Assembly (NCBI RefSeq): GCF_000340565.2
Contig: NZ_CP007203.1
Location: forward strand, 4,866,613-4,930,612
DNA length: 64,000 nt
From: Nodularia spumigena CCY9414
Lineage (GTDB): Bacteria > Cyanobacteriota > Cyanobacteriia > Cyanobacteriales > Nostocaceae
Direction: 5' to 3'
In this document: one piece after another, positions 1-64,000 of the stretch
Numbering within the stretch: position 1 is the stretch's first letter
How the letters are laid out: every line of letters starts with the position of its first letter
Notes under the pieces: generated by a model
What the model was told of the DNA's origin: nothing
The model's input: only the letters and a program-made list of their open reading frames with translations
Database searches by the model: none
Position numbers and translations under genes: made by a program

Positions 1-360
1 AAAATAACCTTTACCGTGATTGCTAGTTTGTAGTTGTTCGTAAAATTCCCAATCAACATCCAAAATCGAATTAGCTTCTAAAGTTTGGTATCGTAAGCAA
101 TGAGCCGTTTCGATATTAACTGCTAAAGTACTTTGTAGAGAACCATTGTAATAGATACCGTACAGAAAATTTCGCAGTAATAGATTCAGATATTTATGCT
201 GTAAAGCCGCCGGATTTTGTTTAAATCTATCTGCGACTTTCGCTGGTAAAGCAAACGGTTGATAATTGGGATGGTAAATACAGAAATTGGGCTTAATCTC
301 GATATTACTAGCAATATCAAGTAGAGAAGTTAGCAATGGATTCATAGAATAATCTAGCAT
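1..360 (-). CDS. HopA1-family protein, N-terminal part (runs off the window)
   Basis: An open frame starts with ATG at 360 on the minus strand and stays open to position 1, so only about 120 N-terminal residues are present. It reads MLDYSMNPLLTSLLDIA near the start and later LLLRNFLYGIYYNG, which resembles the N-terminal region of bacterial proteins annotated as 'T3SS effector HopA1 family'. In class V lanthipeptide and thioamitide pathways, HopA1-like proteins act as the lyase half of a split dehydratase that eliminates phosphate from phospho-Ser/Thr. The gene lies 35 bp downstream of an APH-fold kinase on the same strand, which is the expected partner. Family assignment is from recall of the family pattern, not a profile search, and the missing C-terminus prevents checking the active site. 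Confidence 0.6.
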   Translation of the reverse strand, partial: MLDYSMNPLLTSLLDIASNIEIKPNFCIYHPNYQPFALPAKVADRFKQNPAALQHKYLNLLLRNFLYGIYYNGSLQSTLAVNIETAHCLRYQTLEANSILDVDWEFYEQLQTSNHGKGYF

Positions 361-395
361 TAATTAACTCAGGATAAATTCAAAAAAAAGTTTAA

Positions 396-1658
396 TTAAC
401 AACCCCGCAGGCGAGTCTTTTCGTAATAAAGAGGAACCAATTGCTGCTCTTTTTTAGGTTGGGGGAATTTATGAATGTTTGCCAAAGGGTTGACAATTTT
501 ATCCTCAGAAACCCCGAAAATACTCAATACAGATTGTTCGGGGATGGTGAGGAGATTTTTCGCAATCTGAAGCATACAAATGTCATGATTGCCAAAGTAT
601 TTACGAACCTTAATGGTTTCTTGAATTTGATTAATTAGCGCCAGTCCTGTAAACTGGATGATTCGGACAATAAAATCACTCCGGTAGTCCAAAATCATGG
701 GGAAAGCATTCAGATAAGCCCGAATTAATGCCAGTAATGAAGGTTGCAGCACCTCTAAAGGTGTCATGGCTAAATGTAGCGATTCTTCTAATTTAATGGT
801 AGGATCTACCACTAAACTGGAAAGCCAAATTCCTAAATAGCTGGCGATGAGAGTACCCAAATCAAAAGCTGGATCTCCCCAACCACAAGCTTCCCAATCA
901 ATCAATTTAATTAGGCAATTGTCTAGCTGATCCCAACGAGAATGAATTAAGATATTATTTAAGTTCAAGTCGTTGTGAGTTAAGCAGCAAGGTTGCCATT
1001 CATAAGCCAAATCTGCGATCGCTGATTCTAAACTCTCATAACCTTGATAGAGACGGTAAAATTTTAACGCCTCAGTGGGAACTGTACCAAATATTTCTGG
1101 GCTAATTGAATCTACCCCTTGCGCCGGATTGTAAAAGCTATAGCGAAACTGTCCTTCAGGCGCAGTCGCCATAAAGTTACGATATTCTCGCTGTTCAAAG
1201 GTAGCACGATGTAGTTCTGCTAATGTCGTACCAATGGCCGTAGCAATTTCTGGCGGAAAAATATCATTTTGGCGATAAAATCCACCTAGTTCGGAATATT
1301 CACTGAAATAATTACGAACAATGAGCGAATTTGACTCGTCAAAATGTAGTATTAATGGTGCGATGCCTGCGGCGGGCAAAGCCATCGCCGAAGTATTTCC
1401 TAAAACCGGAAACTGTTGCAGCAATTGATGAAACAACCACTCATTAAAAAACTCATGGGGAGTTCCATCATGTTCTTCAATATGACGTTTTTGTTTAACC
1501 AGCAGTTTTTGATTACCTGCTAAAGTCACAAGTAAATTTAAATTATGCTGGCTACTGTTCAGCAACTCATATTTGTTTGATGCTCCATCTTCTGAGCAAC
1601 ATAGACCTGCTTCTTGCAGATACTGGATAACATTTTGAGAAGACATTGATAATAACAT
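396..1658 (-). CDS. Aminoglycoside phosphotransferase (APH)-fold kinase, partner of the HopA1-like protein
   Basis: The 420-residue protein has the APH/choline-kinase catalytic signature: Brenner-type loop HNDLNLNN around residue 230 and the metal-binding IDWEACGWGDPAFDLG about 25 residues later. An N-terminal lobe with LLVKQKRH carries the likely ATP-binding lysine. The start at 1658 is supported by AGGA eight bases upstream; a second ATG lies four codons inside. It is the first gene of a two-gene unit with the HopA1-like gene. In class V lanthipeptide and thioviridamide-type clusters such a kinase phosphorylates Ser/Thr of a precursor peptide before HopA1-type elimination. That role is inferred from the pairing; a small-molecule kinase remains possible. 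Fold assignment is secure, substrate unknown. Confidence 0.75.
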   Translation of the reverse strand: MLLSMSSQNVIQYLQEAGLCCSEDGASNKYELLNSSQHNLNLLVTLAGNQKLLVKQKRHIEEHDGTPHEFFNEWLFHQLLQQFPVLGNTSAMALPAAGIAPLILHFDESNSLIVRNYFSEYSELGGFYRQNDIFPPEIATAIGTTLAELHRATFEQREYRNFMATAPEGQFRYSFYNPAQGVDSISPEIFGTVPTEALKFYRLYQGYESLESAIADLAYEWQPCCLTHNDLNLNNILIHSRWDQLDNCLIKLIDWEACGWGDPAFDLGTLIASYLGIWLSSLVVDPTIKLEESLHLAMTPLEVLQPSLLALIRAYLNAFPMILDYRSDFIVRIIQFTGLALINQIQETIKVRKYFGNHDICMLQIAKNLLTIPEQSVLSIFGVSEDKIVNPLANIHKFPQPKKEQQLVPLYYEKTRLRGC

Positions 1659-2375
1659 ATATTATGTCCTACTTCGTAAAAGTGCTGATAAAATTACCAT
1701 TAATTGAAATGAATTTAGCTTTAGCAGTTTCGGTAGACAGCAACAATTGCTCCCATATATTAATATCTCATCTGTCAGATTAAAACCTGCCATAATGGCA
1801 AGATTACTTAAATTTTTACTGGAAATTACGCTGCCAAACCCTATAAAATCTATAAATTTATCTGCCGATAAACAGCCAATAAACAACTACCTGGAGATGG
1901 ATATTATTCGATCTAAGCATTTATTTTTTATTGAGTATTTTACTTTTACTGATATAATGCTGCCAAATAATCTAGTCAGAGCAAAAATTAATCTCATTTT
2001 CAATGCGTCTAACCATTCACTAATTAGTATTCTCAACAGTTAGAGTAGAATCATAGAAATCTTCAACACCTGGAAAATTATATACAGCCTTATTTTTATT
2101 TATCATCACCAACTCAAAAAAACCGGATGTTTTCGGCATTTTCTCATTATTTTTTGTTTAAATAATAATAAATAGAGGAAAAATCAGTTTAATGTCACAT
2201 TTATTACCCCAAATCTAATGAGGCGAAAAAGTGCAATGAAGGCGACCATACTGAAAAACTGGCTGCTCTCATGCTTAATATTGTGACAAAACTAATTTAA
2301 TATAGTAGAAATGTATTGTAAAAAATAACGAAACAGAGGATAAATATCTGCGTAAAAACTGTAAGAGGATAATGA
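1659..2375. other. Gene-poor 0.7-kb stretch upstream of the kinase, with weak small ORFs
   Basis: No confident gene lies here. On the minus strand a TTG-started 74-codon frame (1886-1662) stops 4 bp before the kinase start and contains GSNCCCLPKLL. A 28-codon ATG frame (2106-2020) ends in DSTLTVENTN. A 98-codon plus-strand frame (1747-2043) overlaps both. Composition is AT-rich and none of the three has a good ribosome binding site. They are listed only because a precursor peptide would be expected near a kinase/HopA1 pair. Confidence 0.3.
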
Positions 2376-2696
2376 TTACCTACCGATAACCAATTGATTC
2401 ACCATTAACGTCAATGCCAACATACCCAAAATCACCATCAATCCCGCAGGCATAAACTTGCGTGTTTTAGCTAATCTCAATGCAAAGAAAATTACCAAAA
2501 TTAAGGTAACTAAAACTGCTAAAATCGAAGCCCAGGCTAGACCTTGGATTTGCAAATAAGCAGCCAAAATTAGTAATAAACCACTAATCATACCACTGAA
2601 AAGCGAAACTTGACTATTAGCCTGAATGTAGCCGATGATGCCACCAATCACCGCTAAAATGCCATAGGCAAGTGCAGCAATTATACTTAAATTCAT
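2376..2696 (-). CDS. TMEM14-family small membrane protein
   Basis: From the internal ATG at 2696 (MNLSIIAALAYGILAVIGG) the product is 106 residues with four hydrophobic segments separated by short loops, one loop carrying LRLAKTRKFMPAGLM. Length, glycine-rich first helix and the 'R-x-x-K-F-x-P-A-G' loop fit the TMEM14 (UPF0136) family found in cyanobacteria and eukaryotic organelles. A longer frame reaches 2753, but the extra 19 residues look like untranslated leader and an AGAGG-type site precedes the ATG at 2696. The family's function in bacteria is unknown; a membrane transport role is only suggested. It is divergent from the next gene, with starts about 90 bp apart. Confidence 0.75.
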   Translation of the reverse strand: MNLSIIAALAYGILAVIGGIIGYIQANSQVSLFSGMISGLLLILAAYLQIQGLAWASILAVLVTLILVIFFALRLAKTRKFMPAGLMVILGMLALTLMVNQLVIGR

Positions 2697-2783
2697 GGTT
2701 AAAACCTCTGTAGATTTGGATTTTGCTGCCAAAGTCGGCTGACAATATACCATAGTCCTTTAGCTACCTTACCCCGTTAATTG

Positions 2784-4151
2784 ATGGATAATCCAGGAAT
2801 GCCAAAAGTAACTAGTTCATCCTATAGCCATAGCCACGTTCAATTCCTCCAATGTCAAGCAGCATCACTTTTACTCTACCAATCTGTGATGTCAAGCGAA
2901 GTGGGGATCGCATTCCTTGACCTGTTGCAAGCTATACGCTACACTGATGCCGATGCACGGAGTTGTCTGAAAGCCTATGGCAGTTATTTTTATGCCTTAA
3001 CTACTAGATATCAAAATTGGGAGGACTACATCATTACTCAAATTCTCACCTCTGATAATCCTTTTAGTAGGCTGGCTCAACAGCAAGATTTTGAAGATTT
3101 ACCCCGTGCTTTAGTAGCCGCAGTTGAGCATGATTTACAGGTGTTGCAGAATCTTTATGAATGTAGCAGCGCTTCTTTGAGCGAGTGGGTACAAACTGTA
3201 GCTCATTTGCCAATTTCACCTATTGTTTGGTACAGAGAACAAAATGTCAGCATAGAGACAAAATTAATCGTGTTCCTACAAAAGTTAGATAATTGGGCTG
3301 ATGCTGTACAAGAATTAGCAGCTTATTATCGCCAGTTCGGTACAGGCTTATTTGCAGAATATCATGCTTTGCGCTGGCAAGAAAGTAAATTTGTTGGCAT
3401 TAAGCATCCTGATCCCATTCAGCTGAATACTCTCGTGGGTTACGAGTCTCAACAAGCAACTTTAATTAAAAATACAGAATTTTTATTATCAGGAGAGGTA
3501 GCGCTGCACATACTACTTTACGGTAGTCGGGGTTCGGGAAAATCTTCTTTGGTAAAAGCTTTGTTAAATGAATATGGACAGAACAATCTCCGCTTGCTGG
3601 AAGTCGCCAAATCTGATTTACATGATTTACCAAAAATTGTCGAACAGTTGCGGGGAGTACCACAAAAATTTATTATCTTTGTTGATGACCTTTCCTTTGA
3701 AGAAGATGATGATGCTTTTAAAGCACTTAAGGTAGTTTTAGAAGGAAATTTAACCGCACGTCCCCAAAATGTTGTTGTTTATGCTACTTCTAATCGCCGT
3801 CATTTAATTCGTGAGTATTTTGCAGATCGACCAACGCCTAAAGATAACAATGAAATCCATGCTTGGGATACAATGCAGGAAAAGCTATCATTTAGCGATC
3901 GCTTTGGTCTTACTCTCACCTTTGAACCAGCCGATCAGAAAACTTATGTAAAAATTGTCCAACATCTAGCAGCCCAAGCCAAAATTAATATTACCCCAGA
4001 AGATTTAGAATATCAAGCATTACAATGGGCAACGCGCCACAATGGTCGTTCTGGACGCACAGCCCGGCAGTTTATTGATTTTATCAAAGCAGATTTAGCA
4101 TTATCTCAACCCAACCTAGTACAGCCAGATATCAATAAAACAAACATTTAA
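2784..4151 (+). CDS. DUF815-family AAA+ ATPase
   Basis: This protein of about 455 residues has an N-terminal helical region (1-210) with no recognised motif and a C-terminal P-loop ATPase region. Walker A is GSRGSGKSS near residue 248 and Walker B is FIIFVDDLSFEEDDD near 300, followed by LKVVLEG and a late arginine-containing segment. The 'DDLSFE...LKxxLEG' pattern is typical of DUF815, a predicted AAA+ family whose substrate is unknown. A TTG codon at 2781 directly precedes the ATG at 2784; the ATG is preferred. No obvious ribosome binding site is seen. The following coiled-coil gene is on the same strand after 156 bp, but co-transcription is not established. Confidence 0.8.
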   Translation: MDNPGMPKVTSSSYSHSHVQFLQCQAASLLLYQSVMSSEVGIAFLDLLQAIRYTDADARSCLKAYGSYFYALTTRYQNWEDYIITQILTSDNPFSRLAQQQDFEDLPRALVAAVEHDLQVLQNLYECSSASLSEWVQTVAHLPISPIVWYREQNVSIETKLIVFLQKLDNWADAVQELAAYYRQFGTGLFAEYHALRWQESKFVGIKHPDPIQLNTLVGYESQQATLIKNTEFLLSGEVALHILLYGSRGSGKSSLVKALLNEYGQNNLRLLEVAKSDLHDLPKIVEQLRGVPQKFIIFVDDLSFEEDDDAFKALKVVLEGNLTARPQNVVVYATSNRRHLIREYFADRPTPKDNNEIHAWDTMQEKLSFSDRFGLTLTFEPADQKTYVKIVQHLAAQAKINITPEDLEYQALQWATRHNGRSGRTARQFIDFIKADLALSQPNLVQPDINKTNI

Positions 4152-4307
4152 AATCCATGACAAGCCTGTTATCTAACCTTTTTTAATTGTGACTTATGCC
4201 TAGCAATAATAGTTATAAAATTAATTGGTTTGTGATAGGTTTTATGCTCTTGTCAATTGCACAAATACTTAAAAATAAACATTTTAAAATAATAGTAATG
4301 ATTTGTA

Positions 4308-5609
4308 ATGGCATTAACAACGACCTATTCTAACAACTCAACGACGCTAAAAAAAACCAATATGCAATCAGCAATGATCAGCAATCGATATATACTAGGC
4401 ATAGTTGCCTTTAGTGTGAGTTTTGGCATTAGTCTCGTCCCCAACTGGGATTTGAATCAAGCCTTGATTACAGGTGTAATTACTATCCTTGCTACCTATG
4501 CAGCAGCGTTATTTACAGATAAGCGCCGCAGCAAATATGAAATGCTGATTTTAACTTCCCACCGCAAGCGCATTAAAGAAATGGAGGGACTTAAACTGCG
4601 GATAGTCAAAGAAATTAACCAAATAGAAGAGCATCGTAAATTATTATATGCAGAGTCCCAAAAACTAGAAAAACAAATATTAGATTGTCGTAATCAAAGA
4701 GATAGTTTACATCGAGATTTAGGAATATTTGCGGGACAAAAAAAGCAGTTAGAAACCGAAAGCATTAACCTAACTGCTGAAATAGCAACTCTCGAACAAA
4801 ATCAAGCAGAACTGCATCATGCTTTTTCGCAACTCACAACAGAAAAACGTCGCCTGGAGTTGAACTGTAATACATCTCGTGCTGAAATTATGCAGTTGCA
4901 AAATAAAATTGGCGAACTCCAGCAAGAAAAACAAGAACTTGAGAGTAACGTCAGTCTGCTAGGTAGACTCAAACCCCAACTAGAGTCAAAAATGTATGAA
5001 CTGCGAATTGAAACCCAAGAACTAGAAGCCGAGACTAACCAGCAAAAAGAATTTTTAGTATCTACAAAAACTGAAAGGGAAAATTTAGCCGAAAATCTCA
5101 ATTACCTAGAAAATAAAATCACAGAAAAGCATTCAGAATTACAGCAAATAGAAGCACAAGTTTCCTTATTGCAATCAGAACGAGACTTGTTACAAAGCCA
5201 AGTTTGGGAATTACTCCAACAAACAGAAACATTAAATCCAGAAGCATCACCGGTAAATTTAAATCAAGATGCAAATGATGTATTTCCCTTTGCTGAATTA
5301 ATTGATTCCTTAGATTCAATAGATAAATATGAAATTTTACCTGAAGAATGGAATAACTTTTTAGGAGTCCTCCCAAATGCGGAAATTCATGTGTTAAAAG
5401 CCATAGTAGAACAAGATAATCCCCAGGTAATCATTAAACAAATTGCCGAAGCCAATATTACCATGCCCAATCTATTAATTGATTCTATCAATGAACACGC
5501 CAATGATACTATTGGAGAATTAATCATTGAAACTAATTTGGAAAATCCTCAAGTGTATCCAGAGCATATAGTCAACGTGAGGAAAATGCTGGCTTGTGAC
5601 ATCTATTAA
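4308..5609 (+). CDS. Membrane-anchored long coiled-coil protein
   Basis: The 433-residue protein has two hydrophobic segments near the N-terminus (about residues 28-45 and 52-70), then KRR and a very long heptad-rich region (about residues 85-310) dominated by E, Q, L and K. The C-terminal 110 residues are acidic and less regular, with PEEWNNFLGVLPNAE. This architecture suggests a membrane-tethered structural or scaffold protein. No catalytic motif is visible and I do not recognise a named family. Its stop codon overlaps the GTG of the following VapC-like fragment by 14 bp. Translation from 4308 is chosen as the first ATG; a later ATG at codon 19 is also possible. Confidence 0.65.
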   Translation: MALTTTYSNNSTTLKKTNMQSAMISNRYILGIVAFSVSFGISLVPNWDLNQALITGVITILATYAAALFTDKRRSKYEMLILTSHRKRIKEMEGLKLRIVKEINQIEEHRKLLYAESQKLEKQILDCRNQRDSLHRDLGIFAGQKKQLETESINLTAEIATLEQNQAELHHAFSQLTTEKRRLELNCNTSRAEIMQLQNKIGELQQEKQELESNVSLLGRLKPQLESKMYELRIETQELEAETNQQKEFLVSTKTERENLAENLNYLENKITEKHSELQQIEAQVSLLQSERDLLQSQVWELLQQTETLNPEASPVNLNQDANDVFPFAELIDSLDSIDKYEILPEEWNNFLGVLPNAEIHVLKAIVEQDNPQVIIKQIAEANITMPNLLIDSINEHANDTIGELIIETNLENPQVYPEHIVNVRKMLACDIY

Positions 5610-5907
5610 TTTAAGTGTTATTACAATTGAGGAAATTTATTATGGTTTAACAGCAAAGCCTAATTCTAGAATCCAGAATTGGTTTGAAATCTTTCTAACA
5701 ACGCACTGTAAAATTTTCCCTATTACTTCAGAAATTGCCAAGTCTGCGGGTGAATTGAGAGGTATTTTGAAGACTCAAGGTAAACCGCGATCGCAAGCTG
5801 ATATACTTATTGCCGCAACAGCTAAAATACATTCCATGACTCTTGTTATTAGAAATATTAAGGATTTTGAGGGTTGTGGTATATCTACACTGAATCCATT
5901 TATTTGA
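5596..5907 (+). pseudogene. VapC-like PIN-domain toxin, N-terminus missing
   Basis: The frame encodes LSVITIEEIYYGL, then AGELRGILKTQGKP and QADILIAATAKIH, then LVIRNIKDFEGCGI and LNPFI. These match the middle and C-terminal parts of VapC/FitB-type PIN ribonuclease toxins, including the acidic residues of TIEE, the QADILIAA segment and the RNxxDF motif. The usual N-terminal strand with the first catalytic aspartate (the 'xLLDTN' segment, about 35 residues) is absent, because an in-frame TGA at 5578-5580 closes the frame upstream. A GTG at 5596 could start a shortened product, but it would lack a catalytic acid. It abuts the coiled-coil gene, suggesting a deletion junction. Most likely inactive. 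Confidence 0.7.
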
Positions 5908-6009
5908 ATATTTCTCTGATTTCAGGAGTGCGATCGCCTTTACAAAACTTATGAATCTTTGGTACGCTTAGGCTAGCTCGTCGAAGCAGTTATTAGGAGT
6001 TAAACGAAA

Positions 6010-6225
6010 ATGGCAACTTTAACTATTCGTTTCCCAGACGACAAGCACAACAGATTAAAAGAACTTGCTCAAGTCAAAGGTATCAGTATCAATAAGTTGA
6101 TTGAAGAACTTTCTACTATCGCTCTAGCCGAATTTGATGCTAATACAAGATTTAAAGCAATGGCCGCAATGGGTAACTCAGAAGAAGGCTTAAGAATACT
6201 AGATAAACTTGACGCTCTACTATAG
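6010..6225 (+). CDS. Ribbon-helix-helix antitoxin-like protein (HicB/Arc type)
   Basis: The 71-residue protein begins MATLTIRFPDDKHNRLKELA and continues GISINKLIEELSTIALAEFD, the strand-helix-helix pattern of RHH antitoxins. The C-terminal RFKAMAAMGNSEEGLRILDKL resembles antitoxins that NCBI labels HicB-family and that usually pair with PIN toxins. A good AGGAG site lies 9 bp before the ATG. It stands 102 bp downstream of the broken VapC-like gene, the reverse of the usual antitoxin-toxin order, and no intact toxin follows. It is probably an orphan antitoxin that may still bind DNA or neutralise a related toxin elsewhere. Confidence 0.75.
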   Translation: MATLTIRFPDDKHNRLKELAQVKGISINKLIEELSTIALAEFDANTRFKAMAAMGNSEEGLRILDKLDALL

Positions 6226-6231
6226 CGCCAA

Positions 6232-6266
6232 AAATGCCCTCAGATTTTAGTAAATCCAGGGCATTT
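6232..6266. terminator. Hairpin between convergent antitoxin and gor
   Basis: AAATGCCCT and AGGGCATTT form a perfect 9-bp inverted repeat around a 17-base loop, placed between the ends of two convergent genes. There is no long T-run, so it is a likely bidirectional terminator rather than a certain one. Confidence 0.6.
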
Positions 6267-6289
6267 CCAAGTTTATCAGCTAATTAGCT

Positions 6290-7645
6290 TTATCGCATAG
6301 TGACAAACTCTTCGGCAGAACTAGGATGGATTCCTACTGTGGCATCAAAGTTAGCTTTAGTAGCACCCATTTTAACTGCGATCGCCACTCCTTGTATAAT
6401 CTCAGCAGCGCTGGTTCCTACCATGTGCGCCCCCACTACCTTATCGGTATTTTGATCAACCACTAATTTCATCATGGTTTTTTCATCTTTACCAGCTAAG
6501 GTATAATACATCGGTCGAAAACGACTGCGATAAACTTTCACCGCATCACCATATTCGGCTCTGGCTTCTGCTTCAGTCATACCAACAGTTGCAGCTTCTG
6601 GTGTCGTAAAGATAGCTGTCGGTATATTTTCGTAACTCATGGTGCGAGACTTGTTACCAAATACAGTATCAGCCAAGGCTCTACCTTCATTAATCGCCAC
6701 CGGAGTTAAATTAATATTATCTGTACAATCTCCCAGTGCATAGATATTTTCTTCACTGGTTTGACTGTATTTATCAACTATAACTGCGCCATTCTTATCA
6801 AGCTGAACTTTAGTATTTTCCAAGCCCAATTTTTGTGTATTGGGTTTGCGCCCTGTAGCTGCTAAACTAACAGCATCAACAATTACTGTCTCCTCAGCAT
6901 CATCATTGTTGCGAACAGTCACCTTTAGTCCTGAGTCAGTCTTCTCTATACCAGTTATTTCGCTATTATTGAGAATTTTGATGCCGTGATTACCCATTGC
7001 TTGCTGAATTTCAGTTTGCAAGTCTTCATCGAAACCACGCAAAATTTTGTCATTGCGGATTATCTGGGTGACATCGCTTCCTAGTCCATTCAGGATACAG
7101 GCAAATTCTGAACCAATATAACCTCCCCCCAAAATTACGAGGCGCTGGGGCTGTTCTTTGAGGTGGAAGATATCATCGGAGGTAATCGCATATTCAATTC
7201 CGGGAATATTTGGCTTCACGGGATACCCACCCACAGCTATTAAAATCTTGTCTGCGGTGACTTGGCGATCGCCTACTTTAACCGTATGAGCATCAATAAA
7301 TGTACCATATCCCTCCAAGATTTCAACCTTGGATTTATCCAGCATCCCTTTATAAATGCCATTCAGGCGAGTCACTTCATTATTGACCGCCGTAATCATT
7401 TTTTCCCAATCTAGACTACTCTTGACTGCACTCCAGCCATATCCTTGGGAATCTGCCAACAACTCAGGAAAATGGGAAGCATAAACCATTAACTTTTTAG
7501 GGACACAGCCACGATTTACGCAGGTTCCGCCTAGTCTGTCAAACTCAGCCACCCCTACTTTAGCTCCATATTCCGCAGCCCTTCTAGCGGTTGCAATACC
7601 ACCAGATCCTGCACCAATTACAAATAAGTCGAAATCGTAACTCAT
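6290..7645 (-). CDS. gor: Glutathione reductase
   Basis: The 451-residue flavoprotein keeps the FAD-binding GAGSGG near residue 12 and the redox-active GGTCVNRGCVPKKL around residues 40-53. It also has the NAD(P)-binding GGGYIGSEFA near 175, the second FAD motif YALGDC near 305 and the C-terminal GIHPSSAEEF carrying the catalytic His-Glu pair. Length matches bacterial glutathione reductases. It reduces oxidised glutathione in the cytoplasm and fits beside the peroxiredoxin and PerR genes as an oxidative-stress group. The upstream 288 bp contain low-complexity G/C blocks that separate it from prx, so it probably has its own promoter. Confidence 0.95.
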   Translation of the reverse strand: MSYDFDLFVIGAGSGGIATARRAAEYGAKVGVAEFDRLGGTCVNRGCVPKKLMVYASHFPELLADSQGYGWSAVKSSLDWEKMITAVNNEVTRLNGIYKGMLDKSKVEILEGYGTFIDAHTVKVGDRQVTADKILIAVGGYPVKPNIPGIEYAITSDDIFHLKEQPQRLVILGGGYIGSEFACILNGLGSDVTQIIRNDKILRGFDEDLQTEIQQAMGNHGIKILNNSEITGIEKTDSGLKVTVRNNDDAEETVIVDAVSLAATGRKPNTQKLGLENTKVQLDKNGAVIVDKYSQTSEENIYALGDCTDNINLTPVAINEGRALADTVFGNKSRTMSYENIPTAIFTTPEAATVGMTEAEARAEYGDAVKVYRSRFRPMYYTLAGKDEKTMMKLVVDQNTDKVVGAHMVGTSAAEIIQGVAIAVKMGATKANFDATVGIHPSSAEEFVTMR

Positions 7646-7679
7646 GTGTTGTGTCCCTCAATTTTTAAATTTTCAATAT

Positions 7680-7830
7680 GGGGACTGAGGAAGAGGCAGA
7701 GGGGCAGGGGGCAGGGTGCAGGGGAGAAGAGAATAGGTTGTTAAGCAGTCGGGAGTGTAAAGTAATTCCCAACTCACCCCCGCTCCCCTGCTTCTTTCTC
7801 CCCTGCTTCTTTATCCCCGCTTCCATGCTC
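7680..7830. repeat. Intergenic G-rich then C-rich low-complexity repeats
   Basis: A G-rich block built from GGGGCAG-like units is followed by a C-rich block with CCCCTGCTTCTTT repeats, so the two can pair imperfectly. Such blocks are common between genes in Nostoc-type genomes. No gene is present in this interval between prx and gor. Confidence 0.6.
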
Positions 7831-7933
7831 CCCCTCTTGTTCTAGGGATTGGGAAATAATTTTTTTATCCTCAATGTCCCAATATCCAACGACCAATGCT
7901 CAGTCCCTTAACATATTACACAGCAGCAGGAGT

Positions 7934-8464
7934 TTAAGCTTGTTTTAGGTAATTTAGCATGGTGTCTGCATCCGAAACTTCAAATGGATCGGTAGGACAG
8001 TTATCTTCATAACCAGCTTCAATGAAAATCTTTTCAATTTTGCCGTCATTCACGACCATTGAGTAACGCCAAGAGCGCAGACCAAAGCCCAGGTTAGATT
8101 TATCAACTAACATCCCCATCTTGCGGGTAAATTCACCATTACCATCAGGGAGCAGCTTAACATTTGTAGCGCCTTGTTGCTTGCCCCATTGGAACATCAC
8201 AAAGGCATCATTTACAGATACACAAACTACATCATCAACTCCCAAGGCTTTGAATTGGTCGTAGAGTTCTTCGTAGCGGGGAAGGTGGGAGGTAGAACAA
8301 GTGGGGGTAAAAGCTCCTGGTAGTGAAAATACTACTATACGCTTACCAGCGAAAACATCTTGTGTGGTGCGGTCTTCCCAACGGAAGGGGTTAGGACCAC
8401 CAATGGACTCGTCGCGCACACGGGTTTTGAATACAACGTTGGGAACTTTTTCGATAACAGCCAT
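7934..8464 (-). CDS. Type II peroxiredoxin (AhpC/TSA, Prx5-like)
   Basis: The 176-residue protein carries [14 protein letters not shown] with the peroxidatic cysteine at position 56, and a second cysteine at about 81 in [10 protein letters not shown]. This is the pattern of type II/Prx5 peroxiredoxins, which reduce hydrogen peroxide and alkyl hydroperoxides using thioredoxin, glutaredoxin or glutathione. It is transcribed divergently from a PerR-type repressor, with a palindrome in the shared 192-bp spacer. The same peroxiredoxin/PerR divergent arrangement is known in Synechocystis (sll1621/slr1738). Length and motifs are complete and the start is unambiguous. Confidence 0.93.
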
Positions 8465-8516
8465 ATTAATCTTGTGGTCAGTGTAGTTTTAATTTGTGAT
8501 TGCGTTCTGCTCACTT

Positions 8517-8550
8517 ATATCAGAATAATTCTGATATGCGAAAAATTCAA
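8517..8550 (-). promoter_or_regulatory. Likely PerR operator over the prx promoter
   Basis: ATATCAGAA and TTCTGATAT (8517-8537) form a 21-bp palindrome, imperfect only at the centre. On the minus strand TTGAAT (8545-8550) and TATTCT (8522-8527) have 17-bp spacing, so the palindrome covers the inferred -10 box of prx. Repression by the adjacent PerR-type protein is an inference from position and symmetry. It lies about 120 bp upstream of the perR start, so it could also autoregulate. Confidence 0.65.
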
Positions 8551-8656
8551 TAGTTATAAATACTTAATAATTGGTTTTGTTCACATATAATACTAATTTA
8601 TGACTGGAGGCGATTATAATAGGGGAATCGTTAAAATGTAAAATGTAGCAGCAGAT

Positions 8657-9073
8657 ATGCAGCAAGAGGCACACACAATTATTCAAACCTTAAAATCTAA
8701 GGGTTTGAGGGTGACTCCTCAGAGGTTCGCAGTTTATGCAAATTTGTTATCTCGGTCAGATCACCCCACAGTTGAAACCATCCTGGCGGATCTCAATAAG
8801 GATTTTCCAGTGTCGTCTCAGGCGACTATTTACAGTTCTCTACAAGCTCTCAGAGAAGTGGGACTTGTCCAGGAGGTTTTACTGGAAGAGGGGGTTTGTC
8901 GCTATGATGCCAATGTGGAACCTCATCACCATTTTTGTTGTCGCCGATGTGGTGCAATTGAAGATATTGCGTGGGAAACTTTCCAGTGTATAGATATGAA
9001 AAGTCTACGCCCTGGTATGCGTGGTGAAAGTTATGAAGTGACTGTTCGGGGTTGGTGCGATAGTTGTCCGTGA
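8657..9073 (+). CDS. perR: Fur-family peroxide repressor (PerR/FurC type)
   Basis: The 138-residue protein has the winged-helix start GLRVTPQRFAVYANLL, the recognition region SSQATIYSSLQALREVGLV, then EPHHHFCCRRCGAIED and a C-terminal CDSC. The two CxxC pairs are the structural zinc site and the His-rich loop belongs to the regulatory metal site. It is closest in type to PerR/FurC rather than Fur, because of its size and its position divergent from a peroxiredoxin. It probably represses prx and itself until peroxide oxidises the metal-bound histidines. A TATAAT box at 8615-8620 may be its -10 element. PerR versus Fur specificity is inferred. Confidence 0.88.
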   Translation: MQQEAHTIIQTLKSKGLRVTPQRFAVYANLLSRSDHPTVETILADLNKDFPVSSQATIYSSLQALREVGLVQEVLLEEGVCRYDANVEPHHHFCCRRCGAIEDIAWETFQCIDMKSLRPGMRGESYEVTVRGWCDSCP

Positions 9074-9121
9074 ATGTTGTGGGGTGGTCATCCTGCCCGC
9101 CCTTGTGTCAAAGTGAAATAA

Positions 9122-11380
9122 CTACTTAAGTATTTGCTGTAAAGACAGTAATAATTCATTGACAGTGTAAGGTTTTGGCAAAAATGTCTGTGTACCAGTG
9201 TCCATAACTTCTCCTAATTTAGTTTTGGACATCAGACCACTGGTAGCAATAATTTTCACTTGGGGGTTGATTTTTTGCAAAGTCCGAATAGCTGTGACTC
9301 CATCTAAGGAAGGTAACATCATATCCATGAGGACAGCACTAATTTTGTCTGCATATTTAGCATATAGTGCGATCGCCTCAATGCCGTCACTAGCAATTAA
9401 CGTCTGATATTGGTGACTTTCGAGCGAATTTCTGGTGACATCCTGTATCGAAGGTTCATCATCCACAATCAGAATTAATTCCCCATGTCCTGTGGGTATT
9501 GCTACATCTTCAACAGCGAGGGTTTCCGTTCCCCCCACAGCTGGTAAATACACCTTAAAGCTAGTACCATTACCTACCTCACTATAGACATTGATAAAAC
9601 CACCGTGGCTTTTAACAATTCCAATCACAGTAGAAAGTCCTAAACCTGTACCTTGTCCCACTGGTTTAGTAGTAAAAAATGGCTCAAAAATTCTATCTAA
9701 AGTTTCTTGCGGTATACCAACTCCAGTATCAGTAACCGTAATTACCACATATAATCCGGCTTCTGCTTCCAAATTCATCCGCGCATAATTTTCATCAACC
9801 ACAAAATTCTCAGCAGATATACTTAAAATACCCCGATGAGGCATAGCATCGCGGGCATTGACACACAAATTCATTACTACCTGATGGAGTTGGGTACTAT
9901 CTCCAGAAACCAGCCACAACTCATTAGGGATATTGGTATGAATTTCGATAGATTTGGGAAATGTTTCTTTGAGAATTTTGGCAATTTCCACAATCAAATG
10001 CCTAATCTGCAAAGTAATCCGCTTTCCTTCTACACCTCTAGCAAAGGATAGCACCTGCTTAACTAAATCTGCTCCTCTTTTGGCGTTGATTTCCAAAATT
10101 TCCAACAACCGTTTAGTCCGTTCATCAGCATCGGGGAATTTAAGCGGTAGTAATTGCGCTCCTGCCAAAATTGGTGTTAAAATATTATTCAAATCGTGAG
10201 CAATACCACTAGCCAGTGTACCGATACTTTCCAGACGTTGGGTGCGAAATAATTGTGATTCTAAACGCTTCTTCTCTGTAATATCTGTATCTACAATCAG
10301 AATTGACTTAGGCCTTCCCTGTGCGTCGCGTACCAAACTCCAACGACTCGCTACCAGAATTTCTTTACCAGTTTTAGTGATTTGAGTTAACTCGCCTTCC
10401 CACTTACCTTTAGTCATGACAGACAATAAAGCCTCGTGGTTTTCTTGCGCGGCTTCATTATCCAAAATATCACCAAAATTTCTGCCTACAGCCTCTTGAA
10501 CTTGCCAACCATAGAGAGTTTCTGCACCTTTGTTCCAAAACTGAATCTGATTTTCTAAATCACACACACAAATTGCATCAGTGGTGATATCTAGTAAAGC
10601 CGCTTGTTCACGAATTTTGGCTTCTGAAAGCTTGCGTTCGCTGATATCAATACCAGCACAAGTTATACCGACAATTTCTTGCGATTCATTCCGTAATGGT
10701 TCCACAGTCAAGTCGTAATATCGAGTCCCCAGGGGCGTAGTGATTGATACTTCCTCTCGTATCCCGATGCCGTTAGTCAGTACACTATGTTTAATCGCCG
10801 TCAAACCTTGAGCATCTTTGTCTGGAATCAAATCACAGTCATGTTTACCCAACATATCCTGACTTGTCCATCCAGACATGGGATTATAAACCCAGGTGTA
10901 AGATAAATTTATATCTTGGTTGAAAACAAAGATTGGGGAATTTTTTAAAGCCACCCGAAAGCGTTCTTCACTTTGGCGCAGGGCATTTTCGGAACGTTGA
11001 CGCTCAATAGCATAACGCATAGAACGTACCAGCAAATCGCCAGTCACTTGACCCTTGACTAAATAATCTTGTGCGCCTGACTGCATCGCTCGTAGTGCGA
11101 GGGTTTCATCATTTAAACCCGTTAACACAATAATTGGAGTAGCTTTAGTCTGACGAGCCGTACTGATAAAGGTGTCTAGTCCTTGGCTATCAGGTAACGA
11201 AAGGTCTAACAATATGACATCAAAGCTATCTCTCGCTATACATTCTAATGCTTCACAGAGCTGCTCGGCTGGTTGCAACTCCACTTTAGCTGTAGTTACT
11301 TCCTGTAATAACTCTTGTAGTAAAAAAACATCACCAGGGTTATCTTCGACTAACAAGACTTTAATAGAATTTCCTGCCAT
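9122..11380 (-). CDS. Hybrid sensor histidine kinase (REC-PAS-PAS-HisKA-HATPase-REC)
   Basis: The 752-residue protein begins with a receiver domain ([10 protein letters not shown], phosphoacceptor in VILLDLSLP). Two PAS domains follow (about 135-255 and 260-375), then HisKA with GIAHDLNNILTP. The HATPase domain (about 495-610) has NLCVNARDAMP, DTGVGIPQ and GTGLGLSTV. A second receiver at 630-750 has LIVDDEP and VLMDMMLPSLDG. There is no transmembrane segment, so it is cytoplasmic. It is the last gene of a three-gene operon, 8 bp after a single-domain receiver. The receiver at both ends suggests a phosphorelay hub. The ligand or signal sensed by the PAS domains cannot be read from the sequence. 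Confidence 0.9.
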   Translation of the reverse strand: MAGNSIKVLLVEDNPGDVFLLQELLQEVTTAKVELQPAEQLCEALECIARDSFDVILLDLSLPDSQGLDTFISTARQTKATPIIVLTGLNDETLALRAMQSGAQDYLVKGQVTGDLLVRSMRYAIERQRSENALRQSEERFRVALKNSPIFVFNQDINLSYTWVYNPMSGWTSQDMLGKHDCDLIPDKDAQGLTAIKHSVLTNGIGIREEVSITTPLGTRYYDLTVEPLRNESQEIVGITCAGIDISERKLSEAKIREQAALLDITTDAICVCDLENQIQFWNKGAETLYGWQVQEAVGRNFGDILDNEAAQENHEALLSVMTKGKWEGELTQITKTGKEILVASRWSLVRDAQGRPKSILIVDTDITEKKRLESQLFRTQRLESIGTLASGIAHDLNNILTPILAGAQLLPLKFPDADERTKRLLEILEINAKRGADLVKQVLSFARGVEGKRITLQIRHLIVEIAKILKETFPKSIEIHTNIPNELWLVSGDSTQLHQVVMNLCVNARDAMPHRGILSISAENFVVDENYARMNLEAEAGLYVVITVTDTGVGIPQETLDRIFEPFFTTKPVGQGTGLGLSTVIGIVKSHGGFINVYSEVGNGTSFKVYLPAVGGTETLAVEDVAIPTGHGELILIVDDEPSIQDVTRNSLESHQYQTLIASDGIEAIALYAKYADKISAVLMDMMLPSLDGVTAIRTLQKINPQVKIIATSGLMSKTKLGEVMDTGTQTFLPKPYTVNELLLSLQQILK

Positions 11381-11388
11381 TAATTATT

Positions 11389-11835
11389 TCACTCCGGTGG
11401 CAGTTTGACAATTGCAAACCAGAAATTTTCTATAGATTGTACAATTTTAACGAATTGATCAAAGTCAACCGGCTTAGTGATAAAACAATTAGCCGAGAGG
11501 TTATAAGCTTTGAGAATATCTTCCTCAGATTGAGAAGTTGTCAAAACAACGACAGGAATCCGCCTGAGTTTTTTATCAGCTTTGATTTCTGCGAGGACTT
11601 CCCGCCCGTCTTTTTTGGGTAAGTTTAAATCAAGCAGGACAATATCTGGATGAGGTGCATTAGCATAGTTTCCCTGTTTTTGCAAGAATGCCATTGCTTC
11701 TACGCCATCTTCCACCACATTCAGGTTAACTGAGATTTTGCTATCTTCGAGGGCGATTCTGGTTAGTTCAGCATCGCCGGGATTGTCTTCTACTAACAAA
11801 ACCTCAATGGGCATAATCGCTGTGGTATTATTCAC
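11389..11835 (-). CDS. Single-domain response regulator (Rcp1-like)
   Basis: This 148-residue protein is a lone receiver domain: [14 protein letters not shown] at the start, the phosphoacceptor aspartate in [14 protein letters not shown], the conserved threonine in [12 protein letters not shown] and the lysine in FITKPVD. The pattern, including the short extra loop before the phosphoacceptor strand, matches Rcp1-type regulators that serve cyanobacterial phytochrome-like kinases. It overlaps the upstream GAF/PAS kinase by 4 bp (translational coupling) and precedes the hybrid kinase, so it likely shuttles phosphate between them. It has no DNA-binding output domain. Confidence 0.9.
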
Positions 11836-14384
11836 GATTGTTTACCAACCTTTTCTGGAATTGTGAAGTAAAAAGTCGAGCCTTGACCCGGTTTCGACTC
11901 AACCCAGATCCTGCCGCCGTGGCGTTCTATAATCTTTTTACAAATTGCCAACCCAATTCCAGTCCCTGGGTATTTACTTCTACCGTGTAAGCGTTGAAAT
12001 ATCACAAAAATACGTTCAGCATATTGGGATTCTATACCAATTCCATTATCACTCACGGAGAATAGCCATTCATTTGGGGGAGTGGGGAGTGGGGAATGGG
12101 GAATGGGGAGTTGTTCTTGTGTTTGTTCTGCTTTCACTGCTCCCAGGTGAATTTTTAGTGGTGATTCTCCCCGGAATTTGATGGCGTTACCAATTAAGTT
12201 TTGTAACACTTGGGTGAGTTGAGTAGGATCAGCCATGACTATAGGTAACAGGTCATGGGTAATGATTGCGCTACTCTCTTCTATGGTAAATTTGAGATTG
12301 GCGATCGCCCGCTCAAAAATCATGTTAAAATCAACTTCGACAATGGGCTGTCCTCGGCTGGTAACACGGGAATAATCCAACAAATCATTAATCAGACTCT
12401 GCATCCGCCGCGCCCCATCGACAGCGTAGGTGATAAACTGTTCCGCATTAGCATCTAATTGATGTTTATATTTGCGTTCTAACAGTTGTAAATAACTTGT
12501 CACCATCCGCAACGGTTCCTGCAAATCATGGGATGCGACATAAGCAAACTGTTCTAATTCAGCATTAGAGCGAGCCAATTCCTGAGTATGGCGGGTTTCT
12601 TGTTCTAATAACTTTGCTTGAGCCAAAGCAATTCCAATCTGGTTAGCTATCTGTTGTAACAAATCTAACTCAAAGCTGTTCCACTGGCGAGGTGTAGCAC
12701 ATTGATGAGCAATCAACAAACCCCAAAGATTTTCCCTGACCATAATCGGGACTACAAGGTTAGCTTTTACACCTAAACTTTGCAGAAATTCCCCATAGCA
12801 GTCTTTAATATCAGCTTGTTCAACGTCTACAATTGCAGCGACTCTGCCTAGACGATATTGTTCCACATAGCCTTGTTCTTGAAAACAGGGGTCGAGAATG
12901 TCTTGTCCTAAAACCACAGGCCAACCAGGTAGTACAGCTTCTTGTACCACCGTTCCCGAACCATCAGCCCAAACTTGAAACATCACAACTCGGTCAGCTT
13001 CCAGAAGTTTTTGGACTTCTTTGACCGTAGTTTGGAGAATTTCCTCTATTTCGAGACTTTCGCGAATTTTGAGGGTGATTTCTGCGAAAAGTTGCGAGCG
13101 CAAATTCTGACGTTTTAATTCCTCTTCAGCTTGTTTGCGTTCAGCAATATCAGTATGGGAACCTAGCATCCGCACCACATCACCAGTTTTATCCCAAAGA
13201 GCCTGTCCGCGATCTAGAATCCATTTATAACTACCATCTTTACATAAAAGTCGATGTTCGGTAACATAGAAAGGTGTTTTCTTGGTAAAGTGATTTTCCA
13301 AGGCTTGCAGGACATAATTTAAATCATCAGGATGGACTAGTTTTTCCCATTCATCCAAATGATTAGCAATTTCCTGGTCTTCATATCCCAGCATTTCCTT
13401 CCAGCGAGTGGAGAAAAACACCTCATTGGTTTTGACATTCCAATCCCAAATACCATCATTATTACCCTGTAAGGCTAATTGCCAACGTTCTTCACTTTGT
13501 CGCAGGGCTACGGCTGTTTGCTGCTTTTCGGTAATATCTTGGAAATACACAGACAAACCATCACGCGAGGGATAGGCGTGAACGCTAAACCAACCTTTGA
13601 GGGGTGGATAGAATTCTTCAAATTCCACACTAACTTGTTGAGCGATCGCTCTGTGATACTCATGATAAAATTTTGTCTCTACCAGTGCTGGGAAAACTTC
13701 CCAGATATTTTTACCCAATAAATCATTTTTGCTTTTCTGCAACAGTCGTTCTGGTTGACTATTAATATATGTAAATCGCCAATCTTGATCTAACGCAAAA
13801 AAAGCATCAGTGATACTTTCGAGTATATTTGTAATCTGGGTTTTAGCAGCTTGCTCATGAGTGATAAATTCCTCACTAATGCGAGAGACTTCCGATACAT
13901 TACGTCTGAGTTCTAGTTGGTTAATTACCAAGCGACTCAAAGCCACCAGCGCGTCTACTTGTTGTTGGCTCAGTTGCCGTGGTACTTTGTCAATTACACA
14001 CAGAGTTCCCAACATATAACCCTTCGGAGTAATCAAAGGGACACCAGCATAAAACCTCACATAGGGATAATCAGTCACCACCGGATTTGTTGCTAACTTC
14101 GCATCAGCTAAAGCATCGGGTACTATGACAACATCCCGTTTTTCTTGGCAAAGGTAAGATAACCCGACATTACGGGGCATTTCCGGCACATCCAAACCGA
14201 GTTTTGCTTTAAACCACTGACGATTTTCATCGATAAAATTGACTAAAGCTATGGGTGTACCACAGATAAAAGCAGCTAATTGAGCTAAATTATCATAAAC
14301 TTCTTCCGGTTCCGTATCCAAAATTTGATACTGGCGGAGAACTTCCAGCCTCACCGCTTCATCATTATTCGATTTAGCATTCAT
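11832..14384 (-). CDS. Sensor histidine kinase GAF-PAS-PAS-GAF-HisKA-HATPase
   Basis: The 850-residue protein has an N-terminal GAF domain (about 20-165), two PAS domains (185-290 and 297-420) and a second GAF (440-590). The phytochrome-type HisKA has [12 protein letters not shown] near 625, and the HATPase domain has [18 protein letters not shown] and [12 protein letters not shown]. No bilin-binding cysteine motif was found in the second GAF, so light sensing is not shown. A proline-rich stretch of about 14 residues, encoded by heptamer repeats, is inserted in the HATPase domain before the DNGIG box. It is the first gene of the operon and overlaps the response regulator by 4 bp. Confidence 0.9.
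12075..12111. repeat. Heptameric repeat inside the kinase coding region
   Basis: GGGGAGT/GGGGAAT units repeat about five times and are read in frame on the minus strand as [11 protein letters not shown]. The repeat lies between the N and G1 boxes of the HATPase domain. Similar heptamers occur between genes elsewhere in the window (for example 35115-35185). Confidence 0.85.
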
Positions 14385-14662
14385 CCGGTTTTATAAAAAA
14401 ATTAAAAAATTAAAAAAATCAAGTTTCACCGCATATTTCTAGTGTAACAAGATTAAAAGTGATGGTATTTCTGTATATATTGGAAGTTTAAAGGTACATC
14501 AGTCAAAATTTGATGTATAATTCAATACTATTTAGTTGAGGGTAGCACTTTTTTTGACCAATAGTTCCTTAATGGTACAAGCCCCCAGATTTATCTGTGG
14601 AATCAATCAATCGAAAATCCCAAATCTAAAATCCTCAAGCCCCTAGATTCATCTGTGGGGTC

Positions 14663-14690
14663 AATCTAAAATCTAAAATCTAAAATCTAA
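14663..14690. repeat. Heptamer tandem repeat AATCTAA x4
   Basis: Four consecutive AATCTAA units, followed by AATTGTTTGAC. The same array and following sequence occur at 20757-20795. It is a short tandemly repeated repetitive (STRR) sequence of the kind known in heterocystous cyanobacteria. Confidence 0.85.
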
Positions 14691-14863
14691 AATTGTTTGA
14701 CATACTAAGTTATTAGACAAAATGACCCCTGGAAGGGTTGCTCAGGCGATGGGGAGCATTTTTGCGGTGAAACGAAAGCGGGCTTTACCCTTTTTTTGAT
14801 TTCTTGGTCATAAATCTGGGTCAAAGCCCTGCGAAAACCAGAGCGATCGCTCTTCACTATAAC

Positions 14864-15285
14864 TATAGCGGTATGCAACTTCAATGAAGTACATCATAGC
14901 CCCCTCCTCGCTTGCGGGGCTACCGTGTACACACAAGTCTGAAAATTCTACCTAACGCTTGGTTTTGTTGTCTAGTTATGTTCTAGGATTGCGCCGAAAA
15001 ACCTGTCATTGCGTATCGCTAAGGCGAAAGCTCCGCTAACGCGTAGCGTCTCGCAGAGAGGAGGAACGACGTTCGCGTAGCGTGTCGCCTTGCGACTCAG
15101 CAATCCCAACGACCAGGGGACAATGCGATTACTTCGTTCCGCTATCGCTCCACTCGTAATGACAATTTAAAGGGTTTAAAAGGCTTGAAACCCTTGTAGA
15201 TATTACTTGTGTGTACACCTTAGGCTTGCGGGGAGGGGGTTGGGGGTGGGGTTGTTGTATCTCACTTAACTGATAATCGCTATAG
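14864..15285 (+). repeat. Composite dispersed repeat, copy 1
   Basis: The left part (14864-14936) begins TATAGCGGTATGCAACTTCA and ends GTGTACACACAA; the right part (15207-15285) runs from TTGTGTGTACACC to CTCACTTAACTGAT. Both parts recur in inverted orientation at 19442-19509 and 19328-19390, where they lie close together. In this copy they are split by about 270 bp containing another repeat with GCGTAGCGT motifs. No coding capacity is seen; it looks like a MITE-type element. Confidence 0.7.
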
Positions 15286-15314
15286 CAACTTTGGTTATGC
15301 AAGAAATTGGAGAT

Positions 15315-16091
15315 TTAAATAACTAACACCAAATACGACCACGACGGAGCAGTTTCTAATAAAGCGGTTCTGACCTTAGCAGGGTCGGGTTTTTCACCGC
15401 GTTGAATTTGCAGACTTAGCAGTAAAGCAGCCACTGCTGAAACAATGGGGGTAGCAAAGCTAGTACCACTGAGTTTTTGTGTCCCTCCTCCCGGTTCTGC
15501 ACCTAAGATGTTTGACCCTGGTGCTAGGATGCCTTGATTTTGGTAAATTTCCCCCCAGTTGCTAAAGTCTATGGGTTTACCTTGGTCATCCATCGCCCCT
15601 ACTGCTAATACAGTGGGTAAGGATGCGGGGACGTGCAAACATTGGCAACCATCGTTACCCGCAGCAGACACAATTAAAACATTGTTGTCTTTGCATAGTT
15701 GCACAGCCTTATCTAACCAACCTTCAGCTTCACCATTATCGGTGAGTTGTCCGGCGCTGATGTTGATAATATGCGCCCCGGCATTAACCGCTTGTTCAAT
15801 GGCGCGAGATAAATCTAATTGAGAAGATTTCCTATTATTATCACTAAAAATAGGCACGATTAAACCCCGACACCGGGGGGCAATTCCTTCAACGGGTGAT
15901 TCCGGTTGACCAAATATAATACTGGCTACATGAGTACCGTGATTGGACATACTTTCACTGGTAGCTTCTCCCTGTACAAGAGTTTGCACCCTAGTTAAAT
16001 TGGCTGCATTAAAGCAGGAATCGGATTGATCAACTAATCCATCCAGTACCGCTACACATATTTGTGAATCACCCTGTGTTAACTTCCATAT
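15315..16091 (-). pseudogene. PatA-like subtilisin protease, truncated at both ends
   Basis: The homologous frame runs from IWKLTQGDS (16091) through the catalytic aspartate in CVAVLDGLVD. The catalytic histidine follows in NHGTHVASIIFGQ, the oxyanion asparagine in SAAGNDG and the catalytic serine in SGTSFATPIVSAVAALL. All three S8 triad residues are therefore present. A TAA directly before IWK (16092-16094) removes the N-terminal start, and after LLETAPSW the frame changes to unrelated residues and stops. A shorter ATG-started frame (15989) would lack the aspartate. The sequence resembles the protease domain of PatA-type cyanobactin maturation proteases. A second, divergent S8 fragment lies 2.4 kb away. 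It is probably a decaying gene. Confidence 0.75.
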
Positions 16092-16348
16092 TTACTGTCC
16101 AAAAAGAGTTAGAAAAAACAAGAATCGAAAATGTTAGACTTTACTATTATAAATCCTTCAACTAATCTCTCAGCAATTGGCAACCCAACAAAATTAAATC
16201 ACACACAAAATCACCAAAATGTTGGGTAACATCCCTCAACCCAACCGACACAATTTAAATAACATCCTGTAAATCCTTAAATCCTGGAAATCCTGATTCT
16301 GACAATTTCATTATCTAAACTATAATTGTAATAAAGAATTTTATTTTT

Positions 16349-16744
16349 ATGACAATTCCCACAACTATTAACTTACCCGAAAGTTTAGCTGCTTCTGTCC
16401 AGCGTCTTGGAGAAGCAACAGCGCGAGAGATATCAGACGTTTTGCTTGACACCCTAGAAATAGTATTACCTACCTTAGATAATCTCTCAGAAATTAGCAT
16501 TAATTCAAGCATTCCTGATATTTCCGATCAGGAACTTCTAGAATTAGCTAATTTAAAAATGGATGTAGTGCAAAATCAACGCTTGGGAGAACTACAAGCT
16601 AAAGGAAAAAATACAGGTTGAACAGCAGGAGAACGTTATGAATTATTAATTTTAATGTCCCTTTATCAAATCGGACAATTAAGAAAATCTGAAGGTTTAG
16701 CCGAAGCTGTTAAACGGGGAATAAAAACTCCTTTATTACCATAA
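16349..16744 (+). pseudogene. Small hypothetical protein interrupted by an in-frame TGA
   Basis: The first frame encodes 90 residues (MTIPTTINLPESLAASVQRL...) and stops at TGA 16619-16621. The same frame then continues without interruption for 40 codons (TAGERYELLILMSLYQIGQL, then RKSEGLAEAVKRGIKTPLLP) to a TAA at 16742-16744. The continuation looks like real protein, so the TGA is probably a nonsense mutation in a gene of about 130 codons. The family is not recognised; helix-rich, acidic middle. It lies next to a Uma2 nuclease gene inside the decayed island. An authentic short product ending at residue 90 cannot be excluded. Confidence 0.65.
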
Positions 16745-16835
16745 CCAAAATTCCTCATACAACATCCTGAAAATCCTGAAATCCTGGACATCCTGATTGG
16801 TGACAATTTCATTTTCTGCAAAATTTGAGGAAATT

Positions 16836-17519
16836 ATGATATCTCCTAACGCCATGTCTCCCATCTTAACTATTCCTCCCCTAGAAAACGGCGACAAATT
16901 AACCCGTCATGAATTTGAACGGCGTTATCATGCCATGCCGAATTTGAAAAAAGCCGAATTAATTGAAGGAGTAGTTTACGTGGCATCACCCGTTAGAGCA
17001 AAACAACATGGTAAACCCCATGCTCGCATTATGACTTGGTTAGGAACTTATGAAGCAGCTACCCCAGGACTGGAAGCACTGGATAATACTACCGTCCTTC
17101 TTGATACAGATAACGAACCACAACCGGATGCTTTATTAAGAATTGAAATAGGAGGACAATCAAGAATAAATAAAGATGATTATGTAGAAGGTGCGCCAGA
17201 ATTAATAGTAGAAATTGCTGCTTCTAGTGCTTCCTATGATTTACATGAAAAACTCAAAGTTTATCGTCGTAATCAAGTCCAAGAATATTTAATATGGCGA
17301 GTTTATGACCATCAATTTGATTGGTTTAGGCTACAACAAGGGGAGTATATTCAACTTCAACCCAATGCAGATAATATAATTTGTTCCCAAATATTCCCCG
17401 GTTTATGGTTAGATAAAACAGCATTATTAGGAGGAGATTTAGGAAAAGTGTTAACCATTGTCCAGCAGGGTTTAGCAAGTCCAGAACATGAGGATTTTAT
17501 TAGTAGATTATCTAGTTAG
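16836..17519 (+). CDS. Uma2-family (DUF820) restriction-endonuclease-fold protein
   Basis: From the ATG at 16836, which has GAGGA five bases before it, the protein is 227 residues; a longer frame begins at 16797. It shows the Uma2 pattern: KKAELIEGVVYVASPV near residue 45, QPDALLRIE near 110, APELIVEIAASS near 135 and YLIWRVYD. The D and E-x-(hydrophobic) positions correspond to a PD-(D/E)xK nuclease core. Cyanobacteria carry many copies of this family and their biological role is unclear; many sit beside mobile or decayed genes, as here. Confidence 0.85.
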   Translation: MISPNAMSPILTIPPLENGDKLTRHEFERRYHAMPNLKKAELIEGVVYVASPVRAKQHGKPHARIMTWLGTYEAATPGLEALDNTTVLLDTDNEPQPDALLRIEIGGQSRINKDDYVEGAPELIVEIAASSASYDLHEKLKVYRRNQVQEYLIWRVYDHQFDWFRLQQGEYIQLQPNADNIICSQIFPGLWLDKTALLGGDLGKVLTIVQQGLASPEHEDFISRLSS

Positions 17520-17668
17520 TCCGATAGCGTAGCGTGGCGTGGCCATATCAGGATATCCAGGATTTTTATGGTGTTTATACCAAAGGTTTGCTTCACTTTT
17601 CTGAGGGTAAAATCACTGTATGACATAATGTAAATATTTCCAAGAATGATGTAAAATCTATGTGAAAA

Positions 17669-18004
17669 TCAACCAACAGCAAAACCTGTATATTGTCTCA
17701 CCAAAGGTTCATGAAATGCTAAAACAATATCTGATTTTGGCACTCCTAACTTAACTAACTCATCTGCTATGCCAATCTCAGTTCCATCATGTTGTATCCA
17801 AATTTTCTGATCTTTAATATCCAAATGCAAAACACAACCATGCTGCCGTTTTCTATTTTTCCAACCCACATACATCAATTGATAATGATCACCAAAAGTA
17901 TCAAAAATCAATTGTTGTTCAATTTCATCTTTAGCTGAACCTAATTGAGCATATTCTGTGATCACTTGTTTGACATAATTGCGATATTGTTCTAGTTTTT
18001 CCAT
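17669..18004 (-). CDS. xisI: XisI-family protein
   Basis: The 111-residue protein starts MEKLEQYRNYVKQVITEYAQ and contains FDTFGDHYQLMYVGWKNRKR, HGCVLHLDIKD and GIADELVKLGVPKSDIVLAF. These are hallmarks of XisI, described in Anabaena as one of the factors controlling excision of the fdxN DNA element during heterocyst differentiation. It overlaps the upstream xisH by 13 bp, so the two are translated as a pair. XisH/XisI pairs are common in cyanobacteria far from any fdxN element, so the excision role should not be assumed. The gene is intact. Confidence 0.9.
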   Translation of the reverse strand: MEKLEQYRNYVKQVITEYAQLGSAKDEIEQQLIFDTFGDHYQLMYVGWKNRKRQHGCVLHLDIKDQKIWIQHDGTEIGIADELVKLGVPKSDIVLAFHEPLVRQYTGFAVG

Positions 18005-18408
18005 GCTACAATTACCTCCTGAACTGGATCATAAATCATGATTTTAAGTTGGGAACGCTCAACAACTGTTTTAATAAACTGCAATTGAAAGAAAGAGTAA
18101 TAAATTCCTGAAGGAACAGCTAAATATAAAACTCGTTCTGGTTGTTGTTCTTCTAATGCCAAATGATAATTAAAAAATTGTCCAATGGCTTGATGAAATT
18201 GAGAAATATTAGATGTACCAATAAAACTCTTAATTTCCACCGCTATTTTTTCTCCTTCTCTTTCAGCAGCTAAAACTTGCTCCGCACCGAGATCAATATA
18301 CATTTCCACATCACCAACTTCTATTCTTAAAGGATCATCTGTAATCACCCAACCTTCTTTTTCTAACCCTATCCTAACAGCATCATGAAAAATATCTTTA
18401 GCTGGCAT
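17992..18408 (-). CDS. xisH: XisH-family protein (PD-(D/E)xK-like fold)
   Basis: The 138-residue protein starts MPAKDIFHDAVRIGLEKEGW and carries the core YIDLGAEQVLAAEREGEKIA followed by VEIKSF and a QFHQAIGQFFNYHLAL segment. D, E and EIK positions fit a restriction-endonuclease-like nuclease fold, which is known for XisH. In Anabaena it is required with XisI and the recombinase XisF for fdxN element excision. No recombinase is present here. It is intact, overlaps xisI by 13 bp and is divergent from the second protease fragment. Confidence 0.9.
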   Translation of the reverse strand: MPAKDIFHDAVRIGLEKEGWVITDDPLRIEVGDVEMYIDLGAEQVLAAEREGEKIAVEIKSFIGTSNISQFHQAIGQFFNYHLALEEQQPERVLYLAVPSGIYYSFFQLQFIKTVVERSQLKIMIYDPVQEVIVAWKN

Positions 18409-18472
18409 TAACTTTATAAAAGATTAGACTTTTCACCCATAATTATAACATCAATTACACACAATCAAAACC

Positions 18473-19105
18473 ATGCCAGACCTTACCGACATCCCCGGAA
18501 TTTCTCAAATTTGGACACGCACAAAAGGCGACCCCCGGATTAAAATTGCTATCCTTGATGGTGCAGCAGACTTAGAACGCAGTTGTTTTCAAGGCGCGAA
18601 TTTTAGCCAATTTCAACCCTACTGGTCAGAAGATATTGAACTGAACGAAGAATACTTTTATTATCTCAATTTATATTTAGAATTTAACCAACAACAAAAA
18701 GATAAAAAAGACGACCCAGACCACGATAAAGAAGAAGCGAAAAAAGAACAAGAAGCATTTTTTGCCCCCTTTCCTCCAGCTATTAGACAACGGATAGATT
18801 TATCAAGTCATGCTACTCATATTTCTAGCACCATTTTAGGGCAACACGGCACACCAGCCCCAGGCATTGCCCCTTTATGTACAGCATTAAATATTCCCAT
18901 TTCTTTTGCTGGTGATGATTTTATTTCCCCTATTAACCTCACCCACGCGATTAATACTGCTTTGCAATGGGGGGCAAACATCATCCATATCGCCGCTTGT
19001 CACCCCACCCAAACCGGAGTAGCACCAGATTTATTTGCCCGTGCTGTCAAACAATGCCAAGAAAGCGGTTCTCAGTTCAATACCTTAGCCAAATTACGAG
19101 GGTGA
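18473..19105 (+). pseudogene. Second subtilisin-like (PatA/PatG-type) protease, C-terminus lost
   Basis: The start MPDLTDIPGISQIWTRTKGD and KIAILDGAADLERSCFQGAN match PatA/PatG-type protease N-termini, with the catalytic aspartate in AILDG. An unusual acidic-basic insertion of about 60 residues (KDKKDDPDHDKEEAKKEQEA) follows, then SSHATHISSTILGQ with the catalytic histidine in HATH. Homology ends near ARAVKQCQESG at about 19070, before the asparagine and serine of the S8 domain. The final residues belong to a different sequence, the tail of a transposase-like frame on the other strand. The product cannot be an active protease. Confidence 0.75.
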
Positions 19106-19236
19106 GATAATAATGCTTCAACCATGAACTCCCGTTTCTTGCTAGGCTTGGCAAAAACAATCAGTCCTAAAAATTCCTTGAAGGTTTCCCACAAGGGTTT
19201 TTTAATGTATTGACGGTAGGATAAGGGTTTTAGATT
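19072..19236 (-). pseudogene. C-terminal remnant of a transposase-like gene
   Basis: On the minus strand a frame without a start reads NLKPLSYRQYIKKPLWETF, then KEFLGLIVFAKPSKKREFMV and EALLSHPRNLAKVLN, and stops at TGA 19072-19074. It is basic and has the look of a transposase C-terminus, but the family is not identified. It joins the truncated protease directly, which suggests that an insertion sequence removed the 3' end of that gene and then decayed. Confidence 0.45.
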
Positions 19237-19689
19237 CTAAACAACCTTTTTCTCGAAACGCTTATGTATGCTTGTTTTTGCCGTTTTTGCCAAAAATTAT
19301 CAAGGCTCTTATTTTGGCTAAGGTATTGAGTTAAGTGAGATATAAGAACCCCACCCCTAACCCCTCCGGTGCAAGCGAGGAGGGGAACAAGATTTAAGCG
19401 GAAATCTTGTTTTTAGGACTTGAAACTCTCTTTGAGCCAGGATGTGTGTACACCTTAGGCAACCGAGGAGGGGGCTATCATGTACTTCATTCAAGTGCAT
19501 ACCGCTATAAATTTTACCAACGGGTTTACTGATAATTGGTATGTGATTATTTGATATAACTATGCCAGTAACTCCAGCTATTTCCCATCAAAGTTATCAA
19601 TTAGCAAAACTGAGCGGATGGAAAATTTTCATCTAAAAAATTAAATGTGTATATAATATATCTAATATGTAATAAATGCACCTAGTTAC
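19237..19689. other. Gap between the island and the GntR gene
   Basis: No gene is seen. It contains the second copy of the composite repeat (19328-19509) and an AT-rich stretch (19510-19689) that probably holds the promoter of the GntR gene. Confidence 0.6.
19328..19509 (-). repeat. Composite dispersed repeat, copy 2 (inverted)
   Basis: Read on the minus strand it begins TATAGCGGTATGCACTTGAA, passes through GTGTACACACAT and ends with a C/G-rich block and ATCTCACTTAACTC. It matches the two outer parts of copy 1 at 14864-15285. This copy is compact (182 bp). Together the copies bracket the decayed island in opposite orientations. Confidence 0.7.
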
Positions 19690-19719
19690 TTGCCCCTAAC
19701 AATATCAACAGGTTTGGTA

Positions 19720-20706
19720 ATGATTCAATTCCGTATTCAGCCAGACAGTGAAATTCCCGCTTCCAACCAGCTATTTAATCAAATTCGGTTTGCGATCGCC
19801 TCCCGGCAATATCCGCCTGGATACAAACTGCCAAGCACACGGGCGTTAGCCATGCAAACTGGGTTACACCGCAACACCATTAGCAAAGTTTACCGCCAGT
19901 TGGAAGAAGACGGGTTTGTCGAAAGTCTAGCTGGTTCGGGAATTTATGTGCGTACCCAAGGTCATGAAGGCGGTAGCAGGCTGCAATCCCCTGTCGTCAA
20001 AAAACAAACCGAAGATGCATATAAACTGGTGCAAAAAGCACTAGATGAGATGCTTTCTCAAGGCTATTCACTCAATCAAGCGCGGGAGCTATTTTTAGGT
20101 GAAATTGATTGGCGCTTACGTTGTAGCGCCCAAGTTCTGGTTGCAGTTCCCTCTCATGACATGGGTGCTGGTGAATTGATGGTGTATGAGCTAGAAATGT
20201 CTCTAAACATACCTGTACAGTTGGTAGCAATGGAAGAATTAACAGCCGTGCTAAATAAAACTAACTCAGCAACGGTGGTAACAAGTCGTTATTTCATTAG
20301 CGATGTGGAAGCGATCGCCGCTCCCAAAGCTGTACGTGTGATTCCTCTAGATATCTACGACTACAGCAAAGAACTCGACCTGTTAAAAACTCTGCCAAAG
20401 CAAAATTGTGTAGGTATAGTCAGTCTCAGTTCCGGAATTGCTCGTGCCGCAGAAGTGATTCTTCACGGTTTACGAGGAGATGAGCTATTGATCATGACTT
20501 CACAACCAAAAGATGCGTACAAAATCAGAGCGATCGTCAAGCGGGCAGAAGTAATTATCAGCGATCAAGCTAGTTTTCCCACTGTACACGCAGCAGTACA
20601 AGCATCACTTGAAGACATTATTCGTCCACCTAAACTGATTAAGGTGGAAAATTACATTGGGGCTAATTCGATTAATTTGTTAAAACGCGAACTGGGTTTG
20701 GGCTAA
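19720..20706 (+). CDS. GntR-family transcriptional regulator
   Basis: From the ATG at 19720 (MIQFRIQPDSEIPASNQLFN) the product is 328 residues. The N-terminal 75 residues are a GntR winged helix with QIRFAIASRQYPPGYKLPST, ALAMQTGLHRNTISKVYRQL and GFVESLAGSGIYV. The remaining 250 residues do not look like the aminotransferase domain of MocR proteins; they include alternating alpha/beta segments such as VGIVSLSSGIARAAEVILHG. The effector is unknown. A frame from 19690 adds ten residues without a better start site. It stands alone, with the decayed island upstream and a convergent hydrolase downstream. Confidence 0.85.
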   Translation: MIQFRIQPDSEIPASNQLFNQIRFAIASRQYPPGYKLPSTRALAMQTGLHRNTISKVYRQLEEDGFVESLAGSGIYVRTQGHEGGSRLQSPVVKKQTEDAYKLVQKALDEMLSQGYSLNQARELFLGEIDWRLRCSAQVLVAVPSHDMGAGELMVYELEMSLNIPVQLVAMEELTAVLNKTNSATVVTSRYFISDVEAIAAPKAVRVIPLDIYDYSKELDLLKTLPKQNCVGIVSLSSGIARAAEVILHGLRGDELLIMTSQPKDAYKIRAIVKRAEVIISDQASFPTVHAAVQASLEDIIRPPKLIKVENYIGANSINLLKRELGLG

Positions 20707-20756
20707 GTATTTCGCATAAATAAAATTAACCTGCTTGTGCTTCGAGTGCTTTGACC

Positions 20757-20788
20757 GAAATCTAAAATCTAAAATCTAAAATCTAAAA
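20757..20788. repeat. Heptamer tandem repeat AATCTAA-type
   Basis: About four units of the same heptamer found at 14663-14690, followed by the same AATTGTTTGAC. The TAG stop of the downstream hydrolase (minus strand, 20783-20785) lies within the array, so the repeat forms the very end of that gene. Confidence 0.85.
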
Positions 20789-21688
20789 TTGTTTGACCTG
20801 CAAAAACTCCTGCACCCGCATTAAGTAAGTTGGCGCATCTTCCAACATCGGGAAATGGGATGTATTGGCAATCATGGCAAACTCAATTTTATCGCTCTGT
20901 GCTGCCGCTTGACGACCCATCTCGGCAGGAATAATCTGGTCATACTCACCAGCCACCAGCAAAATCGGTACTGTCACCTTGGCAAACTCCTGGGGCATTA
21001 ATTCCGCTTGTGCTTTACTGACTGAGGTATAAATTGTCCCCAATGCTGCATCATAATCTGCTTCGAGAAAATCTTGTAAAAAAGCCTGACGCTCGGAATT
21101 GGGAATGGGGCTATGCAAGAATCTAGCCATAAATATTCTGTCAGCTAACGGTATTTTACCTAACCACTTGGGACGAAATTTAACTACGTAGCCCCCAAAT
21201 TTATGAAAAGCAGTAAAGGCTTTTTCATCGTACTCAAAAATACCACTACAGGTTAAAATTCCTCGTTCTACTCGTTGGGGATAGCTGTTGATAAACAATG
21301 TAGCAATAGATGCACCCATTGAATGAGCGTTAATATAAATGCGCTGGAGTTGCAATTCATCTAGCAAACCTGCTAAATCCTCAGCATACTCTTCTAATTC
21401 ATAGGTTAACTCTTTGATTGCTGCTGATGTTTCTGGGGTTGATTGGGACTCCATAACAGATTCACTGGTTTCGGCTATGGTAGGTTTTCCACGAGAACGC
21501 CCAAAACCCCGCAAATCGTAGAGTAAACAATCAAATTGGTCTACTAAAGCATCAGCCGTACTTTTCCAGTACCTAGCCGAACCAGCCCAACCATGAATAA
21601 AAACCATTACTGGCTTTACCAAAGAACCAGATGGTTTTTTCACCCATTCATAATAATGCTCAACACCACGAACACAAATATAAGGCAT
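20783..21688 (-). CDS. Alpha/beta hydrolase
   Basis: The 301-residue protein has VMVFIHGWAGSARYW near the start (oxyanion HGW), YDLRGFGRS, the nucleophile elbow NAHSMGASIA near residue 120, the acid in LLVAGEYDQIIPAE and the histidine in NTSHFPMLEDA. The triad is complete. A 25-residue Ser/Glu/Thr-rich insert lies between LRGFGRSRG and the helix before the nucleophile. Substrate is unknown; it is a general esterase/lyase-like member. Its stop codon lies in a heptamer array, and another array separates it from clpX, so it is probably not co-transcribed with the clp genes. Confidence 0.85.
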   Translation of the reverse strand: MPYICVRGVEHYYEWVKKPSGSLVKPVMVFIHGWAGSARYWKSTADALVDQFDCLLYDLRGFGRSRGKPTIAETSESVMESQSTPETSAAIKELTYELEEYAEDLAGLLDELQLQRIYINAHSMGASIATLFINSYPQRVERGILTCSGIFEYDEKAFTAFHKFGGYVVKFRPKWLGKIPLADRIFMARFLHSPIPNSERQAFLQDFLEADYDAALGTIYTSVSKAQAELMPQEFAKVTVPILLVAGEYDQIIPAEMGRQAAAQSDKIEFAMIANTSHFPMLEDAPTYLMRVQEFLQVKQF

Positions 21689-21689
21689 C

Positions 21690-21771
21690 TTTCAAAAGTC
21701 AAAAGTGAAAAATCAAAAGTCAAAAGCCAAAAGCCAATGACCAATGACCAATGACCAATGACTAATGACTA
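21690..21771. repeat. Heptamer arrays between hydrolase and clpX
   Basis: Two consecutive arrays, one of TCAAAAG-type units and one of CCAATGA-type units (about four), fill the whole intergenic gap. The CCAATGA array is the same motif as the one at 61681-61715. Confidence 0.85.
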
Positions 21772-23106
21772 CTAAGCTGATTCTGGCTTAGGTAGAGAAG
21801 ACGGATGCACAATCAATTCAGCTGTTGAGCGCTTCTCTACCATTTCCTTGGTAACCATGCAGCGACTAACATCCTTACGGGATGGTAATTCGTACATGAC
21901 ATCAAGCATCAATTCTTCCACGATACCCCGCAAGGCTCTAGCGCCTGTTTTCCGGCGGTAGGCTTCTTGAGCGATCGCCCGCAAAGCATCCTGTTTAAAA
22001 TCTAATTGGACATTATCCATATTTAGCAGCTTTTGGTACTGTTTCACCAAAGCACTGCGTGGTTGGGTCAAAATCGCCATTAGCGCTTCTTCATCCAACG
22101 GATCAACCACGGCTACCATTGGAACACGTCCAATAAATTCGGGAATCATGCCAAACTTCACTAGGTCATCCGGTTCTAGATAACGGAGAGTATCAGCAGT
22201 CCGCTTCTCTTTAGACTGAAGGTCTCCGGGCTGGACAAAACCCATTGACTTTTTACCTGATCTCTGATCTACTACCTTATCTAAACCTACGAAAGCACCG
22301 CCACAGACAAACAGAATATTACTAGTATCAATTTGGATACAGTCTTGGTAAGGATGCTTACGCCCTCCTTGAGGTGGCACATTAGCGATTGTCCCTTCTA
22401 ACATTTTCAGCAAAGCTTGCTGCACGCCTTCGCCGGAAACATCGCGTGTAATCGAAGGGTTTTCACTCTTGCGAGCTACTTTATCTATTTCGTCAATGTA
22501 GATAATTCCGCGCTGGGCTTCCTCGACATCCAAATCTGCCACTTGTAACAGTCGCAGCAGGATATTTTCCACATCTTCACCGACATACCCTGCTTCTGTG
22601 AGTGTAGTGGCATCAGCCACAGCAAAGGGTACATCCAAGATTGTCGCCAAGGTTTGCGCCAAGAGGGTTTTACCGCAACCAGTCGGGCCAATTAACAAAA
22701 TATTGGACTTTTGCAGTTCGACAGCATCATCTGCCTCATTTTTGCCTTTCGACTGAATGACTGCTAGTCGTTTGTAGTGGTTATAAACCGCCACTGACAA
22801 TACTTTTTTGGCTTCGTCTTGACCAATAACGTGTTCATCTAGATAATTTTTAATCTCTCTCGGCTTGGGAATTTGGTTAAATGAGAGATTAGAAGAGCGC
22901 GCACGCCGTTTTTGCGGTGGTTCTGATCTTGGTGCTGGTTGTGACGCTGCCGTATTCGTGTCCAGTAGCTCTTCATCTAGGATTTCATTACACAAGTCAA
23001 CGCATTCATCGCAGATGTAGACTCCCGGCCCTGCGATTAATTTACGCACCTGCTCTTGAGACTTGCCACAAAAGGAACATTTTAAATGGGAGTCGTACTT
23101 AGACAT
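21772..23106 (-). CDS. clpX: ATP-dependent protease ATPase subunit ClpX
   Basis: The 444-residue protein begins with the ClpX zinc-binding domain (CSFCGK and CDECVDLC). Walker A GPTGCGKT is near residue 140, Walker B is [10 protein letters not shown], and a C-terminal AAA+ lid carries GARALRG. It unfolds substrates and feeds them to ClpP in the cytoplasm. A Pro/Arg-rich linker (about 50-75) follows the zinc domain. It lies 9 bp downstream of clpP on the same strand, after tig, giving the classical tig-clpP-clpX order. Length is normal. Confidence 0.97.
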
Positions 23107-23115
23107 ACCAGCCTC

Positions 23116-23748
23116 TTATTTCAGAATGGTGACGTTTTCCCCGGCGGTGGGAATATTTTGTCTGGAAATGACTTGATCAATCAAACCGTAATTTTTTGCC
23201 TCTTCTGCGGACATGAAAAAGTCACGTTCAGTATCTGCCTCAAGTCTTTCCAGTGGTTGACCAGTGTGATGGCCTAGTAACTGATTCAACTTAGCCTTCA
23301 CATACAGAATTTCTCTGGCTTGAATCTCAATATCAATGGCTTGACCTTGAGCGCCACCCAGTGGTTGGTGAATCATGATGCGAGAGTCAGGGAGAGACAT
23401 TCGTTTACCAGCAGAACCTGCTGCTAATAAAAATGCCCCCATGCTTGCGGCTAATCCAAAGCATATAGTAACAACATCGGGACGGATTTGTTGCATTGTA
23501 TCATAAATTGCCATCCCTGCGTAGACGGAACCGCCAGGAGAATTGATATATATTTGAATATCTTTTTCTGAGTCTTCCGCGTCTAGGAACAGCAATTGAG
23601 CCACAATTGAATTGGCAACAGTATCATCGATGGGAGTACCCAAGAAGATAATTCGCTCTCGCAGCAGGCGTGAGTAAATATCAAAAGCCCTTTCTCCCAT
23701 GCCAGACTGCTCAACTACCATCGGTACAATGTTGGTAGGTGCGCTCAT
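23116..23748 (-). CDS. clpP: ATP-dependent Clp protease proteolytic subunit
   Basis: The protein shows the ClpP core with [14 protein letters not shown] (catalytic serine), [10 protein letters not shown] (catalytic histidine) and the third residue in [18 protein letters not shown]. Starting at the ATG at 23748 ([18 protein letters not shown]) gives 210 residues; an upstream ATG at 23814 would add 22 residues unlike ClpP leaders. No clear ribosome binding site decides between them. A complete catalytic triad marks it as an active ClpP rather than ClpR. It is followed closely by clpX. Confidence 0.95.
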
Positions 23749-24009
23749 GTGGGAACTAAATTTGATTCTACTTAAACTATTGATGGGGTCATTTCCCGAC
23801 TGCGATAGAAGCATATAAGAACAATTGAGAATTAAGTTAGGACAGGTTTGCTAGCAGTTATTGCTGCTTTTTTCGCGGATGCAATTTTATTTGAGCTATT
23901 TGTTAACCATTATGCCTTATCTCTATAGCTCTGGGTAAAGCAGATCAAGCTAAAACGATCACAGATGCCCTATTTATTCAAGATTTCTTAAATATTTCAC
24001 CTGAATTTG

Positions 24010-24042
24010 GTGTAGAAACGCGATAAATCACGTCTCTACAAG
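24010..24042. other. Hairpin between tig and clpP
   Basis: GTAGAAACGCGAT and a near-complementary ATCACGTCTCTAC form an imperfect hairpin in the 270-bp tig-clpP gap. A related CTGTAGAGAC hairpin occurs at 32428-32457. It may attenuate transcription between tig and clpP, or be a dispersed small repeat. Confidence 0.45.
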
Positions 24043-24084
24043 AAAGTGCCGAGTCGAAAAATTTTTACTCAGCACTCAGCCACA

Positions 24085-25506
24085 TTATATTGATTCTGTA
24101 CTAGCGGCGGCACTTTCTGCCTCGCTCTGAGGTTCAGTTGTCTCTGACTCGCCTGCTGTTTCTTCTGCGGGACTCAGAGAACCTTCGGGGACAAGTTCGA
24201 CTGATGAATGTTCTAGCAGCCAATCAACGATTTTTTCAGTTAACATTTCGTTTTCGACAACTGAGCGCATTCTATCAGCATCAATGTCTTGGTCTGCGTA
24301 CTGTTCCATCAATTCTGCAACTCTGGCTGCAACTTCTTCCGGTGTTACCTCGATGGACTCACGTTTACTGACTTCCAGTAATCCCAAAGAGCGTTTGAGG
24401 CGTTCAATGGCCTCATCGCGCGATCGCTCCCGCAATTGAGGAATAATATCTTCAGTAAACAGCTTTCTCACGTCCAAACCTTGCTGAGAAAGCCGCATCG
24501 CTGTTTGGTTCAGCATCGCGTCTATTTCTCTGTCGATCAAGGTTTCTGGTAAATCAACTTCTATGTACTTCAGCAGTTCTGCTAGCAAAGCTTCCTGCTG
24601 GTTCGATTTGGTTTTTTCCTCAGCCTCTTTCTGATGGCTTTCTGCTAAAGAAGCCCGCAGTTCCTCCAAGGTGTCAAAGTCGCTAACTTCCTGGGCGAAA
24701 TCATCGTTCAATTCCGGCAGTTCTTTTTCCTTGAGTTCTTTGAGTGTAACTGTGAAAACGGCAGCTTTTCCAGCTAACTCTTCATTGGCATAAGGATCTG
24801 GAAACTGAGCCGGAATTTCTCTAGTTTCTTCAGGATTCATCCCCACCATGCCCGATACAAAGCCAGGAATAAACTTGTCTTCTTCCAATTCTAGTTTAAA
24901 GTCTGTGGCTTCGGCTCCCGGAATTGGTGTTGGCTCGGCTGTTTCGTCTTCCCCTTCACCTTTTGCCAGTACACCTTTAAAATCAACTACAGCCACATCA
25001 CCAATTTGGGCTGCACGTCCTTCTACAGGAATCAGCGTTGCTAATTCTTCCCTTTCCTTTTTTAGGACTTCATCAACTCGATTAGTGTCGTGTTTTATTT
25101 CCTCGGCTTTGGCTGATAAACCTGTGTACTGTACCAAATTTACTTCTGGTTGTACATCTACAGCCGCTAAAAAAGTCAGGGGTTTTCCTGGTTCATAATT
25201 ACTAATCAATTCCTCAAAGGAAGTCCGCAGTTGTGGTTGTCCAATTGCGGGAATTTCTTCTTGTTTGAGGGCTTTTTCTACGCCATCTTGAACTATTTCC
25301 TCCAGCGCTGCTGCTTTGATTCGAGCTACACCAAGGCGCTGTAGTAATATCGGCCGCGGTACCTTGCCTTTACGAAACCCAGGAATAGTTGTAGTACTAG
25401 CTAAGTTTTTAATTACCTGTTCGTAAGTTTTCTGGGTAATTTCTGGCGTAATCTCGATTTCCAGCCCGATTTGGCTGGCGGGAAGTTTTTCCTGGGTAAC
25501 TTTCAT
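24085..25506 (-). CDS. tig: Trigger factor
   Basis: The 473-residue protein has an N-terminal ribosome-binding domain with the signature GFRKGKVPRPIL near residue 43. A central FKBP-type peptidyl-prolyl isomerase domain follows (about 165-250, VVDFKGVL and FIPGFVSGMVGM), then a long helical C-terminal chaperone domain. The last 30 residues are Ser/Glu/Thr-rich, a low-complexity tail. It binds nascent chains at the ribosome exit tunnel. It is the first gene of the tig-clpP-clpX group. Confidence 0.97.
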   Translation of the reverse strand: MKVTQEKLPASQIGLEIEITPEITQKTYEQVIKNLASTTTIPGFRKGKVPRPILLQRLGVARIKAAALEEIVQDGVEKALKQEEIPAIGQPQLRTSFEELISNYEPGKPLTFLAAVDVQPEVNLVQYTGLSAKAEEIKHDTNRVDEVLKKEREELATLIPVEGRAAQIGDVAVVDFKGVLAKGEGEDETAEPTPIPGAEATDFKLELEEDKFIPGFVSGMVGMNPEETREIPAQFPDPYANEELAGKAAVFTVTLKELKEKELPELNDDFAQEVSDFDTLEELRASLAESHQKEAEEKTKSNQQEALLAELLKYIEVDLPETLIDREIDAMLNQTAMRLSQQGLDVRKLFTEDIIPQLRERSRDEAIERLKRSLGLLEVSKRESIEVTPEEVAARVAELMEQYADQDIDADRMRSVVENEMLTEKIVDWLLEHSSVELVPEGSLSPAEETAGESETTEPQSEAESAAASTESI

Positions 25507-26293
25507 GCTTCGTCTCTAATATTTATTTCTGGTTTTTTTGGCTCCAAGTACGCACAAGACGCGATTTACCGCTTCTGTGGGTTGATTTCTCTTGGTTTAG
25601 GAGTGGGAGGTGATCTGTCAAAATCCCATATTATATGGATGAGTGCCTTGAGTAGATATCCAGTTTACCGCCAATGGCAAAGGACTTGACAATTTACCGC
25701 AATAAGTTTACCTATGGAAACTCGCAGTTATTACAATAACTTAAGCAGTTGTTCCTTTCTAAATTCAAAGGTCTAACACCGTGATATCCTGGTTCTCAAC
25801 GAGCATCTTCTGCTATAAATTGTTTTGCTGTTGGGGGTCTGTCTGCCTTGTGGGACTCAGAATGACTGTTACCCGAACAACGAAGCTACACTTTGTAAAT
25901 GTACTGGTTGCAGTCCCTCTGGATCATAGTACATCCACCGTTATTGGCAACCCACTTTACCAGATTGATATTTGTTTATTTTAAAACTTTCAGAATTACA
26001 CCATGCTTAAGTGTAGATACTCCTTTTTTTCTACTGGACATGAGGTTGTTGTATAATAGTATTATATACTATTATAAATAGGTTTGATATTTTAGCAGCA
26101 ATCCTAGTAAATTTCAACATGGTTTAAGTTAATGTTAATGTCATCTGGAAAGTAAACGCACTATATTCAGAAAACTCCCATAGAATTAAAAAAAATTATT
26201 AAAAATCAGCGATCACTATTGAGACAAGTAAGTATAAATTGTCCAGCGTTAGTTTAAAAAAATACACATTACCTCTTAAAGGAGAAAGCCAGT
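25507..26293. other. 787-bp divergent intergenic region between tig and asd
   Basis: This holds the promoters for tig (minus) and asd (plus). Several short frames exist but none has a good start site or recognisable protein pattern. The part at 25980-26240 is strongly AT-rich. No tRNA or structured RNA was recognised. Confidence 0.6.
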
Positions 26294-27343
26294 TTGTCGA
26301 AATCCTATCGTGTAGCTATTTTGGGAGCCACTGGTGCTGTTGGCACAGAGTTGCTGGAATTACTAGCAAGCCGGAATTTCCCGGTGGCGGAATTGAAGCT
26401 ATTAGCATCGGAGCGGAGTGTGGGGCGATCGCTCCGGTTTAAAGGGGAAGATATACCAGTAGAATTAGTGAGCGATCGCACCCTAGAAAATGTAGACCTA
26501 GTTCTAGCGAGTGCAGGTGGTTCCACATCCAAGACTTGGGCAAGTGTGGCAGTAGAAAAAGGTGCTGTAGTCATAGATAATTCCAGCGCCTTTCGGATGA
26601 ATCCCGAAGTTCCCTTAGTCGTACCAGAGGTAAATCCCTTAGCTGCTGCTAACCACCAAGGTATTATCGCTAACCCTAATTGCACCACAATCTTGATGAG
26701 CGTGGCAATTTGGCCTCTGCATCAAATCAGCCCCATTAAACGCATTGTAGTTTCCACCTATCAATCAGCCAGTGGCGCAGGTGCAAAAGCAATGACAGAA
26801 GTGCAAACCCAAGCCAGTGCTATCTTACAAGGACAGCAACCAGTAGCTGAAGTTTTACCTTACCCCTTGGCGTTTAATTTATTCCCACATAACTCTCCCT
26901 TGAACGATTTGGGTTACTGTGAAGAAGAAATGAAAATGGTCAACGAAACCCGGAAAATTTTTGACGACCAACAAATTAGAATTACAGCTACCTGTATACG
27001 GGTTCCCGTACTTCGCGCCCATTCCGAAGCCATTAATCTAGAATTTGCCAATCCCTTTAGTGCAGATGCAGCTAGAGAAATTTTAAGTCACTCTCCTGGA
27101 GTAAAATTAATCGAAGATTGGGAAAAGAATTACTTTCCCATGCCGATGGAAGCCACAGGTCAAGATGACGTTTTATTAGGTAGAATTCGTCAAGATATTT
27201 CTCACCCATGCGGCTTGGAACTTTGGCTTTCTGGAGACCAAATCCGTAAAGGTGCGGCACTGAATGCAGTCCAAATTGCCGAGTTATTGGTAGAGAAAAA
27301 TCTCCTCCAACCAGCAAAAACATACGTTTCTAGTGAGAAATAA
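26294..27343 (+). CDS. asd: Aspartate-semialdehyde dehydrogenase
   Basis: The 349-residue protein has the NADP-binding GATGAVGTELLELL, the catalytic cysteine in NPNCTTI near residue 130, and STYQSASGAGAKAM. The C-terminal IRQDISHPCGLELWLSGDQI completes the family pattern. It makes aspartate semialdehyde for lysine, threonine and methionine synthesis. The start is TTG at 26294, chosen because AAAGGAGAAAG lies just upstream and because the N-terminal beta strand begins there. dapA follows 280 bp later and uses its product. Confidence 0.95.
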   Translation: MSKSYRVAILGATGAVGTELLELLASRNFPVAELKLLASERSVGRSLRFKGEDIPVELVSDRTLENVDLVLASAGGSTSKTWASVAVEKGAVVIDNSSAFRMNPEVPLVVPEVNPLAAANHQGIIANPNCTTILMSVAIWPLHQISPIKRIVVSTYQSASGAGAKAMTEVQTQASAILQGQQPVAEVLPYPLAFNLFPHNSPLNDLGYCEEEMKMVNETRKIFDDQQIRITATCIRVPVLRAHSEAINLEFANPFSADAAREILSHSPGVKLIEDWEKNYFPMPMEATGQDDVLLGRIRQDISHPCGLELWLSGDQIRKGAALNAVQIAELLVEKNLLQPAKTYVSSEK

Positions 27344-27465
27344 TAACCAATTAGATTTCAGGTATTTTACACTAAGAAGATATATAAAAATCGATATGTG
27401 TGAAATACCCTTGAAACAAATTGTCCAATAGGTTATTAAAATAGAAAACCACCGAGAGATGAAAT

Positions 27466-27587
27466 CAGTGAACAGTGAACAGTGAACAGTAATGAGTTTA
27501 CAGTTAACACCGATGTAGCGAGGGAATTAAACCCCATTATGTCTGTTAACTGATAACTGATAACTGATAACTGATAACTGATAACTG
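27466..27587. repeat. Heptamer arrays upstream of dapA
   Basis: Two arrays: CAGTGAA units at 27466-27490 and AACTGAT units (five) at 27547-27587. Similar TTATCAG and GTTCACT arrays, essentially their reverse complements, occur at 54506-54612. Confidence 0.85.
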
Positions 27588-27623
27588 TGAAAAACCAAGA
27601 GGCAAATTAGGAGTAAAAACAGG

Positions 27624-28508
27624 GTGGGAGAATTTGGCAGAGTTTTAACCGCTATGATTACGCCGTTTAAAGCAGACGGTAGTGTTAACTATGATGTAGC
27701 GGCAGAACTAGCAGCACATCTAGCTAACAATGGAACAGATACATTAGTAGTATGTGGCACAACAGGTGAATCCCCTACCTTAAGTTGGGATGAGGAATAC
27801 CAGTTGTTTGTGGAAGTATTGCAGGCAGTGGGCGGTAAAGCCAAGGTGATTGCAGGATGTGGTTCTAATTCTACCAAAGAAGCGATCGCAGCTACGCAAA
27901 AAGCTGCTAGAATAGGAGTACATGGTTCATTACAAGTTGTACCCTATTACAACAAACCGCCACAAGCAGGTCTTTACCAGCACTTTCAAGCGATCGGCCA
28001 AGCTTGTCCAGAACTACCATTACTGTTATATAATGTCCCTGGACGTACCGGACAAAACCTCAGTCCAGAAACTGTTGCCCGGCTAGCGGAAATTGACAAT
28101 ATTGTTGGCATCAAAGAAGCAACTGGAAATTTAGACCAGGCGAGTGAAATTCGCCGCTTGACACCAAAAGAATTTCAGATTTACTCTGGAGATGATTCCT
28201 TAACCTTGCCCTTGTTAGCAATTGGGGCAACAGGAGTTGTGAGTGTCGCTTCTCATCTGGTAGGTAATCAACTACAGCAGATGATTCAAGCTTTTAATGC
28301 GGGAGAAATCGCTACGGCTACCGAAATTCATCTACAACTATTTCCGTTGTTTAAAGCTTTATTTTTAACTACAAATCCCATTCCAGTTAAACAAGCGCTG
28401 AAACTTCAAGGTTGGGAGGTCGGTTCAACTCGTCTACCGCTATGCGAAGTAGACTCAGATGTTACTGATAAGTTAAAGGTGGTGTTAGATAAACTCGATT
28501 TAATTTAG
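27624..28508 (+). CDS. dapA: 4-hydroxy-tetrahydrodipicolinate synthase
   Basis: The 294-residue protein has the DapA pattern [14 protein letters not shown] near residue 45, the tyrosine in [11 protein letters not shown] near 135 and the Schiff-base lysine in VGIKEATGN near 162. It condenses pyruvate with aspartate semialdehyde in lysine and diaminopimelate synthesis. The start is GTG at 27624, supported by AGGAG upstream and by the conserved VLTAMITPF close to the N-terminus. It lies between asd and the RNase J gene, an arrangement also seen in some Firmicutes. Confidence 0.96.
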
Positions 28509-28815
28509 ATGCCAATTTCTGGAATATCTACCAGTTATCACTTGACATTTTTATGCTGAGACTGTTGGCGATATCTGGTTTTGTAGTTGAGTAAAGTATG
28601 GCATTTAAAGAACCATAGATAAGATAATTCTGTATTTGATGAATATCAGAAGAGTTATATATGTGAAATCGTTTTATTCAAGGCATAACTGAACATCTCC
28701 AACATCATTTAGCTGCTTTTTTTACATAGAAAGCTAGTATTTTCTTTCATACATAACCAGATTGATAATTGTGAATTTATTAAAGCTGAAAAACCAACAA
28801 CCATCCAAGGACAAC

Positions 28816-30588
28816 ATGGTAAATAACGAAACTAAATCTGCCCTCAAAATTATTCCCTTGGGCGGGTTGCATGAAATTGGCAAAAATACCTGTGTTTTTG
28901 AGTACGAAGACGAAATTGTTCTTCTCGATGCCGGATTAGCCTTTCCGACAAAAGGAATGCTAGGGGTAAATATTGTCCTGCCAGATACAACCTATCTACG
29001 GGAAAATCGCCATAAGATTAAAGGCATGATCGTTACCCACGGTCATGAAGACCATATCGGAGGTATCGCTTTTCACCTCAAGCAATTTGACATCCCGATC
29101 ATTCATGGCCCTAGATTAGCAATGGCAATGCTAGAGGGTAAATTGGAAGAAGCAGGAGTACGCGATCGCACTGAGTTAAGATCAGTTAAACCCCGTGATG
29201 TGGTACGGATTGGTCAACATTTCTTTGTAGAATATATCCGCAATACCCACTCCATTGCCGATAGTTTTACAGTGGCTATTCATACGCCTCTAGGTGTAGT
29301 CATCCATACAGGAGACTTTAAAATTGACCATACACCTGTAGATGGCGAACACTTTGACTTACAAAGATTAGCCGAACACGGTGAACGAGGTGTACTTTGC
29401 TTATTGAGTGATTCAACTAACGCCGAAGTACCAGGATTTACCCCTTCGGAACGTTCAGTTTACCCCAACCTAGACCGAGAATTTGGTCAAGCTACCGGGC
29501 GCTTATTTGTCACCACCTTTTCATCCAGTGTGCATCGCATCAACATGATTTTGCAGTTGGCGCAGAAGCATAACCGTGTGGTGTCGGTTGTGGGTCGTTC
29601 AATGTTGAATTTGATTGCCCACGCCCGCAATCTGGGTTACATCAAGTGTGATGATAGTATCTTCCATCCATTGCACGCAGTCCGGAATATGCCAGATGAG
29701 AAAGTCTTGATTTTGACTACTGGCTCTCAGGGTGAAACAATGGCAGCCATGACCCGCATTGCCAACAAAGAACACTCCCAAATCAAAATTCGCCCAGGAG
29801 ATACGGTACTATTCTCTGCTAACCCGATTCCTGGCAATACTATCGCTGTGGTCAACACCATCGATAAATTGATGATTCAAGGGGCAAAAGTGGTCTATGG
29901 AAGGGACAAAGGCATTCACGTCTCTGGTCACGGCTGTCAAGAAGAACAAAAATTGATGATAGCCTTAACTCGTCCCAAGTTCTTTGTGCCATTTCACGGT
30001 GAACATCGAATGCTAGTGAAGCACTCCCAAACGGCTCAGAGCATGGGCATTGTTCCCGAAAATATGGTAATTATCGAAAATGGCAACATCGTTGAATTAA
30101 CAGAAGACTCTATCCGTGTTGCTGGTAAAGTCGCATCTGGTATCGAACTTGTGGATACCACCAGCGCTGGTATGGTCAGTGATACAGTCTTGCAAGAACG
30201 ACAAAAAATGTCAGAAGAAGGCATTGTTACCATCGCCGCCGCTATCGATTGGAATGGCAAACTGCTTGCTAAACCAGAAACTCATCTACGGGGTGTTGTG
30301 ACTAGTGTAGAGCGATCGCTGGTACAAAAATGGGTACAACAGCGCATTGAAGAAATGCTCACTGTGCGTTGGTCAGAATTTGCCCAGATTCGTGAAGGCG
30401 AAAAACCAGAAGTAGACTGGGGTGGACTGCAAGGGATGTTAGAGCGCGAATTACAACGCTCCATTCGTCGAGAATTGCAATGTCAACCCACTGTAACTTT
30501 ATTGATGCAAATTGCTGAAGAACCACCTGCGAAAGTTTCCGATGGTAGAAGACGACGGACTCGCACTACAGCGCAGGTAGCATCTTAA
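28816..30588 (+). CDS. rnj: Ribonuclease J
   Basis: From the ATG at 28816 (MVNNETKSALKIIPLGGL), preceded by AAGGA four bases upstream, the protein has about 590 residues. The metallo-beta-lactamase motif THGHEDHIGG gives the HxHxDH zinc site, with GDFKIDH, the beta-CASP part (SDSTNAE, GRSMLN) and VSGHGCQEE following. It is an exo/endoribonuclease of mRNA decay and 5' maturation. A longer frame from 28762 adds 18 residues lacking family similarity. The basic C-terminal tail (RRRRTRTT) may bind RNA. Confidence 0.95.
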   Translation: MVNNETKSALKIIPLGGLHEIGKNTCVFEYEDEIVLLDAGLAFPTKGMLGVNIVLPDTTYLRENRHKIKGMIVTHGHEDHIGGIAFHLKQFDIPIIHGPRLAMAMLEGKLEEAGVRDRTELRSVKPRDVVRIGQHFFVEYIRNTHSIADSFTVAIHTPLGVVIHTGDFKIDHTPVDGEHFDLQRLAEHGERGVLCLLSDSTNAEVPGFTPSERSVYPNLDREFGQATGRLFVTTFSSSVHRINMILQLAQKHNRVVSVVGRSMLNLIAHARNLGYIKCDDSIFHPLHAVRNMPDEKVLILTTGSQGETMAAMTRIANKEHSQIKIRPGDTVLFSANPIPGNTIAVVNTIDKLMIQGAKVVYGRDKGIHVSGHGCQEEQKLMIALTRPKFFVPFHGEHRMLVKHSQTAQSMGIVPENMVIIENGNIVELTEDSIRVAGKVASGIELVDTTSAGMVSDTVLQERQKMSEEGIVTIAAAIDWNGKLLAKPETHLRGVVTSVERSLVQKWVQQRIEEMLTVRWSEFAQIREGEKPEVDWGGLQGMLERELQRSIRRELQCQPTVTLLMQIAEEPPAKVSDGRRRRTRTTAQVAS

Positions 30589-30730
30589 TCAAGCTGCTGA
30601 GTTAAATTTGTGGTGGGTTACGGACTACCTTCCTAATCCACCCTACTGAGAATAGAATTTATCACCCTGGTTTCTTGAATAAATCGGGTTTTTTGGCTTT
30701 TATCAATGATTTATTTGTGAGTTTTGCTAT

Positions 30731-31408
30731 ATGGAACCGATTCGTATTTTTTACTTTTCTGATATTCTCTGCATTTGGGCTTATATTGCTCAAATTCGGC
30801 TAGATGAATTGAAAACAACTTTTCAAGACAAGATTGCTATAGAACACCACTTTGTCCCCGTTTTTGGTGCTGCTCGTGAAAAGCTGGAGAATCGATGGCG
30901 AGAGCGGGGGGGATTGCAAGGATACAGTGATCATGTTCAGGGGGTTGCCAAAAAATTTGACCATATCAGCCTTCATCCTGATATTTGGACTAAGGTGACA
31001 CCAGCTTCATCTACATCTTGTCATTTGTTTCTCCATGCGATTCAATTATTAGAAGCAAAGGGTTTGGTTGAGCCAGATCAACAGGTATTTGAAAAAGCAA
31101 CTAAGGCATTTCGAGCAGCGTTTTTTACCCAACTGGCAAACGTTTCTGAGCGTAAGGTGCAATTTGAAATTGCGGAGGAGTTAAAACTCCCAATTGCTGC
31201 GATCCAAGCTGAGATTGATAGTGGTGAGGCTTATGCTCAACTATCTAAGGATTTTGAATTGGTCAAAGAGCTTATGGTTACGGTCAGCCCTACCCTAATT
31301 TTTAATGAAGGACGGCAGAGACTCAATGGTAATGTGGGCTACCGAGTTATGGAAGCCAATATTCGTGAGTTACTACACAATCCTGACGGAGAACAATCTT
31401 GGTGTTAG
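30731..31408 (+). CDS. DsbA-fold thioredoxin-like protein lacking the CxxC pair
   Basis: The 225-residue protein has the DsbA/FrnE-like layout: an N-terminal strand IRIFYFSDILCIWAYIAQIR, a helical insert domain, and a C-terminal VSPTLIFNEGRQRLNGNVGY containing the cis-proline region TVSPTLIF. Where DsbA/FrnE proteins have a C-x-x-C, this one reads LCIWAY, with a single cysteine. It has no signal peptide, so it is probably cytoplasmic. It could be a glutathione-S-transferase-kappa-like or chromene-carboxylate-isomerase-like enzyme instead of a disulfide oxidase. Neighbours give no pathway hint. Confidence 0.75.
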   Translation: MEPIRIFYFSDILCIWAYIAQIRLDELKTTFQDKIAIEHHFVPVFGAAREKLENRWRERGGLQGYSDHVQGVAKKFDHISLHPDIWTKVTPASSTSCHLFLHAIQLLEAKGLVEPDQQVFEKATKAFRAAFFTQLANVSERKVQFEIAEELKLPIAAIQAEIDSGEAYAQLSKDFELVKELMVTVSPTLIFNEGRQRLNGNVGYRVMEANIRELLHNPDGEQSWC

Positions 31409-31937
31409 GAATTTTGGGCCGCAATAGTGGCTCGGTTCATCCGTAACCCAGGGACATAATCTAAAGCCAAACCCAGGTAAGTTAGCTCCAAGACTCAATA
31501 AATTGCAACTTGCTGGATGATCACATTCTTTTCCCAGCCATTGCGAAACCCAATATCTGAACACAGGGCGCTGAAATCCTCCAATATTCAGCCACTACAA
31601 CGAATATTTGCATTTATGATATTTATACCTACTGAAAATTTATATAGAATTTTGTTATATTAAATTGTGTAACGAATACCTTGGAACCTGTCCAAGGACA
31701 GATGACTTTACTAAAATGTAAAGTATGTGAACTTATCAATAAGATTAGATTATTACACTACCGATACTGCGAAAATTGCGATTAACTTGATGTAGTAATA
31801 AATTCGATTCTGGCATAAGTGGCTACTGTTATACCTATTGTAACTCAGTCAGGAAACGATTTTCCGGTAAAGGTAATTGCCACGTTGTATACATTCATCA
31901 GCAAGATGAATACCCTCATTAATACAGAGGCTTAATC
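31409..31937. other. 529-bp intergenic region
   Basis: No gene is supported. A 63-codon minus-strand frame (31564-31373) overlaps the end of the preceding gene and has no recognisable pattern. The second half is AT-rich and probably holds the promoter of the next gene. Confidence 0.5.
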
Positions 31938-32315
31938 ATGAAGGTATTTGATAATACCACGAAAAGGTTTTTTTTGGCAAGCTGGGTATCGATTAATCAA
32001 ACAGAGACTAATCAAGCTCCTGTAACTCAGCTACACCCTTCGGCTCCTCAGTCTAACGGTGATCTTCTGCAACCCCTGCGGCAGAGGATAGAAAATATTC
32101 AAATTAATAATCCTAAACTAGCTCACCGCTTGTGCAAACTGATTCCGGCTCAATGTCCCTTTGAGCGCGATGTCAAATTATTCGGGAAAAAACTGTTTCA
32201 CATTCCGCCTATGTGTAAACTCAATCCCTTTTTTGAAGAAGTGGTTGGTTTACGCTTCCGAGCGCTGTGCTATCTTGCAGACGAATGTGGTGAAGATATA
32301 TCTCAATACTGCTAA
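31938..32315 (+). CDS. Mo-dependent nitrogenase-like family protein
   Basis: The 125-residue protein contains LLQPLRQRIENIQINNPKLA, then LCKLIPAQCPFERDVKLFG, HIPPMCKLNPFFEEVVGLRF and CYLADECGEDISQYC. The Cys pattern and PPMCKLNPF segment match the small family labelled 'Mo-dependent nitrogenase C-terminus', widespread in nitrogen-fixing and other filamentous cyanobacteria. It is not a nitrogenase subunit and its role is unknown. The name should not be taken as evidence that nif genes are nearby; none are in the window. A strong terminator follows. Confidence 0.8.
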   Translation: MKVFDNTTKRFFLASWVSINQTETNQAPVTQLHPSAPQSNGDLLQPLRQRIENIQINNPKLAHRLCKLIPAQCPFERDVKLFGKKLFHIPPMCKLNPFFEEVVGLRFRALCYLADECGEDISQYC

Positions 32316-32347
32316 GAAAATCTGTTGAGTCAAAACACACAGAAGAG

Positions 32348-32380
32348 TTAGGAGTTAATAATTAACTCCTAGCTTTTTTT
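32348..32380 (+). terminator. Rho-independent terminator
   Basis: TTAGGAGTTAAT and AATTAACTCCTAG form a nearly perfect hairpin followed by CTTTTTTT, directly after the preceding gene. Confidence 0.85.
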
Positions 32381-32427
32381 ACAGCAATTTTGCTGGTAAA
32401 TGAAACACACAACGGAAGTTAAAACCC

Positions 32428-32457
32428 TGTAGAGACCTTGCATGAAAGGTCTCTACA
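32428..32457. terminator. Hairpin at the 3' end of the caspase-like gene
   Basis: TGTAGAGACCTT and AAGGTCTCTACA form a perfect 12-bp inverted repeat around a 6-base loop. It lies just beyond the minus-strand stop at 32469 and could terminate that transcript, although no T-run follows. Confidence 0.5.
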
Positions 32458-32468
32458 CTGTGGTCTAA

Positions 32469-34445
32469 TTAATTTGTCATGTTTCTGGCTTGCCATTGTT
32501 GGATGGCTTCTTGAGCGTCTTCGTAAACATCTGTCACCTGTGGGACTAAAGTAGCCGTTTCAATTGCTGCGGCGATATTACCTTGGTCAGCTCGACTTTT
32601 AGCCAGTTCCAAAATTTTTGCACTCCATTCATTAATAGATTTTTCGGCGCTATCAAATCCTGGTTGACCGGGTGGTACTCTTCTAGCGACTTCAATGGCA
32701 CGATTATATGTTGATGCTTGTCCGGGTCTAATTAAGGACTGAGCTGCATCTAAAACAGTTTGATTACCCACATATTGTTGAGCTTCTAACTGCCATTGGC
32801 TAATTGCTGCTTGTGCTTGAGGATAAAGGGCTTGATTTGGGGAAACTAATTGAGCCGCAGCAATGGCATTTGTATATTGTTTTTGCTTGGCACGACCTTC
32901 TGCTAAATCTAGAATCATGCGACTCCAAATTTTAATATTATCCTGAGCTTGTTCGTAGAGTGGTTCACCTGGTTGAATTTTACTAGCAGTGGCGATCGCC
33001 TGACTCAGATCACTAGCTTGAGTTTCCCTCAGAGACATTTTCGCTAAGTCTAAGACTGCTTGACTCCGCTTTTGAGACTGAGAATTAGCGGCGATTTGGG
33101 CGCTAGATTGGTTATTCGTGGGAGGAGTTATTGGTGATGTATTTGATTCCGAGTCAGCATTAGCGTCAACATTTGGCTCAGGGGTAGCAGTAATGGGTGC
33201 TATGGGTGATATTTCTTTAATTTGCAACAATCTCGCCTGATTGCGGAGAATAACTACAGAAATTAAAGCTACTACCAACATAGTGCCGCCACCCCAAACT
33301 AAAAACTGTTTCCATAATGGGGCATCTGCCTTATTCTCAGGTAAGGGAGAAACATAAGGTTGAGGCGCATTGGGGATGAACCTTCCCCCTGTAGCCATGT
33401 GCCTATTGAGCGTGTTTTGTTGGTTGAGGTACTCTTGTTGAGCCAAGCTAGAAAGTTTTTGTTCTTCCAACTGGCTAATGGCTGGGATGAAGTTGGAAAA
33501 ATTTACCGATTGGGATTTAGCACCTAGAGTAGTTTCCACACCTTGGGCTGACTCCCAGATATTGGCGTTTTGCGTCTTGGCTAAATTTTTAGGGATTGTT
33601 GCGCCCAGAGAAGACGCTGTAAGTGCAACAGCAAAGCTTTCCTCTGGAAAAATAACTGCTTCGGCTCCACTGGGTTGTATGGTGCTGGAAAGTACTAGGT
33701 TGTGGTTTTCCTCCTCACACTCCGGTAATATTGGTGGTTGGTGAGATGGAAAGATCGTTGCAGGGTTTTGTGTAGGTCGCCAGTAGTGTTGACATAATTC
33801 TGGGGTAAGAACACTTAAATAGCTTTCTAGATCAGTCAAGCTACTGGCATTACCAGAACGCAAAGCCTCTAATAGTGCAGCTGTGAAGAATCCGTGACCT
33901 AGTTCGCTACTTTCATGAGAGAATTGATCCGATTGGCAAGAAAGAATTGTGGCAATTTGTAGTTCTTTAGCAAGTTCTATGGTTTCTAGCCCCACGGGAC
34001 TATTTGCTTGAGTGCCAAAAGCACGGTTGATATCAAGCAGCATCAGTGTATTAATTCCAGTCAGTTGCAGACTTTGCATGAGCGATCGCACTTCTATGCC
34101 AGTTTCTTCTACCAATTCTGGATTTCCTTCCACTGGCATTAAGTAATCTTGGCCTTTGTAACTGACTCCATAACCGCTAAAAAATAACCAGAGATGGTCT
34201 TGTGGTTGCCAACAAGCTGCCGTCAAATCCTCCAGTAACACCAGAATATTTTGCTTAGTGGGATAGGTGGATCTATCCCCAATGGGTGGGGAAGCAGCTG
34301 TCATCAACAGACACCGTTGCTGTGCCAAGCCTCCTTCTTGAACCAAAAAATTATTTAGTACCTCGGCATCTGCTTGAGCGCAACGTAAGGGTTGAAATAA
34401 CTGATATTGATTGATGCCGATTGTGATCGCCCAGTAATTTGCCAT
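32469..34445 (-). CDS. Orthocaspase-like protein with substituted catalytic dyad, membrane-anchored, with C-terminal repeats
   Basis: Residues 1-230 form a caspase-like p20 domain, starting YWAITIGINQYQ. At the place of the catalytic histidine (normally SGHG) the sequence is FFSGYG, with Tyr at about residue 92. At the place of the catalytic cysteine (normally DxC) it is LLDINRA, with Asn at about 140. Both catalytic residues are therefore substituted. A single transmembrane segment lies near residues 385-405, then a Ser/Asn/Pro-rich linker. Four helical repeats of about 50 residues follow to the end (450-655), each with AI..A..V.PG and an I..W pair. Catalytic activity is unlikely; a scaffolding or signalling role is inferred. 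Confidence 0.88.
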   Translation of the reverse strand: MANYWAITIGINQYQLFQPLRCAQADAEVLNNFLVQEGGLAQQRCLLMTAASPPIGDRSTYPTKQNILVLLEDLTAACWQPQDHLWLFFSGYGVSYKGQDYLMPVEGNPELVEETGIEVRSLMQSLQLTGINTLMLLDINRAFGTQANSPVGLETIELAKELQIATILSCQSDQFSHESSELGHGFFTAALLEALRSGNASSLTDLESYLSVLTPELCQHYWRPTQNPATIFPSHQPPILPECEEENHNLVLSSTIQPSGAEAVIFPEESFAVALTASSLGATIPKNLAKTQNANIWESAQGVETTLGAKSQSVNFSNFIPAISQLEEQKLSSLAQQEYLNQQNTLNRHMATGGRFIPNAPQPYVSPLPENKADAPLWKQFLVWGGGTMLVVALISVVILRNQARLLQIKEISPIAPITATPEPNVDANADSESNTSPITPPTNNQSSAQIAANSQSQKRSQAVLDLAKMSLRETQASDLSQAIATASKIQPGEPLYEQAQDNIKIWSRMILDLAEGRAKQKQYTNAIAAAQLVSPNQALYPQAQAAISQWQLEAQQYVGNQTVLDAAQSLIRPGQASTYNRAIEVARRVPPGQPGFDSAEKSINEWSAKILELAKSRADQGNIAAAIETATLVPQVTDVYEDAQEAIQQWQARNMTN

Positions 34446-34644
34446 CCCGCTCTTTGTAGGTTGTTGTTTGATTGCCTAAAATTGCGGTTGGCTTTGCTGA
34501 AAAAACAAAGCTAACCTATGTCTTATAGTCTTCGGAGAATATGATCGAGTTACTGAGTTATAAGCAGTTTTTATGACAGTAAACTTAGATAATCATGCTG
34601 AGTAAAATTCAAATTACAAATCATCAATAAGGAGTTATCAGGTT

Positions 34645-35115
34645 ATGACCAGGAATATTGCTCATCAACGATCATTGATCATTCCCTTTCCATTTATTGG
34701 CCAAATTGCCAAAAAGATCCGGAGCTTTCCGTTAATTGTTTTACTTTTTTCGCCTATTTCTGTGTGGGTATTAACAGAAGCGATCGCCCCCCAAATAGTT
34801 CGCGCTTATACCGCTAGAGTTGACCTGAAGATTGAGCGCATGGCAGATGAAAGCTATGAAACCATACTCCAACGAGCAGAAGCGGTTTCCAGGGCAGCTG
34901 CTCAACGGAGCTTTGACAAAGACATATTAACTACAGATGTTTCAGTAATCGTCACGGTGGAAAGTTATGGTGCGATCGCACCTATTTTGGCCTTAGAAGT
35001 TAGTCGCCAGCAATGGCGCACACGCCCCGACCCCCAACGTTGGGCAACTTACTTCAAAACAGCGCGATCGCTCCTCTTGTTTGACACAAAACCTGCAATT
35101 CCCAATGCCAAGTAG
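34645..35115 (+). CDS. Hypothetical membrane-anchored or secreted protein
   Basis: The 156-residue protein has a basic N-terminus, a hydrophobic segment of about 20 residues (LIVLLFSPISVWVLTEAI), then a charged domain of about 100 residues with RVDLKIERMADESYETILQR and VSVIVTVESYGAIAPILALE. A GGAG site lies upstream of the ATG. The segment looks like a signal anchor facing the periplasm or lumen. The family is not recognised, and it is divergent from the caspase-like gene. Codon use is like its neighbours. Confidence 0.6.
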   Translation: MTRNIAHQRSLIIPFPFIGQIAKKIRSFPLIVLLFSPISVWVLTEAIAPQIVRAYTARVDLKIERMADESYETILQRAEAVSRAAAQRSFDKDILTTDVSVIVTVESYGAIAPILALEVSRQQWRTRPDPQRWATYFKTARSLLLFDTKPAIPNAK

Positions 35116-35185
35116 GGAATAGGGAGTGGGGAGTAGGGAGTAGGGAGTAGCGAATAGGGAGTGGGGAGTAGGGAATAGGGAATTT
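35115..35185. repeat. GGGGAGT-type heptamer array
   Basis: About nine units of GGGAGTA/GGGGAGT/GGGAATA variants lie directly after the stop codon of the preceding gene. They are of the same type as the repeat inserted in the kinase gene at 12075-12111. Confidence 0.85.
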
Positions 35186-35270
35186 ATTTCTCAATCCCCA
35201 CGGACAATCTATAAAGTCGAACTGATGGCTTAGAATAGGAAGGTTGTCAAGAACTGCGATATCCGCTACT

Positions 35271-35444
35271 ATGGCTGTCCCTAAGAAGAAAACATCCAAG
35301 TCCAAACGAGATAAACGTCGAGCCACCTGGAGACATAAAGCTGCTGTTGAAGCTCAAAAGGCTCTTTCTCTGGGCAAATCAATTTTGACTGGACGTTCTA
35401 CCTTTGTCTATCCCACCACTGAAGAAGAGGAAGCAGAATCATAA
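35271..35444 (+). CDS. rpmF: 50S ribosomal protein L32
   Basis: From the ATG at 35271 the protein is 57 residues: [20 protein letters not shown] is the standard L32 start, followed by a basic helix and an acidic C-terminus typical of cyanobacterial L32. The longer frame from 35244 adds nine unrelated residues. The zinc-binding cysteines present in some bacterial L32 proteins are absent, as in other cyanobacteria. It belongs to the large ribosomal subunit. Confidence 0.95.
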
Positions 35445-35739
35445 TTCCCTAGTCAGGAAAAGCCAGTTTTCAGATTTATCAAGACTGTATGAGAGCTTTT
35501 TCTGTGGTTTTCTGATTGCATTATCAATCATCGATAGTCCGCAAAAGCTCATCGGGTTGATAGAAAATGGGTAATGAGTAATTGGGGAAACCCGTTACCC
35601 ATTACTCACCAGACACCTCGCGCCGTGGAAGCCCCTACATTCATGTATGGGGGTAAGGCGTAGGCGATTTTAATCGCTGTCAAAAAATCTCCTTCACCCG
35701 TGATCAAATAGAGAGAGCATAAATAAACGGAGTAATCTG
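35445..35739. other. Intergenic region upstream of the IscB element
   Basis: No gene. It contains a hairpin-forming segment at about 35620-35665 (GTGGAAGCCCCTACATTCAT and a partner TGTATGGGG) that resembles the 3'-end hairpins of IS200/IS605 or TnpB-type elements, so an older element end may lie here. It does not encode the missing N-terminal part of the molybdopterin oxidoreductase found downstream of iscB. Confidence 0.45.
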
Positions 35740-35923
35740 TAGTTTATGTGAACCAAACCACTCAAAACATGAGTAAACGTTATCTAGGTCATAACACCTT
35801 GGGATTCGCTAGTCCCCTGCCATGTTGCTACTTATTAAACAATCCGCAAGGATAGTGTATTTAGCATAACAAGCTCAGATAACAAGGTTGAAGCAAACAT
35901 TACCCTGAAAAGGTGAAATTTAA
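35740..35923 (+). ncRNA. Probable IscB guide RNA (omega RNA / HEARO RNA)
   Basis: IscB genes are preceded by a structured RNA of about 200 nt (known as HEARO or omega RNA), with the guide taken from the flanking DNA at its 5' end. The 180 bp before iscB are non-coding and hold possible stems. GGGA...TCCC is at 35801-35816, and GTTGCTA can pair with TAGCATAAC. The region ends GCAAACATTACCCTGAAAAG close to the start codon. The exact 5' boundary, and so the guide, is not resolved by eye; candidate boundaries follow GTGA (about 35756) or ATGA (about 35772). Confidence 0.6.
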
Positions 35924-37201
35924 ATGTCTAATTTTGTTCTAGTTCTTGATACCAACAAAAAACCACTTACTCCAATTCATCCAGGAGATGCACGTTTTTT
36001 ATTAAATCAACAAAAAGCTGCTGTATTTAGAAGATTTCCATTTACCATAATTTTGAAAGAACCTAAATCTGAAGTTCCAACTCAACCGATTGAATTAAAA
36101 ATAGATCCAGGGAGTAAAACTACAGGTTTTGCGTTAGTTCAAAATAATAAAGTCATCTGGGGTATGGAATTACAACACAGAGGTTTAGCTATTAAAGAAA
36201 GCCTAGAAACTCGAAAAGGAGTAAGGCGAGGAAGACGTTCTAGACATACTCGTTATCGTCAAGCTAGATTTCTTAACCGCACTAAACCTCAAGGTTGGTT
36301 AGCACCTTCTTTAAGCCATAGAGTTTTAACTATTAACACTTGGGTTAAAAGATTATGTAATTTTGCCCCAATAACTGACATAGTTGAAGAGCTTGCTAGG
36401 TTTGACCTACAGCAGCTAGAAAACCCGGAGATATCAGGCTTTGAGTATCAACAGGGAGAGTTACAAGGGTATGAAGTCCGTGAATATCTTTTGAATAAAT
36501 GGAATAGAAAATGTGCATACTGTACTGCGGAAAATGTCCCTTTACAAGTTGAGCATATTAAACCAAAAGCCAAAGGAGGAACTAATAGAATTTCTAATTT
36601 GTGTCTAGCTTGTGAGAAATGCAATATCAAAAAAGGTACTCAAGATATTGAGAAGTTTTTAGCAAAAAAGCCTGAGTTGTTGAAGCAAATTTTATCCCAA
36701 GCCAAGCGTCCACTAAAAGATGCGTCTGCTGTAAATTCAACGAGATGGGCTTTATTTAATAAGTTAAAAGAAACTGGATTACCTATAACAACAGGTTCAG
36801 GAGGTTTAACTAAGTTTAATAGAACTCGTTTAGGATTGCCTAAAACTCATTGGATTGATGCTGCTTGTGTAGGAAAAGTTGAAACTCTCAAAATACTGAC
36901 AACAAAAATTTTAACAGTAAAAAGCACGGGGCATAGTTGCAGAAGATTCTGTAGGATCAATAAATTTGGTTTTCCTTGCACTGAGCCTAAAAAAATATTC
37001 ACTCATGTTTCTACAGGAGATTTTGTTAAGGCTACTTTGCACAAAGATCGTAAAAACATAACTTCTGGAAAGTATGTAAGTCGTGTTAAAACTCCCACAA
37101 AAAACGGATGTGAGATTGTTATCAATGGTTTTAGAGTTGAATTTTCAACAATGAAAGATATTACTAAGGTTCATTGTAGTGACGGGTATAGCTACGTTTG
37201 A
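35924..37201 (+). CDS. iscB: RNA-guided endonuclease IscB
   Basis: The 425-residue protein starts with the PLMP region (VLDTNKKPLTPIHPGDARFL). RuvC-I is LKIDPGSKTTGFALV with catalytic Asp at 61, followed by an arginine-rich bridge helix (TRKGVRRGRRSRHTRYRQAR) and RuvC-II in IVEELARFD. The HNH domain has zinc pairs CAYC and CEKC and the catalytic histidine in VEHIKPKAKGG. RuvC-III is THWIDAACVG, and the C-terminal domain ends HCSDGYSYV, like other IscB proteins. All RuvC and HNH catalytic positions look intact, so it could be an active nuclease, related to the ancestor of Cas9. It would use an RNA encoded just upstream. The reading frame is unbroken, and AAAGGTG precedes the ATG. Confidence 0.92.
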   Translation: MSNFVLVLDTNKKPLTPIHPGDARFLLNQQKAAVFRRFPFTIILKEPKSEVPTQPIELKIDPGSKTTGFALVQNNKVIWGMELQHRGLAIKESLETRKGVRRGRRSRHTRYRQARFLNRTKPQGWLAPSLSHRVLTINTWVKRLCNFAPITDIVEELARFDLQQLENPEISGFEYQQGELQGYEVREYLLNKWNRKCAYCTAENVPLQVEHIKPKAKGGTNRISNLCLACEKCNIKKGTQDIEKFLAKKPELLKQILSQAKRPLKDASAVNSTRWALFNKLKETGLPITTGSGGLTKFNRTRLGLPKTHWIDAACVGKVETLKILTTKILTVKSTGHSCRRFCRINKFGFPCTEPKKIFTHVSTGDFVKATLHKDRKNITSGKYVSRVKTPTKNGCEIVINGFRVEFSTMKDITKVHCSDGYSYV

Positions 37202-37517
37202 CTACGCAAAACTACAATTTTATGAGATTAAATGCAAAGACTGCTATGGTGGGTATACTACTAATATTTCTATAGAAGACTTTGTACGAGAAGAAAATTT
37301 TTTTGCTATTAAACTATTTGGTGAACCGTTAACAACAGAACACGGTGGACCATTGCGCCTAGTTGTACCTCATCTCTACGCCTGGAAAAGTGCCAAATGG
37401 ATTAATGGTTTGGAGTTTCTCAATGAGGAAGAACTGGGTTTTTGGGAGCGTAATGGCTACCACCGCCGTGGTGAACCTTGGAACCAGGAGCGTTACAGCA
37501 GTGGTTTGGGGCTTTAG
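37202..37517 (+). pseudogene. C-terminal remnant of a sulfite-oxidase-like molybdopterin oxidoreductase
   Basis: The frame reads CYGGYTTNISIEDFVREENF, GEPLTTEHGGPLRLVVPHLY, WKSAKWINGLEFLNEEELGF and WERNGYHRRGEPWNQERYS. These match the last 90 or so residues of small sulfite-oxidase-like molybdopterin enzymes. The first half (about 100 residues) is missing; the homologous part begins within 35 bp after the iscB stop. A GTG at 37179 inside iscB could start a hybrid frame but would not restore the enzyme. Its stop overlaps the end of the convergent aldehyde dehydrogenase gene by 4 bp. Confidence 0.8.
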
Positions 37518-38896
37518 CCGACAATTTTCTTTAAGGCTGATAATTTGTCTTTGTAGGGCGCATAACGCCAGTTTAAATCTAGCCAGAAGTAATTTTTTAA
37601 CACACTTTTGTAATGGGAAAAAGTGTCAAAACTGGCTTTACCGTGATAGCTACCAATTCCACTATCACCTACACCACCAAAGGGTAAAGATGAAACACCA
37701 ACTTGCATAACTGTGTCGTTGATACAAACTCCACCGGATGAGGTTGACTGTAAGACTTGTTTTTGCAGGTTTTTATTTTGAGTAAATATGTATAAAGCTA
37801 AGGGTTTTGGTTTAGAGTTAATTAAGGCGATCGCTTCTGTAATATCTGTATATTCAATTATCGGTAAAATCGGACCAAAGATTTCCTCTTCCATGACGGA
37901 ATCTGTTAAAGAAACATGATCAAGTAAGGTAGGCGCAATATAACGTTCTTCAGGGTTGGTTTCTCCGCCAATAATAATTTCGCCATCTTTAATTAAATTA
38001 GCTAACCTGTCAAATTGTTTTTTACTCACAATCCTAGCATAATCTGGACTGATTGCGGGATTATCGCCATAAAATTCTTTGAGGCATTTTTTCATCCCAT
38101 CCACCAAATCTTTTTTGATTTTTTGATCAACTAAAAGATAATCAGGCGCAATACACGTTTGTCCAGCATTAATAAATTTGCCCCAAACAATGCGTTTAAC
38201 AGTGTATTCTAAGTTAATTTCACTATCGATAATACAAGGGCTTTTACCACCTAATTCTAAAGTAACTGGTGTGAGATGTTTTGCTGCTGCTTCCATGACA
38301 ATTTTACCAATAGCTGTACCACCAGTAAAAAAGATATGGTCAAATTTTTCTGCTAGGAGTTGTTGACTGGTTTCTACACCTCCTTCTACTACAGCAATAT
38401 AATCTGGGTTAAAATGTTTGCCAATTATTTGCGCTACTAAACTGGAAGTATGGGGTGCAATTTCTGAAGGTTTGAGAATTGTACAATTTCCTGCGGCGAT
38501 CGCACCGACTAAAGGTGAGATAATTAGCTGCAAAGGATAATTCCAAGGACCGATAATTAAAACAACTCCTAGCGGTTCTGGATAAATTTTGGCTGAGTAT
38601 GGAAAAAACTTCCAGGGAACTGCGGCTTTTTTGGGCTTACTCCAATTCTTGAGGTTTTTGATAGCGTCATCGATTTCATTGACTACACCAACTTCTGTAG
38701 CGTAACTCTCAAATACTGGTTTCTGTAAATCTGCTTCTAGTGCTTCAATGATTGCTTGTGTATTCTCAACTATTGCTTGTTTGAGAATTTTGAGTTGTTC
38801 TTGGCGAAATGTAATATCTTTGGTTTTTCCAGTCTGAAAAAATTCACGCTGCTTTGCGATAATTGCAGCTACATCTGATCTTTCATTAGTAATCAT
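37514..38896 (-). CDS. Aldehyde dehydrogenase (class 3-like, NAD(P)-dependent)
   Basis: The protein has IGPWNYPLQLIISPLVGAIA near residue 105 and FFTGGTAIGKIV. The glutamate is in TLELGGKSPCI and the catalytic cysteine in NAGQTCIAPDYLLV near 240; FGPILPI and SLPFGGVGDSGIGSYHG follow. It resembles class 3/AldE-type aldehyde dehydrogenases that oxidise medium and long-chain fatty aldehydes, with a hydrophobic C-terminal tail that may bind membranes. The ATG at 38896 (MITNERSDVAAIIAKQREFF) is preferred over a frame from 38962 that adds 22 non-family residues. It stands alone between mobile elements. Confidence 0.92.
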   Translation of the reverse strand: MITNERSDVAAIIAKQREFFQTGKTKDITFRQEQLKILKQAIVENTQAIIEALEADLQKPVFESYATEVGVVNEIDDAIKNLKNWSKPKKAAVPWKFFPYSAKIYPEPLGVVLIIGPWNYPLQLIISPLVGAIAAGNCTILKPSEIAPHTSSLVAQIIGKHFNPDYIAVVEGGVETSQQLLAEKFDHIFFTGGTAIGKIVMEAAAKHLTPVTLELGGKSPCIIDSEINLEYTVKRIVWGKFINAGQTCIAPDYLLVDQKIKKDLVDGMKKCLKEFYGDNPAISPDYARIVSKKQFDRLANLIKDGEIIIGGETNPEERYIAPTLLDHVSLTDSVMEEEIFGPILPIIEYTDITEAIALINSKPKPLALYIFTQNKNLQKQVLQSTSSGGVCINDTVMQVGVSSLPFGGVGDSGIGSYHGKASFDTFSHYKSVLKNYFWLDLNWRYAPYKDKLSALKKIVG

Positions 38897-39055
38897 AGTT
38901 TCTAATTTGTAATTGTTTTTATCCCTAGTATAGCAACCGCCAAGGTTGTTAGGACATTGCAAAAGCCTAAAACCCAGTCACAGCGAGTCTTTCACTTTTG
39001 ACTTTTGACTTCTGCTATATTACTATAACAAAATATTTAAATGTTGATTTACTAC

Positions 39056-39602
39056 TAAGTAGGTAAACAAAAAAAATTAAAGGTGTGTAAAGATAAGTAA
39101 ATACGGAAAAACATATATTAGGGTGATGTAAATATGGGGTCAAGGTTAAGGATATTCCTGACAAAAAAACAAGATAGAGAGTTGTTTGACCTGAGAACAG
39201 CGAAAGTACCGCAGAAAGTAAAAGATAGAGCTGAAGTAATCAGATTAAATGCAGATGGTTGGTATGTGGAAAAAATAGCGGCTCACTTTGATTGGGGAGA
39301 GCAAACAGTAAGAGTCGTGTTGAATAAGTGGGAAAAAGAAGGAATAGAAGGACTCCATGAGTTACCAGGTCGAGGGAGAAAGCCAAAATTGGTGGAAGCT
39401 GACATTGAATATTTAGAAAAATGCTTGAAAGAAGAAGCACAAACTTATAACAGTAAGCAATTAGCAGAAAAACTGGATAAAGAGCGTGGGATAAAAGTAA
39501 GTACCAACACAATCAGACGGGGACTAAAAAAAAAAGGGGTGATTTGGAAGCGGATAAGAATAAGTCATCAAGCAAAACAAGATCCAGTGACTCGTGCAAA
39601 TA
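39056..39602 (+). mobile_element. IS630-type element, 5' part only (copy 1)
   Basis: It begins at a TA (39056-39057) followed by AGTAGGTAAACAAAAAAAAT, the same terminus as the right end of copy 2, and carries the first half of the transposase gene. It is cut at GCAAATA, where copy 2 begins. Its 3' half is not found on the other side of copy 2. Confidence 0.85.
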
Positions 39603-39607
39603 AGTAG
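39134..39607 (+). pseudogene. IS630-type transposase, N-terminal half (copy 1)
   Basis: The frame gives 157 residues beginning MGSRLRIFLTKKQDRELFDL with the helix-turn-helix region (GWYVEKIAAHFDWGEQTVRV) and a second DNA-binding helix pair. It reads through a run of ten A residues (39526-39535) into VIWKRIRISHQAKQDPVTRA, and ends at a TAG contributed by the terminus of copy 2. The catalytic DDE region is missing. The first 135 residues are identical to copy 2, so the duplication is recent. Confidence 0.9.
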
Positions 39608-40773
39608 GTTAACAGAAAAATTTAAAGGTATGTAAAGAAAAGTTAACCTAATTGGCTTTGTTAAATTTAGTACGTTCTGTCCGGTGTTTTCCTTTTTTAC
39701 CTCTGGTTTCAACACCATCCATAACTGCATACGCTAGTTCTAATTCATCCTCAAACATTTTTCCAGCAATTTCATCTCGTTTAAGATGTTGCCATTCTAA
39801 TTCAATTGGATTCATTTCCGAGCAATATTTAGGAAGGAAAAACATATATAAACCCATTTGTTCCCACTTTGTCCATAATGCCTAAACTTCTTTACAACAA
39901 TGTATTGGTCCATTATCTTGAACTATGACTCTCATTCGTTTACTTTCAGATGCTTCTTGCGCCTCTTGTTCCATCATTTTGATGTAAGAACTGCGCTTAA
40001 CTCCTCCAATTACTAGACCATAAATAAAGCTAATTAATGGCTGAAATAGCCCAATAATACTGATTCTGCGTCCACGTCTTTTTGTTTGTTCGAGCTTTTT
40101 TTGTTCTCCTTTTTGATAGTATGTATAACCTGAATCACTCCAAGCTGAAAATCCTGATTCATCCAAATATTTTAGGTCTATTTCTCCACTAGCCGCAGCC
40201 AGTTCTAACATATCCATATCTGCTTGTTTATTTGCACGAGTCACTGGATCTTGTTTTGCTTGATGACTTATTCTTATCCGCTTCCAAATCACCCCTTTTT
40301 TTTTAGTCCCCGTCTGATTGTGTTGGTACTTACTTTTATCCCACGCTCTTTATCCAGTTTTTCTGCTAATTGCTTACTGTTATAAGTTTGTGCTTCTTCT
40401 TTCAAGCATTTTTCTAAATATTCAATGTCAGCTTCCACCAATTTTGGCTTTCTCCCTCGACCTGGTAACTCATGGAGTCCTTCTATTCCTTCTTTTTCCC
40501 ACTTATTCAACACGACTCTTACTGTTTGCTCTCCCCAATCAAAGTGAGCCGCTATTTTTTCCACATACCAACCATCTGCATTTAATCTGATTACTTCAGC
40601 TCTATCTTTTACTTTCTGCGGTACTTTCGCTGTTCTCAGGTCAAACAACTCTCTATCTTGTTTTTTTGTCAGGAATATCCTTAACCTTGACCCCATATTT
40701 ACATCACCCTAATATATGTTTTTCCGTATTTACTTATCTTTACACTACCTTTAATTTTTTTTGTTTACCTACT
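39603..40773 (-). mobile_element. IS630-type element, complete length (copy 2)
   Basis: An element of about 1.17 kb between TA dinucleotides (39601-39602 and 40774-40775). Its ends AGTAGGTTAACAGAAAAATT and, on the other strand, AGTAGGTAAACAAAAAAAAT are imperfect terminal inverted repeats. TA-flanking fits IS630/Tc1-mariner behaviour. It lies inside copy 1 in opposite orientation. Confidence 0.85.
39648..40696 (-). pseudogene. IS630-type transposase, disrupted (copy 2)
   Basis: The first frame (40696-40289) encodes the DNA-binding region and ends after a run of nine A residues. The second (40292-39882) continues with KYLDESGFSAWSDSGYTY and VIVQDNGPIHCCKEV, giving the first two catalytic aspartates. 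It stops at a TAG (39882-39884), after which the same frame continues to 39648 with FFLPKYCSEMNPIELEWQHL, giving the catalytic glutamate. The A-run may be a programmed slippage site, because copy 1 has ten A and reads through. The in-frame TAG looks like a true nonsense mutation, so this copy is probably inactive. Confidence 0.88.
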
Positions 40774-40976
40774 TATATTGTATGATTATACTTTTATAGT
40801 ACGGATACTACAAGTAATGCTTCATAGATTCCCAGCTCTTGTCTTGAGCATGGATCAATAAGCTAAAATACTTAAAGTAACTGCTAAGTGGTTAGAATGG
40901 TTAACGATAGAACACAAAGATGCCATTCTTCAAGTTTTTCTATACTGGTACGAAAATTACACAAAGAGACTAAACT

Positions 40977-41210
40977 ATGAGCGACATCCAAGAAAAAATC
41001 CAAGAAAAAATCGAAACAGAAGTAGAACAAGCTCGGACTGTCTGTGACATTTCAGGGAGCAACTCTGCTGAGTGTGCCGCCGCTTGGGATGCAGTTGAAG
41101 AACTCCAAGCTGAAGCCGCCCACCAACGCAGCAAGAATCCAAAAAATTCCCTAGAAAAGTACTGTGACGATAACCCAGACGCTGCTGAGTGCCGGGTTTA
41201 CGAAGACTAG
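40977..41210 (+). CDS. cp12: CP12, Calvin cycle regulator
   Basis: The 77-residue acidic protein has the CP12 layout: an N-terminal helix, a cysteine pair (CDISGSNSAEC), the core AAAWDAVEELQAEAAHQR and a C-terminal cysteine pair (CDDNPDAAEC) ending VYED. CP12 is a redox-controlled linker that binds GAPDH and phosphoribulokinase and shuts down the Calvin cycle in the dark. Both disulfide pairs are present, and the C-terminal tail that binds GAPDH is intact. It is a single-gene unit; the IS630 copy ends about 200 bp upstream. Confidence 0.96.
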   Translation: MSDIQEKIQEKIETEVEQARTVCDISGSNSAECAAAWDAVEELQAEAAHQRSKNPKNSLEKYCDDNPDAAECRVYED

Positions 41211-41614
41211 ACACTGAGTCGGTAAATTTGTTTTTGCCGCATAAGCAAGCAACGAGAATCTACTTACTGATATCTTGCACCTTGGCGCTAACCCCATATT
41301 AAATCGAAGTCCATCCCTTTTAATCATCTTCTCTCTACTCAGGAGGGTAAGTTAATAATTCTAGGGTTAGGTGAGTCTAGGAGGTTTCTATTCAGGATCG
41401 ATGTTCTGAAAAAGAACTCCCAGCATTTAACAAAATTGGGTTTTTTGTGGACTTACTACTCGGTACGAGTTCCTTAACTCTCCTGACGACGCTGTAGGAT
41501 TATGCAAGATATTTAAGTTGAAGTTCTGCCAGTTGCTTGTTTTTTTTAACTATAAATTAAGCGAATTTCCAAATCATGGATTTAAATTTATTATTGCTAA
41601 TCTAAAAAAAAATT
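41211..41614. other. 404-bp intergenic region between cp12 and the DUF3177 gene
   Basis: No gene and no clear terminator or repeat was recognised. It probably holds the promoter of the following three-gene stretch. Confidence 0.4.
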
Positions 41615-42208
41615 ATGAATGAAGTTTGGTTTCGCCAGCTTGTCTGGATTGACTATCGACTAGCATTATTATTTTTAGTGTTTACTCCTTTAATTGTGCT
41701 AATTTGGGCATTTGTACAAAAAGCCGAAGGAATGCAACGCCTGTTAACCATTTACTGGCGAGTATCCAGTCTGCTAGCCATTACAATTTATTTAATGATT
41801 GCTCAGTACCCAGTTAGCTTTATATCCGGCTTGATGGGGCGAGTTCTGATTACCATTTCCCTGTGGTTTTGGGTGGATCTCAATGATGAAATTGATTATC
41901 AAGCAAATACCCCTTTAAAGCTGATTTTTAACTCTTGGCGCTGGGGTGTAACTGTTTATTCTATTTTAGGTGCAATTTCTCTTGTGCCTTTTGTGGGTTG
42001 TGCTATCTCAGAAACGGCCATCAAAACGCCCTATTGTCAAGTTTGGCTGGAAGCACCCTTACTGTTTAAACAATATTTTCATTACAATAGCAAACCTGCT
42101 TTTCTCGGCTTTCTGGGCATCGTTGGTTTACTAATTTATGTAGTGTATTTGACATACTTTGTCGTAGTTAAGCTGGGTAAACAGGGACGTTCAGCTACAC
42201 AACAGTAG
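41615..42208 (+). CDS. DUF3177-family membrane protein
   Basis: The 197-residue protein has about five hydrophobic segments (25-45, 55-75, 75-90, 110-135, 170-190). It begins MNEVWFRQLVWIDYRLALLF and contains WVDLNDEIDY, as in the cyanobacterium-specific DUF3177 family. Function is unknown; thylakoid or plasma membrane location is inferred only from hydrophobicity. The next small gene begins 6 bp after its stop, so the two are likely co-transcribed. Confidence 0.75.
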   Translation: MNEVWFRQLVWIDYRLALLFLVFTPLIVLIWAFVQKAEGMQRLLTIYWRVSSLLAITIYLMIAQYPVSFISGLMGRVLITISLWFWVDLNDEIDYQANTPLKLIFNSWRWGVTVYSILGAISLVPFVGCAISETAIKTPYCQVWLEAPLLFKQYFHYNSKPAFLGFLGIVGLLIYVVYLTYFVVVKLGKQGRSATQQ

Positions 42209-42214
42209 GGAAAA

Positions 42215-42517
42215 ATGAATAATTCCATTGGTAAGCGACTGGAAGAATACACCATTAAACGCCCGCAGGAAGTCTTACTGGTAACAGTGCAAATCGCCGA
42301 TGAGCAAGATAAAATCGCCATTTTTAAAGGTTTCTCTAGTTCCTTGATGCGTCCAACTGCATTTGACCCCGATGTGCCAGTTATCCCAGATGAAGCCATA
42401 ATTCTCAGTGTTGACCGCATCAAAAGCCCTTACAATCCTGAAGCTCCCCGTTATATCCAACAAGGAATTTCTGGGGAAGCTATGGAAAATTTACTTTCAG
42501 AAGTCATTGGTCATTAG
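42215..42517 (+). CDS. Conserved hypothetical small protein
   Basis: The 100-residue protein starts MNNSIGKRLEEYTIKRPQEV and has LLVTVQIADEQDKIAIFKGF, SSLMRPTAFDPDVPVIPDEA and IILSVDRIKSPYNPEAPRYI. It is soluble, with alternating strands and no known catalytic motif. It follows the DUF3177 gene by 6 bp. The stop codon lies in a CATTAGT-type heptamer array (42512-42537), so the array may have trimmed or extended the C-terminus. I do not recognise a named family. Confidence 0.7.
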   Translation: MNNSIGKRLEEYTIKRPQEVLLVTVQIADEQDKIAIFKGFSSSLMRPTAFDPDVPVIPDEAIILSVDRIKSPYNPEAPRYIQQGISGEAMENLLSEVIGH

Positions 42518-42604
42518 TCATTAGTCATTAGTTATTGGGAAGTTACCGTCTTCTCCCCCCTGCTCCCTGCTCCCTGCTCCCCTGCCTCTTTCCCCCTACT
42601 CCCT
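42512..42604. repeat. Heptamer arrays between the small gene and cbiD
   Basis: CATTAGT units (42512-42537) are followed by pyrimidine-rich CCCTGCT units (42555-42600). Together they fill the gap and run up to the start codon of cbiD, leaving no conventional ribosome binding site for it. Confidence 0.85.
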
Positions 42605-42605
42605 A

Positions 42606-43721
42606 ATGTCCCGTTCTGGATACACTCTCCCCGTTTTTGCCTGTGCTTCTGCTATTGCGGCGTTACACTGGTTACGCCATTGTCAACCTCTCGCATCTGT
42701 TTCCGTTGACTTGATTTCACCCGCGCAAATAGCAGAAATACCCATTGAACAGGTATCAGGACTATCTGAAAATATGGCTTTGGCTATTACTCGCAGTGAA
42801 CCGGGTGATAATCTCGATTTAACTAGAAATACTCCAATTTGGGCGTTAGTGGAATGGAGAACAGGAGATGGGGAAAGTGTAATTATTCAAGGTGGGGAAG
42901 GTATTGGTATACAGCTAAATGCTGGTAATCAACCGGCGATTTATGGTTATGCTCAAAGGCTGCTACAAGAAAACCTCAGCCGAATGTTAGCACCTGAAGA
43001 GAAAATCACGGTAAGTATTATTCTACCTGAAGGGCGATCGCTTGCTGTTCGTACTTCTAATTCTGCCTTTGGTGTGGTGGAAGGACTCTCGTTATTGGGA
43101 ACAACTGGGATTTCTCAACCTTTAAGTACACCAGATCAATTAACCACTTTTCGCAGCGAATTACAAGATAAAGCCAGTCAATTTGAAACTTTGGTGTTTT
43201 GTATTGGCGAAAATGGTCTAGATTTGGCGCGTAAACTCGGTATTAATCCCGAACAACTGGTAAAAACTGCTAACTGGCTCGGACCACTGTTAGTAGAGGC
43301 TGATGTTTTGGGTGTTAAAGAAATCTTATTATTTGGCTATCACGGGAAGCTGATGAAATTAGCCGGGGGAATTTTTCACACCCATCATCACTTGGCTGAT
43401 GGTCGTCGGGAAATTTTAGCTGCCCACTGCGCCCTCGTGGGTTTAAAATCAGAAGATATACACACGGTGTTTGATAGTCCTACAGCTGAAGCGGCATTAA
43501 AATACTTAAAATCTTTAGATGCTGATACAGGTAGTGATTGGGTAAATCAAATTTATCGTGCGATCGCTCAAGCTATTGATACGCGTTCTTTAGAATACAT
43601 TCAAAGTCATAGCAGTAGAGGTAAAGATACCACAGTCTGCGGCTCTATTCTCTTTGATCGCGATCGCCAAATTATCATCAAGAGCAAAATCGGTGGTATC
43701 TTAATGGAAAAATTGTGTTAA
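42606..43721 (+). CDS. cbiD: Cobalt-precorrin-5B C(1)-methyltransferase
   Basis: The 371-residue protein starts MSRSGYTLPVFACASAIAAL and has the CbiD features. VSIILPEGRSLAVRTSNSAF and VEGLSLLGTTGISQPLS form the Gly-rich loop, and LLFGYHGKLMKLAGGIFHTH HHLADGR lies near residue 250. It adds a methyl group at C1 of the corrin ring in the anaerobic cobalamin pathway. No other cob/cbi gene lies near. The start codon follows directly on a repeat array; translation may depend on leaderless or repeat-derived signals. Confidence 0.92.
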   Translation: MSRSGYTLPVFACASAIAALHWLRHCQPLASVSVDLISPAQIAEIPIEQVSGLSENMALAITRSEPGDNLDLTRNTPIWALVEWRTGDGESVIIQGGEGIGIQLNAGNQPAIYGYAQRLLQENLSRMLAPEEKITVSIILPEGRSLAVRTSNSAFGVVEGLSLLGTTGISQPLSTPDQLTTFRSELQDKASQFETLVFCIGENGLDLARKLGINPEQLVKTANWLGPLLVEADVLGVKEILLFGYHGKLMKLAGGIFHTHHHLADGRREILAAHCALVGLKSEDIHTVFDSPTAEAALKYLKSLDADTGSDWVNQIYRAIAQAIDTRSLEYIQSHSSRGKDTTVCGSILFDRDRQIIIKSKIGGILMEKLC

Positions 43722-43953
43722 TTTATTATGAATAATCATAAATAATCCAAATACATATTTTTTTCCGTAGTCATTCTCAGTTAAATCATTCTTTTTAATA
43801 CCATGCCATAAGCAGAGACTAGCAAGCGCGTTCAACCTCGCGTTTGTTGGCTATCCACTCAACCAACCATTTACCAGCTAAACCAGGCGATAAGTGGGAT
43901 CTAGTTTAGACCACAGAACGAACATCTACCTTACATCTACAACTCCCCCCATC

Positions 43954-45573
43954 ATGAATACATCGGTGACTCTACAAACCGAACAAGCGTCTCAAATGGA
44001 AAATTTGGGGCGACTAGATCGACAAATGATTGTGATTCTAGACTTCGGTTCACAATATTCAGAATTGATTGCGCGTCGTATCCGCGAGACTCAAGTATAC
44101 TCCGAAGTTCTCTCTTATCGCACGACACCTGAACATTTACGAAAACTAAATCCCAAGGGCATCATTCTCTCTGGTGGTCCGAGTTCAGTTTATGATGATC
44201 ACGCTCCCCATTGTGATCCAGAAATCTGGAATTTAGGCATTCCCATCCTGGGTGTTTGCTATGGAATGCAGTTGATGGTGAAGCAACTTGATGGGGAAGT
44301 AGCCAAAGCTGATCGCGGTGAGTATGGTAAAGCATCATTATATATAGATGACCCTACCGACTTATTAACTAACGTCGAAGAAGGCACTACTATGTGGATG
44401 AGTCACGGAGATTCAGTCACTAAAATGCCAACGGGGTTTGAATTGTTAGCCCATACAGATAATACACCCTGTGCGGCGATCGCTGACCACGAAAAGAAAC
44501 TATATGGTGTCCAGTTCCATCCCGAAGTAGTACATTCCCTCGGTGGTTTACCATTAATTCGCAACTTTGTATATCATATCTGCGATTGCGAACCCACCTG
44601 GACAACAGAGGCATTTGTTGAAGAAGCAATTCGGGAAATTCGCGCCAGAGTTGGTGATAAGCGGGTACTTTTAGCCTTATCTGGGGGAGTTGATTCATCT
44701 ACCCTGGCGTTTTTGTTGTATAAAGCTATTGGGGAGCAATTGACCTGTGTGTTTATTGACCAAGGCTTTATGCGGAAATTAGAGCCAGAAAGATTATTGA
44801 AACTATTTAAAGAACAGTTTCATATTCCTGTAGAATACGTCATGGCGCGCGATCGCTTCCTCAACATGATAGAGGGTATCACAGACCCCGAAGAAAAACG
44901 CCGCCGCATCGGACATGAATTTATCCAAGTATTTGAAGAAACATCCAAACGCCTGGGACACTTTGACTATTTAGCCCAAGGTACACTGTATCCCGATGTC
45001 ATCGAGTCTGCTGATACCAACGTAGACCCCCAAACCGGCGAACGGGTAGCAGTAAAAATTAAGAGTCATCATAACGTTGGTGGTTTGCCGAAAGACTTGC
45101 GGTTTAAACTTGTAGAACCATTGCGGAAACTGTTTAAAGATGAAGTCCGTAAAGTAGGGCGTTCCATTGGTTTACCAGAAGAAATTGTCCAACGCCAACC
45201 CTTCCCCGGCCCAGGTTTAGCAATTCGCATCTTAGGCGAAGTCACCCCCGAAAGATTGAATATTCTCCGTGATGCTGATTTAATTGTTCGCCAAGAAATT
45301 AACAAACGTGGTTTATATCACGATGTTTGGCAAGCCTTCGCCGTATTATTACCGATTCGCAGTGTCGGCGTTATGGGTGACAAACGTACCTATGCTTACC
45401 CCATTGTTCTCCGCATTGTCACCAGTGAAGATGGTATGACTGCTGACTGGGCGCGCATACCTTACGATATATTGGAAGACATTTCTAACCGCATCGTCAA
45501 CGAGGTGAAAGGTGTTAACCGTGTGGTTTACGATATTACCTCCAAACCACCTGGAACCATAGAATGGGAATAA
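43954..45573 (+). CDS. guaA: GMP synthase (glutamine-hydrolysing)
   Basis: The protein has a class I glutamine amidotransferase domain with the nucleophile in GVCYGMQL and HPEVVHS. An ATP-pyrophosphatase domain follows with [12 protein letters not shown], and the C-terminal dimerisation domain ends PPGTIEWE. It converts XMP to GMP in the cytoplasm. The ATG at 43954 ([20 protein letters not shown]) is preferred; a frame from 43894 adds 20 unrelated residues. Length (539 residues) fits the family. A terminator follows within 30 bp. Confidence 0.97.
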
Positions 45574-45599
45574 TTTTCGGTTAATTTAATCAACCACAG

Positions 45600-45640
45600 A
45601 TGGACACAGATAAACACAGATTTATCAGTGTCCATTTTTT
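45600..45640 (+). terminator. Terminator after guaA
   Basis: ATGGACACAGATAAA pairs with TTTATCAGTGTCCAT (one bulge), followed by TTTTTTG. It lies 27 bp after the guaA stop. Confidence 0.8.
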
Positions 45641-45972
45641 GTGTTCTTCTCAAATTTTTGCCCTTCCCTAAAAATCACCGTAGGGTGGGTTAGCGACAGC
45701 GTAACCCACCAAAATACTTACAGGAAAGTCAATAGGGATTTCGGCTGAATGCTGAAGAGAGGTGAATTTATGAATAAATGTAAAGTTAGATAATAATTTT
45801 TGCTAATTTAAGTTGATTTATCACTGCCAAATATTAAATACTGGATACAGTAGCAAGCCTAACTGCCGATTTTATATCTCCAAAAAAAAGGTAATGGCAT
45901 AGCCCTACAACCCCCAGGATAGCCACGCGTGTAAAGGATTACACTAAATCAACCAACGTTATCACGAAATCT
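45641..45972. other. Gene-free region after guaA with a dispersed hairpin repeat
   Basis: GGTGGGTTA and TAACCCACC (45684-45710) form a perfect 9-bp hairpin around GCGACAGCG. It is a common cyanobacterial interspersed repeat; a similar family member with AGGGTGTGTT ends lies at 49569-49648. The rest is AT-rich and shows nothing else. Confidence 0.6.
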
Positions 45973-46413
45973 ATGGAAGCTTTATTTTGTTTGTCGCCAC
46001 GCTATCGCCTTGATGATGAATCACCTTGGCTACAGGGTATCGACCCCAGTCGTCATTACTGGATTGCAGTCAATGGAGACAGCAATGTAATAATAGCTAT
46101 ACCTGGATTGGTAGTTTCCTCAATGAGTGAATTGAAGCAAGCTATCCGCCAATTTCGGTCTTTACAGCCTGGGGAACAAATGACTGTGAACAGAATTGCC
46201 AGTGATTGTACGATTCACTGTATCAGTCCTAATTGTTATGCTGTGGAAGCAGAAATTAATTATGCTCCAATTTGGCATCTATTTGACCAAGAAACCTTGG
46301 ATAGTTTATTAATGACAGCACACCCAGAATGGCAATGTGCGCCATCAGATATTGATTTAGGTCGGAAATTGTTAATGCGCTCTTTGTTGCAAACAGCTAC
46401 CACCAAAAAATAA
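45973..46413 (+). CDS. Conserved hypothetical protein
   Basis: The 146-residue protein starts MEALFCLSPRYRLDDESPWL and contains GIDPSRHYWIAVNGDSNVII, QFRSLQPGEQMTVNRIASDC and CISPNCYAVEAEINYAPIWH. The mixed composition and clean frame support a real gene. I do not recognise the family. No signal peptide or membrane segment is present. Convergent with the carotenoid-carrier gene 18 bp away. Confidence 0.65.
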   Translation: MEALFCLSPRYRLDDESPWLQGIDPSRHYWIAVNGDSNVIIAIPGLVVSSMSELKQAIRQFRSLQPGEQMTVNRIASDCTIHCISPNCYAVEAEINYAPIWHLFDQETLDSLLMTAHPEWQCAPSDIDLGRKLLMRSLLQTATTKK

Positions 46414-46431
46414 CCAATATCAACATAGGGG

Positions 46432-46881
46432 CTAATTTTCCCGACGCAGAGCCAGTAATTCTTGGGGAGAACCTAATAGTTTGATTTTGGCATTGCTAAT
46501 TTGCCTTTGTTGGTTGAGGATAAAGTACCAGGTGACATTGACACCACACCAGGAAGTTTGCGCTTTACCTGTTACCTGAATTTGGATGTGGTCATTTTCT
46601 AATGTTTCCACAATTCCTAGACGCGGACAAGCTTGAATATTTTCAGCTTCTTGTTGTAAATAGATAGCGATCGCCTCTCGTCCCACAATACCAGATTCAA
46701 AGGGCGGGTGCATCACCCCATCATCGGCAAATAACGCCGCAGTTGCTGCAAATTCTCCGGCGTTGAGAGTTTCAAAGTAACGCCAGATAGTGGGTTCGAC
46801 AATTCCCTCAATCTGCAATTCTTCTGTGATTGTAGTGGCGACGTTTATCTGATTTGCCTCTAAATATTCAGCAGCTGTCAT
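46432..46881 (-). CDS. OCP C-terminal-domain homolog (CTDH), NTF2-like carotenoid carrier
   Basis: The 149-residue protein is an NTF2-fold domain like the C-terminal half of the orange carotenoid protein: PTIWRYFETLNAGEFAATAA, FADDGVMHPPFESGIVGREA, QTSWCGVNVTWYFILNQQRQ and IKLLGSPQELLALR. It keeps a cysteine at about residue 112, in the region where CTDH proteins have a redox-active cysteine for dimerisation. CTDHs carry carotenoid and pass it to helical carotenoid proteins. It lies 162 bp downstream of such a gene on the same strand, as in Anabaena sp. PCC 7120 (all4940/all4941 pair, from memory). Confidence 0.9.
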   Translation of the reverse strand: MTAAEYLEANQINVATTITEELQIEGIVEPTIWRYFETLNAGEFAATAALFADDGVMHPPFESGIVGREAIAIYLQQEAENIQACPRLGIVETLENDHIQIQVTGKAQTSWCGVNVTWYFILNQQRQISNAKIKLLGSPQELLALRREN

Positions 46882-47043
46882 ATAATTCCCTTGATTATGC
46901 TAGCTGAAGTTTATTAAAAGATAAAAATAGCATCAAAAAAAGGTGCTATAGAAATAGATTTCCCCAACAACAAATCCATCTTTGTGCTGATATCTTGCAC
47001 CATTTTCCATAGCTATACAAGATGTGAAAACATCAAATTGGAA

Positions 47044-47547
47044 TTATTCAGCCAAGGGATCAACGCCCATATCAGCTACTACCTGGCGAAGCACAGAGAT
47101 TTGCTGACCAAAATCTAATGCTTTGATAGCTGCAAGTACCTGCACACCATCACGAGAAAATTCATAGCCTACTGGCATAGGTACAACAAGATGTTTTACC
47201 ATCAATTCTGATAACTCGTACCAGAAAGCCAATTTGGTATTATTGCTCAGAATACCATAGGAACGGGAAAATTGAGTATTTTTGTGAGCAGCTAAGTCAC
47301 GCATGACATTTAACCGCTCTACATGAGACATCTGCTTGATTTGAGTCAGCAACCCGGAGGCTAGTTGTAAACGAGCCGCACCTGTAGCTGCTGGTGTAAT
47401 GGAACGTCCCATTTCTGTGTAGGCATACCATAGCACTGCTAGCTGATCATCCACGCTCAGGCTTTGGAATACAGCAGTGGTGGAACTAACAGCATCACCA
47501 GGCTGATTAGATAAACGGGTTGAAGCTGAATCAGAAGTGAATGTCAT
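47044..47547 (-). CDS. Helical carotenoid protein (OCP N-terminal-domain homolog)
   Basis: The ATG at 47547, preceded by GGTGAAATC, gives 167 residues. The all-helical carotenoid-binding domain has VDDQLAVLWYAYTEMGRSIT, QIKQMSHVERLNVMRDLAAH, SYGILSNNTKLAFWYELSEL and QQISVLRQVVADMGVDP, with conserved Tyr/Trp positions that contact the carotenoid. A longer frame from 47640 lacks similarity. Pairing with a CTDH gene suggests the HCP4-like clade, which was reported to quench phycobilisomes; clade is inferred from context only. It acts in photoprotection at the thylakoid. Confidence 0.9.
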   Translation of the reverse strand: MTFTSDSASTRLSNQPGDAVSSTTAVFQSLSVDDQLAVLWYAYTEMGRSITPAATGAARLQLASGLLTQIKQMSHVERLNVMRDLAAHKNTQFSRSYGILSNNTKLAFWYELSELMVKHLVVPMPVGYEFSRDGVQVLAAIKALDFGQQISVLRQVVADMGVDPLAE

Positions 47548-47751
47548 GATTTCACCACAGTTGGTTATTGGAAATACGCAGGTAATTACTGGGAGGTTTG
47601 CCATACCTCTTAATTGACATATTGCATGATTTCTTAACAAAAATCAAATAATTATTACATATAGGTGAGTTAGCAAATGTTGAACAAAGGTTTTCCAGGG
47701 ATAATGTATAAATAAGCTGCCCATAATTGCCTCTAAATTCACATAAGAAAA

Positions 47752-48726
47752 ATGGATAAGCATTCTGTAATTAGCAGCAATGTAGTTAAAGAAAAAGCCA
47801 AAGAGTTAGGATTCCACAAAGTCGGGATTACTGCTGTAGATGGGGTAGATAATACAGACGCGCAGAGGTTACAAGCATGGATAAGTCTGGGTTATCACGC
47901 CGATATGGAGTGGATGAATAGCCCCAAACGTCAGGATATTAGCTTAATTATGCCAGAGGCGCGATCGCTCGTATGTGTCGCCCTCAATTACTACACCCCA
48001 GACGAACGTCCTGAAGGCGAAGAATACGCCAAAATCTCTCGCTATGGCTGGGGTAGAGACTATCATAAGGTGATGCATAAAAAGCTTAAAGCGCTGATGT
48101 TGTGGCTAGAATCACTCGATGCAGGTATTCAGGCGAGATATTATGCAGACACTGGCCCAGTACAAGATAAAGTCTGGGCGCAACGAGCCGGAATCGGTTG
48201 GATCGCCAAAAATGGTAATCTGATTACTAGAGAATATGGTTCTTGGGTATTTTTAGGAGAGATAGTTACAAATCTGGAATTAGAAAGCGATCGCCCACAT
48301 ACAGAACACTGTGGTAGCTGCACTCGTTGTCTAGACACTTGTCCTACAGGTGCAATTACCCAACCATTTGTAGTTGATGCTAATCGCTGCATTGCCTATC
48401 ATACCATCGAAAATCGCTCAGAAACATTACCAGAGACAATATCATCCAATTTACAAGGTTGGGTTGCAGGTTGCGACATTTGTCAAGATGTTTGTCCGTG
48501 GAATCAGCGTTTTGCCCAGACAACGGATGTAGCTGATTTTCAGCCGTATCCTGCTAATATTGCACCTGGGCTGATAGAATTAGCCAACATCTCAACGGAA
48601 GAGTGGAATAAACGATTTCCCGCATCTGCCTTACGGCGGATTAAGCCAGAAATGTTAAGACGAAATGCCCGTGCTAATCTTGACGCATCCCAACTAAAGA
48701 ATGACCCAGAAAGTAATTATTTTTGA
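47752..48726 (+). CDS. queG: Epoxyqueuosine reductase
   Basis: The 324-residue protein has YADTGPVQDKVWAQRAGIGW with GKNGNL-type sequence, and two 4Fe-4S cluster motifs: CGSCTRCLDTCPTGAI near residue 185 and CDICQDVCPWN near 240. It reduces epoxyqueuosine to queuosine in tRNA using a cobalamin cofactor. It ends with RRNARANLDASQLKNDPESN; the last 26 bp overlap the following HAD gene, so the two are likely translated from one mRNA. Confidence 0.95.
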   Translation: MDKHSVISSNVVKEKAKELGFHKVGITAVDGVDNTDAQRLQAWISLGYHADMEWMNSPKRQDISLIMPEARSLVCVALNYYTPDERPEGEEYAKISRYGWGRDYHKVMHKKLKALMLWLESLDAGIQARYYADTGPVQDKVWAQRAGIGWIAKNGNLITREYGSWVFLGEIVTNLELESDRPHTEHCGSCTRCLDTCPTGAITQPFVVDANRCIAYHTIENRSETLPETISSNLQGWVAGCDICQDVCPWNQRFAQTTDVADFQPYPANIAPGLIELANISTEEWNKRFPASALRRIKPEMLRRNARANLDASQLKNDPESNYF

Positions 48727-49336
48727 TTTTGATGGCACGATTGCGGATACAGTAGATGCTCTTGTGACTATTGCCAATCGTTTAGCTGTAGAATTTGGTT
48801 ATATACAAATTACTCCAGAGGAACTTTCCCTGCTCAGAAATTTTACCTCTAGGGAAATCCTTAAATACTCCGGAATCTCTTTCTTTAAAATTCCCTTTCT
48901 CATCAAAAAAGTTAAAGGAGAATTAAAACACAAGCTTCAAGAATTAAAACCCATACCCGGAATTCACGAAGCCTTAATAGAACTGCAAAATCAAGGTTAC
49001 AGATTAGGAATTATTACGTCTAATTCTCAAGATAACGTCATAGCTTTTCTTGAAAATAACGAATTAAATCAGTTATTCGACTTTATTTATTCAGGAGTCA
49101 CGATTTTTGGTAAAACCACCATAATTAATAACGTATTAAGACAAAAACAACTCAACACTCAAGAAGTCATTTATGTCGGGGATGAAACCAGAGATATAGA
49201 AGCTTCAAAAAAAGCTAATATCAAAGTGATTGCAGTAACTTGGGGCTTCAATTCTCCTGAAGCTTTAGCTAAACAAAATCCCGATTTTTTGATTAACCAT
49301 CCCAGGGAACTAATAGAAGTTATCAAAAAGTGCTGA
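48701..49336 (+). CDS. HAD-family phosphatase (phosphoglycolate phosphatase-like)
   Basis: The 211-residue protein has the HAD motif I IIFDFDGTIADTVDAL, motif II LGIITSNSQDN, motif III lysine near FGKTT and motif IV YVGDETRDIEASKKANI. The cap domain is of the small helical type, as in Gph-like phosphatases. The substrate is not shown; phosphoglycolate is one possibility, important for photorespiration. It overlaps queG by 26 bp in another frame. Confidence 0.9.
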   Translation: MTQKVIIFDFDGTIADTVDALVTIANRLAVEFGYIQITPEELSLLRNFTSREILKYSGISFFKIPFLIKKVKGELKHKLQELKPIPGIHEALIELQNQGYRLGIITSNSQDNVIAFLENNELNQLFDFIYSGVTIFGKTTIINNVLRQKQLNTQEVIYVGDETRDIEASKKANIKVIAVTWGFNSPEALAKQNPDFLINHPRELIEVIKKC

Positions 49337-49446
49337 GAGGTTATTTGCCAAGTTTTAAAATTTACTGAATAACCCCTCTCCAAACCTCTACTCCACAGAG
49401 CTAAAGTGTACACACACATGATTAAATTACTCCAAATCTTTTTTTT

Positions 49447-49562
49447 AGGACTTACGCAAGAACTCTCTGAAACCCTCTTGACTTCGTGTCCTTTGTGTCC
49501 TTCTCCCAAGGGGAGACGCTACGCGAATGTGGTTCGTTTTTTCATAATTTTGCGTAAGTCCT
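49447..49562 (-). mobile_element. 116-bp MITE-like element, copy 1
   Basis: Ends AGGACTTACGCAA and TTGCGTAAGTCCT are perfect 13-bp terminal inverted repeats. The interior contains TTCGCGTAGCGTCTCCCCTT (minus strand). A copy of exactly equal length and about 90% similar sequence lies at 54768-54883 in the other orientation. There is no coding capacity. A short T-run flanks both sides, possibly the target duplication. Confidence 0.85.
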
Positions 49563-49568
49563 GTTTTT

Positions 49569-49648
49569 GTAGGGTGTGTTGTCACCTAGAGCAACGCACC
49601 ATGCGAGATTTTCGGTGCGTTAGGACTAACGTCCATAACACACCCTAC
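49569..49648. mobile_element. 80-bp MITE-like inverted repeat
   Basis: GTAGGGTGTGTT and AACACACCCTAC are perfect 12-bp terminal inverted repeats with an inner pair GCAACGCACC / GGTGCGTT. It resembles the widely scattered cyanobacterial repeat around GTAGGGTGGGTTA at 45681-45710. It lies 6 bp from the neighbouring MITE. Confidence 0.75.
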
Positions 49649-49867
49649 ACAAATAAAGGTTTTTAGACTTTTGTGTACATTTTATACCAATTGTGTATAA
49701 AGATGCGCTCAATTTAGAAAGAAACGAACCGCAGAGGCACAGAGGACACAGAGGAGGAAAATACAAGATTAAAAAATTTGGCGCGGTTCCTCATCAAGAA
49801 ATGGTATTAGCCCATAGACAGAGGCTTTGAAAATATCATGTTCATTGCTGGGAAAAATTGGAAAAAA

Positions 49868-50173
49868 TTACTGTTTTGATTGACCTTTTTTCAAAGCTTT
49901 TTGAACTAAATCATTACTAACATTAGTTACAGCCTCAGTTCTAGAACCGCCAACTTGCTTTGCCATTTCTACATAGTCTTCGGGGTTCCCTGTGGATGGC
50001 GCTTGAGTTTTTGTTTGTTTGACCTCAGAAACTTTTTGTTTGGGTGCGGTGGCGGCTTTAGCGGCGGCTGCACCTTGATTTGTCTGGTCGATTTCACTGA
50101 CACTAAATTCTTGTGCAGCTGCATAATCAGATTCAAAATCAATCTTCGGTGCTTTTTCTTTACCACTAACCAT
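49868..50173 (-). CDS. Low-complexity hypothetical protein, possibly frameshifted at its start
   Basis: The frame encodes 101 residues rich in A, K, Q, T and E (AAAAKAATAPKQKVSEVKQT), ending in EDYVEMAKQVGGSRTEAVTN. It is predicted disordered and has no recognised family. Upstream of the ATG the same frame reads KPNVNQAPTHDAQLAADNMV and is open back to a TAA at about 50246. In another frame an ATG at 50262 gives MTYNELNKN just before it. This suggests that the real start is at 50262, with a small indel in the A-run near 50240. Expression is uncertain. Confidence 0.5.
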   Translation of the reverse strand: MVSGKEKAPKIDFESDYAAAQEFSVSEIDQTNQGAAAAKAATAPKQKVSEVKQTKTQAPSTGNPEDYVEMAKQVGGSRTEAVTNVSNDLVQKALKKGQSKQ

Positions 50174-50677
50174 ATTATCAGCAGCTAATTGTGCATCATG
50201 GGTAGGAGCTTGATTTACATTGGGTTTCAGGGGAGGTTTTTATTTAATTCATTATATGTCATTTGGGTGAAGTAGACTAAGGCGGGAAAAACCCCCAGTT
50301 TGTAATCAGGGTTTGTAGAGCAAGTCCTAAGTTGACAATTTCATAGACAAAACTATACTTATATTGACAAAAATCAATATATATTTTAGGAAAAAATCAA
50401 CTACTTGATATATAATACGGTGATATCAAGTATTGAATTGAGACTATTGCCGACGCGAAAACCAAGCAATGATGGTGGTAGTCTTTTTCAGAAACTTAAT
50501 TGGAACACAATCGCGTCTGGCTAAGGCGTGAAAGTCTACTGAGGGATAACTGCTCCCATGCTCCCGTTGAAGTAGAAAGTAAAGTCTAGTTTTGTCTAGG
50601 TTTTATATAGCAGATGCGATGAAATATGGAACCTCACCCCCAACCCCTCTCCTTACTAAGGAGAGGGGAGGTTTTTA
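50174..50677. other. Intergenic region upstream of the hypothetical gene, downstream of the ABC ATPase gene
   Basis: Contains the probable displaced start of the low-complexity gene (to 50262) and an AT-rich stretch at 50330-50430. A G/C hairpin at about 50640-50672 (CCCCTCTCCTTA pairing with AAGGAGAGGGG) is followed by T-rich sequence. Nothing else recognised. Confidence 0.5.
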
Positions 50678-51442
50678 TTAAGACATGGTGACTTGAGTTA
50701 AATCTTTTGGTGTTAAGTTGCTGTGGACGACTGCGCCATCTCGGAACCAAACAATGCGTTGGGTTTGACGCGCTACTTCTGATTCATGAGTTACCATGAC
50801 AACGGTGATTCCACTGTTATTTAATTCGGTGAAAATATCTAATACTTCCTGGGTTGTCTGGGAGTCAAGTGCGCCTGTGGGTTCATCAGCGAGGAGGACA
50901 ACGGGACGATTTACTATAGCACGAGCGATCGCTACCCGTTGTTGCTGTCCCCCAGATAATTGCGTGGGTTTGTTATTCAGGCGCTTTTCTAAACCAACTT
51001 TTGTTAAGGCTTCGGTGGCGCGATCGCGTCTTTCGCTAGGATTTACACTAGCATACACCATTGGTAACATGACATTTTCTAATGCTGTCAGTTGGGGTAA
51101 TAAGTGGAATTGTTGAAAGACAAACCCTAGTTTTTTATTGCGGATTTTGGCTAAATCTGCATCGTTCATTTGGGCGACATCAAGGTTATCTAAATAATAA
51201 TGTCCGGTGCTAGGGCGATCTAAACAGCCGATAATATTCATGGCTGTGGATTTACCAGAACCAGAAGGTCCCATAATTGAACAATATTCCCCCTCATGGA
51301 TAGTCAAGTTCACATCGTTGAGGGCTTTAACTTCGGTTTCTCCACTTCCGTAAATTTTAAAGATATTTTCTAGGCGAATAATTGCCGATTTTGGTGCAGG
51401 ATTAGGAACGAGAGCATCGGTAATTGTGATCGTTTTTGCCAT
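50678..51442 (-). CDS. ABC transporter ATP-binding protein (MacB/LolD/DevA type)
   Basis: The 254-residue protein has Walker [10 protein letters not shown] near residue 60, the Q-loop in [11 protein letters not shown], the signature [14 protein letters not shown], Walker [14 protein letters not shown] and the switch histidine in [11 protein letters not shown]. The [13 protein letters not shown] segment is typical of the MacB/LolD/DevA branch, which works with FtsX-like permeases. It lies 332 bp downstream of the permease gene on the same strand and is probably its ATPase. The gap suggests that an insertion has separated them. Confidence 0.92.
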
Positions 51443-51774
51443 AATAATTTAAGTTCCATTCCTCTCTCCTACAAGGAGATTTGTATAGTTTGCGCTTAAC
51501 AGCCATTTATTTACCGACTGGTACAGTTCCCCAACAATTAGAAACTGATCTGGCGACACTATGCTTTAAGTCTAATTTATTACATCCCTGGCGACTAGAA
51601 GTGGCGGCTACACAAACTAAACCCACCTGCGCGGGTTAAAAATCCCATTTTTTCATTAGTCCACGTAGGTGGACTTCCCTACGGGAAGCCGCTACGCGTC
51701 CTGCCTGTGTAGTAGCGTTCGCCCTTGGCGTGGCGTAGCCATATTATATTCGCCCAAAACTTTTCAAACATCCT
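51443..51774. other. 332-bp insertion-like gap inside the exporter operon
   Basis: The gap contains inverted repeats (CCACCTGCGCGGG...CCACGTAGGTGG) and GCGTAGC-type repeat blocks at 51630-51740. A 45-codon open stretch (51511-51641, reading VPQQLETDLATLCFKSNLLH) has no start and might be a gene remnant. In related systems the permease and ATPase genes are adjacent, so repeats have probably been inserted here. Confidence 0.5.
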
Positions 51775-52992
51775 CTAAGCACTTCTGAGGGCTACAATGG
51801 GGTCAAGTTGAGCAGCACGACGGGCGGGAACGACACCAAAAAATAAGCCAATTCCGCCAGAAACACCAACTGCTGTGGCGATCGCACTAGCAGAAATTGC
51901 TGCTTCTAAGGGAGTTACTACTGCTACCAATAGAATACCACTCACACCCACCGCAGTCCCAACTACACCGCCGAAGACAGAAACTATCACGGCTTCAATT
52001 ATGAATTGCAGTAAAATATCTTGTTCGGTTGCGCCAATTGCTTTCCGCAGTCCGATTTCTTGGGTGCGTTCGGTAACGGAAACTAGCATAATATTCATGA
52101 TACCAATACCACCGACAAATAATGATATCCCGGCGATCGCCGCTAGCATAATTGTTAATGCACCTGTGATTTGACCGACGGTTTGCAAAGCATCCTTTTG
52201 AGTATTGATGGTAAAATCATCTTCTCCAGTAATTTTGTGCCGCAAACGCAGCAAATTAGTAATTTGAAACTGTGCTGCATCAACACTCTCGGCATTTTTA
52301 GCGGAAACAACAATATAAGTTAACTCTAATCCATAGGGAGAAGTTCGCCCCACAATTCTGTTCGCCATTGTGATGAGTGGAATTAAAGCCGCTTCATCGT
52401 AATTCACACCTAAGTTTGAGCCTTTGCTTTCTAGTACGCCAATTACTTGAAAACTGGCATTTTTAATCCGCAACTGCTGCCCTTGGGGGTTACTATTACC
52501 AAATAGTCTTTCTGCTAAGTCTGCGCCCAATACCACAACTTGGTTATTGCGCTTCATATCTACGTCAGTAAAAAATCGCCCTGTAGCAGTTTCAAAGTCA
52601 CGCACGGTCAAGAATGCGGGAGTTGTGCCGACAATATTCACATTACTGTTTTGATTGCCATATGTCACTACCTGCCGACTATTCAATTCTCCTGTAACTG
52701 CTGCTACAGTTGGGACTTGATTTGCGATCGCCTGAGCATCTTCAAATACTAAAGTTTTCGGCACATCTCTAGAGATACGCTGACTGGCGCGATTACCTGG
52801 AATCACAAATAACACATTTGGGCCTAAAGACTCCAGTTGTTTCGCCACAAACCTTTGTCCACCTTCGCCAATCCCAATCATAGCAATCACCGAAGCATTC
52901 CCGATGACAATCCCCAACATAGTCAGGGCGCTACGCAACTTATTCGATAGCAGGGTTTTTCCCGCCATTTGCATACTTTCTAGGAAATTCAT
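51775..52992 (-). CDS. ABC transporter permease, MacB/FtsX family (DevC-like)
   Basis: The 405-residue protein has an N-terminal transmembrane helix (LRSALTMLGIVIGNASVIAM), a periplasmic MacB-core domain of about 220 residues (VVLGADLAERLFG, FQVIGVLESKGS) and three C-terminal helices. The FtsX-like motif is TQEIGLRKAIGATEQDI. It overlaps the upstream membrane-fusion gene by 4 bp, giving a fused exporter unit. The arrangement resembles DevBCA of Anabaena, which exports heterocyst glycolipids, but also MacAB. The substrate cannot be told from sequence. Confidence 0.92.
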   Translation of the reverse strand: MNFLESMQMAGKTLLSNKLRSALTMLGIVIGNASVIAMIGIGEGGQRFVAKQLESLGPNVLFVIPGNRASQRISRDVPKTLVFEDAQAIANQVPTVAAVTGELNSRQVVTYGNQNSNVNIVGTTPAFLTVRDFETATGRFFTDVDMKRNNQVVVLGADLAERLFGNSNPQGQQLRIKNASFQVIGVLESKGSNLGVNYDEAALIPLITMANRIVGRTSPYGLELTYIVVSAKNAESVDAAQFQITNLLRLRHKITGEDDFTINTQKDALQTVGQITGALTIMLAAIAGISLFVGGIGIMNIMLVSVTERTQEIGLRKAIGATEQDILLQFIIEAVIVSVFGGVVGTAVGVSGILLVAVVTPLEAAISASAIATAVGVSGGIGLFFGVVPARRAAQLDPIVALRSA

Positions 52993-54446
52993 CGATTCCG
53001 TTGTTCCTTTTTGTAGTCTGGAGGTGGATTGATAAACACGCGATCGCCTTCTTCCACTCCCTGTAAAATCTGAGTTTGGTCTGCAATTTGCGCCCCAATA
53101 GTGACTTCTTGAAACTGAGGTTTATTTTGTGCATCTGTAACTAAAACACCAGTTTTCCCCTGTTCAGTGACAATTGCTACAGTCGGTAACACCAAAGCAT
53201 TACTGAGGCGATCGCCTAAAAAAGTCAGATCCACATTTAAGCCAGAACGCAGTTGCTCTGTACCCGTATCCAGCGCCACCCGCACCTGAAAAGATGTGAC
53301 ACCTTGTTCCACCACCGCTTCCGGAGCAATCAAGCGGACATTACCTTTAAATACTTGATCAGGATAAGCATCAGCCACAATTTCCACCTGCTGTCCCTGT
53401 TTAATTCTGCCAATATCCACCTCTGGGACTTGCGCCAGCACTTCTAAACCCCGTGCAACTGCCACAATAGAACTAGAAGTTGCTGATGCACTGGTAGAAG
53501 CCGAAGTTGTGGGAGTCACAAAAGCGCCAACGTTGGCGTATTTCTGGGTAACAATACCTGATAAAGGCGCACGAATGACAGTATCTTGTAACCTCACTTC
53601 AGCCGCTTGAATTTGAGCTTGGGCCGCTTTCACTGCTGCTTGACGTTGAGCAATTTCCTCTGGACGACTACCATTTTGTAATAGTACCAATGCGGCGCGG
53701 GCTTCGGTTACAGCCGCTTCTCTAGCTGTAATTTCTTCATTGCGACTACCAACTTCTAACAGTGACAGTCGTTTTTGGGCTTCATCTAAACTCGCTTTTG
53801 CTCTTTGGTCTTCACTAATAAACTGTTCTAATTGGTCTTGAGAAGTAGCTCCTTGCTGAGTTAATTGTCGATATCGATTTACCCGTGATTGGGTGAGAGT
53901 TACCTGTGCTTGGGCTGAATTTACCTGTGCTTGGGCTTGGGCAATTTCCTGAGAGCGATTCCCCGCACGCGCTTGATTTAACTGCGCCTGAGCTTGGGCT
54001 AAACGCGCCTTGGCTTGCTCTATTTCTTGTGGACGACTCCCCGCACGTGCTTGGTCTAACTGTGCCTGTACTTGGGCTAAATTAGCGCGGTTCTGGAGGA
54101 TTTGCGCCCGAATGTCGCCTACATCCATCCGCGCCAAAACTTGCCCTTGTGACACGCGATCGCCCTGTTCTACATATAACTGTGTTAAAACACCGGGGTT
54201 TTTGGGACTAATATTCACACTTTGAACTGGCACAACTTTACCACTAGCACTAATCCGCAAAGTCACATTTTGTGATTCTACAGGTACAGTTAATTCGGTA
54301 ATATTTTGTTCACGAGTTCTCTGATTCACCAGGTTATAGGTAATAGTTGTTCCCACAGCTAAAGAACCTGCTACGATTAACCCAATTCCCCAGCGTAGTG
54401 GATATTTAACTTTGCCAATAAAAGGCAATTCTATTTGCGTAACCAT
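52989..54446 (-). CDS. Membrane fusion protein, HlyD/MacA family (DevB-like)
   Basis: The 485-residue protein has one N-terminal membrane segment (WGIGLIVAGSLAVGTTITY), then a barrel-sandwich start (SASGKVVPVQSVNISPKNPG). A long helical hairpin of about 200 residues follows, with internally repeated AQAQLNQARAG-type units and RPQEI repeats, then the second half of the barrel (VIRAPLSGIVTQKYA). It links the inner-membrane permease to a TolC channel. The extra-long Gln/Ala-rich hairpin is typical of cyanobacterial DevB-like proteins. It is translationally coupled to the permease. Confidence 0.92.
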   Translation of the reverse strand: MVTQIELPFIGKVKYPLRWGIGLIVAGSLAVGTTITYNLVNQRTREQNITELTVPVESQNVTLRISASGKVVPVQSVNISPKNPGVLTQLYVEQGDRVSQGQVLARMDVGDIRAQILQNRANLAQVQAQLDQARAGSRPQEIEQAKARLAQAQAQLNQARAGNRSQEIAQAQAQVNSAQAQVTLTQSRVNRYRQLTQQGATSQDQLEQFISEDQRAKASLDEAQKRLSLLEVGSRNEEITAREAAVTEARAALVLLQNGSRPEEIAQRQAAVKAAQAQIQAAEVRLQDTVIRAPLSGIVTQKYANVGAFVTPTTSASTSASATSSSIVAVARGLEVLAQVPEVDIGRIKQGQQVEIVADAYPDQVFKGNVRLIAPEAVVEQGVTSFQVRVALDTGTEQLRSGLNVDLTFLGDRLSNALVLPTVAIVTEQGKTGVLVTDAQNKPQFQEVTIGAQIADQTQILQGVEEGDRVFINPPPDYKKEQRNR

Positions 54447-54887
54447 AAAGAGTAGCCTACGAATATCACTTAGCTTTAATCGCCTGATAAAGCAAGTGCA
54501 GGAATTTATCAGTTATCAGTTATCAGTTATCAGTTACCAGTCAAGATATATAATTGGCTCTAAGTCCCCTAATACATAGGCGTGTTCACTGTTCACTGTT
54601 CACTGTTCACTGATTTAAAAGACGTGTGGACTAAATACTCAATATTTATCCATAAACTCAGCAACTAGACTGAAATTCAGCTTTATAGTTGCTTAATCTT
54701 TCTTTATATTAGCTTTTAGTCTTGATTTACGCCTTCACCTGATCGGCTAATTTTGCCAGTGTGATTCAGGACTTACGCAAAATCATGAAAAAACGAACCA
54801 CATTCGCGTAGCGTCTCCCCTTGGGAGAAGAACGCGAAGGACACGAAGGAAAGAGGGTTGCAGAGAGTTATTGCGTAAGTCCTATGA
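54447..54887. other. Repeat-filled gap between the TolC gene and the fusion-protein gene
   Basis: Holds heptamer arrays TTATCAG (54506-54540) and TGTTCAC (54583-54612) and the second 116-bp MITE (54768-54883), which ends 4 bp before the tolC-like gene. No gene is present. Confidence 0.75.
54768..54883 (+). mobile_element. 116-bp MITE-like element, copy 2
   Basis: Same perfect 13-bp ends as copy 1 (AGGACTTACGCAA and TTGCGTAAGTCCT), with interior TTCGCGTAGCGTCTCCCCTT on the plus strand. TGATT occurs just outside both ends, offset by one base, as a possible target duplication. It directly adjoins the 3' end of the TolC-like gene. Confidence 0.85.
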
Positions 54888-56318
54888 TTATCTGACACTC
54901 CTGAATGTTACAGTCCTTTGTAAATTAGCCAAGGCGCGATTGTAATTTAAAATCGCTGTGACTCGATTACCTTCGGATCTTGTCAAATCGTTTTCGGCAA
55001 AAATTACGTCTGTTTGAGTTCCTACGCCAGCTTCAAACCGCAATCTTGCTAAACGTAGAGCTTCTCTGGCTTGATCTAAAGCCACAGTAGAAGTTTTTAT
55101 ATTCTCTGAATTTGACTGCAATTGAGCATAGAATTGTTCCACATTAAAGCGAATTTGGTCACGCTGACTAGCAAATTGACTTTCGGCGATCGCAATATTA
55201 ATTTTAGACTGAGCTGCATTGGCTTTAGCGGCTCCCCCATCGAATAAAGTTAAACTAGCTCTGAATCCTACAGAATAACCATCAGTTAGGCTTTGCCCAT
55301 CGTCAAATTGATCTACGATGTTGTAGTTTCCATTCAAACTAAATTGCGGACTTAGCCGTGAAAGAGCTTGTCGTCGCTCTAGTTCAGAAATATTCCGTTG
55401 TGCCAAAAACTGTGGCAATTCTGGGCGGTTTTGAAACGCTTGCACAATAGATTCTTCTAGGGTTGGTTCCCAAACTCCCGCCTCTTGCACAGCATCGGCG
55501 GCACTAATATCCACTGATTGCGCCAAATTTAAGAAAGAGGCAAACTCACGGCGGGCAATTTGCTGTTGTGCCAGAGAATTAGTCAGCCCTTGTTGAGCAT
55601 TGGCTAAATTTACCTGAGATTGTAGCACATCAAACCGCGTACCGACTCCCGCCCGTTCTCTAGCTTGAGCATCCCGCAAACTAGCCTGGGCATTTTCCAC
55701 AGCCGACTGATTAATTCTGACTTGTTCATCTGCTTCTTGCAAATCGTAATATTGAGTGGTGACATTCAACCGGACTTCTAAAGTCCTGTTCTCCACATCT
55801 AATTCATCTATCCGTAGCCGTTCCTCAGCCACGCGGATGCTACGACCAGAGTTAAAGAGGTCATAATTTATTTGTGCTTGACTATTGAAAGAAGTTCTAG
55901 TTTGAGAGCCACTACCAATAAAATCCTGACCACTCTTAGTCAAGTTAGTATTGACACCAATATTAGGAGACAAAACAGCTTGAGACTCCCGTAATGCAGA
56001 ACGACTACGTTCTAGTTCTAATATGGCTACCTGTAATTCTCGATTGTTGCGTTTTGCTAGTTCCAAAGCCTCAGCTAAAGTTATGGGCTGAGTGCGCTGA
56101 ATTTTCACTTCTTGTGGCTGAATGGGTAACTGGAGAGGATTGGGATCAGGATTGAGAAAATCAGGAACTGGGACAGAATCAGCCTGTGTTTCTGGGAGAG
56201 TTTGGGCAAAGACACTTCTGCCTAAAGAGGGAAATATAAGAGCGATCGGCAAAGCCGCGCCGGAGGCGATCGCCACGGCCAGCCCCGTAGAATGGACACA
56301 GAATAAGATAAATTTCAT
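54888..56318 (-). CDS. Outer-membrane efflux protein, TolC family (HgdD-like)
   Basis: The 476-residue protein has a signal peptide (to about residue 38, ending VFAQ), a Pro-rich linker, and two repeats of the TolC helix/strand unit. It starts ITLAEALELAKRNNRELQVA, with paired NLTKSG / QINYDLFNSGRSIR and GVGTQTDVIFAENDLTRSEG. It forms a trimeric channel through the outer membrane and periplasm. Located upstream of the fusion protein, permease and ATPase genes on the same strand, it completes a tripartite exporter. A 441-bp repeat-filled gap follows it. Confidence 0.92.
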   Translation of the reverse strand: MKFILFCVHSTGLAVAIASGAALPIALIFPSLGRSVFAQTLPETQADSVPVPDFLNPDPNPLQLPIQPQEVKIQRTQPITLAEALELAKRNNRELQVAILELERSRSALRESQAVLSPNIGVNTNLTKSGQDFIGSGSQTRTSFNSQAQINYDLFNSGRSIRVAEERLRIDELDVENRTLEVRLNVTTQYYDLQEADEQVRINQSAVENAQASLRDAQARERAGVGTRFDVLQSQVNLANAQQGLTNSLAQQQIARREFASFLNLAQSVDISAADAVQEAGVWEPTLEESIVQAFQNRPELPQFLAQRNISELERRQALSRLSPQFSLNGNYNIVDQFDDGQSLTDGYSVGFRASLTLFDGGAAKANAAQSKINIAIAESQFASQRDQIRFNVEQFYAQLQSNSENIKTSTVALDQAREALRLARLRFEAGVGTQTDVIFAENDLTRSEGNRVTAILNYNRALANLQRTVTFRSVR

Positions 56319-56611
56319 ATTTTGACTTTGATGTCCTAATTAATCAGGTTTAGCAGCAAATTTGGAGTTACAATTCCAAATTTTCGTACATAATTAGCCT
56401 ATAATCAAACCATCCTCATATCGAATTATCCTGGCAATTTGAGCAGCAATATCTACCTCATGAGTTATATGAGGCTACAAGCTTACTGTATACTTTATTT
56501 ACCGAAAACATCCTGTAATGGCTTTTTCAAGTCAACGTTGCCTTTCTTCTCCAGCAGAGATCGTTTAAGCTAGCTGGAAGATTCCTTGATTTGTGGCTAA
56601 GAGGCGGTACT

Positions 56612-57454
56612 GTGCCTAAACATATTAGTTTGATTTCTCTTCTGGTTGTCTGTGGTTTGTGGAGTATGCCCAAAGCAGTTCACGCACAGGCTCTGATCGC
56701 TCCTAGACTGCAACTAGATGCAGAAAAATTAGAAAAACAAGGGTTGGGTTTAGCACAAGAAGCAGCTCAACTCGGACAATTTCAGCAGTTTGAGTTAGCT
56801 TTACCACGGGCTAGATTAGCTAGTCAACTGGCTCCTAACAATGAGAGAGTCTGGTTTTTGTTAGGTGGTTTACATTTACAAGCCAAAGATTTTGAGCCGG
56901 CGATGGCCGCTTTGCAAAAAGCACAATCCCTGAATCCCCAAAATCCTGAAATTTTGTTTGCGTTGGGTTCGGCTAACTTTCAAAAGCAAAATTACCAAGC
57001 AGCAGCGACGCTTTACCAACAGGGTTTGAAGTTAAAATCTGATAACCCAGAAGGATGGTTTGATTTGGGGAATGCTTACTATATGTTAGGTCGATTACCT
57101 GAAGCGATCGCCCAGTACAATAAATCTTTCTCTCAAGATAAAAAATTCTGGCCGGCGATTAACAACATTGCCCTAATCCAATACGAACAGGGTGAGGTGG
57201 AAAGTGCTATGAAGCAATGGCAAGCTGCTGTGAAAATCGACAAACAAGCGGCAGAACCTTTATTAGCCTTAGCAGTGGCAATGTATAATCAAGGCGATCG
57301 CCAAAAAGCCCTATCAATGGGAGAAGCAGCTCTGGGCATCGATCAGCGCTATGGTAATTTAGATTTCCTCAAAGAAAATCTCTGGGGTGAACGATTACTC
57401 TCTGATGCGAAAAAATTCTTAGAATTGCCACGCATTCAAGCGGTTTTACAGTAA
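56612..57454 (+). CDS. Secreted TPR-repeat protein
   Basis: The GTG at 56612 is preceded by AGAGGCGG and gives 280 residues. The N-terminus MPKHISLISLLVVCGLWSMP and cleavage after VHAQA is a clear signal peptide. About six TPR-like repeats follow (residues 45-260), for example PNNERVWFLLGGLHLQAKDF and PENPEGWFDLGNAYYMLGRL-like units. It is probably periplasmic or lumenal and used for protein-protein contacts. A TTG at 56591 in frame adds seven residues but lacks a good site. Divergent from the TolC-like gene. Confidence 0.8.
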   Translation: MPKHISLISLLVVCGLWSMPKAVHAQALIAPRLQLDAEKLEKQGLGLAQEAAQLGQFQQFELALPRARLASQLAPNNERVWFLLGGLHLQAKDFEPAMAALQKAQSLNPQNPEILFALGSANFQKQNYQAAATLYQQGLKLKSDNPEGWFDLGNAYYMLGRLPEAIAQYNKSFSQDKKFWPAINNIALIQYEQGEVESAMKQWQAAVKIDKQAAEPLLALAVAMYNQGDRQKALSMGEAALGIDQRYGNLDFLKENLWGERLLSDAKKFLELPRIQAVLQ

Positions 57455-57632
57455 CAGGAAAACTAATCACAGGTGTTCTAGAGGCAAAAATTAAAAAATC
57501 TTTACATGAGTGCCTTTTTTCCTTGACCACTTGCAGAACAGACTATCATATAGTACATATAGACTATCTCAAGCAGGAACTATTCGCCCAAAGTATTAGC
57601 GGGCGAGTATTCCTGAGAGAAGTTCTCAGTTT

Positions 57633-58037
57633 TTAGTGGATATCAGTGGGGATAAGCGCAATGATTTGTTCAACAAACTGTTGATGATCGACAACGGGCT
57701 TAGAGATGTAGCCATCAGCGCCACTTTGCTTAAGAAAGTTCTCGCGATCGCCTTCCATTGCATGAGCAGTTACCAGAATAACTGGTAAGTTTGCCGTTTT
57801 TGGGTTTGATTTCAAGATTTGGGTAATTTTGATCCCATCCACAGACTGACCTTGGTAAACGCTTCTTGACAGAGAAACATCCATTAAAATCAGGTCGGCT
57901 GCTCCTGAGTGGGCAATTTTGATGACTTCTTCCACATTTTCTGTATGTTTCACAGCCAAGCCACCCCGCTTGGTCAAAATTTTGGAAAAAACGCGCGCAT
58001 TAATCAGGTCGTCTTCAACAATTAAAACAGTTTTCAT
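57633..58037 (-). CDS. Single-domain response regulator
   Basis: From the ATG at 58037 (MKTVLIVEDDLINARVFSKI) the protein has 134 residues. It is a receiver domain with the phosphoacceptor aspartate in DLILMDVSLSRSV, threonine in VILVTAHAMEGD and lysine in GYISKPVVD. A frame from 58112 adds 25 residues unlike the family. The insert RSVYQGQSVDGIK after the phosphorylation site is typical of DivK-like receivers. No partner kinase is adjacent. Confidence 0.88.
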   Translation of the reverse strand: MKTVLIVEDDLINARVFSKILTKRGGLAVKHTENVEEVIKIAHSGAADLILMDVSLSRSVYQGQSVDGIKITQILKSNPKTANLPVILVTAHAMEGDRENFLKQSGADGYISKPVVDHQQFVEQIIALIPTDIH

Positions 58038-58264
58038 GAGAATTTTATTTATAGAATCTAGGGAGATGACAACCGGACAAAAACAGTTGTCTAGCTCCTT
58101 TTTAACGATCAAATTGCTATTCCGTCATCAAGGATAATACTACTGCTGTTTATCCTTTGACGATCAAAATTGTGTGAGAAATCTCATTTCATCCGTTATG
58201 CTGTGTTTGCTGCGGTGTTCAATTCAAGCGACCTTTGTGTAATTAAATTTCAGGGAAAAAACTC

Positions 58265-60775
58265 ATGGCAAAACAGTTAAACCTTCTCCCCACGGGACAG
58301 GTAATCACAACAGCCCTGCACACGGAGATGCAACGGTCTTACCTAGAATATGCCATGAGTGTGATTGTTGGGCGAGCCTTACCAGACGTGCGTGATGGCT
58401 TAAAACCAGTGCATCGGCGGATTTTATATGCCATGCATGAACTAGGTCTAACGCCAGATAGACCTTATCGTAAGTGCGCCCGTGTAGTCGGAGATGTGTT
58501 GGGTAAATACCATCCCCACGGTGACCAATCAGTTTATGATGCCTTAGTCAGGTTAGTACAAGAATTTTCCTGCCGCTATCCTTTATTGTCAGGACATGGT
58601 AACTTTGGGAGTGTCGATAATGACCCACCAGCAGCGATGCGTTACACAGAAACGCGTCTCGCACCCATCAGTTATGAGGGAATGCTGGCGGAAATTGCCG
58701 ATGAAACGGTGGAATTTATCGGTAACTTTGATAATTCCCAGCAAGAACCCACCGTCCTGCCGGCTCAATTGCCTTTTCTCTTGCTCAATGGCTGTTCTGG
58801 TATTGCTGTGGGTATGGCGACAAATATTCCCCCGCACAACTTGGGAGAATTAGTTGATGGCTTAATTGCTTTAATTGACCAACCGGATTTATCAGACCAA
58901 AAATTATGGGAGATTATTCCCGGCCCCGACTTTCCCACCGGGGGAGAAATAGTTGGTGATTCCGGGATTCGGGAAGCATACACCAGTGGTAAGGGTAGCA
59001 TTGTGCTGCGCGGAGTCGCCAAGACCGAGGAAATTGCACCTACTAAAGGAAGTAAGCGACGGACGGCAATTATTATCACCGAATTGCCTTATCAAGTGAA
59101 TAAAGCTGGCTGGATTGAGAAAGTAGCCGATTTAGTCAATCACGGTCGTTTGCATGGGATTTCTGATTTGCGGGACGAAAGCGATCGCGAAGGAATGCGG
59201 GTAGTAATTGAACTCAAACGTGATACCAACCCCCAAGAAGTTCTGCAACACTTGTATCACCAAACCGCCTTGCAAAGCAACTTTGGGGCGATTCTCTTAG
59301 CATTGGTGGATGGACAACCCCGCCAGTTAAGTTTGCGGCAAATGTTACAAGAGTTTTTGAAATTCCGCGAACAAACCCTGAACCGTCGCTACAGTTATGA
59401 GTTGGGTAAGGCAGACAGTCGGCTGCATATCGTGTCTGGGTTGCTTAAAGCATTATCGCAACTGGATCAATTAATTGAAATTTTGCGATCAGCTGCTGAT
59501 GGTACTACGGCCAAAATGAGCCTTTGTAGCCGTCTGGATTTGAGTGAGTCACAAGGAGATGCTATTCTAGCGATGCCATTACGCCGCCTCACTAGTTTAG
59601 AACAGCGCAATTTGCAGCAAGAGTTTGAGCAACTGAGCGAACAAATTGGTTCATTGCAAATATTACTCAGCGATCGCAAAGAATTACTGAAAACACTGAA
59701 AAAAGATTTGCGATCGCTCAAGCGCAAATATAACAATCCCCGGCGAACTAAGCTTTTAGCTAGGAGTAGTGAAGAGTTTGCCAAAGTCAAAGGAGTAGAA
59801 AAACTTCAAATCACAGCCGCCGCCATAGATTCACCAAATTCCCCAGATGCTGAACCACCAGAAGAAGTAATTTTAGACTTTAGCCACCGGGGATATGTGC
59901 GTCGCCTTCAGCCATCAGGAAAAAAATCGAAAGCTGAAAACGGTCTACCGGATCATGACTTCATCATCCAAAGCGATTTGACCGCCACAGATAAAGAGTT
60001 GCTGGTAATTACCAGTAGTGGCAAAGTTTACCCTGTGAATGTGGGAGATATTCGCCCTACCACTGGACGTTCTCCACGGGGAACACCATTGATTACCATG
60101 CTCAGTAGTACGGCTCAAGGCGCTCAAGAAGCCGTGGTTAGTCGTCTGATTCTGCCGGAAAACTTGGAAACTAGGCAGATGGTTCTCCTGACCAAGGAAG
60201 GACGAATTAAGCGCCTGACTTTGGGAGAATTGACGAATCTGACCCGTCGGGGAATTACGATTCTGAAGCTCAAAGAAGATGATGAATTGTTATTTACCCA
60301 GTTAACTACTCCCAAGGAAAATCTGATTTTAGCCAGTTCGGGCGGGCGCTTGTTAAAGTTCGCCGCCGATGACCAACAACTCCCTGTTATGGGTCGCACA
60401 GCGATGGGTTTGCAAGCATTGCGCCTGCTCAAACATCAGCAAATGGTGGGCTGTGTAACTGCGGCTGGGGAAGATAACTTGTTGCTGGTGACTGAAGAAG
60501 GATATGCCAAACGCCTACCTGTGAGTAATTTAAAACGGGCTGATCGGGGTAATATAGGCACACAATCGCTGAAATTTGCCAGCAAAACGGATAATTTAGC
60601 TGCTATGGTTCAGGCGATCGCCTCGGCTGAGGTAGCATTAGTGACCAATAAAGACCGTGTTGTGCGGATACCTGTGGACACAGTGCCAATCTTGGCTAGA
60701 GATGGTAAGGGTGAAAGCATTCTTGACCTGAACCGCGATGAAAGAATTATCTCAGTGATGGAAGTGCAATCATAA
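58265..60775 (+). CDS. gyrA: DNA gyrase/topoisomerase IV subunit A
   Basis: The 836-residue protein begins with the breakage-reunion domain: [39 protein letters not shown], and the active tyrosine in [10 protein letters not shown] near residue 125. The tower and coiled-coil follow to about 500, then the C-terminal beta-pinwheel with repeated [12 protein letters not shown]-type blades. A canonical GyrA box (QRRGGKG) was not found, so it may be a ParC-like paralog. The residue after HPHGD, where quinolone-sensitive enzymes carry serine, is glutamine. It is a single gene with a terminator. Confidence 0.92.
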
Positions 60776-60808
60776 TCAGCACAAACAAACAAAATTAGAA
60801 CTTCTTTG

Positions 60809-60840
60809 AACCTCACACGGCTTCTACCTGTGAGGTTTTT
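60809..60840 (+). terminator. Terminator after gyrA
   Basis: AACCTCACACGG pairs with CCTGTGAGGTT (near-perfect stem, 6-base loop), followed by TTTTAG. Confidence 0.85.
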
Positions 60841-60853
60841 AGTTTGATATTTG

Positions 60854-61049
60854 ATATCATGTCCGCTTGATTACTTATTAAACCCACATTCCGCACCCCA
60901 CCAAAGGTACGCTTTGTCTCCCCTCCCCGCACCCCCCGAAATCCCCCCGCAACGGGGGGAAGAAAAGGATAAACCTTTGATATGGGAGGGGATTAAGGGG
61001 TGGGGTGCAATGACTGTGGGAATCATAACTAATTATGCGGACATGATAT
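60854..61049. mobile_element. 196-bp MITE-like element with long inverted termini
   Basis: Ends ATATCATGTCCGC and GCGGACATGATAT are perfect 13-bp inverted repeats. They extend imperfectly for about 50 bp (TTGATTACTTATTAAACCCA with the other end). The middle has a C-rich then G-rich part (CCCCACC and GGGGTGGGG). No coding capacity is seen. Confidence 0.8.
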
Positions 61050-61381
61050 GATAACTGCGAAACTTTTCTATAACTCAATACAACTGCTAAATCTTCATTT
61101 GCCATAATAAATACAGATTATCTAGACTTTTGGCGCAAAAATATCCAATTATATGATAAAATAGTTGCAAATTTATATCAATAAATAATTTATCGGGGCA
61201 GATTTATTTAACTCTGAGTAAATCTACCCTGGGATAGATGCTTTTTTCATCTACCAAGAAAAACTAATCAAGTCAAGAAATAGCAACAAATCATAAATAA
61301 ACGTTGCATTGCTGAAAATATTTGTTATATTAGTTTACATAAGGCAATAATACTTCGTAAATCTAGTTTGGAGTGCCAACC
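61050..61381. other. Upstream region of the HliP gene
   Basis: AT-rich and gene-free, about 330 bp. It must contain the promoter for the high-light-inducible gene. No clear box could be assigned. Confidence 0.4.
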
Positions 61382-61561
61382 ATGACAAACGCAACAAACG
61401 TTAATGCTCCGGTAACTGAAGATCGCAACGCTTGGCGCTGGGGCTTTACACCCCAAGCCGAAATCTGGAACGGTCGCTTGGCAATGATTGGCTTTTTAGC
61501 AGCAGCGCTCATCGAGTTGTTTTCTGGTCAAGGCTTCCTGCATTATTGGGGCATTCTGTAA
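61382..61561 (+). CDS. High-light-inducible protein (HliP, one-helix CAB-like)
   Basis: The ATG at 61382, with GGAG eight bases upstream, gives 59 residues. The single transmembrane helix carries the chlorophyll-binding motif [20 protein letters not shown]. This is the CAB/ELIP/HLIP signature with Glu, Asn and Arg ligands. HliPs protect photosystem assembly and bind chlorophyll and carotenoid in thylakoids under high light. A frame from GTG at 61373 adds three residues. A terminator follows. Confidence 0.95.
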
Positions 61562-61601
61562 GTTTTACTACACAGAATTAACTAAATAAAAAATTAAAAA
61601 A

Positions 61602-61631
61602 AACCTGGTAATGTTGACTCACTACCAGGTT
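61602..61631. terminator. Terminator between the HliP and sigA genes
   Basis: AACCTGGTA and TACCAGGTT form a perfect 9-bp stem followed by TTCACTTGTTTG on the plus strand and preceded by A-rich sequence. It probably acts for both convergent transcripts. Confidence 0.8.
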
Positions 61632-61680
61632 TTCACTTGTTTGTTATTTTCCCTTAGTCATCACACATTGGTTTAAAGCT

Positions 61681-61715
61681 AATGACCAATGACCAATGAC
61701 CAATGACCAATGACT
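61681..61715. repeat. Heptamer array CCAATGA
   Basis: Four or more CCAATGA units, the same motif as at 21735-21768. The array overlaps the stop codon of sigA (minus strand). Confidence 0.85.
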
Positions 61716-62889
61716 ACCGAATATATTCCTTGAGAACACTGTTGCGATTTGGGTGACGTAACTTGCGGAGTGCTTTCGCCTCAATTTGACGAATCCGTTC
61801 ACGGGTGACATTGAAAATCTGACCAATTTCCTCCAGGGTTTTCATGCGACCGTCATCCAAACCATAGCGGAGTCTGAGTACATCACGTTCACGAGGACTA
61901 AGGCTATCGAGGACTTTTTCTAGGTCTTCACGCAGGAGATTTTTGGAAACCTGATCTTCTGGAGTTTCACCATCGGATTCAATAAAATCGCCCAAGCGAG
62001 AATCTTCTTCTTTACCGATGGGGGTTTCTAGTGAGATGGGTAACTGGGCAGATTTAGCAATAAACCGCAATTTCTCGATGGTCATTTCCATGCGAGTGGC
62101 GATTTCTTCCTCTGTGGGTTTGCGTCCCATTTCTTGGGATAGCAATTTGGTAGTTTTCTTAATCCGCGAAATGGTTTCGTAGAGATGAACCGGGAGGCGG
62201 ATAGTCCGGGATTGATCAGCGATCGCACGAGTAATTGCTTGACGAATCCACCATGTAGCGTATGTAGAAAACTTATAACCTTTTTCGTGGTCAAACTTTT
62301 CTGCGGCGCGAATCAAACCGAGACTACCTTCCTGAATTAAGTCTTGGAAGGACAAACCACGATTCATGTATTTCTTGGCAATTGACACCACAAGACGCAG
62401 GTTCGATTGCACCATTTTATCTTTTGCCCTGCGTCCAATATGCAGGCGATAACGAAATGCTGGTAACGGTATTTGTACGGCTTCCGCCCATTCCCGATAT
62501 TCAGGTTCGCGTTCTAACTGTTCTTGCAGTCTATCCCGCACCCTTTCTAACTCCAACAAATCAGCGATTTTTCGCGCCAATTCGATTTCTTCGTCTGCCC
62601 GCAATAGGCGAATCCGACCAATTTCTTGTAGATAAAGGCGAATCGAGTCTTCGGTGTAGTGCTTCTTCTTGCTTTGTGTCCGACGACGTGATTTAGCGGC
62701 TTTTCCAGACTTTGTGTCGTCCTCATCAGACTGAGGCTCTAAAAACTCATCTTCGCCATCATCGTTAATCAGCAAGTCCTCTTCTTCTTCTTCTTCTTCG
62801 ACTAAGAGTTCTAACTCGAGCTCAGGCTGATTTATTATTTCTAGGTCAGGCTGATAAATGCTTTCGAGTACGTTGTTAGCCTGGTTCAT
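61714..62889 (-). CDS. sigA: Principal RNA polymerase sigma factor
   Basis: The 391-residue protein has an acidic N-terminal tail ([20 protein letters not shown]) and region 1.2 ([16 protein letters not shown]). Region 2 has [20 protein letters not shown], the -10 recognition segment, followed by region 3. Region 4 has [20 protein letters not shown], the helix-turn-helix for the -35 box, ending [17 protein letters not shown]. It is a group 1 (housekeeping) sigma factor by length and conservation. The upstream 1.1 kb is gene-free, as expected if several promoters control sigA. Confidence 0.96.
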
Positions 62890-64000
62890 GCCGCGTTCCT
62901 CATGCTCCTTGCAGAATCAATTACTCAAGACGTGTTTACTGCTCTTCTTAAACGAGCTAGTGAACTACCGAAAATCGGGTTTTAGGCTGATTTCCCGGAA
63001 ATATTTTCGGAAGTTTTGCTCCTCTTTATAGAGGATTTTTGACTGTATGTAGAAAGCCGCAATTACTGCTGACTTGCTCATTTTAGTTAGAAATCATATG
63101 TGTTGCCATGACATACAACTTTTAACTAATTCGTCTTTTACAAAGGCTTGTCTTGATCTCAAAAATCTACCACTCCATATACACAAAATAGGACTGTAAT
63201 ATGAGTGTTGGCATATTTTCTGATAAAGACTTTTCCGATTGTAGCCTGTTTCACAAAAATTGCACTCTTTTTGTGTATTAATCATGATGCCATTGTGCAA
63301 GGTAAAGCCACTAATAACAAAAAGATATTGCTCATGGTAGTTATGCCCTTAAATTTTTCTCAAACTTTTTGGCATCCTAGTGGCGTTATCTTTACATTCA
63401 AAGGAAACTACACTCGCTTTTACCTACTTTTAGGTATGATGTGCAACATTAATTACTTAGAAACTGTTTTGTTAATGTTAACTTAAGCGAGAAATATTAA
63501 TGCACCCATTTTTACATTTCCTTCATAAATGGCTCAATCTTCAGATTTGCATGGAGATTCCTACAGCGTAAAGACAGTAAGAATGGTGATGCTGGTCTCA
63601 AGATTCTTAACCTTACTGATGCCAAATGCCTGAACTAAGGAGTTGAGGCTGTGGCGGGGGGAATCAGCCAAATGGGAAAAAATTGAGATTTGACTGATTG
63701 GCTTATTCACACATTAGCGCACTGCTGAAATTTCAACCCTATGAAAGTTGACAAACTGTTCTTATTGTATACACCGATATTTTAATCAATTCAGAAGAGA
63801 TTTGTCAGTCAAAATTACAGATATTAGCCTACTGAAGGCAAATATTTAGATGATACAGGCAAAATAATAGCAATCACCTCGGCAATACTGGCAGGTATTA
63901 GCAGTGAGAAGTTGGAACATAGAACAGTCAGATTATTGGTTGAGAAGCTACTTGCAGAGTGGCTTTGGGTAAAAAGCTTGTTAAATATAATACTTTTAAC
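62890..64000. other. Gene-free 1.1 kb upstream of sigA to the window end
   Basis: Only short frames without start sites or family pattern occur. The part next to sigA likely contains its promoters and leader. Nothing else was recognised and no partial gene could be supported at the right edge. Confidence 0.55.

Follow-up and report, generated by a model that had tools for sequence, protein, structure and literature searches.

The bloom-forming cyanobacterium Nodularia spumigena CCY9414 carries an IscB element that, by comparison of its copies, has recently multiplied in this genome. The guide RNA of the element seems also to offer a docking site to the transposase of a different element. IscB itself is the RNA-guided relative of the Cas9 ancestor. 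One copy lies in the 64,000-nucleotide stretch of DNA analysed here (the window), and the IscB and guide RNA found there belong to a type already known. The novelty, so far as the literature searched shows, lies in a clade of IscBs that has IS607-type ends and whose guide adaptor is remodelled. The portions available to us of the literature on IscB with IS607, a serine recombinase or HEARO mention no IscB with IS607 ends; an earlier report is possible. The features of the window copy are as follows.

35606-35712, plus strand: left flank, the start of another insertion sequence; 89% identical to G003:C118:3609-3711.
35697-35712, plus strand: predicted guide of 16 nt, the DNA immediately 5' of the element.
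35713-37241, plus strand: complete IscB element, 1529 bp, starting GAGAGCATAAAT and ending GCAAAGAC; bounds taken from copies with unrelated flanks.
35713-35736, minus strand: end resembling the IS607 right end (RE), reading outward ATTACTCCGTTTATTTATGCTCTC; core GA at 35713-35714; 14 of 24 positions match the IS607 RE.
35713-35754, plus strand: compact 5' domain of the omega RNA, with the stem GCAUAAA/UUUAUGU and a GUAA-loop hairpin, overlapping the IS607-type end; from folding and covariation.
35713-35903, plus strand: omega RNA scaffold (HEARO), RF02033; start fixed by the genome copies.
35924-37201, plus strand: IscB, 425 aa, with PLMP, RuvC and HNH; from Pfam, NCBIfam and alignment.
37207-37241, plus strand: end resembling the IS607 left end (LE), reading outward ...ACTACAATTTTATGAGATTAAATGCAAAGAC; the right-end match to IS607.
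37239-37241, plus strand: GAC, the core GA plus C, present singly in most empty sites; predicted TAM.
37242-37517, plus strand: right flank, a remnant of a molybdopterin-binding oxidoreductase gene (Pfam PF00174).

A sequence-only reading had proposed an IscB with intact catalytic residues, an unbroken frame and no transposase, and all three points hold. The frame runs from ATG to TGA without a break. Its product matches the NCBIfam guided_IscB profile over its full length (NF040563, positions 1-314 of 314) with 467.3 bits against a cut-off of 175, and Pfam recognizes RRXRR (242.5 bits) and HNH (42.9 bits). In sequence alignment with two solved IscBs, Asp61 of RuvC-I matches a conserved counterpart, most clearly in 11hr; EELARF from residue 155 (RuvC-II), VEHIK from 209 (HNH) and HWIDA from 309 (RuvC-III) likewise have conserved counterparts. 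The zinc pairs, by the residue roles of IscB, are C197/C200 and C230/C233. On the profile match and this alignment the RuvC and HNH catalytic motifs are intact. No transposase is encoded within 35713-37241.

An omega RNA had been expected directly upstream, and Rfam finds one: HEARO (RF02033) matches 35679-35903 with E 2.7e-15. Its 83.3 bits pass the gathering score of 83, and no other Rfam family exceeds its cut-off in the window. The match includes flanking bases; because the copies share only 35713-37241, its start at 35679 lies in flanking DNA. Within the whole genome there are 23 HEARO matches, 4 of them above the cut-off. Among copies of this element family the window copy alone passes, 16 others stand just under the cut-off at 82.7 and three score lower. 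Scores at nine loci of the IscB clade range from 64.7 to 90.7 bits (4 of 9 above the cut-off). The idea that the guide is host DNA to the left of the RNA's 5' end is supported as a prediction. With the length of IscB guides taken as about 16 nt, the guide predicted for the window copy matches only its own site at 0 mismatches and nothing further in the genome at 1; at up to 3 mismatches there are 48 places in all, against 42 for the reversed control.

Three HEARO RNAs outside the family (L001-L003, at G000:C1:4760818, 4392319 and 308943) score 123-163 bits. One of them adjoins a partial IscB relative of 57% identity; the other two have none among the matches listed. The genome paper counts 70 copies of an RNA element that it assigns to a diversity-generating retroelement (PMC3610870).

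Alignment of copies, run as a boundary check, gives exact ends at 35713 and 37241: this segment is common, at 99.67-100% identity, to copies with different flanks. The start first claimed, 35740, is thereby corrected. In a census that compared 33 fetched regions with the window (L111, a repeat of L099, was left uncounted and L105, a 71% match, was excluded), the element occupies 23 loci of its own genome at 99.36-100% identity per piece, with 12 complete copies at 99.67-100%. The right end occurs in 23 copies, each at a locus of this element. A search of the genome with the IscB protein gives 39 matches; in the first 14 the frame of 425 codons is unbroken.

Several minor observations belong to this census. 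Runs of N lie inside or next to some copies, and at L083 (G000:C1:336382-339329) the element stands twice in tandem within an alpha/beta hydrolase gene, with an N run between. The element is on the minus strand in 18 of 24 pieces (p 0.02). At 9 of 12 genic sites the interrupted gene is co-directional with the omega RNA, which is not significant (p 0.15); host transcription could supply the guide at such sites. Some copies (L084, L085/L092 and L103), and the left flank of the window copy, lie inside other guided-nuclease transposons or transposase genes; the invaded sites are two frames read as tnpB, one serine-recombinase gene and one start of a tnpB element. The guides of these copies would then target those rival elements. 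Internally deleted copies were considered as derivatives mobilised in trans, and the idea was dropped: L086 and L087 have common flanks, so that a duplicated segment or an assembly effect is possible.

Joined flanks of 14, and then of 16, copies were compared with relatives. Nine of the 16 have contiguous empty sites in sister species, without target duplication. At seven of these nine (L082, L084, L086, L091, L093, L098 and L101) at least one relative reads LEFT-GAC-RIGHT, though at L091 this is 1 of 8 relatives, the others having AAC, CAC or TAC. The remaining two read GAG in 3 of 3 relatives (L099) and mostly GAT (L102). No empty site was obtained for seven copies (L081, L085, L087, L088, L090, L103 and the window), and the oxidoreductase site to which the right flank of the window copy belongs reads CAC, not GAC, in a relative. 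In filled sites the element terminates in GAC and also begins with GA. TG directly follows GAC at 13 of 18 distinct sites.

The element is mobile and not domesticated, because it has 23 near-identical loci and sister species have empty sites. Domestication had been left as an alternative by the sequence-only reading. An immobile IscB with a host function would agree with an element that carries no transposase; it is extremely improbable in view of the 23 loci, and of four same-genus genomes three have only IscB matches at E 4e-8 to 7e-6 and the fourth a 55% relative.

The element is also found in other genera. An IscB identical to 98% is present in Dolichospermum sp. UHCC 0259, and genomes of a genus that we call g28 hold four complete or near-complete copies at 97.8-98.7% DNA identity. 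One g28 copy (L269) has a flank in common with the UHCC 0259 locus (L194), and G031 has exact flanks in common with loci of Dolichospermum sp. ST_sed8. For these shared flanks we take g28 to be Dolichospermum. All this points to recent transfer of the element between genera.

The flanks of the window copy are a hybrid. Left and right are of different origin: the left flank is not oxidoreductase-gene DNA, and its match in G003 precedes a frame that is tnpB-like by reading alone. The oxidoreductase gene is whole (201 aa) in L157, and at the window copy 353 bp of that relative are missing, as are about 108 codons from the start of the gene. Recombination between two copies of the element, with loss of the intervening DNA, would explain this arrangement. 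As a result of the hybrid flanks, the predicted guide of the window copy does not match its present site. A comparable case is formed by L085 (G000:C1:755594-756868) and L092 (2038287-2039546), which are in opposite orientation. The left flank of L092 and the right flank of L085 together make one frame across GAC, tnpB by reading, which suggests an inversion through recombination between both copies.

One might then ask whether the copies spread chiefly by recombination, gene conversion or repeat assembly rather than by transposition. Flanks are shared or swapped at the window, L085/L092, L086/L087/L091 and L088/L097, and the N runs mentioned above would fit as well. Such a course is nevertheless very unlikely as the main one, given the nine copies whose flanks are contiguous in relatives, seven of them with GAC between in at least one relative, and given that the Dolichospermum copies have other flanks.

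The ends of the element set it apart from other IscBs. Most of the cyanobacterial IscBs that we read have a 5' GUCA stem with palindromic hairpins, and many also have a 3' palindrome. By reading and by pattern, the window element and its nearest relatives have no such palindrome at either end. Among 217 genomes of the family, the right-end pattern is present in 8, from three genera; the reversed pattern matched 4 times, so the bare pattern has chance matches. The motif occurs at 15 loci outside the own genome, of which 12 are this element or pieces of its kin. The three others are non-IscB loci that have in common 98 bp ending exactly at GAC and running into the start of an IS607-type TnpA. 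Of the complete IS607 elements the nearest, with a related end, is 2.2 kb long and has five copies in G155. Its TnpA matches the NCBIfam IS607 transposase with 167.6 bits (cut-off 110); its TnpB-like protein scores 89.9 bits, below the cut-off of 100. The right end of this element, when read against the left end of some IscB elements in the outward direction, is alike. Hence the IscB unit would be reversed between IS607-type ends.

Reference IS607 ends were taken from G155, G016 and G133. A TnpA search, not the right-end pattern, led to them, although the TnpA group was chosen for its likeness to the pattern loci. For the right end, the 9 clade members that have a right side (L060 was assigned to the clade partly on its right end) match these references at best with 20-26 of 35, and the non-clade IscBs, 51 hairpin-type and 23 others, with at most 19 of 35. 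A rank test of the clade against the 51 gives p = 5e-7, with rows that are not independent. L195 and L197 lack a clear IS607-like right end; their score of 20 is reached at other offsets, perhaps by chance. When aligned at the tip, the window type scores 22 of 35, a value reached at 1 of 200000 random places, L196 scores 26 (0 places) and L261 21 (8 places).

The left end gives a weaker picture. When the upstream 300 bases are scanned blindly, the groups overlap and are not separated, with scores out of 24 of 13-19 in 10 clade members, 12-17 in 53 hairpin-type IscBs and 12-15 in 28 others. Aligned at the tip, L201 reaches 19 (0 of 200000 random places), L054 and L241 16 (2) and L262 15 (55); weaker values are found for the window at 14 (316), L197 at 13 (1184) and L195 and L196 at 12 (3980). 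The IS607 likeness of the window's left end is by itself modest. In ten additional IscB regions the pattern yields no left end and the right ends score 16-20 of 35; hairpin ends are present in several of these regions. Taken as sequences, the ends of the element resemble those of IS607 in swapped order, the right one strongly and the left one clearly only in some relatives.

The tips provide another comparison. In all 7 elements whose two tips are legible, one and the same dinucleotide stands at either end: GA in the window, L194 and L196, and GG in L054, L201, L241 and L060. These seven are not independent, as L194 is close to the window element and L060 and L241 come from one genome (G077/G270). 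The tips rest on copies for the window family only; for distant relatives we infer them from motif alignment and spacing. The left tip of L060 is 10 bases farther from the motif than in other elements; this tip was placed by reading in L384, an additional region that is the L060 locus. An identical dinucleotide at both tips is the crossover signature of serine recombinases. IS607 elements obey the same rule; on the strand shown they read CC/CC in G155, G147 and G133 and TC/TC in G016. Two studies have IS607 strand exchange taking place over identical GG (PMC6188088, PMC4058570).

A tree of 85 IscBs places 9 IS607-ended rows inside a group of 12 (support 97/96) that contains none of the 52 hairpin-type rows; the ends of the remaining three (L198, L199 and L223) are not clearly typed. 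L052, a duplicate of L196, was dropped, rows shorter than 350 residues such as L262 were excluded, and end labels were given by pattern, that of L060 by hand. Two changes of end label are required by this tree, and the IS607-type ends may still have a single origin.

Could this be a HEARO element of the usual IS605 type that a Y1 TnpA moves in trans, with ends that resemble IS607 by coincidence? In the literature IscB is filed under IS200/IS605 (PMC9581776, PMC9755519). Insertion without duplication is compatible with Y1 as well, the left-end likeness is modest, and the genome contains 8 Y1-type matches, 4 of them near-identical. When the 8 Y1 loci were compared with the ends of the element, none was alike except where an IscB copy adjoins the Y1 locus. 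The four-copy IS605 element was rejected as the source of a cognate transposase. With hairpin-type palindromes at neither end, right-end scores that separate fully and tips that match, we consider a Y1-driven element unlikely.

We think it probable, on the sequence features described, that this is an OMEGA (IscB/omega RNA) element with IS607-type ends, that a TnpA of IS607 type supplied in trans mobilises it, that the core dinucleotide lies within the predicted TAM (GAC/GGC) and that the element homes. Several steps can be envisaged. An IS607-type serine recombinase (TnpA) would act in trans and excise the element as a circle, which would be inserted at a matching dinucleotide (in some relatives GG, here GA). 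After excision the site would again read LEFT-GA-C-RIGHT, exactly the guide followed by the predicted TAM (GAC). IscB, with an omega RNA whose first ~16 nt would equal the left flank, might then cut the emptied allele. The chromosome is present several times in each cell of such cyanobacteria, and repair from one that still holds the element would reinstate it.

What TnpA might serve? The nearest one in the own genome is present in 2 copies, 98% identical over 112 residues, both frameshifted, and the core of its element is CC. No match to this TnpA was found in the genomes of L194 and L201. Counting distinct genomes (G077 and G270 as one), TnpA relatives of at least 55% identity along the first half or the greater part of the protein are present in 3 of 9 genomes with an IS607-ended IscB and in 1 of 14 with a hairpin-type IscB. 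Co-occurrence across genomes is weak, and TnpA relatives are widespread, also in controls. Other IS607 groups of the own genome were rejected as a source, as their upstream ends read differently. In the mechanism proposed for IS607, the circle needs just a target with a matching dinucleotide (PMC4058570); a single TnpA might therefore move both GA and GG elements. As an observation apart, contigs of G025, G149 and G077 contain recurrent short fragments in which this IS607 tnpA is reduced to its first 21-30 codons; it looks as though small non-autonomous derivatives bearing this IS607 end were common.

The omega RNA itself differs at its 5' side. Instead of the GUCA-stem guide adaptor with palindromic hairpins, which is absent from the 5' side of the element, there is a short covarying stem with the GUAA loop. 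The window sequence folds into stem and hairpin at -10.2 kcal/mol (z -3.4), and eight sequences give z from -1.3 to -5.2. Across five sequences, pairing is kept in 89% of cells, the structure being taken from the window. In the same five, 5 of 13 pairs are changed on both sides, which is equalled by 18 of 500 shuffles, and the covariation score is matched in 1 of 500. The exchange of such a region is plausible, since in IsrB deletion of SL1 in the guide adaptor leaves nicking robust, and the region is tied to IS200/IS605 activity (PMC9581776).

We also lean, somewhat cautiously, towards the view that this IscB clade switched from a Y1 (IS605) transposase to a serine recombinase (IS607), that an IS607 end replaced the guide adaptor and that the core dinucleotide joined the adjacent motif. 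If so, one sequence would be the transposase docking site in DNA and the guide adaptor in RNA. This makes the 5' domain of the omega RNA look like a module that can be replaced and to which the transposase has given its shape, a point relevant to the origin of the guide-RNA architecture of Cas9. The clade offers a different, testable answer. The 23 loci of a recent family, many of them with different natural guides, and the empty sites in sister species make a ready test bed for IscB homing.

Several known systems are related. With IscB/HEARO (OMEGA) elements of the IS200/IS605 superfamily, the element shares the IscB family, the HEARO core, a 5' guide derived from the flank and the lack of an internal transposase. 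It differs in its IS607-like ends, the same dinucleotide at both tips, a predicted adjacent motif of GAC/GGC and one short hairpin domain in place of the GUCA stem and palindromic hairpins. With the IS607 family it shares similar end sequences (the right clearly, the left partly), a matching 2-bp core and the absence of target duplication. IS607 elements have TnpA and TnpB, whereas the IscB element has neither; in it IscB and the omega RNA are reversed, with the IscB start at the IS607 right end. Group B IStrons are also a passenger RNA machine with IS607-type ends and a target ending in GG (PMC4227781), but what they carry is a group I intron rather than a guided nuclease from the line of Cas9. 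In the IS607 TnpB of ISXfa1 the boundary of the guide RNA is fitted to the fixed nucleotide of serine-recombinase insertion (PMC10711439); the guide is at the 3' end there, while IscB has a 5' guide.

Two further loci of the window may be mentioned. A caspase-like protein at 32469-34445 scores 37.5 bits with NCBIfam, below the cut-off of 140. At 39134-40696 two near-identical starts of HTH transposases point in opposite directions, and a DDE_3 fragment follows one of them; these pieces are probably broken transposons.
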